A DNA stretch of 64,000 bases from Hanleya hanleyi (lineage: Eukaryota; Mollusca; Polyplacophora; Lepidopleurida; Hanleyidae): assembly GCA_036873755.1 (NCBI GenBank), contig JAVTVY010017448.1, positions 1-64,000 of the forward strand, given 5' to 3'. The translations under genes were made by a program, and so were the position numbers. Position 1 is the first letter of the stretch, and every line of letters begins with the position of its first letter. Shown piece after piece: positions 1 to 64,000 of the stretch. The notes below the pieces were generated by a model, which was not told where the DNA came from, did no database searches, and saw only the letters and a program-made list of their open reading frames with translations.

Positions 1-200
1 AACCAGTTCAGACAATCTGGATTCAGTGATAGATAGGATATCAACATGATATCTCTCGAGTGATATTTTTAGTTCATCGAATGAGCCCCTGAGTCCTTGT
101 ATGTTCAGATGGGCTACCTTCAGGCCTCTAACTTCTTTCATCTGATCAAAACTATGGGTCATGTTTTCAGAGTAGTTTGTTGGGAGTTCCGTCCCCTTGT
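1..200 (-). pseudogene. LINE endonuclease fragment, cut by window edge
   Basis: Read on the minus strand, about 65 codons are open and resemble the first part of the exonuclease-endonuclease-phosphatase domain of non-LTR retrotransposons. The visible pattern is AHLNIQGL, then a spaced leucine stretch, then DILSITES, which corresponds to the family pattern HLNI..L followed by DIL..TET. In intact LINEs this domain nicks the target DNA for target-primed reverse transcription. The frame is still open at base 1, so the rest, including the RT, would lie outside the window. The upstream end near base 200-230 is not clear. I cannot assign a clade such as CR1 or RTE from this length. Confidence 0.6.
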
Positions 201-335
201 TGATAATAACACCGTCCATATTCGTGTAGGGTAGAATGCAGGATACATGTCCACTCTGTAGAGTTAGGCTCGTCTATCCTCATGCATTTCATATGGTAGG
301 CTGAACAGCATTCTATACAAGTAAGGCGTTTCTGG

Positions 336-1015
336 TTTATGACAAAAGAGATGATTACAATTTCGACATCGTAAACTATCCCTTTCTGGACAGTAATATT
401 CCAGAGGGACCTGCATATGGCGTATACATATCTCGCTTAGTAGCATTTGCTAGATCCTGTGTTAAATGTGGCGATTTTAATCAACGTCACAAAACATTAT
501 TACAGAAACTTATAAAACAGGGCTATTCCACCAAACGGCTCCACTCAAAGTTTCTCAAATTTGGCGATACATATCGCATGCTGATAAAAAAAATACGAAC
601 GTAGCGTGCAAGATCTATGGCGCTACGTTTCGTAACGTGTGTCTAATTCCGCTTAACCCGGAGCTAGGGGCCGTATGAACCCATGTACTTCAAGATCCCC
701 ATGGTACTCATATGAACAGGCACAATCGAAGCGTGACTGAGATACATCATTCTTTAGATGACGACTTTACAACGAATATTATGGATTAAGAATAGTGATC
801 AGCGATACGGATTTGATATTTTTGGAACACCATGATGTCTTGCCGGCATCATTGAAAACTGTTGACCGCCTATGTTTATGTATACTATGATTGTCTTTTT
901 GAATTTGGTGCTAATACTGTTATATGGAATATGGAATAGGTCTTTGGATTATGGACGCGGATATTCTCTAATGGACGACGGTTGAATTATGGATGACGGA
1001 CTAGACGCTTGTAAT
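336..1015 (+). repeat. Family A retroelement copy, 3' part
   Basis: This 5'-truncated copy contains the last ~90 codons of the family A reverse-transcriptase ORF (DKRDDYNFDIVNYPFL, later HSKFLKFGDTYRMLI), followed by the family 3' untranslated region. It ends in GACGCTTGTAAT, the terminus shared by almost every family A copy here. Compared with the longest copy (34,833-37,053) it has an A-tract insertion near 590 that shifts the frame at the end of the ORF. Confidence 0.85.
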
Positions 1016-1016
1016 T

Positions 1017-2580
1017 CTGACATTAATACATCGTCGATCAGTTTTCTTCAACAGCCAATACTATTAATGACGGACAATAATGTCCTGGTGAGGGATTGTA
1101 CAAAAAAGAGTCGAGAGATCTCATGTGGATACATGTCTGTACGTTATGTGACTTAGAGGCATCAAGTTCTTCCGTAATTACAAGCGTCTAGTCTGTCATT
1201 CATAATCCAGCCGTCGTCCATTAGAGAATATCCGCGTCCATAATCCAAATTACAAGCGTCTAGTCCGTCATTCATAATCCAGCCGTCGTCCATTAGAGAA
1301 TATCCGCGGCCATAATCCAAAGACCTATTCCATATTCCATATAACAGTATTAGCACCAAATTCAAAAAGACATGTTTCCTGCAAGAGAGAAGCGGTCAAC
1401 AGTTTTCAATGATGCCGACAAGACATCATGATGTTCCAAAAATATCAAATCCGTATCGCTGATCAGTATTCTGAATCCATAATATTCGCTGTAAAGTCGT
1501 CATCTAAAGACTGATGTATCTCAGTCACGCTTTGATTGTGCCTGTTCATATGAGTACCATGAGGATCTTGAAGTACATGGGTTCATACGGCCCCTAGCCC
1601 CGGGTTGAGCGGAATTAGACACAAGTTACGAAACGTAGCGCCATAGATCTTGCACGCTACGTTCGTATTTTGCTATCAGCATGCGATATGTATCGCCAAA
1701 TTTGAGAAACTTTGAGTGGAGGCGCTTGGTGGAATAGCCCTGTTTTATAAGTTTCTGCAACAATGTTTTGTGACACATTTTGAGTTTTTCAATATCCACA
1801 TGCGTTCAATGCCAAGTTCTTAGAAATAGTGGCACAATACCTTTCCCAAAATGGTTTTACCTCCTGAAGGGCCCTCGTCAACAGAGTTGAACGAACCATG
1901 GTAGTGCATCTTGGTAGTGCAGCTTCTAGAACCAGCTATGCATCTAGCTTTTTTATGGTGATTTATGCATTTTGGGAGCCCAGTATGCTTTTGGTATATT
2001 GATATGAGTGGTGGGAAGACAAATACCTCTTTTCTTGAGAAAAGTTCTGTGGTTGTTAAATAAATCTTCCACAGTAATTGCTGGGACTATGTCGAATTTC
2101 CCCTGACGAGTTTTCTGAGAACTTGTTTTGCTCGGGGAAGGGTACTACTGTCTATTTGGCGGATTATTCCAACGACTTTGTTCTTGGTGAGGCCCAGCCA
2201 GTCAGCGAGTACTGTAGGTTCAACTTTTTCTCGCTTTGACCACTCAATAACATACTATTCCAGTGCAGTCAGGACTATCTTCAGGTCCTCCTTCACATTT
2301 ATTTTTCTCGGCTCTCTCTCGGCGTTATTATCGCCGCAACAAAGCAGGAATATATTTTGCATGTAACAAAACAGTCTTTCGTTTATCTGCGGTCGTCGGT
2401 AGAGTTCGTTGGTAGCGGATGGGAAGGCGAGGGGGATGTTACCAATGGTACTAGCAATGATCACGAGTGAGTTTTGTTCAAGTTGCAAACTCGTTATATT
2501 GAATCCATAGAGTTAGAAACCGTTGACACTTGAGCCATTGTTCCATTGAACTTGTCCGGCTGCCATAATAGTGGCACTCT
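1017..2580 (-). pseudogene. Family A reverse transcriptase pseudogene, interrupted
   Basis: This minus-strand copy of the family A RT ORF runs from about 2,580 (N-terminal region, with EPRKINVKEDLKIVL and VEPTVLADWLGLTKNKVV) towards 1,017. The ORF is split at about 1,778 by another family A copy (1,176-1,778). The continuation, corresponding to HIPYRHVSTWDFSTLY of the longest copy, lies at 1,019-1,178. Stops and frameshifts are present. It starts about 250 codons upstream of the catalytic region and retains part of the 5' region, so it was once a longer copy. It cannot code for an active enzyme. Confidence 0.75.
1176..1778 (-). repeat. Family A 3' fragment nested inside another family A copy
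   Basis: The fragment carries the end of the RT ORF and the 3' untranslated region in minus orientation, with its 3' terminus at about 1,178. The last ~70 bp occur twice in direct tandem (about 1,179-1,247 and 1,250-1,320), so the 3' end is duplicated. The flanks are consecutive parts of the interrupted host copy, which shows that this insertion came later. Confidence 0.75.
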
Positions 2581-2590
2581 AGCCTTGTGA

Positions 2591-4378
2591 TTACAACGCA
2601 TATAAGGGAAGTGGGAAGTGCCGACATACTGACAGAGCCACATGACTTCACAGTATAGTCTTCTGGTTAACCTGTTCTAAAGCACATACCAAGTACATTC
2701 GTGGTATGTGTTGTATCTCAGGTACGCTTTTGTTGTACCTGTTCATGTGGCAATTTCGATGACATGACCACACGGTCCCTAGCACCGGCATAAGCGGTAT
2801 GTAGATAGCTATGATGGAAATGCTCTGACAAATCGTATATTGATAATTGGTGAGTTGTATCGCTGTGACAATTCGTACACTGGGGATTGGTGAGTTGTAT
2901 CGCCGTCAGATGAAAATAACGGCATTTAACACAAAACAACTAGTCTGTAAAGTCCGATGTCGACCCAGCATCAACTTCCCACAATGTCAACATACATCAA
3001 AGACCAAAAGGTCTGTATAGGGGGCGGGTCTCGGGGACGAAACGTCCACCAGCTGAATCGCGCCATATACACGTAAAAATTACAACGCATATAAGGGAAG
3101 TGGGAAGAGGTGCCGACATACTGACAGCGCCACATGACTTCACAGTATAGTCTTCTGGTTAACCTGTTCTAAAGCACATACCAAGTACATTCGTGGTATG
3201 TGTTGTATCTCAGGTACACTTTTATTGTACCTGTTCATGTGGCAACTTCGATGACATGACCACACGGCCCCTAGCACCGGCATAAGCAGTATTAGATACA
3301 AATATAGAGAGCTATGATGGAACTGCTCTGACAACTCGTATGTTGGTAATTGATGAGTTGTATCGCTGTTACAACTCGTATACTGGGGTTTCGTGAGCTG
3401 TATCGTCGTCAGATGAAATAACGGCATTTAACACAAAAGACTAGTCTGTAAAGCGCGATGTCGACCCAGCATCAACTTCCCACAATGCCAACATATATCA
3501 AAGATCAAAAGGTCTGTATAGAGGGTGGGCCTCGGGGACGAAACGTCCACCAGCAGAATCTCGCCATATACAGGTAAAAATTACAACGCATATAAGGGAA
3601 GTGGGAAGAGGTGCCGACATACTGACAGAGCCACATGACTTCACAGTATAGTCTTCTGGTTACCCTGTTCTAAAGCACATACTAAGTAAATTCGTGGTAG
3701 GTGTTGTATCTCAGGTACGCTTTAATTGTACCTGTTCATGTGGCAACTTCGATGACATGACTACACGGCCCCTAGCACCGGCATAAGCGGTATTAGATAC
3801 AAATATAGCGAGCTATGATGGAAGTGCTCTGACAACTCGTATATTGGTAATTGGTGAGTTGTATCGCTGTGACAACTCGTACACTGGGGATTGGTAAGCT
3901 GTATCGTCGTCGGATGAAAAAAACGGCATTTAACACAAAAGACTAGTCTGTAAAGCCCGATGTCGACCCAGCATCAACTTCCCACAATGCCAACATATAT
4001 CAAAGACCAAAATGTCTGTATAGGGGGCGGGCCTCGGGGACGAAACGTCCACCAGCAGAATCTCGCCATATACAGGTAAAAATTACAACGCATATAAGGG
4101 AAGTGGGAAGAGGTGCCGACATACTGACAGAGCCACATGACTTCAAAGTATAGTCTTATGGTTAACCTGTTCTAAAGCACATACCAAGTACATTCGTGGT
4201 ATGTGTTGTATCTCATGTGCGCTTTTATTGTACCTGTTCATGTGGCAACTTCGATGACATGACCACACGGCCCCTAGCACCGGCATAAGCGGTATTAGAT
4301 ACAAATATAGCGAGGTATGATGGAAATGCTCTGACAGCTCGTATATTGGTAATTGGTGAGTTGTATCGCTTTTGACAA
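2591..4378 (-). repeat. Family B tandem array, about 3.6 units of ~500 bp
   Basis: Four successive units begin with TTACAACGCATATAAGGG at about 2,591, 3,080, 3,581 and 4,083, giving periods near 490-502 bp. The units read 3' to 5' on the plus strand. Units 1-3 carry a conserved GGGGACGAAACGTCC box near their junctions; the last unit is cut at about 4,378 before that box. Parts of the unit resemble the family A 3' untranslated region (GGGGCC next to a GCTAGG block, then a GTACCTGAGATACA-like block), and both families end in TTGTAAT. No unit contains an ORF of its own. Confidence 0.85.
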
Positions 4379-5600
4379 CTAACACACAACAAACTGTAGT
4401 CTTGACCATTTTGGGTAATGTTTCCTCTAAATAGAGTGATTTCTTGAATGTCGAGAAGGATAATAGCCTCAATGACTTTTTTCTCATAGTTAAATTGAAA
4501 ATAGAATGAAACACTTGCATATTTACTATTGATTCACTCCATGTTACTGGAAATTCAGAAGAGACCAATAGCTAACCAAGTTTTGGAAAGTATCAGTTGC
4601 TCATCTTCACAATGCTGACCAGTAGTTCGTTGTGCAAAAATACCACACAACTAGATACAGGTACCTCACTCTAAATGAATCCTCTCAGACTTCCGCGCGA
4701 TTATTTTCACCTGGACCAGAATATAACTTATATTCTGTCAGAATTCGTACGCGTACAGTGATATGTGCGTGATGTGTTCGGGGGCATTCTCTCAATGTTA
4801 GAATTTGTAACTCTCGTTGGTATATCTAACAGTTGGAGTTATGCAAGCGGCGGTTCGGAGGGCTTATATTTTTTAGACTTAAACAGATGTAGACATAATA
4901 GGCGTATACATGTAGCTGGCAAATTTCTTTAAAACCTCCAAGTATTGATATGGATGTAAAATATTATTGGTGACATTTTCTGTCATCTTTTCGTCAGAGG
5001 TGGACACTGTCGTAAGACATAATTCCACAGGGGGTGATTTTGCATCTTCAGAAAAAAATGGGATAAAAAAGAAAATCTCCATATATCCGAGTGAGGATTT
5101 CTCCTGAACTTTCCGGGTTCTTATTACTAATGTTCTCACTTTCCAATGATGATAAAATATCTAAGAAATACTCAAAATTCCACTTACCTGATATGACTTT
5201 GGGGTTTTTATCTATCCGTGTTTTATAACAGTAACGTGAATATCGATGAGCTGCAAATGTTGCATCTCTTCATGGCCAGCTTGTATATACACCTGACTCA
5301 CCTATCCAGCCACCCACGCCTAATCACACACTGACAGCTTTGTGTCCCAGTGGAGGTTTATAACAAATAGCAATGCTCTCGGTAACGTTAGACATTAAAT
5401 AATCTGTTTTTGATGTTTCATATTTAGGTTACCGGTACAGATACAGAATTGTAAACGCTGAATGGTTATGGTTTGAATAGATAAAACCTTCAGGTGACAA
5501 ATTTTGATCAATACCTTCAATCTCTGAAGGAACGAGTGGCAAATATATCAAAGTGGAGTAATAGGAAAGCGTCTCTTTTTGGGTGTACTTTGTTTGATTA
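4379..5600 (-). repeat. Dispersed repeat R, probable 5' region of family A (copy 1)
   Basis: About 1.2 kb here is clearly similar to 14,660-15,800. In the second location it is contiguous with the start of the family A RT region, so I infer that it is the family A 5' leader. On the minus strand it holds a TATAAAAC box near 5,222, followed by a consensus splice donor CAG|GTAAGT near 5,187. Both are conserved in the second copy. The low-coordinate end is cut by the family B array. The high-coordinate end abuts the 3' terminus of another family A copy (5,605), so the two are head-to-tail. Confidence 0.55.
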
Positions 5601-5604
5601 TAGT

Positions 5605-6300
5605 AAATAGCAAGCGTCAGATCCGACATTCATTGTCCAAGAGAGAAGCGGTCAACAGTTTTCAATCATATCAGCAAGACATGATGATGTTCTATACATA
5701 AAATCCTAATCACTGACCATTATTGTTTATCCAAATGAATGCCAAGTCGTTTCCAGAATATGTATTTCAGTCACGCTTTACTTGTGACTGTTCATTTGAA
5801 CACCATTGAAATGGTAAACACATAATATTCGAACGGTCTCTGGTCCTGGGTTAAGCGGAATTAGACACAGGTTACCAAACGTAGCGCACGAGATCTCGCA
5901 CTTTGAAATGAGGCGTTTGGTGTTAAATGCCTATGGAGGTGTTTGGTGGTATATCCCTATGGGCGTTGATTAAAATTGCCACAGTCCGCACATAATCTAG
6001 CAAATGCTACCAGGCGAGATATTTATACGCTGTGTGCAGGTCCTGCTGGAATATTGCTATTCAGAAATACGTAGTCAAACTATGTCAAACTTGTAGTCGT
6101 CTCTCTTGTTGTAGAGAGAAAGCCCTGGTCATTCTTGTAAAAGTATAGGCCAGATGTAATGTTTAATCTGAGATATTAGTGGTTTCCTTCAAGTCCAGTG
6201 AAGGGAGGTAAATATCCTGCACAGCGTCGCAAATATAGGGAATATCCAGTGCTACGAGATCGTCTGTATAGCATTTCCTGAATGAAAAGCAGCGGACTTT
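5605..6300 (-). repeat. Family A copy, RT C-terminus plus 3' region
   Basis: This is a decayed minus-strand copy. It runs from the region encoding the catalytic YIDDL box (near 6,265) through the ORF end to the 3' untranslated region, with the terminus GACGCTTGCT near 5,610. About 110 bp before the 3' end is missing. Many substitutions and small indels separate it from the copy at 34.8 kb, so it is one of the older insertions. Confidence 0.65.
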
Positions 6301-6404
6301 GGAATGGTTATCTTTTTACAATTTCTGCATATAGGCATATTTATATGAGAACAGGTATAGGTCTGCCGATAATGGTGCACAATTTCTACCCATATATGTC
6401 AAAA

Positions 6405-6545
6405 TACAAGCGTCTATTCCGTCATTCAATATTCAACCGTCGTACATTAAATAATTTCCGCGTTCCTAATCCAAAGACCTTATTCATATAATAACATTAG
6501 CACCTGATCGCTGATCAGTATTCTTAATCCATAATCCAAATAAAA
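6405..6545 (-). repeat. Family A 3'-end fragment
   Basis: About 140 bp match the extreme 3' part of family A in minus orientation. The fragment starts with ACAAGCGTCTATTCCGTC and ends near the GATCGCTGATCAG block. It is strongly 5'-truncated. Confidence 0.65.
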
Positions 6546-7140
6546 ATCTACAAAAAGCAAACAATTGTTGCTTGGGCTGCCAGCAGACGTCCACAAACAG
6601 TAAACACAATATAGAAACGAAGTCTGCTACAACAAATACAATGACTTTGGGATTTACTGGTTAACTTGGCTTAATACAGGGAAGGATACTCCGAAAATAT
6701 TAGCAAGAAGCTCTTTGTAGATCAATATTTCGACATATATTTATTAATGTCATCGTCAGTAATGGTTGTTTCAACAGGTTCCATGGGTATATAAAGTTTT
6801 ACAGTACATTCGAAGATAATCAACCAGTCAGAGATACTACACAGTAAAGTTTGACAATGAAATGAACCAAAAATGAAATTAATCATAAAAGGTGAACATA
6901 CGAACTAAAAAATGAAATGAATTGAGAGGGTGTCCACCGGAAAACTTCTTTTGATGTTTTGATACCACATTTCCATGAAGTTTTTTCAGCCTGATAGCTG
7001 GGGTTTCTTAGAGAAGAAGGGTAGTCCAATCGTTGGCTTTGCCAATAATATGTCACGCACCTACGAATTTGCTCGTAAACAAAGCCCGAAGAAGTGTGCT
7101 AAATCTGCAGCCCAAGAGTGGTCTTTACAACAGAACACCA
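6546..7140. other. Gene-free stretch with short repeat matches
   Basis: 6,546-6,640 resembles 15,965-16,090. A block at 6,715-6,830, containing GTAGATCAATATTTCGACAT, resembles 9,160-9,260. Such GATCTACAAA/TTTCGACATAT strings are typical of Penelope-like element ends as I recall them, but no ORF supports this here. Confidence 0.3.
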
Positions 7141-8960
7141 GATGGTTCAGTTAAAGATTTTGATATAATTAACGAACCAGAAAATAGGAACAGTTACAAA
7201 ATGTGGTAAAATACAATGTCCCAAAGTTTAGGCTTACAAAAATACCGTAAACGACTGTGGCAGGCAGCTTAAATGATCTTAAATGTTCATACACAGTACA
7301 TTATTTGACCAATTCAGTCCGCTTTCTTCCAAGCATTGTTGCACAACTGCTTCCAGTTCCTGTATCCGGTGTTCAGTCCTGTTATCCATTCCTTATGCGT
7401 TTTACACTCCACAAAAACAGTCCAACTCCAGCGACGATCGGCGTTCAAGTCCAATTTCTGTAACTCGAACTGAGGGACAGCAGTCACAACAACGTCGACT
7501 TCACATTACACAAGTCTCCAACAAGGGATATCAACCAGCACTTCAATACTCCAACAACTAGTAATTCAACAAAAACGCTTTCAGTTTAAAACACTTCTCG
7601 ACAGTCGAAGAGTCCTTTCACCACTTTCACTATCTCGCTCCGTCAGATGACTATAACACATTCTCTCTCAATATTACAGAATACCACTTGTTTATACAGT
7701 TCAACTCAAACGCTGGAAAACACATTGCTTATGTCACTGTCTAGCCACAAACTGAATGATTATCACTCGCTACCAGCACTCACTTTATATATACCTCACA
7801 GAGATCTTTCCAGAAATGATGTCATACATGTAGAACAAACAACTACCTGGAACATTTCAGGGCTTTCCTGATAACTATATATTTTTCACAGCACTAGTGT
7901 TTTCATGTGTAATCTGGAACCTTCCAGAGTTCTATGTCAAAATGGAATACACACTCAGTACAGAATGAGGTCACTTTCAAAGTGTAAACATGTTAGTGCT
8001 GCCCAATGTCACACTAATTCAACCTCTATATATACAAAACAGAAAATGAATTACAAGTGACAAATAAAAGGAGGGCTAGAGTACAGTATCATAAAACCTC
8101 CCGCCTTAAAGAAAATAAAATTTTACCGAAGTAAAGTTATCTTTATAAAATACTGGTTACTGGTGTTTTCTATTTTGTGATCGGGACACTTCGAGGCCCC
8201 CCAACGGATATTTTAATGCATCGTTTTCTGAAGGTGTGTCTTCGTTCAATGAATTTGATTGCTCCGATCGTGAATCCCATCAGACCAATCGAAGTACGGA
8301 CTACCTTACGTATGATCGTACCATGCGTTCGGATGATATAGGACACACTGGCTCGCTACAGGTGGTTTATCGGTCACGCTTCTGATGAGCCGAAAACAGT
8401 TTGAGGACTTTTCTATTTGTTTGTGTTCGTTCTCGTCCTGTTGTGTAGATGTTGTCGTTCGTTGGATGCCTTGGTTTGTGGGTCCAGATGTCGTGTCCTT
8501 TTTTTGAGCTGTATGGTCATGTATATTTATGTGCCAGTGTGGAGTCGTCCTATGTGACAGCTAATGTGTATGAACTGTCAATGTTGATATATCAAGACAC
8601 GGTCGAGGACATTCCCTACAAGAGCAAGATTGCTAGAATTATTTTTATTGAGCTCTGTGTTCGGTCGCCCTCTCAAAAGTTTTGAATGTACAGATGTGAG
8701 TCACGTGCTCGCCCAATGCCCAGTCATCGTGTTCATCGTCAGTCGTCTTTGTGTTTAAATGTGTCTCGTGATGCTGCGGCTTCCATGTCTGCTTTGAAGA
8801 AAGCGAGGTAGTAGGAGGTGAAGGGAATGAAGAGATGGAGTTTTGCGGAATGTGATAAGTGTGGTGACTGAATAGAGAGCAGTGAGGAAGTGGTGGACAG
8901 GTGCATGGACGGGGTAAGTAATAGTGTGGTGAAGAAAGGGAAGGACAGATCGAGTGTCGA
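7141..8960. other. No recognised gene
   Basis: Only short overlapping frames occur in this 1.8 kb and none shows a recognisable domain. The composition shifts at 8,090-8,200, where a purine-rich strip is followed by a CCTCCCGCC box. This could be the edge of a decayed LTR element, but I see no matching second LTR. Confidence 0.3.
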
Positions 8961-9630
8961 TACTTAAGACAGTCCAGATCGTATTACTAAATTCCCGGAG
9001 GATTCCTTTAAGCGAAATAAGGCTGAAATTGCTAGAAGAAACGAGATGAACTCAGGGACACACGGGAGCAATAAAATGTGATCGATTAAGGCAAAAGTGG
9101 CTTGTTCAAGAGCTGGATAGAATCTTCTACATAATACAGAAGGAGGGTGACAGAAAAGCATTTTGTAGATCAAGATTTCGACATATATTCTCATTTATGT
9201 CACCTATTTGCAACAGGTTGCATGGGTATATATATTGTTTGCAGATCAATTCAAAGATAACCAGTAAGACATACTATAATATTATAATCAATCAGACATA
9301 CTATAAGATTATAACCAATAAAATCAACCAAAATTATCTAGAGAGGTGCCTAAGAAACTAATCAAGGAAAACTCCTACATGTAAAGTAAATTGTACAGTG
9401 GTGCAGTTTTCAGAACAATTAATATTTATTAACTTAATTGTAAGTTTTCTAGATGTCAACATTTTTGGTTCCAAGAAAAGGTGTGTATATGTATGTATAT
9501 ATGTAGGGCCCGATTACTGCCACCGAAGATCATCGAGAAGTTACGAATGAGCCGATAAACGGGACTAAACTTGTCACTTGAAATTTGTCTACGATAGTGT
9601 TGCTAATGTAAACAATATCGCCTATATATA
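8961..9630. repeat. Probable Penelope-like element debris
   Basis: A minus-strand frame at about 8,964-9,194 ends in a block that repeats at 6,715-6,830 (GTAGATCAAGATTTCGACAT). Short direct repeats of AGACATACTATAA occur at 9,270-9,310. The position next to the Penelope-type RT fragment suggests that these belong together, but the coding frame is unrecognisable. Confidence 0.3.
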
Positions 9631-10262
9631 CTGTGTCATTGTATCAAACCGAAATGCTCTCTGACGAAGTTTATTAGTAAACCAGAAATACGCATCAGAG
9701 CCATGTGATTGTTGACAGTTTTTACTTTATTCAAACCGCTATCTTCACCGCTGACGTTTTCTCTTAATTTCAATATATTACGAGAAAACGACAGAGGTGA
9801 AGATAGAGGTTTGAATAAAGTAAACACCGCCAACAATCAGATGGCTCTCGAGAAAGGGTAAACTATTTCTGCTGCTTTCTATGGCAAATTTGATATTCGG
9901 GTGCAGCGTTTGCAAAATATGGTAGACAAGTTGTATATCACCTTTAGACTCTTGCCATAAGAGGAAACAATCGTCCAAATATCTTTTCCATACGCTTCTG
10001 AAAGCTTTTCCTTCTAGATACGCTAATGTCATTATACTGTGAAGACATGTGGCTCTGTCAGTATGTCGGCACCTCTTCCCACTTCCCTTATATGTGTTGC
10101 AATTGTAGCTTTTGCTTCCCATTGCTGTGCCGAGAATTTATTAAAAACATACATGTTGTTGAAATGGAACGTGTTGTTCTCTAAGATGAAGTTTGCGCTG
10201 TCTAGTACGAACTCCTTACTAAAAACTCTGGATGTTTATCCTTTAAATCGCATGATGTTTAT
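9631..10262 (-). pseudogene. Penelope-like reverse transcriptase fragment, interrupted
   Basis: On the minus strand, 10,262 to 10,105 encodes ANFILENNTFHFNNMYVF and, after a frameshift, GTAMGSK, an RT motif typical of Penelope-like elements. After a 70-bp insertion (family B 3' end, 10,033-10,103) the frame resumes with TLAYLEGK, the catalytic box KRYLDDCFLLW, and HPNIKFAIESS followed by PFLE. This is the palm region of the enzyme, which copies RNA into DNA at the target site. Sequence below about 9,850 is only terminal-repeat-like material, including an inverted AATAAAGTAAA block at 9,720-9,830. The fragment is clearly dead. Confidence 0.75.
10033..10103 (+). repeat. Family B 3' tip inserted in Penelope RT
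   Basis: About 70 bp match the 3' end of family B (CAGTATGTCGGCACCTCTTC through CTTATATGTGTTGCAAT). They separate two RT blocks that are adjacent in the family, so the insertion is a very short, 5'-truncated copy. Confidence 0.8.
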
Positions 10263-11750
10263 CGATCCAGCTACCTTACAGCCCTAATTCATGCGGTATG
10301 TTGGTATAAACTGACGTGACTTCAAATATATATTATAGATATCTTTCTATATGTGAAAATTAAATTTTATTTGGAATTTGGTAAACTCTAAAATTTTAGA
10401 AATACTGTTGACTAATGATCAGCTGGGCAAAGTTTTTTCTTGAAATTTATCTCATGTAATATTGCTGTTACTTTGTGCCGTAATGAATTTAAAATTTAGG
10501 CAAGTTAAAATTGTTAGTTTGAAGTCCTATAATTTTATTTAGCATATAATTAAATATGAGAATCGTTAGAAGAGTATTAGAAGGCGCTGTATATCATGAT
10601 ATGATGACTAAAATAACTAAATAACAAACGATAATAATTTCAATTATGTATGTTTGTCTGACAGCCCTTCAATATCATCTCACCACGCCCATTACCCTTT
10701 GCCGAAGAAAAAGGAATATATTATGACAACATAGTAAGTATTTAGTGAAGATTAATACCTGAACAATCCTTATAGAGTTTAATCTGGGTCGATGGCAAAA
10801 ATTACAAAAACTCAGTTCTATTGCGGACATAGAGGAAAGTGTTACGGCGTTTTATACTTACTTATTTCGTTCCATATGTTCCAAAAACATTGATTTAATC
10901 CACGAGGCTGAATTTATAGAAGGTTTCAAACCAGCGACTATACAATAGTTTGGGATCTCTCTGACGTTTCCCTTTAAACCCCGAACGCTCTGGTTCAGGG
11001 TTCTGGTCACTAAACAGATAAGCTAGCTAAAATGTATAATGCCGATCATCTTCAGTGGGATTCTTGTTCATCATCAAATGTATACGTTATTTCACTATGT
11101 AAAGGCTAGCCATAATCCTACAGGAAAGGTCCGGTACCGTCTCAGGTTTCTATCAATAGTTTCTTGTGAGACGCCAGAAATCTCTACAACAATAGTCTGC
11201 TTCTTATGGATCATTGGGGAATAGATTTCATCAACTAGTTAGCATACTGGACGATTATATTTGCGTATCACGCAGATAGTAATCAACGAAATACCAATAA
11301 ACGAAATGGGATTTAAGGAGAGATTTCTATTTCTATGCTCAGGAATCACAGGAATCGGTCTATAAGCAATGTCAGATCTGTTTTCCATACCAGTTTGACA
11401 TCGTCGTCCCATTATTTCCTTAGGGATAATTAGGAATATTATGCAATAATGGTGGGTAAAATTATACGAATGATCGCAAAACATCGCTGAATAGAAAGGA
11501 AGTGACATCATTCACAAGTTAATCTCCACCACCAGTCCAACTAGCCCAACTTGAAACAAACTCGTTAAACTTATTGGTCTATTTTGAAATTTCTAACTTT
11601 CAAATGCTTTGGGTAGTAATGACTGGCAAGTGTATATTAGGCTCAGTACCTCCAGTAAGGCAGGTAGATCTTTGTGAACGATGTCAAGAAATTGACTGAA
11701 GATGGATATTGAAGCTGTGCAATCATCAAGTTGCCCCATTCCCTTTTTCG
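10263..11750. other. No recognised gene
   Basis: This is AT-rich sequence. Short frames at 11,039-11,224 (plus) and 11,239-11,511 (minus) show no recognisable domain. Confidence 0.3.
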
Positions 11751-11754
11751 TCAT

Positions 11755-11850
11755 TTACCTGCCGACGAGCGGTGATTCTCTCGGGGTATTCCAGCTTCCT
11801 TCACCTCTAGACCTGTCTGTCACCATATGAGTGAAATAGCCTTAACCAAA
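11755..11850 (+). repeat. SINE tail fragment
   Basis: About 95 bp match the body and tail of the SINE seen in full at 12,263-12,633 and 45,103-45,328: the GGGTATTCCAGCTTCCTTCA block, then CACCATATGAGTGAAA, then a TTAACCAAACTCCCC end. The tRNA-like head is missing. It lies directly upstream of a gypsy RT fragment. Confidence 0.6.
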
Positions 11851-12012
11851 CTCCCCCATGTCATACTTGTTAGAAAGGATGGTAGTATGCAATTTTGAGT
11901 AGATTACCGAAAGCTTAACAGTGTTATGACCGAAGACGCCTACCGCTTACAGAGGATGGACGAAGCCTTTGATTACTCAGAGGAACTGGATACTTTTGCA
12001 CGTTAGATCAAG
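11851..12012 (+). pseudogene. Ty3/gypsy reverse transcriptase fragment
   Basis: About 50 codons read VILVRKDGSMQF, a stop, VDYRKLNSV, then a DAYRLQRMDEA block. This matches the well-known gypsy RT pattern VLVRKKDGS.RFCVDYRKLN...DAYPLPR.D. A TGA replaces the usual cysteine codon and another stop follows near 11,996. Only this early palm segment is present. It is a relic of an LTR retrotransposon. Confidence 0.75.
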
Positions 12013-12262
12013 ACAGAAGACAGAGTTCAATTATAGTGATATACAGATGGATGCATTTAGCGCTTTGGAAGAATTTATTAGATTAAACTACTGTACCTCT
12101 TAATTGGAAGACGAAGATCTGTGGAATGCAGTTTCATTATCCTTAATTTTCCTTCGTATTCCGACTTTCGTTATTTAGTTCCTTACCATTTCAACAAAGT
12201 GACCGATTCCTTTCAAATGTGAACAGGATAAAGATGGGGTCAAAACTGAGGTCAGTAGGTGA

Positions 12263-12633
12263 GGGGGGGGGGAGTTGGCTTAATTACAACACATATAAGG
12301 GAAGTGAGAAGAGGTGCCGACATACTGACAGTCACATGGCTTAACAGTATAGTCTTCTGGTTAACCTATTCTAAAGCACATACCAAGAATCTAACGAATC
12401 GTGATAAGTGTTGTATCTCAGGTACGCTTTCATTGTACCTGTTCATGTCACTCATATGGTGACAGTCAGTTTGATTGGGGTGGAGGAAGCCGGAGTACCC
12501 GGAAAGAACCACCGCCCGTCGGCAAGTAACTGACAAACTTCCACACATGGACCAGCTGGGCTCGAACCCTTGCCGGTTCAGCGGTGTGAGGTTAGCGGTC
12601 ATCAGCGAAACGCCTTAGACCACTCGGCCACCG
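12263..12633 (-). mobile_element. tRNA-derived SINE with 13-bp target duplication
   Basis: The minus strand begins with a tRNA-like head containing the A-box-like TGGCCGAGTGG and the B-box-like GGGTTCGAGCCC. A body with GGGTACTCCGGCTTCCTCCA and a tail ending in TTAAGCC/CCCC follow. The element is flanked by the direct repeat GGTCAGTAGGTGA at 12,250-12,262 and 12,634-12,646. RNA polymerase III would transcribe it from the internal boxes, and LINE machinery would move it. It is interrupted by a family B fragment (about 12,282-12,447). Confidence 0.85.
12282..12447 (-). repeat. Family B 3' fragment nested in the SINE
   Basis: The fragment starts with TTACAACACATATAAGGGAA and ends near GTACCTGTTCATGT. 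The SINE is continuous on both sides when compared with the copy at 45.1-45.3 kb, so family B inserted after the SINE did. Confidence 0.8.
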
Positions 12634-12649
12634 GGTCAGTAGGTGAACG

Positions 12650-14335
12650 ACCAAGGGCACTGTCGCCTAAAAATGAGGAAATCATCGAAACTCATTCTTT
12701 GTGTAGGTGGATACGTTAGCGAGAGGCGTTTTCCAGCATACTGAAATAATTATCAATGGTCAATTGGATTAACGGTCTATATCACGGTCACCCCCGTACC
12801 CCAAAACGGAAATTATCCAAAACATTCAAAAACTGGAAACCATTAAAATTCAATTTTTTTGCGAGTGGATGCATCAGTGATTGAGTCGATCACTGACCAC
12901 AAGCAAATCACCATAACACGTAAGACTAAAACATTTGTTCATAGTGCCAGTTAGGCTCTTGTTTTCATTTACGCTATGACATTGCTGTACATATATTTCA
13001 TTATTATATGCCAGTGTTGACAAACAACTTGGATGATTTAAAGCAGGAAATCAAACGTTTACGTCTGGCAGGTCTGAGGCCTGTGTTTGAGCAAAGTTCT
13101 TGCAGCAACTTTTCACTTGCTATTTATCAGCAGATGGAACGAATTGCAGTAGCCTCACAATAAGAATCTTCAGTTCCAACGGCCAGGAAAAAGTCGTCCA
13201 TGAAGAGTTTTCACGTCAGTAGCCGACATAACTTATTCACGCGACACAAATACCGATCGAGAATTAAATAGACCTGCAAAACTTGTTTGAAACTTATTTA
13301 CGAGAATGAATTCTGTGGTTAGGACATTTAGTTCCTTGTTGTGATATGGCATTTTTCATTTGTCATTAGAAGAGCTACAATTCATGATAAGTTGTATTGG
13401 ATTTGTTTTCATTTGAGTGATTTTACTAATTTTTAAATATTAATGAAGAGGAGAATACTGCCGAATAAATGCTTTACTGCGATGGGTTGAACCTTCGAAA
13501 TCCTTTGTCATTCAAAAAGCAATAAGATAATGTTAAAAGTTCACAATGTTGTAAGAATCGTAATATGTGCATGAGGATTTTGGGGGGTATTACTTTAGCT
13601 ACGGTTATATACATTATTGTGAATAGTGTGTATCTAATGATAGCTGAATGTATCATCATTGCATCAATTTTATAAAGCCGACATTTTTCTTCATTTTTCT
13701 TCACAATGGATATATACCGATTTCGTCATATTTCACTTGAGTGGGTGTTGAAGGCTCAAATGTCAGGAGATTCTTCACTCCCGCTCCTATATTTACGTAA
13801 CTCTGTGCAAATATGATACAATCCTTCTAGTTTTCAATTTAGAATCTAACAGTAAGCCCCACCTACATGTATCTCGTATTCCCTCATTAATCCCTCATTA
13901 ATGCTTGGTTTGCTAAATCGTATTTCCGTATCTTGTCATCGCAAGGTCGATGAATGTCGTAGTTCATATTTCGTCTCTCGGCCGATTGCTATAGATTACA
14001 AACACTCGTTGAAGTATCTCCCTGAATTGCTGAGGGATTTTGTATCTGGATACATCAAATGTGTTCAGTGTTGATCGACACAACCTATAACGTAAAACCA
14101 TTCGAGGTGGTAAAATTTCGTAGAAAAGCCACAAGCCATGATTTGATCGAGATTTGGTTCTTCACTCATTTAAGACTTCTTTCTGTACAGCTGTGGTCAC
14201 ATCTGTGTTAAGCGTGCAATATGCTGATGTGGTGAATATCAGAATCTGAGACGGCATGGAGGAATGTATTGGAAACCCGTCACTTCCGCCCTATTAAATG
14301 AGGTCGCTATAGACTTCAACCAGTTTGCAATGGTA
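12650..14335. other. No recognised gene
   Basis: AT-rich sequence without a supported coding region. A 76-codon minus frame at 13,474-13,704 has no recognisable domain. Confidence 0.3.
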
Positions 14336-14339
14336 CAAT

Positions 14340-15990
14340 TAGTTCGATGAAGGTGGTTGTAACCATCTTATCGAATATATGGAATTATTATCGTAACAAC
14401 AGAGCAGAAACATGTTTTACACGTAGCACAATAGTCATTGTGGTCGTGGGTGCAGCTCGTCGGTAGGGGGAGGAGAGTGGGAGGGAATGCTACCAGAGTT
14501 TTCCTCAGTGGCTCTAACATTGATCACACGAGTGAGTTTTGCTCAAGTTGCAAGCCCACTATCTTGAATCCATAGAGCTGCAAACGTTTGACGCTTGACT
14601 CATTGTTTCATTGAACTTTTCCAGATGCCATAATAGTGGCATTCTAGCCTTGAAATTAAACACACAAACTATAGTGCTGACTATTTTGGGTGATGCTTTC
14701 CGTAAACAAACTGATTTCCTTTAATATCGAGGAGAATAATCACTCAGCTGTAATTACCTTTTCCTCGCAGCAAAATTGAAAATAGAATAAAACACTTGCA
14801 TATTTAGTGTTAATTTCACCCCACCATGTACTGGCAATTCAGAAAAGTCAATAGCTAAATAATGTTGGAAAAGTATTATTGACTCGTCTTTATAATGCTG
14901 ACCAGTGATTAGTTATGAAACTCGTTGTGCAAAATTATCATAAAAATATGTACAAATAAAATGATTCCCTTCAGACGGCACATTTTTATGATTATAAAAA
15001 TATGGAACGTGGTGTATTCGTGGGCATTATCCCAATATCACAGTTCACCACTGTCTGTGATATATCTAATAGTTGGATGTATGCAATCTGATGTCCTTTG
15101 AATGGTTCGACGGTGGGGAGGGGAGGGGAGAGGGGAGGAGAGGGGAGGGAGGGGTGGTACACCTGCAAAGACTGATGTAGATTTAACAGAAGTATACTTG
15201 TAGCATGCAAATTTCTTTGAAACTTGCAATTACTGACATGGGTGTAAAAACAATGATTGGAGACATTTTGTGTCATCTTTCCGTCAGAGGGGACACTGTC
15301 GTAACACATGTTTGTGTAAAATAAATGATATAATATCACACTTTTGGCTGATTGCGTATTAAAAAAAAATCAGAAACTTATTTTCAAGGAGAAAATTCTG
15401 GAATTTAAATATTTACCGTACCGTTTCTTTCTCCTAAAATTTAAGCATTATTAACAGCGTTTAGCAATCAAACTACTGATGATAAAATAGCTAACAAATG
15501 CTCAAAATTCCACTTACCTGATATGACTTTGGTGGATTTTCTCTATCCGTGTTTTATAACAGTAAGGTGGAAATCGATGACCTGCAAATGCTGCATCTCT
15601 TCATGGTCAGCTTGTATATACACCCGACTCACCTATCCACCCACCCACGCCTAATCTCACGCTGTCAGCCTGCGTGTCCCAGAGGAGGTTTATAACAAAC
15701 AGCAATGCTTTCGGTAACGCTAGACATTGAAGACTTTCGATTTAAGGTTTCATATTTACGTGATTGGTCCCAATACTGAATTGTAAATGTTGAATGTTAC
15801 GGTATGGATAGTTAAAACTTTATTGTGGCAGATTTAACGGGATGATGTAGTGGCAACTATGTCAAAGTCGAGTAATAGGAAAGAGTATTTCATTTGAATA
15901 TAGTCAAGTCATATATTTCCCATCGAGAATCTCACAATAACATGTCTGGCATGCGAGTTATTTTAGATAAATAAAAATTCACAAAAAATT
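14340..15990 (-). repeat. Family A 5' region (copy 2 of repeat R)
   Basis: 14,340-14,660 matches the N-terminal RT region of the copy at 2,330-2,580, and 14,660-15,800 matches 4,379-5,600. Read on the minus strand, the order is a TATAAAACACG box (near 15,555), a CAG|GTAAGT donor (near 15,520), about 0.85 kb, and then a possible acceptor TTTAATTTCAAG| just before the block that starts GCTAGAATGCCAC (near 14,655). I infer a leader with an intron ahead of the RT ORF. Coding capacity here is destroyed by stops. Confidence 0.55.
15112..15155 (+). repeat. G-run-rich stretch
   Basis: Many runs of three to four G separated by single A or T bases occur inside the family A 5' repeat. The equivalent position in the copy near 4,850 lacks the runs. 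It could fold as a G-quadruplex on the plus strand. Confidence 0.5.
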
Positions 15991-17190
15991 GTTCTTTGGA
16001 CTGCCATCAGAAGTCCATAAAGAGTAAAGACACAATATAGAAAAGCGGTCAAGAAATTTATATGGTGTTCCCACTACAACAAATACTATCTAGTGTATAC
16101 ATACTGGTAATGTTTTAGTTCATTATTTTTCTAGCGTATGTGATCAATAACCCATTAGTTTTCGAGTGCCTTGTCATTAGAACGTTAGGCCCTGAACGTT
16201 ATATTGTTTGTTTGGTCCAACCAAAGCAATATACTTGCGTTTTATGTGTATGGGTGACGGTCATCCTTCTATATTTTAATGCTCACATTTCCATTGACCG
16301 TATAAATTTCCAATAGAGAAAATCCAAATTCACATGAATGTAGAGGATATTGCATGGTTATGCTTCATCATCACAACTATTTTTCGTCTTTCACGAGAAA
16401 AATGTTTGTGGTATTCAAACGTTTCCATGCAATATTCTGTTTATTATTTATTTTGTTCTATGTTTAATTCCCATTTGCATTCTCAATACTTCGGAACTAT
16501 TTCTTTTTCCCAAAACGGGAGTACTACTTTACGCCGCCGATGACACCATGGTACAGTCAATCAGATGCGTTCGCTGTGACCCAAATAAGATTTATGAATG
16601 GAGCATGTAAATTCAGTCACTACATTGAATCACAGATCCAGTGTGCGTGACGAAGCGTTCTTGTCGTAAAGCAAAGGCAGAACTGTGTAAATTTCGGGAT
16701 TTTACTCATCATTCGAGTAATTTTACCCATCATTAGAGTAATTTGGGAAGCAGTTTGTAGACATCCAAAAATATCCAAAATATTGTATCTGTGCGTCTTG
16801 TTTCTGCCATAACAGACACGGTTGGCAGAAAATATTCGTCAAACAGCGTCTTCGAAAAGAAGGAATGTAGTACCACGTGCTAGCCTGACGTTCCGACTTC
16901 AATAATTCCCGTTTATTTGTGCATTTACATCGATTTTCTTTTGGACTTTTGCACTGTAATTTTGGGAACGTGTCGTCCAAATTTATGTGAAATTATGTGT
17001 ATTGTATTCTATGGATTTACTGTGCTGTGAACGTTGAGATTCTTGAGTTTTACCGATGGCTTATGTTGAAGCTGAGTCCATTACGAGCTGCCTTGCTCTT
17101 GTTCATTGGTATACATTGTATCTGTGATATTTATTATTTTATTATATTCCAAAACTGTTGCGGACCGAGTTGTGAGGTGTGATGTTTTTG
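15991..17190. other. No recognised gene
   Basis: Several short frames (16,334-16,610 plus, 16,723-16,980 minus) overlap with no domain or codon signal that I can recognise. 15,965-16,090 resembles 6,546-6,640. Confidence 0.3.
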
Positions 17191-17484
17191 CCATGGACGA
17201 GTTCACGCTGGAATTGTCCCCGTTCGATGCCCGTCGAGTTACAGTGGAGCTCCAGTAAATAACTCCTCTCATTGACAATGAAGATGATGTGGATAGTTTA
17301 GTGAGTTGGAGAGGTGCTGAGGGTCGAGCGGGTGAGAGCAAGTTATTCGAGTTCAAGTGAGATATGCGAATGGTGTATTAGTTGGAAGAAACGGATCAGC
17401 TGGACGCTTTGCCATATCAGGCGAACATCGGCCAGTGAAAACCGCTGATTGTTGTTCCTTTGTTGTGCGATGGATACGAGGGAT

Positions 17485-18364
17485 GTCGTTCGCAGGAGGT
17501 TTCACTCTTTGTAGAGTTGCTTGACTTTCTCATTGATAATATCTATGTGAAATTTGGCAATACGGTATATCGGCAGCATGTGGGTATTCCGGTGGGGTCT
17601 GCTTGTGCACCTCTTTTGGCTGACCTGTGTTTGTTCTCTTGTGGGTGGGGCTGCATGCAGACGGTTTCAGAGCCTGTTCCTTCTCGTTCACCGGGCGCTG
17701 GGCGCTGTGTGGACGACCTTCTTGCAGTGGATGATCGCGGTGTAAATGACGCGGTGAGGGATATGTATACACGTTCACTGTATTTGAGGGAGATTGCGAG
17801 TGGCCCTAATGTCACATCTTATTCAAACATATGTATCTGTTAAAGGGAATTGTCACATTATTGCAGAAACTTATAGCACAGGGCTATATCATTAAGCGCC
17901 TCCACTCAAAGTTTCTCAAATTTGTCGATACATATCACATGCTGATAGCAAAATACAAGATCCGTGGTGTGACGTTTTGTAACTTGTGTCCGCTCAACCC
18001 GGGACTAGTGACCGTATGAACCCATGTATTTCAAGAGACTCATAGTGTTCATATGAACAGTCATAATGAAAGCGTCACTGAGATGCATCATGCTCTAGAT
18101 AACGACTTTACAACGAAAATCATATGGATTGGGGTACTGGTCAGCAATACGAATTAGATATTTTGGAACATCGATGATGTCTTGCCGGCATCATTGAAAA
18201 CTGCTGACCGCTTCTCTCTTGAAGAAAACTAGCCTAGTTTTATGTAGACTATTATTTATTCTTTTAATTTGGTGCTGGTGCAGTTATATGGATTAGGTCT
18301 TTGGATTTTGGATAGAAATTCCTTGATGAACGACGGCTGGGTATTGAATAACTAGACGTTTGTA
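17485..18364 (+). pseudogene. Family A RT copy, internally deleted
   Basis: The ORF reads SLFVELLDFLIDNIYVKFGN, then GIPVGSACAPLLADLCLFS, and after a frameshift RCVDDLLAVDD, where the catalytic YIDD of the longest copy has become CVDD. Part of the C-terminal region is deleted near 17,840. It resumes with LLQKLIAQGY and HSKFLKF, then the 3' untranslated region, ending ACTAGACGTTTGTA. It is more diverged than the 34.8-kb copy and more GC-rich within the RT motifs, so it may be a subfamily. Confidence 0.75.
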
Positions 18365-18469
18365 TATATGGAATGTTTCCGGTGTCATTCTTCTGGACAT
18401 GCGCGACGTCTTTGCAAAGTTGTATTCTGTCGGAGATGTCAGTTTTTTGGCAAAACCGTACTGTGGCGT

Positions 18470-18675
18470 GTGATGTCTTGTCGGCATTATTGAAAACTGT
18501 TGACCGCTTCTCTCTTGCGGGAAACTAGCCTATGTTTATGTATACTATGATTGTCTTTTTGGATTTGGTGCTAATACTGTAATACGGAATATGGAATAGG
18601 TCTTTGGATTATGGACGCGGATGTTCTATGATGGACGACGGTTGAATTATGAATGACGGACTAGACGCTTGTAAG
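18470..18675 (+). repeat. Family A 3' fragment
   Basis: About 205 bp run from TGATGTCTTG to the terminus GACGCTTGTAA. A possible 5-bp target duplication TGTGA is seen at the left edge and after the right edge. It interrupts the zinc-knuckle pseudogene. Confidence 0.8.
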
Positions 18676-18960
18676 TTGTGAAGAGCAGACGGAGATAGAT
18701 CGTGATAATACTGTTCAAAGGGCTGAGCTGGCTGTGGATGTGACTGGAGAAACTCCAATATGCTATACTTCTGTTTCGAAGAGGTCACAGAGTAAGGGAG
18801 CTGAGTAGTCTGTTGGAAGTATGGGAGTTGAGACGGTGCAGACTGTTCACAGAAATAAGGGAAGTTAGAAGAAGCAGACGGAGGAAAAGGCACAGGAAGT
18901 TGAAATGCACGAGAAGGTACAGACCGTGAGACTTATGTGTAAGGATGAGAGCTCTGTTCA

Positions 18961-19503
18961 AATCATATATATATATATATATACATGATGAAACGTTGCT
19001 TTGCCGAAATCTTCACTACCATTCCGGATGGCTTTACTTTTTTTATCGATTCATTTTAGTCTTGATAGTGTGAATTAATTGAGTCTTTATTGAGGCAAAC
19101 AATTCATTCGGGTGCGTCGGAAGTGAGGAAAACTGGTACGGCCATCCGACGGGTCACTTCCCTCGCAGACTGGGAATATTTTTTGGAAGCGGAAGTAAAT
19201 GATCCAGATTGGGTAAACCAAGTTTTCTTCGAATTCTCATTGATCTGTTTTGTCTGACTCCAGACAGAGAAAACTTTTTAATTATCGGCGTGTATTATTC
19301 CGTCGCTAAATTTATCAGGACATTTCAGACATTGTCAGATAACCAACACAGAAAAATAGCCCTAACCGTAATTTTTGTTTGCTTCGAATGATGAGCATGT
19401 GTACATTTATAATATTGTTTTTTTTCTTGTCCACGACCCCCCGTAATTCATATCTCATAATTAGGCCAATATTGGAATACAATATAAACATAAGGGCACA
19501 GCA
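18961..19503. other. No gene; TA microsatellite at its start
   Basis: A short TA dinucleotide run occurs near 18,966-18,983. The rest has no supported gene. Confidence 0.35.
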
Positions 19504-19819
19504 ATTCTGAAAGTATTGTGTAAATAAGGTCACTGTGATTCTAAAAATATTGCGTGAATTAGGTCACTGTAATTCCAAAATGTATTGTATGAATAAGGTC
19601 GTATAATTCCTAAACTATTGAGTGAATAAGGTCACTTTAATTCTAAAAATATTGTGTGAATCAGGTCACTGTAATTCTGAAAGTATTGAGTGAATACGTT
19701 CACTGTGATTCTAAAAGTATTGTGTGAATTAGGTCACTGTAATTCCAAAAGTATTGAGTGAATAAGGTCACTGTAATCCCAAAAGTATTGTGTGAATTAG
19801 GTCACTGTTATTCCAAAAG
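19504..19819 (+). repeat. 34-bp tandem repeat, nine units
   Basis: Units of the type ATTC(T/C)(A/G)AAAGTATTG followed by TGTGAAT(A/T)AGGTCACTGT repeat with a period of 34 bp; nine full units plus a start of a tenth fit between 19,504 and 19,819. Two base variants partly alternate, hinting at a 68-bp higher-order unit. Confidence 0.85.
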
Positions 19820-20355
19820 CTGGCTACTGAAGGTCGGCTCTGATGCTTGGTATTCGCCACACTATGCTCTTCAAACAATTTAATTCAAACATCTATCTGA
19901 CCTGGTTTAATAGGACATTCGCTGTCAATTGCCCATTTGCCGTTCCCAGGATTTAACATAGATTGGCACGGGACATCAGAAGTGTCATATGGTTTAAATT
20001 TTGATGCAGATATATCCCCGAACAAATATCGATAAAATGGGTTATTAATCGATCAAACGGTTAGTATGACCGCTGGGTTAGATTGGCCATGTTGACCGTG
20101 ATAGAATACAGTCAGATATATTCAAGTAATTGTGGAGATATTGGGGATCCCCTGAGTAAAGTACTTGTTTGTGACTGGATGTCCTCAACCCACGTACTCA
20201 ATCTTAATGCAATAAATCACATAAACGCTCCCTCATCGTGTATGTATATGTCGTTGTACATGGCAAACAGGGCAATATTGATAGGATATTATTAATTTAT
20301 TGCCACGCACTACGTGCCACCAGTCTGTGAGGGGTAAATGATGCAGTCGGGGTTA
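19820..20355. other. No recognised gene
   Basis: A 70-codon plus frame at 20,083-20,295 has no recognisable feature. I see nothing else. Confidence 0.3.
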
Positions 20356-20359
20356 TCGT

Positions 20360-22710
20360 CAAACACTGAAAAGAAATACTCCGTTGTTTACAACTGAGTG
20401 AACAGCGAAGTACTCCGTTCTGTGGCAATTGAGCGAGTACCTCGATGTTTCATCAGCGTGGACAATTCGGAGTCAACTTCGATGAACTAGTTCAACGGGG
20501 TACTCCGGTGTTTTTAAGGACTTATCCATTGATGGGGCATACCGGTCATACAGGAGTCCACTCCGTTCCTGTCAGAAAGAACTGCTCCGCTACTTTTAAC
20601 GGAGTATTTCCACATTTAATACAGAATTAATTCATTATTCAAATATTTGTCGCATTTAAACACAAATACTTCTCACAGATTCTACAATGCCACCAGGATG
20701 TTATTGTGGCATTTCCATTGCTATGTAATCACGGCGAATCTTGTCCAAACCAGTCAAATTTAGGACCAATATGACAGTCAGGTAGAAACAGTTCCAGTTT
20801 TTTGCACATTTGCAATTTTTAACCTGTGCTGGTATAGATAGGGTTCACCCTATTTCCATGGAGTCTCACAATCATGATGCAAACAGACTAAAATGTTAAT
20901 AAATCATGTAAATTCAACAAAATTTTTATTTCATATATATCTTATACCGTACTTAATAACATATCAAACTTGCAGATGGATACATGTACTCCTTAAAAAT
21001 TTATCCACACTAACCATCAAGTATGCACACCCACAATGCAAAATATCTACCTGGACGTTCAGTCACAGTACACGTTACTGCTGAAGCAAAATCCATGCCT
21101 CAATTATATTGTTAAAATTCACACAGTCATGGGTTACACACGAACACAGTCTTACCCAATAACACCGCTTATACTAATTCCATGTCCCGATAGTATTTAC
21201 AAATAGAAAATAATAATTTATTACTTATTCCATGCCCAAGTTCGATCAGAAATTCGATAACATAATATCTACCGCGCGTTCTTAATTGTTTGTTGTGGCG
21301 TGCGAAGAAAAGTCTTGTTCAATATTTGCAAAGTTGTGTGATCTACTTTGACAATTGAACACGATAACTGGTAAGATTGATAAATTTACTTTTATATTTA
21401 ATGAAATTAGTATCTAAACAGATCATATACAATGTTTCAGACACTCGGTAATCGAGTGCACGTGACTATATGACCCACCCATACGGACTGAATTTGTTCG
21501 CGCGATGTCAATGGCCGAAATTACTACACGGATAATGTAGAACTGTCTACCATTCAAGTATTTCGTCCTTTGACATCTTCTCGGAAAAATACATTTCCTG
21601 CAAAATTCAATGTAGTGACTTCGGCCACTGAAATCGCGCGAACAAATTCAGCCCGTATTACTGGCCCGCATGTGCGTCACCACGTATTAATGGAATAGGA
21701 GGAAAGTATATATAAATATTAATATCATAATTAATAAATGACCAACATTAAGCGCCTGTGGTATATGTATATGTTAATGTTATAGGCTATGTCAAGACCC
21801 TATAAAATGTGGCGAACCACGGATATGATGGAAAAAATTCAGGGACATCCAACGCTCAAGGCATTGTCATGGATAATCAGGGTTTTATTATTCTACTGAT
21901 TTAACTACGTTGAGTTCTGCATGGTGCCATTGTCACAGCAAACAAATTATGACGTTCGTTGTCGAAGTTGGAACCTCAACCGCACATTAACCTGTACAGT
22001 ATATGAATGATTTGGAGGAACCATATTTTCTGAAACATTGCATATGATCTGGTTAGATACTAATTTCATTAAATACAAAAGTAAATGTATCAATCTTACC
22101 AGTTTCTGTGTTCAATCGTCAAAGTAGATCGAACAACTTTGCAAAGATTGAACAAGATTTTTCTCCGCACGCCACAACAAAAAATTAAGAACGCGCGGTA
22201 GATATGATGTTATCAAAATTTCGGATCAAACTTGGGCATGGAATAAGTAATAAGTTATTATTTTCTATTTGTAAATACCTGAACTATGGCCCAAGTTTTG
22301 TCGCTCAATTGGTGTTTTCATTACATCTGAGCCTGGAGGTTTTCGAGTCATATGATCAGTTGCCATGGTTACTGTCGTGACGTGGACTCGCGACTTGACT
22401 CAGGCCTGATCCCAATACTTCCTCTTCGACACATACTGACCCACATAATTGCCTTTTGCAATAAACATGGCGGCTTGCAGATTTGAAACAAGCGAGTAAA
22501 ACTGCGAACACGCGACCATTATCCAATAGAATTTCACGAATTAAGAATTAACGGAGTGACTCCGTTGTAGGTGATAGGCTGACAGGTAGTGTTTCACTCA
22601 AAACATCGGAGTACTCCTTTATGAGAACGGACTGCTCCTATAAAACGCACAGAGTAGCTCCCTCAAATCTAGCAACAGAGTCAACTCGCGTGAAATGCAG
22701 CGGAGTATTT
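20360..22710. mobile_element. Foldback-like region with nested inverted repeats
   Basis: Three nested inverted pairs are visible. The outermost are clusters rich in (A/G)GTACTCCG(T/A)T at 20,370-20,610 and, inverted, at 22,550-22,710. The middle pair is well conserved, about 250 bp each, at 21,190-21,441 and 22,027-22,300 (with CCGCGCGTTCTTAATT and its complement). The inner pair, about 40 bp, is at 21,480-21,520 and 21,615-21,655 (GAATTTGTTCGCGCGAT). No ORF of note lies inside, so it resembles a non-autonomous foldback element. I found no clear target duplication. Confidence 0.6.
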
Positions 22711-23439
22711 TTTTTTCGGAAAGATCATGAGAATTGAACTGTCTATAGAAATATTTTTGAAACCGTGACGAAGGAGTTCAATGTATACCTAGAGTAGCTA
22801 GTATATTACATGGTGGAATATTTGGTCCTATCGTGTTTAGTAGTATCACTGGATCAGATCCTTGCATTGAAAACAAAAACTACATTCTTCGACGTCAATC
22901 CCCTTAATTATCATAAAATTAAGCATAATAGTCGTTTTTTAGAATAGTAATATAATTTTGTCCATGTTTATAATATTGACCCTATCTGGATTTCGATCAT
23001 GCCCCCCTCCCAACCAAACTTTCTTCTCTATCTCCGGAACGACGGAAAAATGAAAGCTGAGCCTTCGCGACCTTTTAGTTGATCATATTTGGGTCATATT
23101 GAGCCAAACCTCCTGAGTAGAGGATCATGTTAAAATTGAAGATGGTGGCCATGTGGGGTACCAGAAAAGTGGTGTTTTTGTCCTTTTCTTGAAAATGCCT
23201 GCTTTTCTTCGAGGAAAATTGAGCAAAATCTCATTTATTTCACACCAGACTATTATTTACATATAGATAAAAATTACAAAAAATCTTACCGGAAAAATCA
23301 ATCAAAAATGCCTGTTTTGAAGATGAGGTCACTGTGAGGTCATCATAGCAGCCATTAAGTTTCGGCCCCCTATAGCTCAAGGGATAAGAAAAATATTTAG
23401 GGTGGCCGAAATGGCTCCCTCAGGCCTGCTCCAAAAAAG
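22711..23439. other. No recognised gene
   Basis: AT-rich sequence with poly-pyrimidine stretches. No coding or repeat feature that I can support. Confidence 0.3.
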
Positions 23440-24357
23440 CCCAGGCTCGACATCGGGCCTTACAGACTAGTCTTTTGTGTTAAATGCCGTCATTTACATC
23501 TGACGACGATACGGCTCACCAATGTCCAATGTACGAGTTGTCACAGCGAAACAGCTCACCAATTACCAGTATACGAGTTGTCAGAGCATTTCCATCATAG
23601 CTCTCTAGATTTGTATCTAATACCGCTTATGCCTGTGCTAGGGGCCGTGTGGTCATATCATCCAAGTTGCCACATGAACAGGTACAATAAAAGCGTACCT
23701 GAGATACAACACATATCACGAATCGTTAGATTCTTGGTATGTGCTTTAGAATAGGTTAACCAGAAGACTATTCTGTGAAGTCATGTGACGCAGTCAGTAT
23801 GTCGGCACCTCTTCCCACTTCCCTTATACATGTATGTGTTGTAATTTTTTCCTGTATAAGGCGAGATTCTGCTGGTGGACGTTTCGTCCCCGAGGCCCGC
23901 CCCCTGTACAGACCTTTTGGTCTTTGATATATGTTGGCATTTGTGGGAAGTTGATGCTGGGTCGACATCGGGCCTTACAGACTAGTCTTTTGTGTTAAAT
24001 GCCGTCATTTACATCTGACGACGATACGGCTCACCAATGTCCAATGTACGAGTTGTCACAGCGAAACAGCTCACCAATTACCAGCATACGAGTTGTCAGA
24101 GCATTTCCATCATAGCTCTCTAGATTTGTATCTAATACCGCTTATGCCTGTGCTAGGGGCCGTGTGGTCATATCATCCAAGTTGCCACATGAACAGGCAC
24201 AATAAAAGCGTACCTGAAATACAACACATATCACGAATCGTTAGATTCTTGGTATGTGCTTTAGAATAGGTTAACCAGAAGACTATTCTGTGAAGTCATG
24301 TGACGCAGTCAGTATGTCGGCACCTCTTCCCACTTCCCTTATATGTGTTGTAATCAG
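23440..24357 (+). repeat. Family B dimer, about 500 bp per unit
   Basis: Two almost identical units in plus orientation end at about 23,857 and 24,357 with CCCACTTCCCTTATA...TGTTGTAAT. The GTGGACGTTTCGTCCCCGAGG box lies between them at 23,875-23,897. The two units share nearly all substitutions, so the dimer is young or homogenised. No ORF. Confidence 0.85.
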
Positions 24358-24790
24358 TAGTAAAACCCCCCGCCCATGTTAAAGAGTTACGGAAGGAGTC
24401 CACAAAACAATCGATATGGGAATGAACCTGTCGGTGCTGTCGGTGCAGCTCTTTGATAAAGGATGAAATTGAATTTTGTGCGAGAGACACAATACTTTAA
24501 TTTGTTTGAATGATTAGCACAAGAGAAAGTCCTGTACTGAGTTATGGGTCGGACCCTGTCTAAAATATCACTGAATCTCTATCTATTTTCCAAGGACTAC
24601 CCTATTCTGGATTTGAAGAATTGAACGTTGCACCAAACTGCAATGGTTCGACTACTAGTATTTTTATCGATTCAAAATAAAATGTAATTACTCTGTGAAC
24701 ATGTTGACTGTACCAATTTCATTCTTCCATCATCAAATCTTGGAATTTTGGAAAGAAATATTTATTGATAATGGTCCCAGCATATATTAG
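24358..24790. other. No recognised gene
   Basis: A minus-strand frame (about 24,360-24,490, with SSFIKELHRQHRQVHSHIDC) is open but unrecognised and short. Confidence 0.25.
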
Positions 24791-24794
24791 CTAT

Positions 24795-25560
24795 ACTACA
24801 GCCCACTCACCTGCCGGAATCCACCCGCTATTACCTAAACTCACCCATCTGCCCGGCTCCACTCTCAATCTCCTAAACCCACCCATCTGACAGACGCCAC
24901 CCTCTACCTCCTAAGCCCACACATCTGCCTGAACCAGACACCACTATCTCCTAATCCTACCCATCTGCCTGACCCCACCATCTATTTGCTGAACCCACCC
25001 ATCTTCCCTCTCCGAAAACCCACCCCTCTTCCCCTAAACCCACCCATTTGCCCGACCCCATACACCACTGTTTCCGAAACCTAACCTTCTGCCCTAACAC
25101 ACCCTGTATCTCCTGAACCCACCCATCTGCCCGACCCCATGCACCATTACCTCCTAATCCTTTTTTTAATCCTACCCATCTGCGCGGCCCCTCCATCTAT
25201 CTCCTAAACACACCCACCCACCCTACCCCCTATCTCATCAACTCACTCATCTGCTCGGCTCCATCCTCTATCTCCTGAACCCACCCATCTGCTCGGCCAC
25301 ACCCTCTATCTCCTAAATTCATTCATCTGCCCGACCCCACCCTATATCTCCAAAACTCACCCTTCTTCCCGGCCCCATCATCTATCCCCTAAACCCACCC
25401 ATCTGCCCGTCCCCATCATCTATCTCCTAAACCCACCCATCTGCCCGGCCCCACCATCTACCTCCTAAACTCACCCATCTGTCCGGCCCCACCTTCTATA
25501 TCATAAACCCACCCATCTGCCCGGCCCCACCATCTATCTCCTAAACCCACCCATCTACCC
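24795..25560 (+). repeat. 38-bp minisatellite, about 20 units
   Basis: A pyrimidine-rich unit, roughly CTAAACCCACCCATCTGCCC followed by GGCCCCACCATCTATCTC, repeats with a 38-bp period. It is most regular at 25,380-25,555 and degenerate at the left end. The strand asymmetry (C/T-rich plus strand) makes the minus-strand frame across it look like a G/W-rich protein. That frame is an artefact. Confidence 0.9.
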
Positions 25561-26119
25561 TCTAAGTTGAAATTGCAATTACAAGTTTTTAGTTGCAGTT
25601 AATTTGAGTTTAAATATAGTTTCAAATTTAGGGTTGTGAAATAAACGTTTCAGTCTAAACTTCGAATAAAGATTTCTCCATTATGAAAGAGCTAGGTTAA
25701 ATTGATTACCATTACTGAATACACATTTGCTGATATGATTCAGTCGTGTTGTCTTGGTTCTCATCTGCTAGTACATGGACATGGTTTTTTTCAGCTGAAG
25801 AGAGAAACCAAAATTTCTTAAAAAACTTAAATTGTAACATTAATCTATTCAGATTGGGGGTGAGCAGCCAAGTACATGGTGACCAATCGAACATTTTGCT
25901 TCTAAATGACTGTCTCTCCTTAATGTCTATATTTGGTTTTCTTTGTTGAATGTGTGGCAATGAACAAATGCATTAATACACAAATCGTTACGAGCTTATG
26001 GGAAGGTCAATCGATGTGCACAATTTCAATCTTCTGTTGTCCCTTCGTACTGTAGGCTATGAAATATGTGTGCATCGTAATCATAAGTCTAATGCAGACT
26101 AGAATACATATTAATGAGA
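25561..26119. other. No supported gene
   Basis: Overlapping 67- and 82-codon frames on opposite strands lie at 25,712-25,960. Neither shows a domain and I cannot choose between them. Confidence 0.3.
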
Positions 26120-26290
26120 TATATAAATGAGATTTATGGAATTAGAGTTGATTTTTTGTTTATATTTGTTACTAATACAATGGTAATGGCCCATCACCTT
26201 TGAAGGTTGCTGGAATATGGTCATCAGTTTGTATTGGTGATGTGGCCATTACCTAATTTATGGTAATACTCCCTACAACGTTCAGCATTC
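26120..26290. repeat. Hairpin-bearing dispersed repeat, copy 1
   Basis: About 170 bp are shared with 29,487-29,660. The core is an imperfect inverted repeat, TGGTAATGGCCCATCACC pairing with GGTGATGTGGCCATTACC, about 40 bp apart. It looks like a short non-autonomous element. Confidence 0.65.
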
Positions 26291-29200
26291 AAGCAGAAAA
26301 CGGAATATATTTACACAGGCCTTCGAACATCAAGAGAAAAGTTCAAGAATAAGGTCTGTGCATAAAATCGCAGAATAAATACTCCTGAGACAGAACCTGG
26401 AAAGGTGACAAACACTCACTCACAGATGAAAACAATACATTATTCCCGCCAAAAAGGAGGGGATCAGAAGGCTAAAAGGATCGACTCACTCATTCACAGA
26501 AAGCCCAGGTGCGTTGTAATAAGTTTTTTTAATACCAATTACAGACACACTCAAGATTTCTTCAAGAATATAGGAGGAATTTATTGCAATATTAACTTTT
26601 CAATTGGCGCAATTAGAACAGCCGAAAGTCATCCAAACACATTCACATAACAGAACATGAACTAAGATGATAGATATATAACACAGTGTGGAAACATGAA
26701 TAATCATTCATTGAACACTTATCGCCATGCAATTGTTTATTGGACATTTTTCATGCATGTTATATAAAAAAAATCATTAATTTTGGTCTCAATAATGTAC
26801 ATACAAATCATTTTTTATTTACATAAATATTATTCCCACAGCCAAGCCGCAGGCATCCGGCAATACAAAATAAAAAAAGAAAGAAATGAAAAGGATCTCT
26901 CGTAGTGATTATTTAATTTACATTCGCTTATTGTATCTCTGCGAAAATGAGATCTCGCGTGAGACTTTAACCTTTCCACTTAAATCAACATCCAAATATC
27001 CTTTACATGCATCACCGGCCCAGTTCCTAGTAAACTGAATCAGCTCTTGGGACCCGGGCTTTAAAGCCTAAAAGTCTTCACCTCTACGCAAACTATGTGT
27101 AGAAAATGAGCTTCAGTTATGCACAGCAGCGGATAAAAAGCGAAGCCAAACGCACAAGAACGTTAGATATGTGCGAAATATACTTTTCTTGTCTGGAAGA
27201 CAGAAAGTAGCCGAATCAGGGTTGTTGTTGGGCACCAATCGAACCATTGGACATAAAGGAGACCCAGGAAAGACAAGTTTGGGAGCTCTGTCCAAACTGA
27301 ACGGTCTTTGATCACTGAATCAGTACCAAAATCACCCCGTCATACACACAAACATTTCCGAGCATCAAATTTGGAACAACGGTCGGGCACCAAATTCGAG
27401 CTGACCATGAGAAAGAATGAGAATAAAATAATAATATATCCGCAAAGGAGGTGTATGGTATGGTAATATCTCCAGCAAAATCTTAGGTGTCAGAGGCAAC
27501 CCATCAAAATATGCAAGGTACGAATTCAACTAAGATACTCGATTCGTCGACTGAGAAACTGTGCATACAGATAGAAAATATACTCAGATGCAGGGAAAGC
27601 GGAAAAACCGAAACAGATGCAGAATAATAAAAAATACCGCCATTGCGTGAGGAAATTCTTGTTAGATCATTCCCCGTACTACTTGACAGACCTGACTCCC
27701 TGCTGCAGGCTGCTCTGCAAAGGTGCTGCAATAATAAAAAAAAATCACTCATCACTCATGATAAAATGTGTAAAACTGGTAGGATAAGACATAGTCGTGC
27801 CATGTCTTCCTACCCACGACCTCTTCGAATCGTTTCTTGTAGTGGTCATCTAATGTACGACCACCTTGATAATAGGTCGGGCAGACGATTTTCTAACCAT
27901 GGGATATTTTTTCCGCGGATTTCGAAATTACCCAACGCTGCCAACCGGGATATTTCTCGAAGACAAGCCTGAAGGGAAATATTTTGTGTGGCCCCAGAAT
28001 TAAGAACGGTGACATAAGCCATGTTGTCATACTATACCAAGATCCGTTTTCCCTCAAGCCGCTCCCCCATAACTTAAGAAAAATGACGACGGATAACATT
28101 TCAAGTTCTGCAGAGGCAGCTAATTCCTAATGTCTTTTAGACACTTCCGAATCAGAGCTAGAGGATTCGCTAGAACTGTCCTCACTCATTGAAAATCCTT
28201 TTTAAGTACTGCGTAATGAACGCGCCTGCATTTCTTCCCGCGAACAGATCGTCTTACGGTAAGCGTCATAAAGTTTGTTAGACGGAGTGTTCACTTTTTT
28301 ACACAGAAGACAGGAGCGGTCACTCCGATACTTAATTGCAATCCAAGAACTGATTGTTTAAAAACTTTTCCCCAATGCTCACTGTTCAATGTGTGTAAGT
28401 TCTCGGTGTATTTATCCAGGAACCAGGTAAGTATTCAGGCCTTTACCGGTTACTGACTGGTTCACATTCATTCGTCAGTATGTCAAACTCATGTAAGTAT
28501 ATCGGGCCTACCAAGTACTTTTTCAAAGAGTACCAATACTTAACGTGTCTCAACTTTCAAACAGAAAGCACACTAGACCTTCGAACACCAAGAGAAAAGT
28601 TCAAGAATGAGGTCTGTTTGATTAAAACTGTAGTTTATGGGCCGCTTTCCATACCGATTTCGCGGCTCATCAACTCAATGCTTTCTTAGTTCAGTTAAGA
28701 TCTTTACAAGCGCTACATTTTAGAATAATTAAATAAAAAAGAAAGAGCAAAGAGAGACAAAAAAAAATCGAGTGGAGGATATCGTCTTTGTACCACTTCG
28801 TCAGTCTGTTTTGGTCAGGCTATAATGGTAAATATGTGTTAAGTTAATTGCATTTGTAACCGCGTGGAGGATACCTTTACCTGCCCTTGTTTGAATAAGG
28901 TCTGTTTTTTTATTGAAATTGTAATTCGATGACCGCTTCCCATACGGATTTCGCGGCCCACCAACACAATATTTTATTTATATTTCTTTATACTTATACA
29001 AGCGTGACTACCTATATCAGACCTTCAGTTAATAGAGATCACCTAATGTTCAATAGTTCTTTTATAAATGGATTGCGTGGTTGTTTTCTTTGTCTTTGTT
29101 CTCTTCCCTTACACACAGAGCCGTCCAGAACAAAAATAGCAACTGTTACTGACTTGTAGAAGTCTGTGTGCATAAAGTCACAGGTTTCTGTTCTAGTTTT

Positions 29201-29486
29201 GATGGCTGGCTCTTCAGGACATCACAGAAGGGTCTATCGTGGGGGTCTGTTTCAGGTGTCATTGTATTAGTGTGCGTCGTTCGTTTTTTTGTGACAGGTT
29301 TTTGTCAGTTCCTGGTATTATAATAAAGAGGTCTGCGTAAAAATCAAGAAAGGTGACAAACACTCAATGACAGATGCAAACTGATTTCTGCCAAAAATGA
29401 GTGGATCAGAAATCCAAAAGGACTCACTCCCCAAAATGACTCTCACTCACAGAAAGCCTAGGTGCATTGTAATTGTAATGTACAAA
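26291..29486. other. No supported gene; diffuse repeats
   Basis: 26,330-26,520 resembles 29,330-29,480 (AAGGTGACAAACACTCA and CACAGAAAGCC blocks). The CTTCGAACA(T/C)CAAGAGAAAA block at 26,315 recurs at 28,575. On the minus strand at 28,187-27,640 a frame with an acidic serine run (MSEDSSSESSSSDSE) and later DDHYKKRFEEVVGRKTWHDY is broken by several stops. It may be a dead ORF of unknown type. Confidence 0.3.
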
Positions 29487-29660
29487 AATATACAAGTGAT
29501 ATATAAATGAGATTTATCTGGAATTGGGTTGATTTTTTGTTTATATTTGTTATTTTACAATGGTAATGGCTTATCACCTTTGAAGGCTGATGGAATATGG
29601 TCATCAGCTTTTATTGGTGATGTTGCCATTACCTAATTTTTATGGTTGTACTCTCTCAAA
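29487..29660. repeat. Hairpin-bearing dispersed repeat, copy 2
   Basis: Second copy of the element at 26,120-26,290. It has the same hairpin (GGTAATGGCTTATCACC with GGTGATGTTGCCATTACC) and lies about 120 bp outside the Polinton. Confidence 0.65.
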
Positions 29661-29777
29661 CGTATTGTGTTCTTTTTTGAACCTGTACTCAGTAACTGTG
29701 CATTCCTGAATGTACACAGAGATTGTGTACCACCAGTACACACTGCTGTAGATGTACACCTAAATGTATACAGGGTT

Positions 29778-29783
29778 TATGTG
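29778..29783 (+). repeat. Polinton left target-site duplication
   Basis: TATGTG lies immediately outside the left terminus. The right flank has TGTGTG (49,453-49,458), matching in five of six bases. Six-base duplications are the rule for Polinton integrases. Confidence 0.6.
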
Positions 29784-30710
29784 AGTAGTAGGGAGCCGTG
29801 ATTTCGAGTGGGGTTGGTGTCTGCGCATGCGCGAGAAAGTGGTGTGCGCAGGAGTGTTCTGCGCAGGTATGACGTCACTTCCGGTCTGCGTGAATCGGGC
29901 GTGACCTGTGAACATGATAGGACATGTACTGACCTGTCTGTGGGTTGTCCCACAATTTCGCTGACCTCCGTGTCTTTTCGGTGACGTCCGTGTCTTTTCG
30001 GTGAGATCCGTGTCTTTTCGGTGAGGTCCGTGTCTTTTCGGTGAGGTCCGTGTCTTTTCGGGTATGTATGAGGGTCCGGAACATGATAGGACATGTACTG
30101 ACCTGTCTGTGTTTTTTTTCACAATTTCGCTGACGTCCAGTGGGGTTTTTCCATCGTCACCGAAAAAAACACATACAACTCGCCACATACAGTCGCCGCC
30201 CTCAAGACCTTCATACATATCCGAAAAGACACGGACGTCACCGAAAAGACACGGACGTCACCGAGAAGACACGGACGTCACCGAAAAGACACGGACGTCA
30301 CCGAAAAGACACGAATGTCACCGAAAAGACGTGCAAAAGTGGAATTTTTAGGGCATTGCTGCATTCATTGGCCTGCTTGACCAACCTTACAAGCGTCTAG
30401 TCCGTCATTCATAATCCAGCCGTCGTCCATTAGAGAATATCCGCGTCCATAATCCAAAGACCTATTCCATTTTCCATATAACAGTATTAGCACCAAATTC
30501 AAAAAGACAATCATAGTATACAAAAACATACGCTTGTTTGCTGCAAGAGAGAAGCGGTCAACAGTTTTCAATGATGCCGGCAAGACATCATGATGTTACA
30601 AAAATATCAAATCCGTATCGCTGATCAGTATTCTGCCTCACCAGCCTGCCTGACCAGCCTGAGCCTGCCTTACCAGCCTGACGACAGGAGCTACTTGTCT
30701 GAGCCTCATC
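29784..30710 (+). repeat. Polinton left terminal inverted repeat (with insertion)
   Basis: It matches the complement of 48,655-49,452. From the tip inwards there is a GC-rich block with GCGCATGCGC, an array of five 20-bp units (29,961-30,060; GTGTCTTTTCGGTGACGTCC type), a spacer, and an inverted array of about 5.5 units (30,221-30,330). Then follow CCTGCTT...CCAACCTT and, after family A insertion 30,387-30,633, a CCAGCCTGAGCCTGCC-rich leader up to ACAGGAGCTACTTG. Excluding the insertion, the repeat is about 0.68 kb. The TATA-like box of the right copy is altered here to GTGCAAAAG. Confidence 0.9.
30387..30633 (-). repeat. Family A 3' fragment inserted in the left TIR
   Basis: About 247 bp in minus orientation run from the terminus (complement TTACAAGCGTCTAG) to GATCAGTATTCTG. 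The right TIR lacks it, so it arrived after the Polinton had integrated or diverged. It lies just upstream of the polymerase gene and supplies a spurious in-frame ATG at 30,590. Confidence 0.9.
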
Positions 30711-30730
30711 AACCTGAGCCTCACCGCAGC

Positions 30731-33176
30731 ATGAGACGTGGAGAAGATTTTCCAGGGGATGCAGGAGCGCCTCCAGCTGATGCCTTGCCCGAAGACGAGC
30801 GTGTGAGTGAGATTTATCGACGTCACTGGAACACCATACGCCATTGTTTTCACCGTCACCGTCGTCTATTGGACTTGTACAATTTCCGGTTGCAGGACCT
30901 CACGCATCTTCCTACCTATGCCGAGAGTATTTTTACAGACCAAGTGACAGCGTTCAAAGTGAATATCACATTTGGGTACATTTTACGGCACAAAGAGACG
31001 GACCAGTTACGGTATTATTATCCCAGTAATAATACCTATGTGTTTGACCAGCCCTTGACGGTGACGGATGCTATTTCTCTGGAGCCACTCATCGAGCAAC
31101 TCACTACGTTGGATCCGTTGGAGTGGGCGCGTTTGCAACGTCCTAATACCAAATGGACTGTGGAAATGGTCACCAACGTCACATTTTTCGTCACCATATT
31201 GAGAGATCATCCTATCGGTGCTCCTGTTATTCTTCCGTCTTGGCTGCTCTGTCGAAAAGGACTGTATGCGTTAATAACGGGTAGAAAAGGCCCCTACAAA
31301 GATCGGAAATGTCTGTTTCGGTGTTTGGCGGTTCATTTGGACCAGTGTGATCCCAATAATTGTGAAAGAGTAGCAGATGGCTATTGCGAAGAGTATCTAG
31401 AGGCGCAAGACATAGACCCACGACGGTTCCGGGGAGTCCCCTTCAAGTATTTGGATGTCGTGGAATCGCTGTTCGACGTCAATATCTTTGTATACCGATT
31501 ACGACGCGAGGATGACATATTTGTGGCTGAATTGGTTCATCGCTCAACAGAACGGTATGCTTCTACGATGAAAGTCAATTTCTTCGACCACGGCGGAGTG
31601 AGTCATTTTTCCGTGATCTACGATATGAGCCTGTACGCGCAATCCTACAGTTATGCCCAATGTCATCGGGTGTTCAAGCAGTCTGTTCATTTACATCAGC
31701 ACGAGAAGACTTGTGACAACTCTGTGAAGCGCAAATATCCCGGCGGTGTGTACCATAATACGCCTACCATTTTCGAGGAGCTGGCCGATGAGGGTCTTGT
31801 CATACCGGAAGAGGACCGATTTTTTCCCTACCGGGCGTGTTACGATTTTGAGGCCCTGTTGGAACCCATGGACATGTTCTCAGCGAAAACACAGTGGACG
31901 CAGCGCCATATTCCCCTGAGTGTGAGCATTTCCACCAACGTACCCGGCTATGACGCTGCGCCCGTCTGTTTCATGTCGTCGGGGGACTCCCATGAGTTGA
32001 TTACTCGCATGATGGGTTATTTAGAGGAAGTCAGTGGTGCCAGTACGAAATTGTTGGTGTCCAAGTTCCAGAACGTACTGGACCTACTGGACAACCGGAT
32101 TCCTACACCCGGTGTATCGTTCAGCGACGATGAAGAGTCAGAGTCGGAGACGGAGTCGGAGCCGGATAACATTCAGCCGCAGGATGTACCTTTACCTAAG
32201 CCGTAGGCGGAGAAATTGAAAGCCCGCTTCCTACAATACCTAGGCCAGTTACCTGTGCTCGGCTTCAACTCGGGGCGATACGATCTAAACATGGTGAAGG
32301 AATTTCTCTACCCTTACTTGGTCCAGGCTAATACCATCAAGTCCGTCATCAAAAAGATCAATAATCATATGACCCTCATTACCACGTCACTCCATTTCCT
32401 GGATGTACGGAACTACTTAGCTCCAAATTATAGCTATGATCAGTGGGTGAAGGCGTATGACTGTGCACAAACCAAAGGGAGGTTCCCTTACACGTATATA
32501 TCGACGCTCGACCGCTTGGAGGAAACACAGTTACCACCCCGGGACGCGTTCTTTGACGATCTGAAGCAAGTGGAATGTTCGGAAGAAACGTACCGGGAAC
32601 TACAGCAGGTATGGAACGACCAACATATGCAGACCTTGCGAGATTTCCTGACATGGTATAATAACTTAGATGTGGTTCCGTTCCTCGAAGCGGCCGAAAA
32701 AATGGTTCAACTCTTTCGGGACCAAATGCACGTCGACATATTCAAGCAGTGCTTGAGTTTACCGGGTCTGGCTCTACGCCATCTCTTTCAAGATTGTCCC
32801 ACTTACTTCTCGCTGATACAGCAAAAAGACGAGGACATGTACGATTGTTTAAAGCGGAACATCATCGGTGGACCCAGTCTTATATTTCATCGCTACCACG
32901 AGAAGGACGTCACCACTTTTCCAGGTGGGAAACCCTGTGCCAAAATCATCGGATTCGATGCTAATGCCCTGTGTCTGTGGTCCCTTGCCTAGCCCATGCC
33001 CAGCGGTCATTATACGCGCTGGTTGGCGGAAGGTCAGCAACGCACACCCTACAAACATCTCGCCGACCAGTGGTTGGACTGGGAAGTCTATCGACGGGGA
33101 ATTTCTATACGCCATCAGACCAACGCCACAGAGAAGCGGATAGGAGATCGCTGACTCCCCGTCGATGGGTATGCCC
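30731..33176 (+). pseudogene. POLB: Polinton DNA polymerase B, broken and C-terminally truncated
   Basis: Family-B, protein-primed-type DNA polymerase that would copy the element. I start at the ATG at 30,731 because the earlier ATG lies in inserted DNA. The N-terminal third has an OTU-like signature (DRKCLFRCLA) and a His/Cys block (HLHQHEKTC). An exonuclease-like region begins at YRACYDFEALLE. The second half has LPVLGFNSGRYDLNMVK and reaches polymerase motif A, GFDANALCLW. One frame is interrupted by TAG at 32,204, TAG at 32,990 and TGA at 33,152. After LPVDGYA (about 33,176) homology stops: the palm motifs B and C and thumb, normally several hundred more residues, are absent, and the antisense capsid gene begins at once. 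Not functional. Confidence 0.9.
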
Positions 33177-33184
33177 TTGTGGGT

Positions 33185-34258
33185 AGAACACCGACAGTAT
33201 GATTGTTTTGTCCTGTGGCTGTGAACAGGTTCAGGTAGCTCCGCACATAGTGCTGGTTACCAAAATCCGGTTGTAACGGTCGGGCTGAAATTTGATGGCC
33301 GGCTACGTGCAGTGCCACAAAGTTCATGTTGAAATGTTGAAAGTGGAACGGATTCTCACCCCACTGTCCATTGAAACTGGTGTTGGTGACACACGCCAGG
33401 GTAAGACGTTTAGGGAGATCCCCTAGAAATAAATTTTCTCTACTGGCCATCATCGTACCTACCGGCACGGAGAACACCTTGGTCTGTACGCGTCGGATGG
33501 GGTACAGGGCTGGTTTTTTCGATAAGGCTTCCATGTGACTCACCAACACGCCCTGTTGCAAATCAACGGTATGCACAAACAGGGCTGCTTCTTCTATGAC
33601 GATCTTGTAATTGGGGTTATCTCCGCCTGCCATCAAGGCGAAGGAGGGTGGGGAACGAATCAGCTTGATCTTGATGGATACACCGTTCATAAGGTACCGA
33701 TCTTGCAGGAACAGGTCGGCGTGCAGTCGACCCATCATATCGACAGACTTGCTACCGCCTGTAAACCTGCGTTGGATGAACCCACTATTTGCAACGGTAG
33801 TCATATCGATTTCACCGGGCGAATCCTTGTAGAACAGTAAGGCTTGCAAGTGTGTTTTTTGGCATCTTCTCCGTACGACAATAACGTTTCGATGTAGGCT
33901 CGATACGGGTACGTATTGGTGGACGTACTGATGAGTTTATCGTTCAGACTGATATCCACCTGTTGGAACATCGAGTGCAGCCAGAGATTCACTGGCCTAC
34001 CACCGCTTCGTCCTCGATGTCCGTCCCGTCTCCTTTCATCACTTTGGCTTTCACGTAAAGGTACGTGTGGGCTAAATCCAGGTAGGCCGTATCTTTGTTT
34101 TCAACGGTAAATTCCAGCGGTCCCGTTCCCGTCAGGCTAGCCAGGGGGCGATGTTCTACCCAACGACCTTCGGCGACACTGGTCTGTGTGGGAGGAATAG
34201 TCCACAAATCCAATTCACTGTTGGTAGACGGACACGACTCGGAGTGGATGAATGCCAT
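33185..34258 (-). pseudogene. Major capsid protein (double jelly-roll), frameshifted and truncated
   Basis: This is the hexon-like building block of the particle. Starting at MAFIHSESCPSTNSELDL (34,258), the sequence shows the conserved capsid segments WTIPPTQTS, then STNTYPYRAYIETLLSYGED, DMMGRLHADLFLQDRYLMNG, YPIRRVQTKVFSVP and LFLGDLPKRLTL. Two one-base losses, near 33,995 and in an A-run near 33,862, shift the frame. The C-terminus stops resembling the family after FTATGQNN at about 33,195, roughly 120 residues short of usual. The start codon overlaps the stop of the preceding gene as TAATG, suggesting a shared transcript. Confidence 0.88.
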
Positions 34259-34659
34259 TATGCGAAGATGTCTCTCCTACTCTTCTTCTTCTTCTTCTGG
34301 CGTGTGCCTCGTCGGTGTGTTGGTCGTCGAATGACTCTACCCTGTGACGGGGGTTGTCTTTTAAGAGCTTTGGCGACCAAGACGCTGCCTGCTTCTTTGG
34401 CCCGCCGTTTCAAGGCTTGTCGGGGTGCCGCACCACTCAAGACATCACCGGCCACTTGCAGTCCACTGCGTACCGCTTGTTTGCCCATTGCTTTTACTTC
34501 ACGTGACACCAAGGGTAAACACGTTTTGACGATGCTCCCGAGTATGTTTCCCAACCCGTGACCTCGTTGCATGCGTGCACCGCTAAAGACTGGGAGGCCA
34601 CCACCCGTTTGTTTCTTGTAATAGTCGGCATAGCTGGCCGTATGGCACTGGTAAGGCAC
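34258..34659 (-). CDS. Basic, glycine-rich virion core-like protein
   Basis: This 133-residue open frame encodes a very basic protein. The N-terminus has YADYYKKQTGGGLPVFSGAR, the middle a hydrophobic glycine segment (GHGLGNILGSIVKTCLPLV) followed by VAGDVLSGAAPRQALKRRAKE, and the tail a run of K and R. Proteins of this composition sit between penton and capsid genes in Polintons and adintoviruses and have been compared to adenoviral minor core proteins (family knowledge). A DNA-binding or membrane-active role in the particle is inferred. It is intact, starts 5 bp after the penton stop, and overlaps the capsid start. Confidence 0.75.
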   Translation of the reverse strand: MPYQCHTASYADYYKKQTGGGLPVFSGARMQRGHGLGNILGSIVKTCLPLVSREVKAMGKQAVRSGLQVAGDVLSGAAPRQALKRRAKEAGSVLVAKALKRQPPSQGRVIRRPTHRRGTRQKKKKKSRRDIFA

Positions 34660-34832
34660 GTATACTATATGAAGTGGGGAGAACGTGCTTGTCGGAAATG
34701 AAGTGTCAGCACCACCTTCCCTCGTTCGAATGCCACCGGGCGACCCGTGTCATCTCTTATATCCACCGTGATTGTGTTGATATCGGAGTGTCGTACGGGT
34801 AGGTAGAGTACGTGGTTGAAACTGTGTGTGAC

Positions 34833-36652
34833 TATTTCAAGTTCACAGAACCTCCTTGCATTTCATATAAATATACTAAATCTATTGCCACCAAAATATT
34901 CAATTACTCCAATGCTGTCAAGGAGTTTGACTGGAACTTATACACGTCAGGAGGCTATAGTTGTGATTGTGAATTGTCGAACTTTATCTATACACCATGC
35001 AAACGTATTGTGACTGGTGACCTTGATGTGGTGAGTGATAAGGATCTGAAATTACTCCTGATGAAAGGATCTAAATATAGAGAGCCAAGAAGAATAAATC
35101 TGAAGGCCGACCAGAAGATAGTCCTGTCTGCATTAGAACAGTACGTTATTGATTGGTCTAAGCGAGAAAAGGTTGAACCTACAGTACTCGCTGATTGGCT
35201 GGACCTCACCAAGAGCAAGGTCGTTGAAACAATCCGCCATATTGACAGAAGTACTCTTCCCCAAGCAAAACAAGTACTGAGAAACCTCAATTCGCAAGAA
35301 GTTCTAGCAAATCTCCAGAGTAAATTCGTCATAGTCCCAGCAGACAAAGCTCCGAATAATATAATATTCATATGTAAATATTACTATTACCAGGTGCTGG
35401 TTAAAGAATTGAGTGTAGACATATCTTCATCAAATACGTCTACTTACTCCCAAACTGCATTTACTCTGGAAGATTTATTTAACAATCACAAACAGTTTCT
35501 CAGGGAAAGAGGTATTTGTCTTCCAACCAATCATAACGACATACCAAAACTATACTGGACTCCCAAAATGCATAAATCACCATACAAAGCTAGATTCATA
35601 GCTGGTTCTAGAAGCTGCACCACCAAGCTTCTTTCAACCCTATTGACGAGGGCCCTTCAGGAGGTAAAAGCATTTTGGGAAAGGTATTGCGCCACTATTT
35701 TCAAGAACTCTGGCGTTGAATGTATGTGGATATTGAAAAACTCAAAATGTCTTACGGAAGAACTTGATGCTAAAGGTCACATACCGTACAGACATGTATC
35801 CACATGGGATTTCTCGACTCTCTATACTACAATCCCTCATCAGGACCTTATTGACCGTCTAAGTTCATTAATAGTATCTGTGTTCAAGAAAACTGATCGT
35901 AGATATATTAATGTCGGAAGCCATAAAGCATTCTTTAGCTCGACTAGATACAAGAGATATCATTCATGGGATGTTTCTTTGTTTATAGAGTTGCTTGAAT
36001 TTCTCATTAAAAATATTTATGTGAAATTTGGCAACACAATATATCAGCAGCATATAGGTATTCCAATGGGTACTAATTGTGCACCCCTGTTGGCTGACCT
36101 GTATCTGTTCTCTTATGAATATGACTATATGCAGGCGCTTTCAAAACCGATCCATTCAAAGCCCGTTCTTTCTCATTCACCAAACGCTATATAGACGATC
36201 TTCTCGCTGTGGATAATCGCTATATAAATGACGCAGTGAAGGATATATATCCACCTTCACTGGATTTGAAGGAAACTACAGATAGCCCTACAGGCACATC
36301 TTATTTAGATCTCTTTATCTATAAAAATGAAGCGGGCATTCTCTCTCGTCGACTTTATGACAAAAGAGATGATTACAATTTCGACATCGTAAACTATCCC
36401 TTTCTGGATAGTAATATTCCAGTGGGACCTGCATATGGCGTATGCATATCTCGCTTAGTAGCATTTGCTAGATCCTGTGTTAAATGTGATGATTTTAATC
36501 AACGTCACAAAACATTGTTGCAGAAACTGATAAAACAGGGCTATTCCACCAAGCGCCTCCACTCAAAGTTTCTCAAATTTGGCGATACATATCGCATGCT
36601 GATAGCAAAATACGAACGTAGCGTGCAAGATCTATGGCGCTACGTTTCGTAA
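34833..36652 (+). pseudogene. Family A reverse transcriptase, one frameshift
   Basis: The first frame ends at 36,194 and the second continues to 36,652. Visible RT features are VPADKAPNNIIFICKYYY, PKLYWTPKMHKSPYKARFI, FSTLYTTIPHQDLI (motif A region), GIPMGTNCAPLLADLYLFSYE (motif B) and, after the shift near 36,170, the catalytic TKRYIDDLLAV. The end has LYDKRDDYNFDIVNYPFL. I regard the family as Penelope-like in the broad sense, because of LYTTIPH and G..MG spacing, but it differs from the classical element at 9.6-10.3 kb, and no GIY-YIG domain is visible. The first codons from 34,812 are antisense penton sequence and are not part of it. Confidence 0.8.
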
Positions 36653-37053
36653 CTTGTGTCTAATTCCGCTTAACCCGGGGCTAGGGGCCGTATGGACCCA
36701 TGTACTTCAAGATCCTCATGGTACTCATATGAAGAGTCACAATCAAAGCGTGACTGAGATACATCATTCTTTAGATGACGACTTTACAACGAATATTATG
36801 GATTAAGAATACTGATCAGCGATACGGATTTGATATTTTGGGAACATCATGATGTCTTGCCGGCATCATTGAAAACTGTTGACCGCTTCTCTCTTGCAGG
36901 AAACAAGCCTATGTTTATGTATACTATGATTGTTTTTTTGAATTTGGTGCTAATACTGTTATATGGAATATGGAATAGGTTTTTGGATTATGGACGCGGA
37001 TATTCTCTAATGGACGACGGCTGTATTATGAATGATGGACTAGACGCTTGTAA
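34833..37053 (+). mobile_element. Family A retroelement, longest copy in the window
   Basis: 2.2-kb insertion in the penton gene, 5'-truncated (starts inside the ORF at FKFTEPPCISYKY) and ending in GACGCTTGTAA. It consists of the RT ORF (to 36,652) plus about 400 bp of 3' untranslated region. No clear target duplication is visible; the penton reading frame appears to continue across the ends. It is the best preserved family A copy here and thus probably the youngest. Confidence 0.9.
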
Positions 37054-37708
37054 TTGATCTCCATACCTCTTTTTAATGGGAACCACCCGTAACAGAGGTG
37101 TGTTGACATCGCCGACAATGTGGTTGTCCACCACGTCCGAGTAGACGTACAGTCCGTACATACCCACCCTCATATCCATCGTGATGTGGCCTTTGTGGGC
37201 GGTGGGACCAGCGAACGTCCGTAGATCGAACCCCATCATTCGCTATAGGGCAGGGACTGATTTCCACACCCACGTTGGGACTGAGAGTGAGACAGGCCTT
37301 GTCGTTGTGTGTGTTGTGATCGAAGTCCACATGATTGATGAAGGGAAAGGTTTTGACGGGTTTTGAAACATTCGTGACCTCCCCTAGAGACTTATATTGC
37401 ATCATTTTTTTCAGCCCTTCCAGGAACTCCTTGGGGGTATCGTATTGGCCTTCGGCTAGGGACAGATGAGTGACTTTGCCTTCGTAGGTCACCTCGTATC
37501 ACACGTCCTTGGCTCGCACGTTGTACCACGAGTAAGGGTATTGGATATCCACGAGTCCACATTCCCAGCGTCCAGGTAAATGCAACGGTTGCGGCAACTG
37601 GGTCACGTACTTGGCCAAGGTGTTGTCAGGAAACACATCGAGCGAACTGTTACTGGGCAACGTGAGGTAAAACATGACGACTGAGCTTTCTTGCTTCTGC
37701 ACCTGGCT

Positions 37709-38512
37709 TTAATAGGGCTCCCAGGCCTTGGGCGGATGAACGCGGCGTTGTGTTCGTCGTGGTGACTTGCTACGTGTCATAGATCTTGATGTACGTAGTT
37801 TCAGGGGGTGGCGTGGTAAAACGGGTCACGAAGTAGGTGCTCGTCGTTGTGGTGTTTTGGGGGGTGACTCCGGTTCCCAAGAAGGTGGTGGTGGTGGTGG
37901 GGGGCCATTCGGCGATTGCTGGGTCCGCTACATCCACTGCCAACGTTGAGGATTCCCCACCAATTCTTGAGGGACGTGTGTGTCTTTCAACCCCTGAGCA
38001 AAGGCTTCCCAGCCCGGTGGATTAGAGTGTTTGCGAGAGCGCACCGTATCGTTGATCAAATCGGTGATATGAGACCCCGGCACCACTCTATTTCGAATAA
38101 GCAGTTCCCCCTGGTCGCTCCAACCCATATCAGGATTCTGTTTCACCCGGTCCAGCAATAAACGTGCCTTGGTCTTGAATGCCTTAGGGACGCTGGCCAA
38201 GACTTCATCTTCCAGCTGAGGTGATGATGGCGGTGTTGGTGCTGGTGCTGGTGGTCGTGGTGGTGATGTACTGCTACGTCCTCTATATTGATCCATAAAC
38301 GTCTTGTACCGGTTCAGCATCTGATGGTAGAGTTGAATTTTCTCGTGATCGGGTAGTCGACGCTGGAGTATACTATTCATCTCTTCGTCAAGGGACTGGA
38401 GTTGTTGCACCGTGGCAGGCACGGGATAGGGGGATTGCAAACTCTGTAACAGTCGAGGTTCCACCAGCATCATTTTTTTTTTCGTATGTTCCATGACGTT
38501 AGCGTGCTCCAC
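37709..38512 (-). pseudogene. Conserved Polinton protein with two nonsense codons
   Basis: One 267-codon frame runs from ATG 38,512 (or 38,494, MEHTKKKMMLVEPRLL) to a stop at 37,709, with premature TAG at 37,928 and a TGA further on. N-terminal part: VPATVQQLQSLDEEMNSIL, a short-helix region that looks coiled. Then a Pro-rich linker (PPRPPAPAPTPP), then VPKAFKTKARLLLDRVK and VVPGSHITDLINDTVR, then WEAFAQGL. Beyond the first stop it is Pro-rich and basic, ending KAWEPY. Genes of this type occur beside penton in Polintons; the function is unknown to me. It overlaps the upstream gene by 14 bp if 38,512 is used. Confidence 0.7.
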
Positions 38513-38843
38513 CCAAGATGGACCCTACTAACGGTCCCAGTACGGAGGCGGCTAAGGGAGCGAGTAGTGCCCCGAGCAATCCATCTCGCTGTAACACCTG
38601 TTTCTTTTTCTTCAAACTTCCCGTCTTCTTCACCAGCGTTCGGAGACCCATCTTGTGCCGTTGCAATTTCCCTTTCTGCAGGGGAGTCAGAGGAACATTC
38701 CCTTTTAACATATTATGGGCGACTTCACACAAACACCGTACCAATCCCGCATCCGCGCCGCGCATCAGGGCCCGGCCCACCTCCGGTGGGGCGCTGCGTA
38801 ATACGCGGAGCGCCGGCGCGTGCTTCCGTATCCGCGCAGACAT
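38499..38843 (-). CDS. Small conserved Polinton protein with hydrophobic C-terminus
   Basis: This intact 114-residue frame has an N-terminal helical half (VLRSAPPEVGRALMRGADAG), a basic middle (LTPLQKGKLQRHKMGLRTLV, then SLKKKKQVL) and a C-terminal hydrophobic segment rich in Gly, Ala and Leu (LLGALLAPLAASVLGPLVG). Similar small proteins are found between ATPase and penton in related elements. A membrane-active or scaffold role in assembly is inference from composition only. It lies 43 bp after the ATPase stop on the same strand. Confidence 0.65.
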   Translation of the reverse strand: MSARIRKHAPALRVLRSAPPEVGRALMRGADAGLVRCLCEVAHNMLKGNVPLTPLQKGKLQRHKMGLRTLVKKTGSLKKKKQVLQRDGLLGALLAPLAASVLGPLVGSILGGAR

Positions 38844-38886
38844 GATGAAGAAGTGAATGCTAGAGTGTTGTGTCTTCTTCTTTTAT

Positions 38887-39501
38887 TTATTTGGGCATGT
38901 ACACCGTCTGAAACTCTCCGGGAAAAATGTGGGTCCGCAATCGAAGTGCCGAGGGTATCCTTTGTTTCAAGTCGATGAGAAGATTACCGTGGGCCCCTTG
39001 GGTGGCATCTTCAAAGGCTTCCCGCACAAAGGCCGTGTTTTTAGGGTACATCTGTCTCGCCAGGTGCATTATTTGTGATGCTTCTCTGGGGTTTTTGAAC
39101 AACACCACATACTGAGCATTCAAACTGATGTTGCGGTGCTCTTTGTTCTTACTGAAGAGATTCTGGACGATGTAGATGATGCTCAACCGACGATGATGGC
39201 TCCCTTTCGTAAAGAGACGCGTCACCCGACTGTCCGTTTCGGTCATTAGATCGTCTACCACCACCAACGTGTCTTCTGGGGTATCCTCTGGGGGTAATCC
39301 TTCCACCAAGGTGAGTCCAGGTATGCGTGCCAGTTCCTCGTACGCAGGCTGCCAAGCTTCATAACACCAGAGGATGTGAGCCACGGGCGGTGAAATGAGG
39401 GCTGACCCGTGTTGGATGAGCCGTTGTACGAAGTGTGTTTTTCCCGACCCGGTCGGTCCATCGATGAGACACGTGAAGGGATGCTGCCACCGAGGATCCA
39501 T
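38887..39501 (-). CDS. ATP: FtsK/A32-like genome-packaging ATPase
   Basis: Intact 204-residue ATPase expected to pump DNA into capsids using ATP. Walker A is GPTGSGKT at residues 15-22, close to the N-terminus as usual in Polinton ATPases. Walker B is TLVVVDDLM near residues 80-88, followed by TKGSHHRRLSIIYIVQNLF, which fits the sensor region with a conserved Gln-Asn. It starts 3 bp after the stop of the membrane-protein gene and is followed by the small hydrophobic protein, so co-transcription in the late block is likely. Confidence 0.93.
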   Translation of the reverse strand: MDPRWQHPFTCLIDGPTGSGKTHFVQRLIQHGSALISPPVAHILWCYEAWQPAYEELARIPGLTLVEGLPPEDTPEDTLVVVDDLMTETDSRVTRLFTKGSHHRRLSIIYIVQNLFSKNKEHRNISLNAQYVVLFKNPREASQIMHLARQMYPKNTAFVREAFEDATQGAHGNLLIDLKQRIPSALRLRTHIFPGEFQTVYMPK

Positions 39502-39504
39502 AGT

Positions 39505-40082
39505 TTATTTGTTAATTTGCGCCAAGCGTTCCACCGTTGTCGTGGATCCCACCGGGGGTCGTAGTCGTTCGGGTACCGTTGCCGTGGTAAACGTGGTACT
39601 ATACCCACTCTAGGCGTTAGAGTCGTGGTCGTGGGAGTCCTATGTTGCCGTGGTTTTGCCCTGGTGGCTGTGATGGTGGAAGGTGATGCTGGTGGGGGCT
39701 CCTGAGGGTAGGACTAGGCAGGTACACGGGTGGTACCCTGGTGACGTTCCGCAGAGTAGTAGTAGTAGTAGTAGTAGTAGGAATGAGAGTGGGACTAGAC
39801 TGCGTAGTGGTACGTGCTGTAGAACTTGGTGGTACCCTGGTAATGTTCCGGAGAGTAGTAGGAGAGATGGTGGTGGTGGTGGTGGTGGTGTTGGGTGATT
39901 GCACTTGACCTTGGGGGGGCAGCTATTGAACGAGTGGATGGTAGGTTGTAACAGGATATCAGGTACGCCAAGTCGTAGAAGACTCCTCCAAACAAGGTAC
40001 CCAGAAGCACTAGTATACACACGACGGTACCGAATTGTCCTTTTCGAGTCCGCAGCAGTAAGGGCAGATGTGCGCTATCCAT
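39505..40082 (-). pseudogene. Single-pass membrane protein with Thr/Pro-rich stalk, probably frameshifted
   Basis: The ATG at 40,082 (context ACCATGG) opens a basic N-terminus and a hydrophobic segment (FGTVVCILVLLGTLFGGVFY, about residues 17-36). Low-complexity DNA (AGT repeats near 39,755-39,780; GGT repeats near 39,867-39,892) encodes Thr-, His- or Pro-rich runs depending on frame. The Thr-rich frame (TLRNITRVPP and TLRNVTRVPP repeats), ending RPPVGSTTTVERLAQINK at 39,505, looks most protein-like but is not in frame with the start. I infer frameshifts in the repeats. A TATA-like CTATAAATT is at 40,124-40,132, about 45 bp upstream. Confidence 0.5.
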
Positions 40083-40126
40083 GGTACAACCCTAGACTGA
40101 ACGCTGTAGGCGATGTGAGGTAGAAT

Positions 40127-41305
40127 TTATAGCCGTTTCATGTCACGGGCTGAGCCCCAGGAATTAAACGAACTGGGCCAACCTTGCCATTTGACGAAAT
40201 GATAGGGGATGCCACGTCGACGTTCCGTTTTCAAAATCTTTTCCACCGTGTAGTAGTCTTTCCGTGTTTTTACTACCGGTTGTAATTCCGCCTCGTAAAA
40301 CGTGCCTTGCAGTGTTTCTCCTTGTTGATCTTCCAGTTGATAGACGTGTGGGTTTCGAGGGCTATGGCGAACGATGACAAAGTGCTCGTCACTCCAGTTG
40401 GGCAAGTAACTTTTCTCAAATTGCCCTTTGACTTTACTGATCCGTACCACATCTCCGCGTTTGTAACGGGGTGAAGTGAGCGGACTTGGTTCTATCGAGT
40501 ACAGCGTACGGCGCACTTGATGTTCGTTGCGTTCCGTCACATCGAGGGGAGCCCGCTGGATACTGCGATGATAGGCTCGATTGTACCCTTGGACCAGTTG
40601 AGGTAGCACATTGATGTACCGTCGGGTGTTTTTGGCGGTAAAATACTTGTACATCCGACCTTTGAAGGTCCGATTGAATCGTTCCACCACAGAGGCTTTG
40701 GTCTCGTTGTACGTATGGAAGAAAAACACCTTCTGTTTCTTAAGAAAGGCTTGAAAGTGTCGGTTGAGAAATTTTGTGCCTTCATCCGTTTGCAAATAGG
40801 GGGGTTTGCGACCCGTCTTGAAAATCTGCTGGAACGCTCGTACCAGATTCTCTCCTGGTTTGGTCCGGATGGGTAGCACCCACGCGTACTTGGATAAAAT
40901 ATCGATACAGGTCAACATGTACCGATGTCCATCATTGTGGGCAGCAAATCGACTCATATCGACCAAATCGGCCTGCCATTGTGCGTCTACTCCTCCTACG
41001 ATGACTGGGTTACGGCAAAAATGTCGTCGGGCGGCTCGATGTAAGCTATATGTGTCTTGGGTTTTTAACCATTCTCGAACTTCAGTTCGACTGATGCTTT
41101 GGGAATGTGCAGCTCGAGCGAGCTCTCCCACAGCGCTATAAGTGGCTCGACTGGTTGGGTTGTAATACAAATCTGTTAACACCTTGTTCACAGTCTTACT
41201 CCACGTGGACTCCTGCCGGCCGGTCTTGCGGGTGCTCCACTGGCTTCCCTTTCGGGTCCCCCTCTGGGTGCCCCTCTGGGTTGCGCTGTTGTGTGTTCGC
41301 TTCAT
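40127..41305 (-). CDS. INT: Retroviral-type DDE integrase with chromodomain
   Basis: Intact 392-residue integrase that would join element ends to chromosomal DNA. The catalytic core has Asp in WQADLVDM (about residue 113), Asp in QTDEGTKF and Glu in SVVERFNRT, with 33 residues between the last two. A C-terminal SH3-like region (RYKRGDVVRISKVKGQFEK) is followed by a chromodomain (YTVEKILKTERR, then YHFVKWQGWPSSFNSW), which may target chromatin. The start at 41,305 has a TATA element CTATATATATAG at 41,339-41,350. All catalytic residues are present, so this protein could still act in trans on intact ends. Confidence 0.95.
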   Translation of the reverse strand: MKRTHNSATQRGTQRGTRKGSQWSTRKTGRQESTWSKTVNKVLTDLYYNPTSRATYSAVGELARAAHSQSISRTEVREWLKTQDTYSLHRAARRHFCRNPVIVGGVDAQWQADLVDMSRFAAHNDGHRYMLTCIDILSKYAWVLPIRTKPGENLVRAFQQIFKTGRKPPYLQTDEGTKFLNRHFQAFLKKQKVFFFHTYNETKASVVERFNRTFKGRMYKYFTAKNTRRYINVLPQLVQGYNRAYHRSIQRAPLDVTERNEHQVRRTLYSIEPSPLTSPRYKRGDVVRISKVKGQFEKSYLPNWSDEHFVIVRHSPRNPHVYQLEDQQGETLQGTFYEAELQPVVKTRKDYYTVEKILKTERRRGIPYHFVKWQGWPSSFNSWGSARDMKRL

Positions 41306-41338
41306 GGTAAGACACTGACACTCTAGCTTGTGTGCACC

Positions 41339-41350
41339 CTATATATATAG
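41339..41350 (-). promoter_or_regulatory. TATA element of integrase
   Basis: A palindromic CTATATATATAG lies about 35-45 bp upstream of the integrase ATG, the spacing expected for a TATA box with a short leader. Confidence 0.6.
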
Positions 41351-41383
41351 TACTTCATCGACATTGGGGACTACTTTTTCCAA

Positions 41384-42008
41384 GGCCGCCCATAGATCAG
41401 GTCCAGGGTAAAATGTCCTCCGTCCAGACAGATGAGTTGAGCAAAAAAGGCGCCGCGGAAAATGTAGACCTGGTCACACAGGTGAATGCTATCACCGTCC
41501 AGTGTTCCCTTTAACACACGTTTCAAGGTGGTCCATCCCTCCGGGGACAGAGAGACGTCGGATTATGGTGCCCACCCAGTGCGGTTATGGGTGAGGTCGA
41601 CTCGTTTGGGGTACAACAATAGGGTACAGCCAGGTGTAAGAGTCCGGGTAGCCACAGAGTTCGCGTCGGGGTGCAGTAAGTCGTGGACGTCGGATAATAG
41701 CTTTCAGTGCCTGCCATAATGCAGGACGGAGTGTGATATGGGGACCACCACGCTGTTCTAACCGGGGAAAAAGAATCATCTCCACCACTTCGTAGGTAGA
41801 CACCGACTCCCACGTGCATGAAATCGACTTCGGGCTCTTTTCCCTGTAACAACCTTGTCAGTAGAGTCCACCCTGCTAGGGTTAAAAATAGCTTCACCTC
41901 TCGGGGTTGTTCTTCGATGAGCTGCAGGTGATGGTCATTGACGATCAGGGTGACGTTGGCGGTCAGTTGGAACAACGCAGGCTCACCATCTGTTCTGCAC
42001 GCTCCCAT
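41384..42008 (-). pseudogene. PC4-like protein, frameshifted
   Basis: The start is chosen at ATG 42,008 (CCACCATGG context), with TATATATA at 42,044-42,051. The first part, ALFQLTANVTLIVNDHHLQL, then REVKLFLTLAGWTLLTRLLQ, resembles the strand-strand-helix pattern of the PC4/p15 single-strand DNA-binding fold, whose end is usually LT..W..L. The frame shifts near 41,800 and again near 41,700. A second such unit with CTLLLYPKRVDLTHNRTGWAP, a stop, then DVSLSPEGWTTLKRVLKG reaches the end near 41,384. PC4-type proteins bind DNA or modulate transcription. The assignment rests on pattern only, and the gene is decayed. Confidence 0.45.
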
Positions 42009-42184
42009 GGTGGTGAATGACAAACACCGGCTAGGGAGGCCTGTATATATAGAGTAGCGCGCTTCCTGTACAGGCGCTTATACTACACCCTGTCAGTCCC
42101 TAGTGGACTAACCTCTACTCCCGCAAAATAGGGTTGGACGGGTAATTTTTATACTACTACAATGTCCCCCTATGGGTATAATTA

Positions 42185-42477
42185 ACTCCTAGTCCGTAGC
42201 CGTACACGTTATAGTTTTTATTTTTTCATGTCTCTCTATCCTGGTCCGTACCCGTACACGTTATGGTTTTATTTTTCCGTCTCCCTTCACCCTTCATGAA
42301 AGTCCGTGATCATTCGGTAGTGTAATGTTAAATTAACCCCTAGTCCGTAGCCGTACACGTTATAGTTTTATTTTTTCGTGCCTCTGTATGCTAGTCCGTA
42401 CCCGTACACGTAATAGTTATTATTTTCCATGGCCCCACCTTCGTCAAAATCCGTGATCATTCGGGGTGTAATGTTAT
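42185..42477. repeat. Direct repeats between integrase side and Q-rich gene
   Basis: Two units of about 150 bp each contain two copies of AGTCCGTA(G/C)CCGTACACGT followed by an AT-rich TTATAGTTTTTATTTT, and one TCCGTGATCATTCGG. The four motif copies are at about 42,190, 42,242, 42,341 and 42,393. Position between divergent genes suggests a regulatory or replication-related role, but this is unproven. Confidence 0.7.
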
Positions 42478-42931
42478 AGGGATACGAATTGATTTAACCT
42501 AGGATTTCCTATAGCGCAGCCTGGTGCAAAAACCAGGATTGAAATGTTAACCCAGAAGGTATTGCAGCGCCTTATTTCAACCAATGGCTAAGCATGAACA
42601 AGAGCCAATGGGTGGGCTAAGCCGGTGTTTAGACAGCCAATCGATATCATCCTGGGTTATTGTATGGGCCTTCAATTTAACCTAGGAAATTGCCATTGAA
42701 AGCTTGGTAGGATTCTGGCGGAATGGGGGGCCGTGTGCAACTATCGCATTTGGACCAATGAATATCCAGTATTTCAACCAATAGATTTACCCGAAGAAGA
42801 GCCAATCGCTGAAGTTTGCGCCTTTTAGACAGCCATCACATTCAGCATATAAACTCCGAGCCAAGCGGACAAGAGCGCATTCTATCACAATATTTCCATC
42901 CGTAAAGACCGTATTGAGAGAGAGAGAACAC
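42478..42931 (+). promoter_or_regulatory. CCAAT-rich promoter region
   Basis: Six plus-strand CCAAT boxes (near 42,579, 42,604, 42,640, 42,752, 42,778 and 42,801) precede an ATATAAAC box at 42,847-42,854 and the gene start at 42,932. Clustered CCAAT boxes are typical NF-Y targets in animals, so host-factor-driven expression of the following gene is inferred. Confidence 0.6.
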
Positions 42932-43366
42932 ATGAGCCGTGTAGCAAAAATGTCTACCACCAGAGCTGCAGGACTCATGGCCAAAGAGAAGAGAGAGAGA
43001 GAGGCGCTTGCAGTGGCGGTGACGGCGTATTGGTTGGGCGAGATACGGGAATGGTGCCGACAGAACATGAATTTCACCACACAGACATGGCAATATCTGC
43101 ACCATCTAATCGCCGCGGCCCCCGCAACGTTAACCGGTGAAGACTGGTTGGATTGCCTGCGAGATGCCCTCGACGAGCACCACCACCAACAACAACAGGA
43201 GTTCGTAGGCATCAGCGTGCTGCAAAGAATTGCGCCAGCGTCCTTTTTGGACCGGATTCCATTAGTCCCGGATGCGGAGCAACAGCCCCAACAACAACAA
43301 CAACAGCCTGGCCCCCAACAACAACAACAGCCCGGGGGCTACTTCTCCGCCAGTTTGATCGGGTAG
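42932..43366 (+). CDS. Unrecognised Polinton gene with Gln-rich tail
   Basis: A 144-residue frame; the first true ATG is at 42,932 (MSRVAKMSTTRAAGLM). The N-terminal 35 residues are basic and helical. The middle (VTAYWLGEIREWCRQNMNF, TWQYLHHLIAAAP, DWLDCLRDALDEHH) looks like a compact helical domain. The last third is Pro/Gln-rich. I do not recognise the family. The helical middle with several Trp/Leu positions could be a death-fold-like or protein-interaction domain, which I cannot establish. AATAAA at 43,388 lies 22 bp after the stop. Confidence 0.6.
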   Translation: MSRVAKMSTTRAAGLMAKEKREREALAVAVTAYWLGEIREWCRQNMNFTTQTWQYLHHLIAAAPATLTGEDWLDCLRDALDEHHHQQQQEFVGISVLQRIAPASFLDRIPLVPDAEQQPQQQQQQPGPQQQQQPGGYFSASLIG

Positions 43367-43387
43367 ACAGGACAACCCCATCCCCTG

Positions 43388-43393
43388 AATAAA
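43388..43393 (+). terminator. Polyadenylation signal of the Q-rich gene
   Basis: An AATAAA hexamer lies 22 bp downstream of the stop codon of the gene at 42,932-43,366. Confidence 0.6.
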
Positions 43394-43624
43394 ACAGGGT
43401 AAACAAATTGATTTGTACGGCCCTTTTCAGGGCCGCCCCAATCTTCCGAAAGGGCATATAACGTGGCACATTCAATTAAAATCAGGCCCTACATTTGTGA
43501 ATCTCCTCTCCTCTGTATTCTATGATTACCAATCTCCAACGCCAAAAAAAAAAATCTGCCATCAAAGTCCCTTTTGAGGGCCAACCCCTAGCCTTCCAAA
43601 CAGGACTTGCCCCTAGGCCCTACG

Positions 43625-43838
43625 AATGCCAATCCCCTCTCCTCTATGATTACCTATCTCCCACACCTCCTCACAACAAAAAAAAAAATTTTTACACTCG
43701 TTTTTTTCCGGGACTACTCGGTATATCTCAATCTCCCCTCCTCTATGATTACCAATCTCCCACACCTCCTCACAACAACAACAAAAAAATTTGTACACTC
43801 GGCTTTTTCCGGGACTAATCGGCATATTATTACCGTAC
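43625..43838 (+). repeat. ~105-bp tandem duplication
   Basis: Two direct units (about 43,628-43,732 and 43,733-43,838) both contain CTCCTCTATGATTACC, CACACCTCCTCACAACAA and TTTTTCCGGGACTA. A partial third is at 43,500-43,545. It lies in the gap between the Q-rich gene and the RING gene. Confidence 0.75.
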
Positions 43839-44030
43839 ATTCATACTAATAGTGTTTTTTTTTGACCTGGGCGCTGTTAGTAGAAAGTTCCCATTCACTA
43901 AGTGTTAATTACCTATTTTTACCTAGGTGTGTGCGTGCAGGAGCTGATGTTTGTGCTTTTAATTAGAAGCTTGACCTGTCAAGTATGATTGGGTGGTCCT
44001 CATAAGGACCGTTAGGAAGGTGTAAGGGGA

Positions 44031-44783
44031 TTACACCGATCGGAGCAGGTTTTCTCGCCTCTTAGTACACACGGGACATTTCAGCCTGACGAGTGTACAC
44101 GCTATGGGCTTGTAAGTGGGCGTAGGGACTGGTCTTCCTTCATGTTTGTGGATACAGCGGATACATAACGCTTGGTGTCCACACGGAAATATAGCGGATT
44201 TGGCGTAGCGACTACTGCATTGGACACAGGGCAAATGCTTTGCTGCTCCCCATGTTGTGTCTCGCCCCAGTCTTCTTATTTCGGTGCAGTAGTACTCAAG
44301 ATATCGCTGCTGTAAAACAGCCGTCTGTTCTTTTTCTTGTTCTTTTTCTTGTTCTTGGTGTTGTTCTTGGTGTTGTTCTTGGTCTTGGTCTTGGTCTTGG
44401 TGTTGTTTGAACAGATCGTGTATGACTCGTTCAAGCCGTTCGTATTGGGAGGTACTATCAGGCCGTACGTCGTGGGTACTATTGCCCACTCCATCGATGA
44501 ATTGACCGGTTGCTTCGGGAAGATAGGACCGTTGTTGCGAAACTGCGGTGAAATCTCCATCCGCCGCCTCTTCTTCTTCTTCTTCTTCTTCTTCAATATC
44601 GACGAATTGACCCGTGGCATGGTCAAGATACTGCCGCTTTTGTTGTGAAACTGGGGTCAAAGTCTCGCTGCCATCTACCGGCTGGTCTTCTTTTTCTTCT
44701 TGTTCGTCATCTTTGCATAGCTCTTCTAATATGTTGTCAAGCCACGACTCGTTAATAATATTGTGCACTCCATCAATATCCAT
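44031..44783 (-). CDS. RING-finger protein A (probable E3 ubiquitin ligase)
   Basis: I start at ATG 44,783 (MDIDGVHNIINESW), because the upstream ATG at 44,801 lies in an inserted repeat. The 250-residue protein has an acidic N-terminal half with Glu runs and a duplicated motif of the type QRSYLPEATGQFID / KRQYLDHATGQFVD. A Gln/Glu/Asp low-complexity coil follows, then a C-terminal RING: CVQC, CGHQALCIRC, and KCPVC near the end. C-terminal RINGs recruit E2 enzymes, and many animal DNA viruses use them against host defence or apoptosis factors. It is divergent from RING gene B (46,281) and shares its promoter. A family B insertion separates the TATA box from the start, so expression may be impaired. 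Confidence 0.8.
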   Translation of the reverse strand: MDIDGVHNIINESWLDNILEELCKDDEQEEKEDQPVDGSETLTPVSQQKRQYLDHATGQFVDIEEEEEEEEEAADGDFTAVSQQRSYLPEATGQFIDGVGNSTHDVRPDSTSQYERLERVIHDLFKQHQDQDQDQEQHQEQHQEQEKEQEKEQTAVLQQRYLEYYCTEIRRLGRDTTWGAAKHLPCVQCSSRYAKSAIFPCGHQALCIRCIHKHEGRPVPTPTYKPIACTLVRLKCPVCTKRRENLLRSV

Positions 44784-44790
44784 GTATTGA

Positions 44791-45023
44791 TTACAACACA
44801 TATAAGGGAGGTGGGAAGAGGTGCCGACATACTGACTGCGTCACATGACTGCACAGAATAGTCTTCTGGTTAACCTATTCTATAGCACATACCAAGAATC
44901 TAACGATTCGTGATATGTGTTGTATCTCAGGTACGCTTTTATTGTACCTGTTCATGTGGCAACTTGGATGATATGACCACACGGCCCCTAGCACTGGCAT
45001 AAGCGGTATTAGATACAAATCTA
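44791..45023 (-). repeat. Family B fragment in the RING-A leader
   Basis: The fragment starts TTACAACACATATAAGGG and ends near AGATACAAATCTA. It sits between the RING-A start codon and the promoter arm. The equivalent position upstream of RING-B has no such sequence. Confidence 0.85.
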
Positions 45024-45027
45024 ATCT

Positions 45028-46270
45028 AGTTCAAAATGAATGGATAGCAGACGATACACAGTGCGCTTTTTATAGTCTAACCGTACAGCGCCCGTATGAG
45101 GGAGGGAGGGAATTTGGCTTAATGTCACACTCAAGTTTGTTTCACTCATATGGTGACAGTCAGTTTGGTTGGTAGAGGAAGCCGGAGTACCCGGAGAGAA
45201 CCACCGCCCTTCGGCAAGTAACTGACAAACTTTCACACATGGACTAGCAGGGCTCGAACCCGTGCCGGTTCAGCGGTGTGAGGCTAGCGGTCACCGGCGA
45301 AGCGCCTTAGACCACTCGGCCACCGAGGGCCCGTATGAGGGCGCGGACGTCACCAAAGTGTCTCCGCTCAGGCCCACTGTGATGTTGTGTTTCTCTCCCA
45401 TCTTCAAATCGGTCTCATTTTGCAATAAATGCGAGTTCACGTGTAAAATTATTTTAAACTTGAACTTTGGGAGCTTATAGTGTATCGCTGAAAAATTCAG
45501 AAGGTTGACGGCAGGCTAAAACTATTTTTTTTATCATTTTGTCGGTTTTAGACCCGTATGGTTATGGGTGTGGTTGTGTGGAAAACCCGGTAAATTTGAA
45601 ATAAACCGGCTTAACTCTGTAAAAACACTTTAGGTGTCTTCCTTACATCCTTATAATGTCACCCTGAAAATTTCAGCAGGTTTATCGATGGAAAAGTGTG
45701 AATTTTTGTCCTGCCACTCTTGCTACGGTAACACAGCCATTGACACGCATAGCTGTACATACACTCGGCTCCATACTGTATAGTGCTGTGTTACCGTAGC
45801 AAGGATGGCAGGACAAAAATTCACACTTTTCCATCGATAAACCTGCTGAAATTTTCAGGGTGACATTATAAGGATGTAAGGAAGACACCTAAAGTGTTTT
45901 TACAGAGGTAAGCCGATTTATTTCAAATTTACCAGGTTTTCCACACAACCACACCCATAACCATACGGGTCTAAAACCGACAAAATGATAAAAAAAATAA
46001 TTTTAGCCGGCCGTCAGCCTTCTGAATTTTTCAGCGATACACTATAAGCTCCCAAAGTTCAAGTTTAAAATAGTTTTACACGTCAACTCGCATTTATTGC
46101 AAAATGAGACCAGTTTGAAGATGGAAAAGAAACACAAAATCACAGTGGGTCTGAGCGGAGACACTTTTCTGAGCGGAGACAAGATTTCGTTGACGTCCGC
46201 GCCCTCATACGGGCGCTGTACAGTTAGACTATAAACAGCGCGCTGTGTATCGTCTCCTATCCACTCATTT
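45028..46270. promoter_or_regulatory. Large palindromic divergent promoter of the RING pair
   Basis: Two inverted arms are centred on a 49-bp spacer (45,737-45,785). The left arm is 45,028-45,736 including a SINE; the right arm is 45,786-46,270. The innermost ~230 bp are nearly perfect. Each arm ends with a CTATAAA box (45,068-45,075 minus; 46,229-46,236 plus) and a GTATCGTCT(G/C)CTATCCA block just ahead of the RING genes. The arms also carry GGCGCGGACGTCA-type and GAGCGGAGACA blocks. This reads as a bidirectional promoter formed by inverted duplication. Confidence 0.75.
45103..45328 (-). mobile_element. tRNA-derived SINE with 13-bp target duplication
   Basis: Same SINE family as at 12,263. 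On the minus strand the head has GGCCGAGTGGTCTAAGGCG and the B box GGGTTCGAGCCC, the body GGGTACTCCGGCTTCCTCTA, and the tail TTAAGCCAAATTCCCTCCC. It is flanked by GCCCGTATGAGGG at 45,090-45,102 and 45,329-45,341. It interrupts the left arm of the promoter palindrome; the right arm has the uninterrupted site. Confidence 0.9.
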
Positions 46271-46280
46271 CAACTGCATC

Positions 46281-46991
46281 ATGGCTAATGGTATTAGACG
46301 GTCACTTTTCAACGTAATGAACACGGGAGTGTCGACCGAAACTTTCAGGGTGACAATTCGAGACGGAGAACAACAACAAGATCCTAGATGGATTCGCTCG
46401 AGCGGAGAAGACGAACATGTTACAATCATTACGAGCTTGCAGCGTGTTGCTGAAGCTCAGATTGCTGAAGCTTTGAGAACGAGAGGCGCACAACAAGATA
46501 GAGAAATAAGGGACGCTGTGCAGGAAGAGGATGATGATGATGAAACAGACGATGAAGATGTACACGGAGAGTTGGAGTGGTTGAACAGTAGTAGACCCCC
46601 AGCAACTACAGCTTCGACTCAGACGGCTACCACAACGACGGCTACCACAACGACGGCTAACACAGCGACCGCAACAGGAATGACAACACCACCCCCAGAA
46701 ATCAGCCGCATGAGCCAACAAATTCAAGATTTAGAAGACGAAAAGACTACACTACGCCTACAACTGGCTAGGGAGCAGAAAAGATCAACCTGTACCGTGT
46801 GTCAAGACGATGAGACGATGTACACCTTTTTTCCTTGTGGCCACCTGTGCCTATGTGGTGTATGCATGCTAAGCTTAACATGCATGGCGGGCTCGTGCCA
46901 ATGCGCAGAGACAGAGGAGCTTCATTTGAAGTTACGATGCCCTGTGTGTCGGGGATGGGTATCAAACATCAAAACAATATTCCGGCCGTAA
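46281..46991 (+). CDS. RING-finger protein B (probable E3 ubiquitin ligase)
   Basis: Start at ATG 46,281 (MANGIRRSLFNVMNTG), 45 bp after a CTATAAAC box. 236 residues: an N-terminal region of unknown fold, an acidic run (EEDDDDETDDEDV), a Thr-rich linker, a short coiled-coil (QQIQDLEDEKTTLRLQL), then a C-terminal RING with CTVC, CGHLCLCGVC and RCPVC. As in RING-A, a long loop separates the middle and last Cys pairs and the last pair is preceded by basic/hydrophobic residues (LKLRCPVC versus RLKCPVC), so the two look like diverged paralogues. The arrangement (coil plus C-terminal RING) recalls IAP-type ligases without BIR repeats. Confidence 0.82.
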   Translation: MANGIRRSLFNVMNTGVSTETFRVTIRDGEQQQDPRWIRSSGEDEHVTIITSLQRVAEAQIAEALRTRGAQQDREIRDAVQEEDDDDETDDEDVHGELEWLNSSRPPATTASTQTATTTTATTTTANTATATGMTTPPPEISRMSQQIQDLEDEKTTLRLQLAREQKRSTCTVCQDDETMYTFFPCGHLCLCGVCMLSLTCMAGSCQCAETEELHLKLRCPVCRGWVSNIKTIFRP

Positions 46992-47333
46992 CAGTGTGAT
47001 GACCAATCCGCTGTTCTTTCCAAAATCCCTTATTAGGGCCACCTAATTACACCCGAAAGGGGAGAACCTTTCTAACCAGAAGCACAAAACATCAGCTCCC
47101 ACACCAATATCCCTTTGCATAGAGTGAACAGTGACACACATTTGAATTTCTAATATTTATTAACGCAGTAGAATGAACATAAGGTGTTCACCACAGTAGA
47201 CTCTTGGTGTTGAATTTTCTAATACAATAATACGCTGTCAAGGCGCTTAAATGAACATAGAATGAACATAGAATATAGGAATACGGTCATGTCTGAATGT
47301 TCAATATTTATGCAACAAGGCTTGTGTGAATGT
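46992..47333. other. 3' flank of RING-B and CARD gene
   Basis: This holds a block AAGCACAAAACATCAGCTCC (47,079-47,098) that occurs inverted downstream of RING-A (near 43,938-43,965), supporting an inverted duplication of the whole RING unit. A tandem direct repeat of TTCAATATTTATGCAACAAG occurs at 47,300-47,353 and reaches into the end of the CARD gene. No AATAAA was found. Confidence 0.5.
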
Positions 47334-48566
47334 TCAATATTTATGCAACAAGACTTGTTTGAACTCGTCATTGTCTTTCTGTCCCTGGTGCACGTATATG
47401 AAGGTGGCAATCTGTTCACGTGGAATTCTGGGTGGACAGGCAGCTTGCAATGCCTCGGCAATTTGCACCTCGTTAACGCCGTGTAGTTCCTCAGTCATCA
47501 TTGCGTCTGATGGTATACTATTGTCGATACACGTATGCGTGTTGAAGAGACCGTTCTTGTTCTGACAGCCTGCACATTGCTCGATACGCAAGTGTCGAAT
47601 GCAGAGTCTGAGATGATCCAGGAATGTGTGGATGTACCTCATATAAATATACTGAGTCACCTGATCAGACAGAACTTCATGAATTTCACCTGTCAGACTC
47701 TCCAGCTTCCGCCACGCAGGTATTTGCAGGGTGACGCCCTCAGGTAAAGGAAAACGCGTATCTCCCCTCAACTTCCATTTACGAATATGCACCAGCAGCA
47801 TGTTGTTGAACATAGAACAGGTGAGGAAGATGTCGTCGCTCACATAAAATTTCGCTTCGTCGCTCCCCTGGTGGTCAATGACCGCATCGACGGCGTAGTA
47901 AATGGCCTGTACTCTTATCCAGGTCTCCAACGTCAAGGCGATATGCTTAGGTGGTTTGTCGTCCCAGGCCGGTGCGTTAAAGTGCACTTGCTCTTCTTTG
48001 ACGCTCAGAGTTAAAGAGGGAGAGAGCTCCCAAGTGTTCGTCTGGGCCGCCTGGTAGGCCTGCTGGATAATGTCATTGATCTGCTGCACAGACATAGGAA
48101 GTAGCACCTCTTCCTGCGCTTGCTCAGGCACTTGCTGGGACACTGGCTGAAGCACTTGCTGAGGTATTTTTAAAGGTGTTAGTCGGGGACATTTGGCAGG
48201 TGGACCGGACACTTCGTGGGTACGTTTGGTACCTGTGCTTCCTTCGGCGATGTCCATGTCCATGACTAAGATTTTATCCTCTGAATCTTCGGCTTGAAGT
48301 TGAAGTAGGCATGCTATTCCTTCATTTCCCGTCTTCTTCAACGCCTCCACGAAGGCTTGAAATGCTAAGGGGCCACGGCGCAGCAGATCGTCGATGAGGG
48401 CTCTGTTTTGTCGCGAAGTGGTATTCTCCGCCATGATATCTTCCACACCGTGTTTAAGGATTATGTTTTCCAACATAAGCAGATCACATATATCGGCCAC
48501 ATGCTGCATCTCATCAACGAGGCGAATACGGTGCTGTAGAAGCTTAGCTCGGTGAGATGATTCCAT
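47334..48566 (-). CDS. CARD-PC4 fusion protein
   Basis: Intact 410-residue frame. I start at ATG 48,566 (MESSHRAKLL), because upstream codons to 48,641 are terminal-repeat leader. Residues about 1-90 look like a CARD death-fold domain of the caspase-9/Apaf type: HRIRLVDEM, ILKHGVEDIMAENTTSRQNR, LIDDLLRRGPLAFQAFVEAL, ending TGNEGIACLLQ. A linker with a nuclear-localisation-like KRTHE...PPAKCPRL and Gln-rich helices follows. Residues about 184-300 resemble one or two PC4-like units (HIALTLETWIRVQ; MLLVHIRKWKL, VTLQIPAWRKLESL). A Cys/His motif (CAGCQN...NTHTC) closes the domain. CARDs bind host CARDs in apoptosome or innate signalling, so a decoy or adaptor role is inferred. The right TIR supplies a TATAAAA box. 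Confidence 0.75.
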   Translation of the reverse strand: MESSHRAKLLQHRIRLVDEMQHVADICDLLMLENIILKHGVEDIMAENTTSRQNRALIDDLLRRGPLAFQAFVEALKKTGNEGIACLLQLQAEDSEDKILVMDMDIAEGSTGTKRTHEVSGPPAKCPRLTPLKIPQQVLQPVSQQVPEQAQEEVLLPMSVQQINDIIQQAYQAAQTNTWELSPSLTLSVKEEQVHFNAPAWDDKPPKHIALTLETWIRVQAIYYAVDAVIDHQGSDEAKFYVSDDIFLTCSMFNNMLLVHIRKWKLRGDTRFPLPEGVTLQIPAWRKLESLTGEIHEVLSDQVTQYIYMRYIHTFLDHLRLCIRHLRIEQCAGCQNKNGLFNTHTCIDNSIPSDAMMTEELHGVNEVQIAEALQAACPPRIPREQIATFIYVHQGQKDNDEFKQVLLHKY

Positions 48567-48654
48567 GACTGTTGGCTCAGGCTGGTGAGGTAAGTAGCTG
48601 CTATGGTGAGATAGGCTGGTGAAGTTGCACTGGTGAGGCAAGTCTCGGTGAGGC

Positions 48655-49452
48655 AGGCTCAGGCAAGTAGCTCCTGTCGTCAGAGTGGTTCAGGCTGGTC
48701 AGGTAGGCTCAGGCTGGTCAGGCAGGCTAATGAGGCAGGTTGGTGAAGCAGGCCAATGAATGCAGCAATGCCCTAAATAATTCCACTTTTATACTTTTCG
48801 GTGACATTCGTGTCTTTTCGTTAACCTCCGTGTCTTTTCGGTGACGTCCGTGTCTTTTCGGTGACGTCCGTGTCTTTTCGGTGACGTCCCTGTCTTTTCG
48901 GGTATGTATGAGGGTCTTGAGGAAGGCGACTGTATGTGGCGAGTTGTATGTGTTTTTTTTCGGTGACGATGGAAAAATCCCACTGGACGTCAGCGAAATT
49001 GTGGAAAAAACCCACAGACAGGTCAGTACATGTCCTATCATGTTCCCAGGTCACGAAACGTCACAGAAAAAGAACACATACAACTCGCCACATACAGTCG
49101 CCTTCCTCAAGACCCTCATACACATACACACCCGAAAAGACACGGACGTCACCGAAAAGACACGGGCGTCACCGAAAAGATACGGGCGTCACCGAAAAGA
49201 CACGGACCTCACCGAAAAGACACGGACCTCACCGAAAAGACACGGACCTCACCGAAAAGACACGGAGGTCAGCGAAATTGTGGAAAAACCTCACAGACAG
49301 GTCAGTACATGTCCTATCATGTTCACAGGTTACGCCCGATTCACGCAGACCGGAAGTGACGTCATACCTGCGCAGAACACTCCTGCGCACATCACTTTCT
49401 CGCGCATGCGCACTGACACCAACCCCACTCGAAATCACGGCTCCCTACTACT
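48655..49452 (-). repeat. Polinton right terminal inverted repeat
   Basis: This is the complement of the left TIR without the family A insertion. The inner array of 20-bp units (about 48,800-48,900) has five copies and the outer array (49,132-49,271) seven, against about five on each side in the left TIR. Copies of ACAGGTCAGTACATGTCCTA occur at about 49,018 and 49,299. The inner part ends in the CAGGCTCAGGCTGGTC-rich leader of the CARD gene. Confidence 0.9.
48787..48793 (-). promoter_or_regulatory. TATA box in the right TIR
   Basis: TATAAAA (minus strand) is about 220 bp upstream of the CARD gene start. The equivalent left-TIR site, upstream of the polymerase, is mutated to GTGCAAAAG. Confidence 0.5.
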
Positions 49453-49936
49453 TGTGTGCCAATATAGTATACAGTGCTATGGATGTGTATTTTTTCCCCA
49501 GTGGCTGTGGACCAGTGGCGCACAATTTGTGTATTTATTGCAGTTGTTTTCATTGAGTAGTCTCCTGAAAGATTGGATTTCTGTGAGGGGATTTCTGTTT
49601 TGTTTCCACAACTATAGTTGCCGTGTACCAAAACGCACAACAGCACAAACCCGTTTACTGAACTTGATTGTGATGAATCTGAGTAAATGCAGATCATAAA
49701 AAAGAACAAAATAAAAACGCTCCCCATCATGTCGCTGATTTAAAATCTTGGCCTTGGTTTTCGTTTTCAGAAACAGCTTTCGGTAGATCAAGATCACGCG
49801 TCTGGTCCGTCGAACTTTGCAGCGAGGGGCAGTGTTTATAAATCTCATCTGATAAATTTTAGCTTGTTTCATCAGATTAATATTTTATTAATAATTCGAT
49901 CAATAACAGGACACATTTCTCTGTTACTAATATCAG
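49453..49936. other. Flank outside the Polinton, no gene
   Basis: Begins with the imperfect duplication TGTGTG. The longest frames (for example minus 49,612-49,872) have no recognisable domain. Confidence 0.3.
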
Positions 49937-50309
49937 CCGGTGTTTTGTGTTAAATGCCGTCATTTTCATCTGACGACGATACAGCTCACCAATCCCCACT
50001 GTACGAGTTGTCACAGCGAAACAGCTCACCAATTACCAATATACGAGTTGTCAGAGCATTTCCATCATAGCTCTCTAGATTTGTATCTAATACCGCTTAT
50101 GCCGGTGCTAGGGGCCGTGTGGTCATATCATCCAAGTTGCCACATAAACAGGTACAATAAAGCGTACCTGAGATACAACACGTATCACGAATCGTTAGAT
50201 TCTTGGTATGTGCTTTAGAAATGGTTAACCGGAAGACTATACTGTGAGGTCATGTGACTCTGTCAGTATGTCGGCACCTCTTCCCACTTCCCTTATATGT
50301 GTTGTAATT
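49937..50309 (+). repeat. Family B single copy
   Basis: A near-complete unit from TTTTGTGTTAAATGCCG to CTTATATGTGTTGTAAT. It lacks the GGACGTTTCGTCC segment present between tandem units at 23.9 kb. Confidence 0.85.
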
Positions 50310-51332
50310 CCCACGCAGTTGTGGCTTGACCTTGAAGTTTACAACATGTATGCATCCCTTAATCGTGAAGACGCTCTGTTATTGGTCAATACTCAGAACA
50401 CGGAATCGGGGGTGTTGATTCTTACCAGCATCATAGCACTGTTGATGGCGTCTGTCTTGCAAGAACCCGGCTTCGGTTTATATATATTATATTTTTTTTC
50501 ATACCTGGAGTTTGGTGTTAATGTTGTCTCATGAAACTTCTGCAAACATTGAATAAAACGGTTCGTGCCTTGGCTAGTAGGGCACAGAGCATATGTACAC
50601 GGTCGGCAACGGACATCCTCCATAAGGCAGGTCTCTGTACCAGCCCAGCAATCAGATCCAGGCTGTACAGCCAGTATTCAAACCGTCGGTTGGACATAAC
50701 GCCAATTTTGTGGGATCTCGGTGTATTTTTTCGCGAAGGTCGAGTTCATGAACGTAAGGTGAGATGCTGGAGGAAAAACTCTTTGAAGTTCCGGTGGGGA
50801 AACCACTTGGGGGCGCCTCTCCCGTCAGAACAACGACGGATACGAAACATGTGAATTCAAAACAAGCCTGGCGCCTAATGCGCTCAAATATGGGCATATT
50901 CGGAGAGGTAATGAGGTCACGAATGCGCCCCGGAATGTTTCCGAATCAACCTGATCGTAATCGTTATGGTATATAAGATATCCGTCAAGGCACGGATCTG
51001 ATAAACGAGGAATGATGGCAACGGAGGGTATCGCACGAATTAGGTCTTCCTGTTTTTGACGTGAGCAATCTTTATGGAAGGTGATTGGCTACTGAATGTC
51101 GGATCGGATGATTGTATTGTGGAAAGTGAAACTTTCGATATTGTGCTAAGCCTCGTGTCGTACGAACACAATTATTAGCGTGTAATGAGATTATAATCAG
51201 GCTGAGTTTTCTGCTCTGTCGATAAACTTCACACGGCCGGCTGGGATATAATTCATAAGTAATATATAAGCTCTTCTCTTAGTTATATGATGGATGAGAG
51301 ACGATGGATTCACTTTATTACTGAGGGGAAAA
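50310..51332. other. Unrecognised small ORFs
   Basis: A hydrophobic 63-codon frame (50,346-50,534 plus) overlaps the start of a basic 107-codon frame at 50,531-50,854 (MKLLQTLNKTVRALASRAQS to EQRRIRNM). The second has an even amino-acid mix and could be a real or once-real gene, but I cannot name it. 51,230-51,330 resembles 55,345-55,455 (GGGATATAATTCATA and AAGCTCTTCTCT blocks). Confidence 0.3.
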
Positions 51333-53920
51333 CTATGAGGCGCCGTTTGTGACAATATTGTCAACGACAAATGGTTAAAACCAAAAATATAAAGTCGCCG
51401 TTTGTGAAAATATTGTCAAACACAAATATATAGTTAAAACCTTTGTAAATATATATAAAACGAAATAAATAGGGCCTATATATAAAGTTCTTTTATTTTT
51501 TATTTTTATAAATATTTTTTTAACATAAATAACGATAGGAAGTTAAGACGTTAAATTTAACGTAAATATAAAGTACACGAACAAACTTAAATAAAGTGTA
51601 CATGTAAACCGGATATGCCCAAAGGAAGCTGCGCAATCGATGTGCGCGCGAGTGATACTGGTTAATCAAAACTGCAACTGGGTTCTGAAGCGAAACTATG
51701 ACAGCGGTGAAAGCCACTCGCATGTCACAGATGTGGCGAATCAAACAATAAGATCACGTACCTGAACATATTTCAGCTCACTGCCATTATAATTTAGTAG
51801 AGGCCTATTCCAATTTTCAACAATTACTGTTGTCATTTACAATCGTACTTCAGAGTTATCACATCAATTAGATATAAGTACATCTACTTATAAATAATCA
51901 ACATAAGATATCCTAGCCTGCAGCCAATATCATAGCCTGTCCCTTTGATGTTCAATCCACGATTCCGCTGGCCAAGTCGCTGGTTGCTATTTGCCGCATA
52001 AAAACATCAACAGAAGTTGAAATAAAACATGCGCAATAACGATGTATTAATTATGCGCAGCACAAATATTAGGCAATTTGAAATCATACTGAATATGAGC
52101 ATATTTCATTGATCAGAATATGACCATTCATAGCTTAGTTATAGGATTTGTAATTATATTGTCGTTTTTGTATATTTTATCGTTTTTCGATAATTTCCGC
52201 ATTTCCAAACAAGACGAAAATTTGTACTTGGTATAAGTACAGCGAATGTGGAAACTAATAGCTCATGAAGAATACTAGATTGGCCTTTTTTCACTTTTGC
52301 GCTGCCTCGAAGCTGTTACTAGTAACTAAGGAATCAGTCGAAGCCGTTTTACCCCTGCATGCTAATCGCTAATTGATCTTCAATACGCGTGGGGTTCTTG
52401 ACGGGCATCGGTATTAACCCTATTATATACGCTGACGAGTGAGTGAATAGGGTTTAACGTCGCTTTCAACATTTTTCAGCTATATCACGACGGGGAAGGG
52501 AAGGGAGGTGAGTGGGAGGGGTGTGGTTAACTACTTGTAACCGAGCAGATCTAATGCTGCCATTTTATACTGCTGTCCCACCGAAATATCATTCCGTAGG
52601 CAAACATGACACCCCACTCTGTCACATTATATTGACACCGTCCTTGTTCTATCCTCTTAATACTGAGCGTAAGCGAGGAAGCAACAAGTTCCATTTTTCA
52701 AGTCTTTGGTATGACCCGGCCAGGGATTGAACCCAGTACCTAGCGCTTACGAATATCAACAGTTTATTTTATTCTACTTACGTTATACTAACTTAAAACC
52801 TAAAAAGTTTGAGATCAAGTAAGCGTATCATGCTATAATAAATGATCTCGATAATGAAAACGAGGAACGGTGAACGCAACAGTACAATCCACACTGGTGG
52901 TTCCCACAGTATACGCCATGGTTCTTTCATAATTTGAGAGCGGTACGTTTGATGATACAAGCATAGTGCAACCGGTTCCTCATGACCCATTAGTTTCCAC
53001 ATTCGCTGTACTTATACCAAGTTCCCTGCAAATTTTTGTCTTGTTTGGAAATTCGGAAATTATCGAAAAACGATAAAATATACAAAACGACAATATAATT
53101 CCAAATCCTATAACTAGGCGATGAATGATCATATTCTGATCAATGAAATATGCTCATATTCAGTATGATTTCAAATTGCCTAATATTTGTGTTGCGCATA
53201 ATTAATGCATCGTTATTGCGCATGTTTTATTTCAACTTCTGTTGATGTTTTTATGCGGCAAATAGCAACCAGCGACTTGGCCGGCGGAATCGTAGATTGA
53301 ACATCTAAGGGACAGGCCGTGATATTGGCTGCAGGCTAGGATATCTTATGGTGATTTATAAGTAGATGTATTTATATCTAATTGATGTGATAACTCTGAA
53401 GTACGATTGTAAATGATAACAGTAATTGTTGAAAATTGGAATAGGCCTTTACTAAATCATTATGGCAGTGAGCTGAAATATGTTCAGTAACGTGATCTTA
53501 TTGTTTGATTCGCCACATCTGTGACATGCGAGTGGTTTTCACCGCTGTCATAGTTTCGCTTCCGAGCTCAGTTGCAGTTTTGATTAACCAGTATTACTCG
53601 CGTGCACATCGACTGCGCAGCTTCCTTTGGGCATATCCGGTTTACATGTACACTTTATTTAAGTTTGTTCGTGTACTTTATATTTAAGTTAAATTTAACG
53701 TCTTAACTTCCTATCGTTATTTATGTTAAAAAAATATTTATAAAAATAAAAAAAAAACAACTTTATATATAGGCCCTATTTATTTCGTTTTATATATATT
53801 TACAAAGGTTTTAACTATATATTTGTGTTTGACAATATTTTCACAAACGGCGACTTTATATTTTGGTTTTAACTCTATATATTTGTCGTTGACAATATTG
53901 TCACAAACGGCGCCTCATAG
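51333..53920. mobile_element. Foldback element with ~940-bp inverted arms
   Basis: The arms run 51,333-52,275 and about 52,985-53,920, starting CTATGAGGCGCCGTTTGTG and ending in its complement. Each tip has two copies of a ~65-bp unit containing CGCCGTTTGTGA followed by the palindromic GACAATATTGTC or a variant. The ~700-bp centre holds a SINE-like sequence and no transposase. This is a non-autonomous foldback or long-TIR MITE-like element. I see no convincing target duplication. Confidence 0.8.
52441..52745 (-). repeat. SINE-like sequence of a gastropod-type family
   Basis: It contains GGGTTTAACGTCGCTTTCAA and CAGCTATATCACGACGGGG at one end and a B-box-like GGGTTCAATCCC (minus strand, near 52,725) at the other. 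From memory, such sequences are very common in gastropod genomes. It occupies the centre of the foldback element. Confidence 0.5.
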
Positions 53921-56325
53921 AAAACACTCCGATTGTTTCATTAATAACCTATGTTCACAGAAATATGTCATGCGACAATCGTGTACCATGGTTACCCGAC
54001 ACCCTGATCCCGGAATACAGGAAAACAAATAATCTGAATTAACCAAGGCATTCAATCAGAGCTCCCCAATTGTATGTCGATATAGGATCTTACTTCTTTC
54101 AATTTAATTTCGCGCTCAGTGATCCCCAGTTTATCAATATCTAAGAGCGTTAAGGCACGTGGTCACTGCACACTTGGATGAATCCACTTGTCGAATGACG
54201 GCAGGATCACCGTGTCTATTTTCCCCAAGATATTAATTATACCAGTCCGTAAATATACCCCGTGTTGACATGGTGGAAAACGCTTTCCAAGCCGTTTGCA
54301 CTATCATCGTGGTGTGTATTCGGTTAAAGAAAAAGCTCCTCAATTCAAACGGAAGATATACCGCAATTGCGGGACGCTCGAGTAAATGCAATACCCCACA
54401 GTGGCATATACAATGGGGAAGCGTTGATGCGATATAAATTTCTAACATTGAAAAATACATAACTCCAGGAATGGTTTAGTTAATGACAATAATAATTATA
54501 TGCCAGCAAATAATTGATGATATTGTGAATCATACGATGATTGTTTTACAGTCTGAAATAAGAAGACTGTGCATTTAGCACCTTTTGCTTTCTGTATTTT
54601 GCAAAAGCTTCTTCCATATTGTGTTTAATTTTGATTGGTAGAAAGTGACACAGACTAACGGCATGTTTTCATTTTATTGTTGTGATTCATGATTGCACTC
54701 TCATTATATATACTATTTACACGCGTCCAGGAACTAATTTCACTGCACTTGCAATGGCATTATCTTTTGGGCATATACGCGTTTAAGCAATTTTCAAAAT
54801 ACTGTAACACCAGTAACAACAACAACAACAATAACAGTCGCTTCAATAACCCCTTAATGCGATGTCTAATTCAGTGCAGACAAACCCAGTTGACCGTTTT
54901 GGTGACTTGATGAAAGCAGAATTCAATAGAGATGTGGGATATCGGTTTGAAATGAGAAGCTATCAACATGGACAGCCTTACACTCGAGAGCCATGCAGAG
55001 TCATATTCTCGTGCATGACATCAAACGAAGCTTCGTCTATCTATATACACCGAACTCCATTCAGTTATTGATGCTGATTCAGTGACAGAACTGATTGATT
55101 GATTGATAAACCTTCGGTCTTCGAGCATCTATCTACTGACACAGTTTGAATGAATACTGGAGATTCTTAAAACTGATTTCATAATATGTATGACAGGTCC
55201 GCTTGAAGTAAATTGGGGCTAATGTTAATTTTTCACATCATGATGAATAAGATATGGACTCGGAATGTCGGAACGAACTCTTTGTAGGGTAGGGTGTGTA
55301 GGTTGATAGATGAGATAGTGTTATCGGCCTGAGGATGAATATTTCGCTTTGTCGATCACTTCACATGGCGGAGTGGGATATAATTCATACTAATGGAAGT
55401 GACATCAAAGCTCTTCTCTCTTTTTCGTCATGATGGATTCACTTATTACGTAGGGTAAAATTATTCTGTGAACACGCGTACCTAATTTTATGAGCCATAA
55501 TGGGTGATGGTCAGGTCCTGTTTTTCAATTAGTGGGAGCCCGGATGTAGAGAGATTGGGAGTCGGACGTGTTTTCATTTCGCTACGAGAAATTTGTCTAA
55601 TTCTGCGGATTTCGTCTGATCTTAGCTCTGACTTTTGTGTAATATATTTTGTGAATACTTTTGGCAAATACCTGTGGTGAAAGTTTGGAATTATTTCTCA
55701 GTTTTTTGCTGTTCAGAGCGTTTTTCTGACTTAGTCAGTTTGGCCTGGTTTGGGAAGGCAGAGATCTGTCATTACTACCGTCTCGGTCTTTGTGACCGAG
55801 AGGGTCGGTGGGTTTTTTTTGTCTCTCTCTTCTCTGTTTGTTCGCTGTCTGTAAATATTTCGTATTTTGTTACAATAATACAATACAATACAAATTTTTA
55901 TTTACCCTCGGAATTTCAATACATAAAACGCTAGCTCCATGGAGCTAATTTATCCGAGCTATAGGTTAAAACAGTTAAAACAACAATATATAAATATATA
56001 TACACATACTCACTGAGTTAAAACAATTAAATGCTGGTGTATATATATTTCCTTGTTGCCTTGATCAGGTTTGTAGTTGGTTCGTTTTTCGTTCAGTTTG
56101 GCTTAGGTCGATTTACACATATCTGCGTATATCAGCTAGGCTAAATACATGTACATATTGAAGGTGTATACTGAAGGCTAGCCCTCAGAGTACAAGTTTG
56201 AGCGAGTCTTTTGTTCTCTGTTCTTTTGTTCCTCGGCATTACCCAGCAACGGGCCAGGTTTAGAACTGGGCTATTGTTCGGCCGAGACCTGAGGTTCAGA
56301 GAGAGTGTATTGTTGTACTGCTTAT
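53921..56325. other. No supported gene
   Basis: Several short frames. One near 55,740-55,800 (AEICHYYRLGLCDREGRW) has a C/H spacing faintly like a CCCH finger of LINE ORF1, but it stands alone. An ATACAATACAATACAA run at 55,878-55,893 followed by TTTTTATTTACC resembles a retroposon tail. Confidence 0.3.
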
Positions 56326-56329
56326 AGAT

Positions 56330-56975
56330 ATTTTTATCATTTAGAAAGTGATCGTATAACAGCTAGTATTTTCGTTATTTTGGGATAACACTATCTTAGA
56401 ATAGCACAAATTCTAGTGCTGAAAATTTGGTCGAGTCCCGTGCGGGATTCGAACAAGCGATCCCAGAGTCAGGCACCTAATCGCCAGCACTGTATGTCGG
56501 CGAGTGGGAGGCCCGTTGGCCGAGTGGTTTAGATCGCCGACATATAGTGCTGGCGATTAGGTGCCTGACTCTGGGGTCGCTGGTTCGAATCCCGCACGGG
56601 ACTCGACCAAATTTTCAGCACTAGAATTTGTGCTATTCTAAGATAGTGTTATCCCAAAATAACGAAAATACTGTTATACGATCACTTTCTAAATGATAAA
56701 AATATATCTATTCAGCTTTGGGAGCTGTGTCATCACGATTATCAGAGGGGTTCTGTATGTTTGCTTTCAAGACTACCGGTCTGCTACCTCCTATTTTTGT
56801 GGGAGGCCCGTTGGCCGAGTGGTTTAGATCGCCGACATACAGTGCTGGCGATTAGGTGCCTGACTCTGGGGTCGCTGGTTCGAATCCAGCACGGGACTCG
56901 ACCAAATTTTCAGCACTAGAATTTGTGCTATTCTAAGATAGTGTTATCCCAAAATAACGAAAATACTGCTTATAT
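56330..56975. repeat. Three tRNA-like SINE copies, two forming a palindrome
   Basis: Copy 1 (minus, about 56,340-56,495), copy 2 (plus, about 56,506-56,700) and copy 3 (plus, about 56,801-56,972) each have a head with TTGGCCGAGTGGTTTAGATC and GGTTCGAATCC and a body CAAATTTTCAGCACTAGAAT through AAAATAACGAAAATACTG. Copies 1 and 2 are head-to-head with arms of about 180 bp that extend past the SINE. The anticodon and D arms do not fold like a real type II tRNA, so I do not call tRNA genes. Confidence 0.7.
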
Positions 56976-57137
56976 ATAGTTTTCACCTTCACCTTTGGAG
57001 TGAGGCTCCCTCGGGGGGTAGGCAATGTTTACTCTGTGGGGTGGCACAATATTGAGGTTTGTGCGTGGTACTATTTGTAGTTTGTAGTTGTATTGAGATT
57101 CCCTAGTGGGACTTTGAATTTTTATTTTTTTTTTACT

Positions 57138-57585
57138 ATGGCCTTTAGAAAGTTTGATAGGTCACTGAGCCTAAAACTTCAAGGTCTAGAGAAAGCTAAT
57201 GCGATTGATATATATCGCGCATTAAAAACAGTTTTTTAACCAAATTGAGGAGGAGCCGTCAATTTGGATTCGCATTGTGGATATGGCTGTAGACACACAC
57301 GCCACTGCTATCCAGACAGATGGGCAGGATGAAGAGATCTTATAGAAGGCCTATATCAACATGCAACCCCGAATCATAAAATCTGGAATGGCTCTGTATG
57401 AAAAATATACCTTGATTCCTCTTGAAATGAACAGCGACCCTAAGCATAGGGCCATCATGAAAACCAAGAGCTACTTAGAAGAGGATATTGGGTTACCGCC
57501 CAAAGAGGCCCTAAAATGCTATCAAGATGCGGAAACAGCTGTTCAAAGATATGTTGCCCTCGGACTTTCCCGGATGTGTATATAG
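57138..57585 (+). pseudogene. Unidentified pseudogene
   Basis: Frame begins MAFRKFDRSLSLKLQGLEKA, shifts once near 57,236, continues EEEPSIWIRIVDMAVDTHAT, meets a TAG near 57,345 and then reads INMQPRIIKSGMALYEKYTL and YLEEDIGLPPKEALKCYQDA to a stop at 57,585. Codon-like structure on both sides of the lesions suggests a real gene that decayed. AATAAA is at 57,830. It lies next to SINEs. It may be a retroelement Gag or ORF1, but no zinc knuckle is visible. Confidence 0.4.
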
Positions 57586-58430
57586 TGAGTCTGACGAGGA
57601 AGGAGGGCTCATTTTTACTGGATAATAAGAAGAACAGAAAATCTGACGGTGATTTACGAAGTTTCTTGTCGAATGATGATAAAAAAAATAAAGCGAAAAG
57701 ATGTCGAAGATGACCGAAGATGAACGTCAAGAATGCACGATCAATAGCAAAAGCAAGATTAAAACTGATATCACTCTAATTTTATGACTTGTAAACATCC
57801 CCAGCTTGGGTACGACGTAACATTGGAGAAAATAAAATATATAAAGACTTGTGAACGTGCTGATGACTCTCTCTTTCTCTCTCTCTGATGTCGACGGGCG
57901 TTGAGACGGACGTTTGCGGGCGTCAGCGGATGTTTGCGGGCGCTAGCGGGTCCAAGCGGATATCAACCTCTACTAGCAATTAACGTTTCTTCAAGAATGA
58001 TACAATAGCCATAAAACTGCGAGCGATCATTATAGTCCAGCCAATCTACGGTCAAAAATAGCCCAACCTGGAACAAATTGCAACAGAAATAATTTCGAGC
58101 ATCTGGTTCAGAGAGCTTTGGTGTATAACATATCAAAAGTCCTAAGCTGTTGCTGCGGTGGAAAGCGGTGAAATTTATAGCTGAATCAGGGGTGTTCAAA
58201 AGCCGATTTTGGAGAAAATAACGTCAGAAAAATACGGCCGTTTAGGGGGTGGAGTAGATTAATCTTGAAATATATGTACATTTATGCGATTTCCATGAAA
58301 TGCTTCATCTACTTCATGACATAGTGATAGCTTCTCTCCCCAAAGAAAGAAGATTTCGTGCTATTGAACAACATTCAAATCAATAGGGTGGACATCACGA
58401 GGCCAACTTTTAGCCTCAACTTTTACTATC
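57586..58430. other. No supported gene
   Basis: 57,960-58,150 is similar in inverted orientation to 63,350-63,540 (CTTAGGACTTTTGATAT and TCTGTTGCAATT(A/T)GTTCCAGGT blocks), so it is a dispersed repeat. GCGG(A/G)CGT(T/C)-type short repeats occur at 57,890-57,950. Confidence 0.35.
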
Positions 58431-58433
58431 TAT

Positions 58434-58870
58434 AGTCGATCTGTAACCTCATTCCTATCCGCGACGTTTCGGCCAAGATATCAGCTAATACTTTTCGTAG
58501 AGCTGTGAAAGTTAGTATATCATCCTAACCAATTTTGTATACTTTTCTGTCAAAGTTTCAACAAAATATGTGCAAAATCACAGAAAGTCGCCAATACAGG
58601 CCATGTTATTTTACTGATGACGTCGGGCGGCCAGGTCGTATACTGCAACGTTGAGAAGACGACGTTATTGTGACCAGAAAATAACCTGGGCGGTATGGAC
58701 AAATTTCTTTAGTTTTTAATGTATATTGTTGAAACTTTCACAGAAAATTATACAAAATAGGTTAGGACGATGTAGAAAGTTCCACTGCTTTACAAAAAGC
58801 ATCAGCAGATACTTTGGCCGAAACGTCGCGGATAGGAATTATGTTATAGACAGGTTTCATCTGTAATTGC
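58434..58870. mobile_element. Inverted-repeat (MITE-like) element
   Basis: The arms, about 120-140 bp (58,439-58,560 and 58,730-58,868), share TCCTATCCGCGACGTTTCGG and TTCTGT(C/G)AAAGTTTCAACAA with moderate divergence, around a ~170-bp centre. No ORF. Ends not precisely defined. Confidence 0.6.
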
Positions 58871-60814
58871 CCATATTTCAATTGCTGGGTTTATAATGCA
58901 ACACACTATTTTTCAGTTGGCATCGAGTAGGAATGCGAATTTGGTTCACAGATTTAAGAGTGAGATCAAACAAATCCGTATGCTCTTTATATTTCAGGGA
59001 ATATTCGACGTTAAATGCAGTTGAAGAAAGGGAGGTCACACATTACCGCATTCATTATGTTTGTACGGATTGGAAATCTGAAGAAATTCACCCCATAATA
59101 GTGAAGTTCCTTTAACTTTGGAAAGGTGAAACAGAGAAAATTCAACACACCTAGTTTATTTTGATCATGTAGCTGCACACTTCGCTTTTCGGAGGATTAC
59201 ACTTCTGTCCGATATGAACCATTTTATGGGTGTTCATTGCATACAAATCAACCTGTCACTCATTGGGCAACTATCTTCTAATATGCTGGGCATTTTTGAG
59301 GAGCAAGACCTCAGAATTGTCCGTTATTTTCAGGAGAAAGGTCAATTAATCAGCAAAACGCCTTGGTAATACGGTGTGACCTTGGCCTAATTTACCGGAT
59401 AATTCACATTATCTGAAGTATTCAGAAAAAGATTTTCAATTATTTAGAGTAGTTTTAGCATTTTCATCCTGTTGACATAATCCTGTTCAGGAGCAGAATT
59501 TCCGAGTCGCCCTGTTACCACCATTTTCCCAGTCCTTTTTCCCAGTCCTTTTTCCCATTTGTCTCAAAAAAGATGATTATCAACAGTTCCAATTTTGGTG
59601 ATCTCCGTATTCTGCATTGTATTGTCCGATATCTGAAACATTATCACACATGAGCGGAAGACGATACAGATTTGGACTCCAAAATCCTCACAAATCTATA
59701 TTAGATTCCCATTCTCGATCGTTCCCCTATCTAAGAACAAATAAAGAAAACGAAGGTTAGAAAAATACAAATCCGGTGATATGGAGTGATGACGTCACTG
59801 TCATCCGAGCAGCCGACAACATTCGGTTGGTATATCTGATAGAGTATGTCGCAGCTAAACAGTTATGTGTAGAAGGTTTCAGCTTGTGTATAACCTATGT
59901 CCTGTCGGCCTTTGATACAAATCATTTAATGCTCAACAACTTGCCCAAATCAGGGTTTCAGGTAATTCCTTACAAAGTCAATCAATTTTAATTAAAAAAT
60001 TAGCTGTAACCGTGAAATTGTAATGCATTTTTATTGCTTATTATTCTCAACGAACTCATAGCTATATTTCATCCTCTTCTTTGGCATTCAGGGACCCCTG
60101 ATTCAGTCCAAGTGTGATCGCCGATCTATAGGTGTGAATCAATTATTACATTTTCTAGAAGCTTCTTCTGAATTTTCCACCTGTCTATTATATCGAATTG
60201 AGGTGCCAGCGACATTGCGTGGTGTCGTCGATTACGCGATTTTTGAGGCGATTCAGCTCTAACCCCAGCCAGTGACAGTCCGTCAGAAGTAACACATCGT
60301 CATGGCGCAAGAGGTTATGGAGCGGACTAGGCTAGGCAGTGCAGATTCATTGACCTGGTTTGATAGAATTATCGTCATTACTGTAATATCAAATCTACTT
60401 TATCCATAAACAATTATTGTTACCATACAATGAGCAAGGAAATTTATTTATGTGCCTCACACGAAAGTTTTACTTCTCATATATAATCAGCTACTTCAGT
60501 ACATTCATCTTTGTGGCGGCGTTAAATCTTTACTTGACGGGGTCGATTTAGGATTCACAACCCGACAGACCCATTGTCGATACTATCTACAAATAGCTGA
60601 GACTCACCACACTACATTTCTGGATGGATACCTGTGATGAACCCAAAGTGTCTATCTGGCTATTCTGCTGACATATCACACTCAAGTGATAATTCTAGTC
60701 ATTGATCTAAATTCTGATAAACAAAATTGGAGATTGTTTTCAAATAAATGGTTAATAGTTGATCCCACAAATCCATCTTAGCTAATTGGAATAAATTATA
60801 TCCGGGTGGAAAGA
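58871..60814. other. No supported gene
   Basis: Short frames only (58,933-59,115; 59,776-59,991; 60,452-60,637), none recognisable. A CCCAGTCCTTTTT direct repeat lies at 59,528-59,556. Confidence 0.3.
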
Positions 60815-60820
60815 GGATAT

Positions 60821-61230
60821 TACGGAAGCATAGATAGGACATGGGTGAAAATTATTTTTCCGTTCACGAAATTATCTCCGACCCGGAGATAATTATCTTC
60901 GACCCGGAGATACATCTCCGACCCGGAGATACATCTCCGACCCGAATTATCTGCGACCCGGAGAAACTTATCTCCGACCCCGAGATACATCCCTGACCCG
61001 GAGATAATGTTCTCCGACCCAGAGATGATTGACCAATGGTGTTGCAGCGATCGTTACCGCAGCTCGACTCTCATTGATCAATTATCTTCGGGCCGGAGAT
61101 GTATCTCGGGGTCGAAGATGTATCTCCGGGTCGGAGATAATTTTCTCCGGGTCGGAGATGTATCTCGGCGTCGGAGATAATTTCGTGGACGAAAAATAAT
61201 TTTCACCCATGTCCTATCTATGCTTCCGTA
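60821..61230. mobile_element. 410-bp foldback MITE with exact 6-bp target duplication
   Basis: It starts TACGGAAGCATAGATAGGAC and ends with the complement at 61,230, flanked by GGATAT at 60,815-60,820 and 61,231-61,236. Inside both arms, repeated (A/T)TCTCCGACCCGGAGATA-type units (each itself a small palindrome) fill most of the element, with a ~60-bp unique centre near 61,030-61,080. The minus-strand frame across it is an artefact of the repeats. Confidence 0.88.
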
Positions 61231-61236
61231 GGATAT

Positions 61237-62128
61237 CAACAGAATCGGACGAAAAACACCAGGAACATAGACTATAAAGGGGAAAACATGATTGAACAGA
61301 AAATAAGCTCGCAATACCTCCATAGTACAGTGTAATACGCACCTCTGCATAATATGACCATTAAATATGCTCCTAAGCCACCTAGGATAGAGAACTGAGA
61401 CATATCGCATTATGTATTTGGCATTATCTAAAAATGAGAACTCCTCGATCTGTTCCATCATGACATAAAATCCCTTTTTTGATGGCTGGAGGATTTCTGA
61501 AATGGAAATATGTTTAAGATATAAACTGTTTGATCTGCTACGATTACACCTTATGTGAATTTAATCATGTTCAAGTGAGATGGCCAATAAAACATTCAAG
61601 TTGATAGATGAAAGACAACCAAACTATTTTGATTGACCAATAAGGGTAGCTATGTTAATATTTTCACCATGCCTCACGGTCAGTTTTATACAACAGTGCT
61701 TGTAATACACGTGATAAAATACATCGTCTGAAAGTCTGAAAAGTCTGAAAGTTTCAGTTTCTAGTCTCCTTCCATTCTGAAGTTACGGTGAAGGACGTAT
61801 GGTCATTTTTTCGGGGGCGGGGAGCGCTTTATCTCGCGTTTATTGGTGTGACATCCAAACTTGGCACACCCGTGTGAGAATGCGCACATTTTGGCGCGTA
61901 CGCGTTTCCATACATTTTGCCGCAGTGCCATATATGGATGAAGGAAAGGGGGCGGTGAACATTCACGTTTCAGCCGTGCAGTTAACGAAACAGTGATTCG
62001 TAAGTGTGTTATTCTGACTCATCGGCAGTATATCTGCAAAATGCATAGCTCTGGAAAATTGGAAAACAACGAGCAATTCATCAATTATACGATACGGCCG
62101 TAGGCCTACTGCGTTGACAGCAATATAG
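61237..62128. other. No supported gene
   Basis: A minus frame at 61,240-61,461 and a plus frame at 61,799-61,996 lack recognisable features. Confidence 0.3.
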
Positions 62129-63016
62129 CATGACTGCCCGGTTATTGGACACTTTTTATGAATGAGAGTCTGCAGGTCGGCCATGCGACCACGTATGGCC
62201 GAGAAAGTAACACTGGATTAAAGACTACATCTTTAGTGATAAATCGTCATAAAAAAATATTGAAGAAAAAATACGGGGGAAGACTGGGAATAGTTGAAAC
62301 GCAGGGACCATCCACGGTATGAAAATGCAAGTTTGCGCCCAGTTATTGGACACTTTTTCAGTGATGGATTTATTTGAAACTAATCCACTTATTTTCAAAT
62401 TGTTTGCCCCACAGTCTTTAGTAAACCTCCAAGAATATTTAAACATGAATCCGCACTGTAGCCCACAAATGGGTTTTGGAATAGCGTCGAATATTGAACC
62501 CGGTCCCAAATTTCGCAGTTTTTGGGAGTGTCCATTATCCTTGGCTGTCAATCAATGCTATTGCCAGTGTGAGCCACATGTCGTGCTATCGTAAACTGGC
62601 TGCTCCCAGTATTCTTCTATTTTTAGACCGAGTGGCGGGTAGAAATATACATCGTCTGCCAAACGCCTGTCGCGTTGCACACCGAGATTCAGACTGAAGA
62701 TTCTCTATATTTGTGGGAACATTTTCAGTTAAATTTCGTTGAATTTAATCAAACCTGCAATCAGGAATAATACTGAGAAACTGGAGGAAATTTTCTGACG
62801 CATTTTTTTACCCAAATTTGTGACACTATTTCCGACCCGCACGAGGGCTAAACGTGCACAAATTCCGTGAGTAAACAGAAATTTATTAGCATGTCTTTGT
62901 AACTCAACTGTAAAATTAAATTTGTATTGCAGTTGTCATGTAATATTCCCAGAAAATAGCCCCGCTGGGTCTAGGTGTCCAATAATAGGGCCTGTCCAAT
63001 AACCGGGCAGTCATGC
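62129..63016. mobile_element. TIR element with TA flanks, 888 bp
   Basis: It begins GCATGACTGCCCGGTTATTG and ends with its complement CAATAACCGGGCAGTCATGC, each flanked outside by TA, as in Tc1/mariner-type target sites. A related internal CCAGTTATTGGACACTTTTT is at 62,340-62,359. Frames inside are short and unrecognised, so it is non-autonomous. Confidence 0.7.
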
Positions 63017-64000
63017 TAATAATATTGCAACAACAGCGCCGTGAAATGGCAGAGAAAAGTACCTCATGTGAATATATTCTCAATTTTACGATATTACAGA
63101 ATGCTCATCAACCATCAGTGTACAGAACATGAATTAGGAGCATCCACCAGTCTCGAATCCACCACCGGGTGCAAATAGGTTTCGGTTGTTTACATCGATC
63201 AGCTGATCGGATTCGTCAACAACGCGGTGGTGTAAAGAGGAGTAGTCTCCCTTGCAACGTATGGTAGCCCGTTCGAAACAGAATATTGCTACATGCGTGG
63301 TGGGATTTTATAATGCTAAATTTTAAATGTTCCACCACTCAGATTTCTTAGGACTTTTGATATATTGTTTGTAAAGTATTATTAGTCATGTTACCGGAGA
63401 GATACTTTCTGTTGCAATTAGTTCCAGGTCAAAGCCTAAATTGACTTGACTATTAGCAATGTACACTACAATAGAAAGCGCTGTCCGATGAATGACATGT
63501 CCAAACTTGGACGGAGTGGACAATAGGAGCAATTAACGTTCCACCGAACACGATACAATAGGCATTGTACTGCGGACGACCATTAACAATGCTTACTCCA
63601 TGGGTGATGTATAGAGGTGTTGCAGAGATGGTCAGCAACACAATGCACTGCCCGGTGCATAGGGGTGATTATCGTTGTGGTGAATATGGTAAATGAACGT
63701 TGGTGCCAATCTCCCATATTAATTAAGTGCAATTAAGCGTATCGGCTGTCAATAGCTGTACAATGAATGAAAAGAAATCGAGAAATAATTGGTACTCGGG
63801 TAATTCTTATTATCTTATTATCAGTTCACTGGCACCCTTGGTGCAATTACATGATAATTATCTCGGTGACCCCTATTTTTCGCCCCGTCTCAATTACTTT
63901 TAATTATTTATCACGGATCGTAATTACTCTTAATTATTCATTATTACCGTCTCAATGCAATTCAACATACCTGTCTTTCCTTTGACACGTTCGCCGTATT
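63017..64000. other. No supported gene
   Basis: 63,350-63,540 is the inverted partner of 57,960-58,150. The last 200 bp are AT-rich with TAATTA(C/T)TTTTAATTATT(T/C)A-like direct repeats (63,890-63,945). Confidence 0.3.

Follow-up and report, generated by a model that had tools for sequence, protein, structure and literature searches.

What does a gene that joins a caspase-9-like CARD to PC4-like units do in a Polinton-type element of the mollusc Hanleya hanleyi? The window, that is, the whole analyzed stretch of 64,000 nucleotides from contig JAVTVY010017448.1, carries such a fusion gene on the minus strand at 47334..48566. An intact frame of 410 codons had been reported here in a preliminary description made from the sequence letters, and the frame was recovered at exactly these positions, followed by a stop codon. 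Frames with at least 400 open codons appeared in none of 2000 shuffles of the gene's stretch.

The CARD occupies residues 1-92 (48291..48566, minus strand). Its match to the Pfam profile PF00619 covered residues 8-90, with an E value of 1.6e-13 and a score of 50.9 bits (cut-off, 23.9), and the CARD profile was also matched by all 18 translated copies that were scanned out of 102 in the genome. When compared with PDB sequences, the window's CARD matched caspase-9 (1e-7, in an alignment spanning the entire caspase-9 CARD), CED-3 (1.7e-6) and RAIDD (0.0017). Within the collections used for CARD and PC4 matches, which seem poor in animal proteins, a profile of nine diverged rows of the same gene gave the order caspase-9 (7.8e-13), CED-3 (3.6e-11), RAIDD (3.5e-9), BIRC2 (1e-8), Apaf-1 (4e-7) and MDA5 (5.7e-7, among the Apaf-1 rows), with NLRC4, NLRP1 and ASC ranking behind the group that runs from caspase-9 to Apaf-1. 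By sequence, the CARD is nearest to the CARDs of apoptosome-type signalling, a pathway label that we assume for caspase-9, CED-3, Apaf-1 and their like. Arginines 13 and 55 aligned with R13 and R56 of caspase-9, to which we ascribe a functional role in the caspase-9 CARD, and both were kept in all 64 copies compared.

In a full-length structure model, residues 3-94 were all-helical, with five helices called, at pLDDT values of 36-53 in a low-confidence model (mean pLDDT, 40). Thus, the assignment of the CARD rests on the profile and PDB sequence matches, which bore out the caspase-9-like domain proposed for the N terminus. The identity of its partner is a separate matter. The CARD of a second, deeply diverged family (represented by L103) ranked RAIDD first (1.5e-6), followed by BIRC2 (2.7e-5), NLRP1 (6.5e-5), NOD1 (2.2e-4) and caspase-9 (2.6e-4). 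Given these rankings and the position of MDA5 among the Apaf-1 rows, the CARD may have a partner outside the apoptosome.

The CARD is followed by a linker (residues 93-160; 48087..48290, minus strand) with a nuclear-signal-like KR...KRPR motif, presumably a stretch of the bipartite kind. The pattern was present in 58 of 64 copies and is broken in the window's copy, which reads K-C-P-R. Next come two PC4-like units, at residues 176-233 (47868..48041, minus strand) and 234-292 (47691..47867, minus strand). Two low-confidence models, one of residues 166-345 and one of the full-length protein, showed the β4-α arrangement twice, the second helix in the full-length model being only 3 residues long. 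A Cys/His motif (47529..47594, minus strand), possibly a metal site, lies toward the C terminus, where it had been expected; its residues H325, C331, C334, H344 and C346 were each conserved in 63 or 64 of 64 copies.

How well does the C-terminal half match PC4? The Pfam profile PF02229 found only the second unit in the window's copy (residues 245-289), at 19.3 bits and thus below the cut-off of 25; residues 227-301 taken alone scored 22.3 bits. The proposed match to PC4 was therefore borne out weakly for unit 2 and fell short of the Pfam threshold in this copy. A profile built from natural copies (A2) matched human PC4 with an E value of 0.0011, and PF02229 was detected at an E value of 0.1 or less in 17 of the 18 translated copies that were scanned out of 102. 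Among diverged relatives, scores above the cut-off were obtained for L103 (31.2 bits, the highest among the relatives scanned) and L106 (26.2 bits); L104 and L108 were at the cut-off (25.0), L105 was just below it (24.4), and the scan of L110 gave no PC4 match. In L103, residues 108-169 matched human PC4 chains (E values of 0.02-0.036) and residues 179-231 were the Pfam PC4 match, which places two units in one chain and agrees with the plural "units" of the preliminary description.

Elsewhere in the element, two overlapping minus-strand frames (41787-42008 and 41588-41857, within 41523-42008) looked PC4-like by eye. Their profile comparisons gave E values of 0.064 and 0.024, and their pairwise PC4 scores were at or near chance. 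They may be what is left of a PC4 gene of this element that had no CARD.

The fusion gene lies in an element of 19,669 bp (19.7 kb) that is bounded by terminal inverted repeats at 29784..30387 (left) and 48737..49452 (right). The flanking hexamers, TATGTG at 29778..29783 and TGTGTG at 49453-49458, are alike at 5 of 6 positions and represent a probable target-site duplication. A retroviral-type integrase with a chromodomain (40127..41305, minus strand) matched PF00665 (1.3e-9) and PF00385 (2.7e-6), both above cut-off. The repeats, the flanks and this integrase supported the placement of the gene in a Polinton-type element. A packaging-type ATPase (38887..39501, minus strand) matched Pox_A32 (0.0007) and Adeno_IVa2 (0.0027), both below cut-off.

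Other genes of the element are in a poorer state. The frame of the putative major capsid protein, so named by likeness, is broken into pieces (33118..34276, minus strand), which had no Pfam match and were 58-69% identical to capsid-like frames downstream of the fusion gene in the element of L103 (L111). The latter element also contained an adenain-like protease frame (Peptidase_C5, 19.1 bits; cut-off, 21.3). Two pieces with open frames at 30590..32989 (plus strand) are what we take to be the N-terminal portion of a DNA polymerase of type B (PolB); a Pfam scan of the window found no match to such a polymerase, and the rest of PolB was not found. Both the PolB and the capsid genes are thus broken in this element.

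Two RING-finger-type proteins are encoded near the CARD gene, one RING-finger-like (44031..44801, minus strand; PF13920, 24.8 bits, below the cut-off of 27) and one above the cut-off (46281..46991, plus strand; 29.7 bits), and they too might connect the element with ubiquitin or death signalling in the host. Between them lies a palindrome (45350-46172) with 388-nt arms that are 95% complementary, likely a nested small transposon. The segment 44790-45023 recurs in inverted orientation outside the element, at 50076-50308. Reverse-transcriptase frames (34803-36649), presumably of the Penelope type, were found between the capsid-like pieces, with an RVT_1 score of 19.7 bits, below cut-off.

The preliminary description had the gene driven from the terminal repeat. 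Its ATG does lie 170 bp inside the inner edge of the right terminal repeat, and a TATA-like box, TATAAAAG (48786..48794, minus strand), precedes the ATG by about 220 bp. A tandem array of 20-bp units with GACGTCA cores is also upstream of the gene; arrays of this kind were observed in both terminal repeats, at 48794-48901 and 49132-49277 on the right and at 29956-30061 and 30221-30330 on the left. The 20-bp unit was found in none of 500 shuffles of the window's upstream stretch. Thirty loci were fetched with their flanks, and in the 28 copies with a readable start the TATA box was present upstream in 23, as was the 20-bp unit. The position of the gene and the upstream signals thus stand, the array and the TATA box being putative promoter signals as judged from their letters. 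The GACGTCA cores, which we take to be CRE/ATF-like, make a stress-responsive enhancer possible.

Is the union of CARD and PC4 in one frame an accident of this locus? The window's gene belongs to a set of at least 102 scored copies in its own genome, a lower bound given 6935 candidates at first look. The other copies were 85-94% identical and nearly all were of full length. A second family of CARD-PC4 genes comprised 147 matching stretches, many of them partial and 42 of them complete and stop-free by hand count. Its protein is 266 residues long from its start, and its CARD was 46% identical and its PC4 part 24% identical to the window's protein; the L103 protein (G000 C1268) is a shorter CARD-PC4 fusion without the linker and the Cys/His tail. 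Thus, at least two diverged families of elements in this genome share the fusion, which extends the one-frame arrangement first described at this locus and shows that it is not a local accident. It could still be imagined that the frame is a read-through product and that splicing leads to separate expression of the CARD and PC4 parts. We hold this to be highly improbable, since the same one-frame order is found in families whose CARDs are only about 45% identical. A search of the genome with the CARD profile gave 4025 first-look candidates; 150 of these were scored and all were above cut-off, some share of them being host genes. CARD-coding sequence is, by this search, very abundant in the genome.

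Broken PolB and capsid genes raise the question of whether the fusion genes are relics, that is, genes of dead proviruses that are open only through recent insertion, or a few of which were co-opted by the host. By hand count, 71 of the 102 scored copies had no internal stop and 31 had one. A stricter filter, which required a start motif and at least 396 open codons, was passed by 64 copies and failed by 38, and 5 of the 64 end early near the C terminus. These losses fit decay. Against it, 59 of the 102 copies remained stop-free after filtering at 85-94% identity, and the ratio of nonsynonymous to synonymous divergence (dN/dS) between two of the copy types was about a third. Together, the two observations suggest selection while the family spread, and we regard a purely relic gene as very unlikely.

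Selection and exchange were analyzed in the 64 filtered copies, which were divided by CARD and linker residues into types A (6 copies), B (27), C (19) and H (12). Between A and B (162 pairs), dN/dS was 0.35 for the CARD and 0.32 for the PC4 part, and the values in the 59 stop-free copies were 0.34 and 0.33, respectively. Higher ratios were obtained within B (0.69 for the CARD and 0.53 for PC4) and between B and C (0.71 and 0.50, respectively); for the CARD in further comparisons, they were 0.71 (B-H), 0.67 (A-H) and 1.04 (C-H). These ratios fit a history of selection during the spread of the element and drift afterwards, but in a test of a single A-B pair (L002 and L014) residues 36-68 alone reached significance (p = 0.013), with p = 0.075 for PC4.

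The CARD was the most variable part of the protein, with a mean entropy of 0.35 versus 0.15 for the PC4 part. The differences that distinguish H-type CARDs came in blocks at residues 37-66, where pooled dN/dS was 1.57-2.06. Positive selection on the CARD was tested and found no support, as the excess of dN between H and B in the block 36-68 gave p = 0.80 in a single-pair test; for this reason, we claim the clustering of the differences and not positive selection.

In the tree of residues 1-68, the 12 H copies, a group set by CARD residue 40, formed one clade with support of 100/100. In the best tree of residues 69-410, they required four changes, at least two of which were forced by well-supported branches. 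Forcing the H copies together in residues 69-410 cost 107 log units (AU test, p = 2.2e-7, 64 copies), and the same monophyly was rejected in the 59 stop-free copies (p = 3.3e-4); the boundary between residues 68 and 69 was picked after viewing the dS profile and not from mapped breakpoints. Identities followed the same pattern. The A and B CARDs were 77-81% identical to those of L104 and L108, whose whole proteins were 60-72% identical to the window's, and 76-80% identical to H CARDs, although the rest of the H proteins differed by only a few percent. The discordance between the trees and the pattern of identities indicate that the CARD has moved from one backbone to another, unless chimeras in the assembly, which is repeat-rich and has 52,793 contigs, mimic such a move. 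With this reservation, element backbones appear to have exchanged their CARDs.

The CARD might be a self-assembly module that polymerizes the element's single-stranded-DNA-binding replication protein into filaments and has no host partner. A module whose only contact is with itself would be expected to change along with the remainder of the protein, whereas the CARD is its most variable part and has a discordant history. In addition, a stretch of viral-type PolB (Pfam, 77 bits) from a different virus-like element lies about 3.7 kb away from a CARD-only frame of 131 codons, measured stop to stop (L107 with L112; G000 C11066). This PolB stretch gave no match to the PolB pieces of the window. Closer to the CARD-only frame, at about 0.8 kb, is another frame, which has a YxDTDS-like polymerase motif. 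On balance, we consider self-assembly without a host partner unlikely.

The reading that we favor, to which we give a little less than an even chance, is that the fusion gene encodes a DNA-binding protein of the element whose CARD acts as a decoy and blocks host death signalling. The preliminary description had offered a host-CARD decoy or adaptor with a tether to DNA; the CARD, the PC4-like units, their fusion, the Polinton and the promoter-like signals of that account have held up, and the decoy, adaptor and tether are roles that we infer. On this view, a Polinton/adintovirus-like provirus carries the fusion as an accessory gene. The two PC4-like units of the product, by their likeness to PC4, would bind DNA in single-stranded form, probably that of the element itself as it replicates in the nucleus, a site suggested by the linker motif that is broken in this copy. 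The N-terminal CARD would then bind to that of an initiator caspase of the host, or to that of the caspase's activator, and block their assembly, and the cell would survive while the element replicates. A decoy CARD is made slightly less likely by the other partners that the second-family CARD ranks first and by the weaker selection tests.

The direction of this effect is taken by analogy with the ranavirus vCARD (frog virus 3 ORF 64R). Like the CARD described here, vCARD is virus encoded, but it belongs to another virus family, has no PC4 part and is, we believe, a short CARD-only protein. In A6 cells, which are from a frog, apoptosis was reported to be significantly increased with a vCARD deletion mutant of frog virus 3 (PMC4974522).

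The opposite direction was also weighed. On foreign or damaged single-stranded DNA, clustered CARDs might activate caspases or NF-kB-type signalling against competing viruses, thereby killing or arming the cell. Cellular sensors follow the same logic of joining DNA binding to a CARD, the GACGTCA cores could make the promoter stress-responsive, and the CARD of L103 also resembles those of NLRP1 and NOD1. Nothing in our data favors activation, however, and the nearest viral CARD that has been tested restrains apoptosis; a sensor-adaptor of this kind seems improbable. Equine herpesvirus 2 E10 is likewise a virus-encoded CARD protein. It is a BCL10-related activator without a DNA-binding part.

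The two halves of the fusion have separate counterparts among known proteins. The cellular CARDs of caspase-9, CED-3 and Apaf-1, the best PDB sequence matches to residues 1-94, are joined not to PC4 but to protease or NB-ARC domains. PC4 itself is a single unit that dimerizes, whereas the fusion protein differs from human PC4, MoSub1 and the PC4 homologue of phage T5 in having two units per chain together with a CARD and a Cys/His tail; PUR-alpha and Whirly are two-unit relatives for comparison. In an adintovirus of the lancelet Branchiostoma, a protein named MOSUB (UniProt A0A5H3CIS2) gave a weak fold match to the PC4 part (E values of 0.033 and 0.036; probabilities of 0.47 and 0.94). The comparison was made through name and fold match alone, and MOSUB has 203 amino acids as opposed to 410 in the fusion. 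Its name suggests a reference to the PC4 homologue MoSub1. Together, the name and the weak fold match suggest an adintovirus forerunner of the PC4 side.

CARDs of viruses are thus already known, as is a PC4-like protein of an adintovirus, and within the literature searched it is their fusion that is unreported. No CARD-PC4 fusion was found in the accessible parts of the literature on Polintons or adintoviruses with CARD, caspase, PC4 or apoptosis, or in that on MoSub1 with viruses, a search whose scope did not include the founding list of adintovirus accessory genes. In a term look-up of the available text, CARD, apoptosis, PC4 and caspase were absent from PMC11071296, and CARD and PC4 were absent from PMC11071308.

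A fusion of CARD and PC4 that is present in about 100 or more copies, with a CARD that has apparently been exchanged, links these elements to the death of host cells in a direct way that can be tested. We know of no function for many of the accessory genes of Polintons and adintoviruses. The copies described here constitute a natural set of diverging CARDs with testable partners, and swapping of the CARD among them is expected of a part aimed at host defences. In a broader and rather doubtful picture, animal DNA proviruses of one large family would use PC4 to keep a CARD on viral DNA during replication and would there intercept host CARDs of death signalling, and elements would trade CARDs as exchangeable specificities, with the host's CARD repertoire as the opponent in an arms race. 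If the CARD is a decoy, it would also indicate that elements of this kind behave as viruses towards the immunity of animals.
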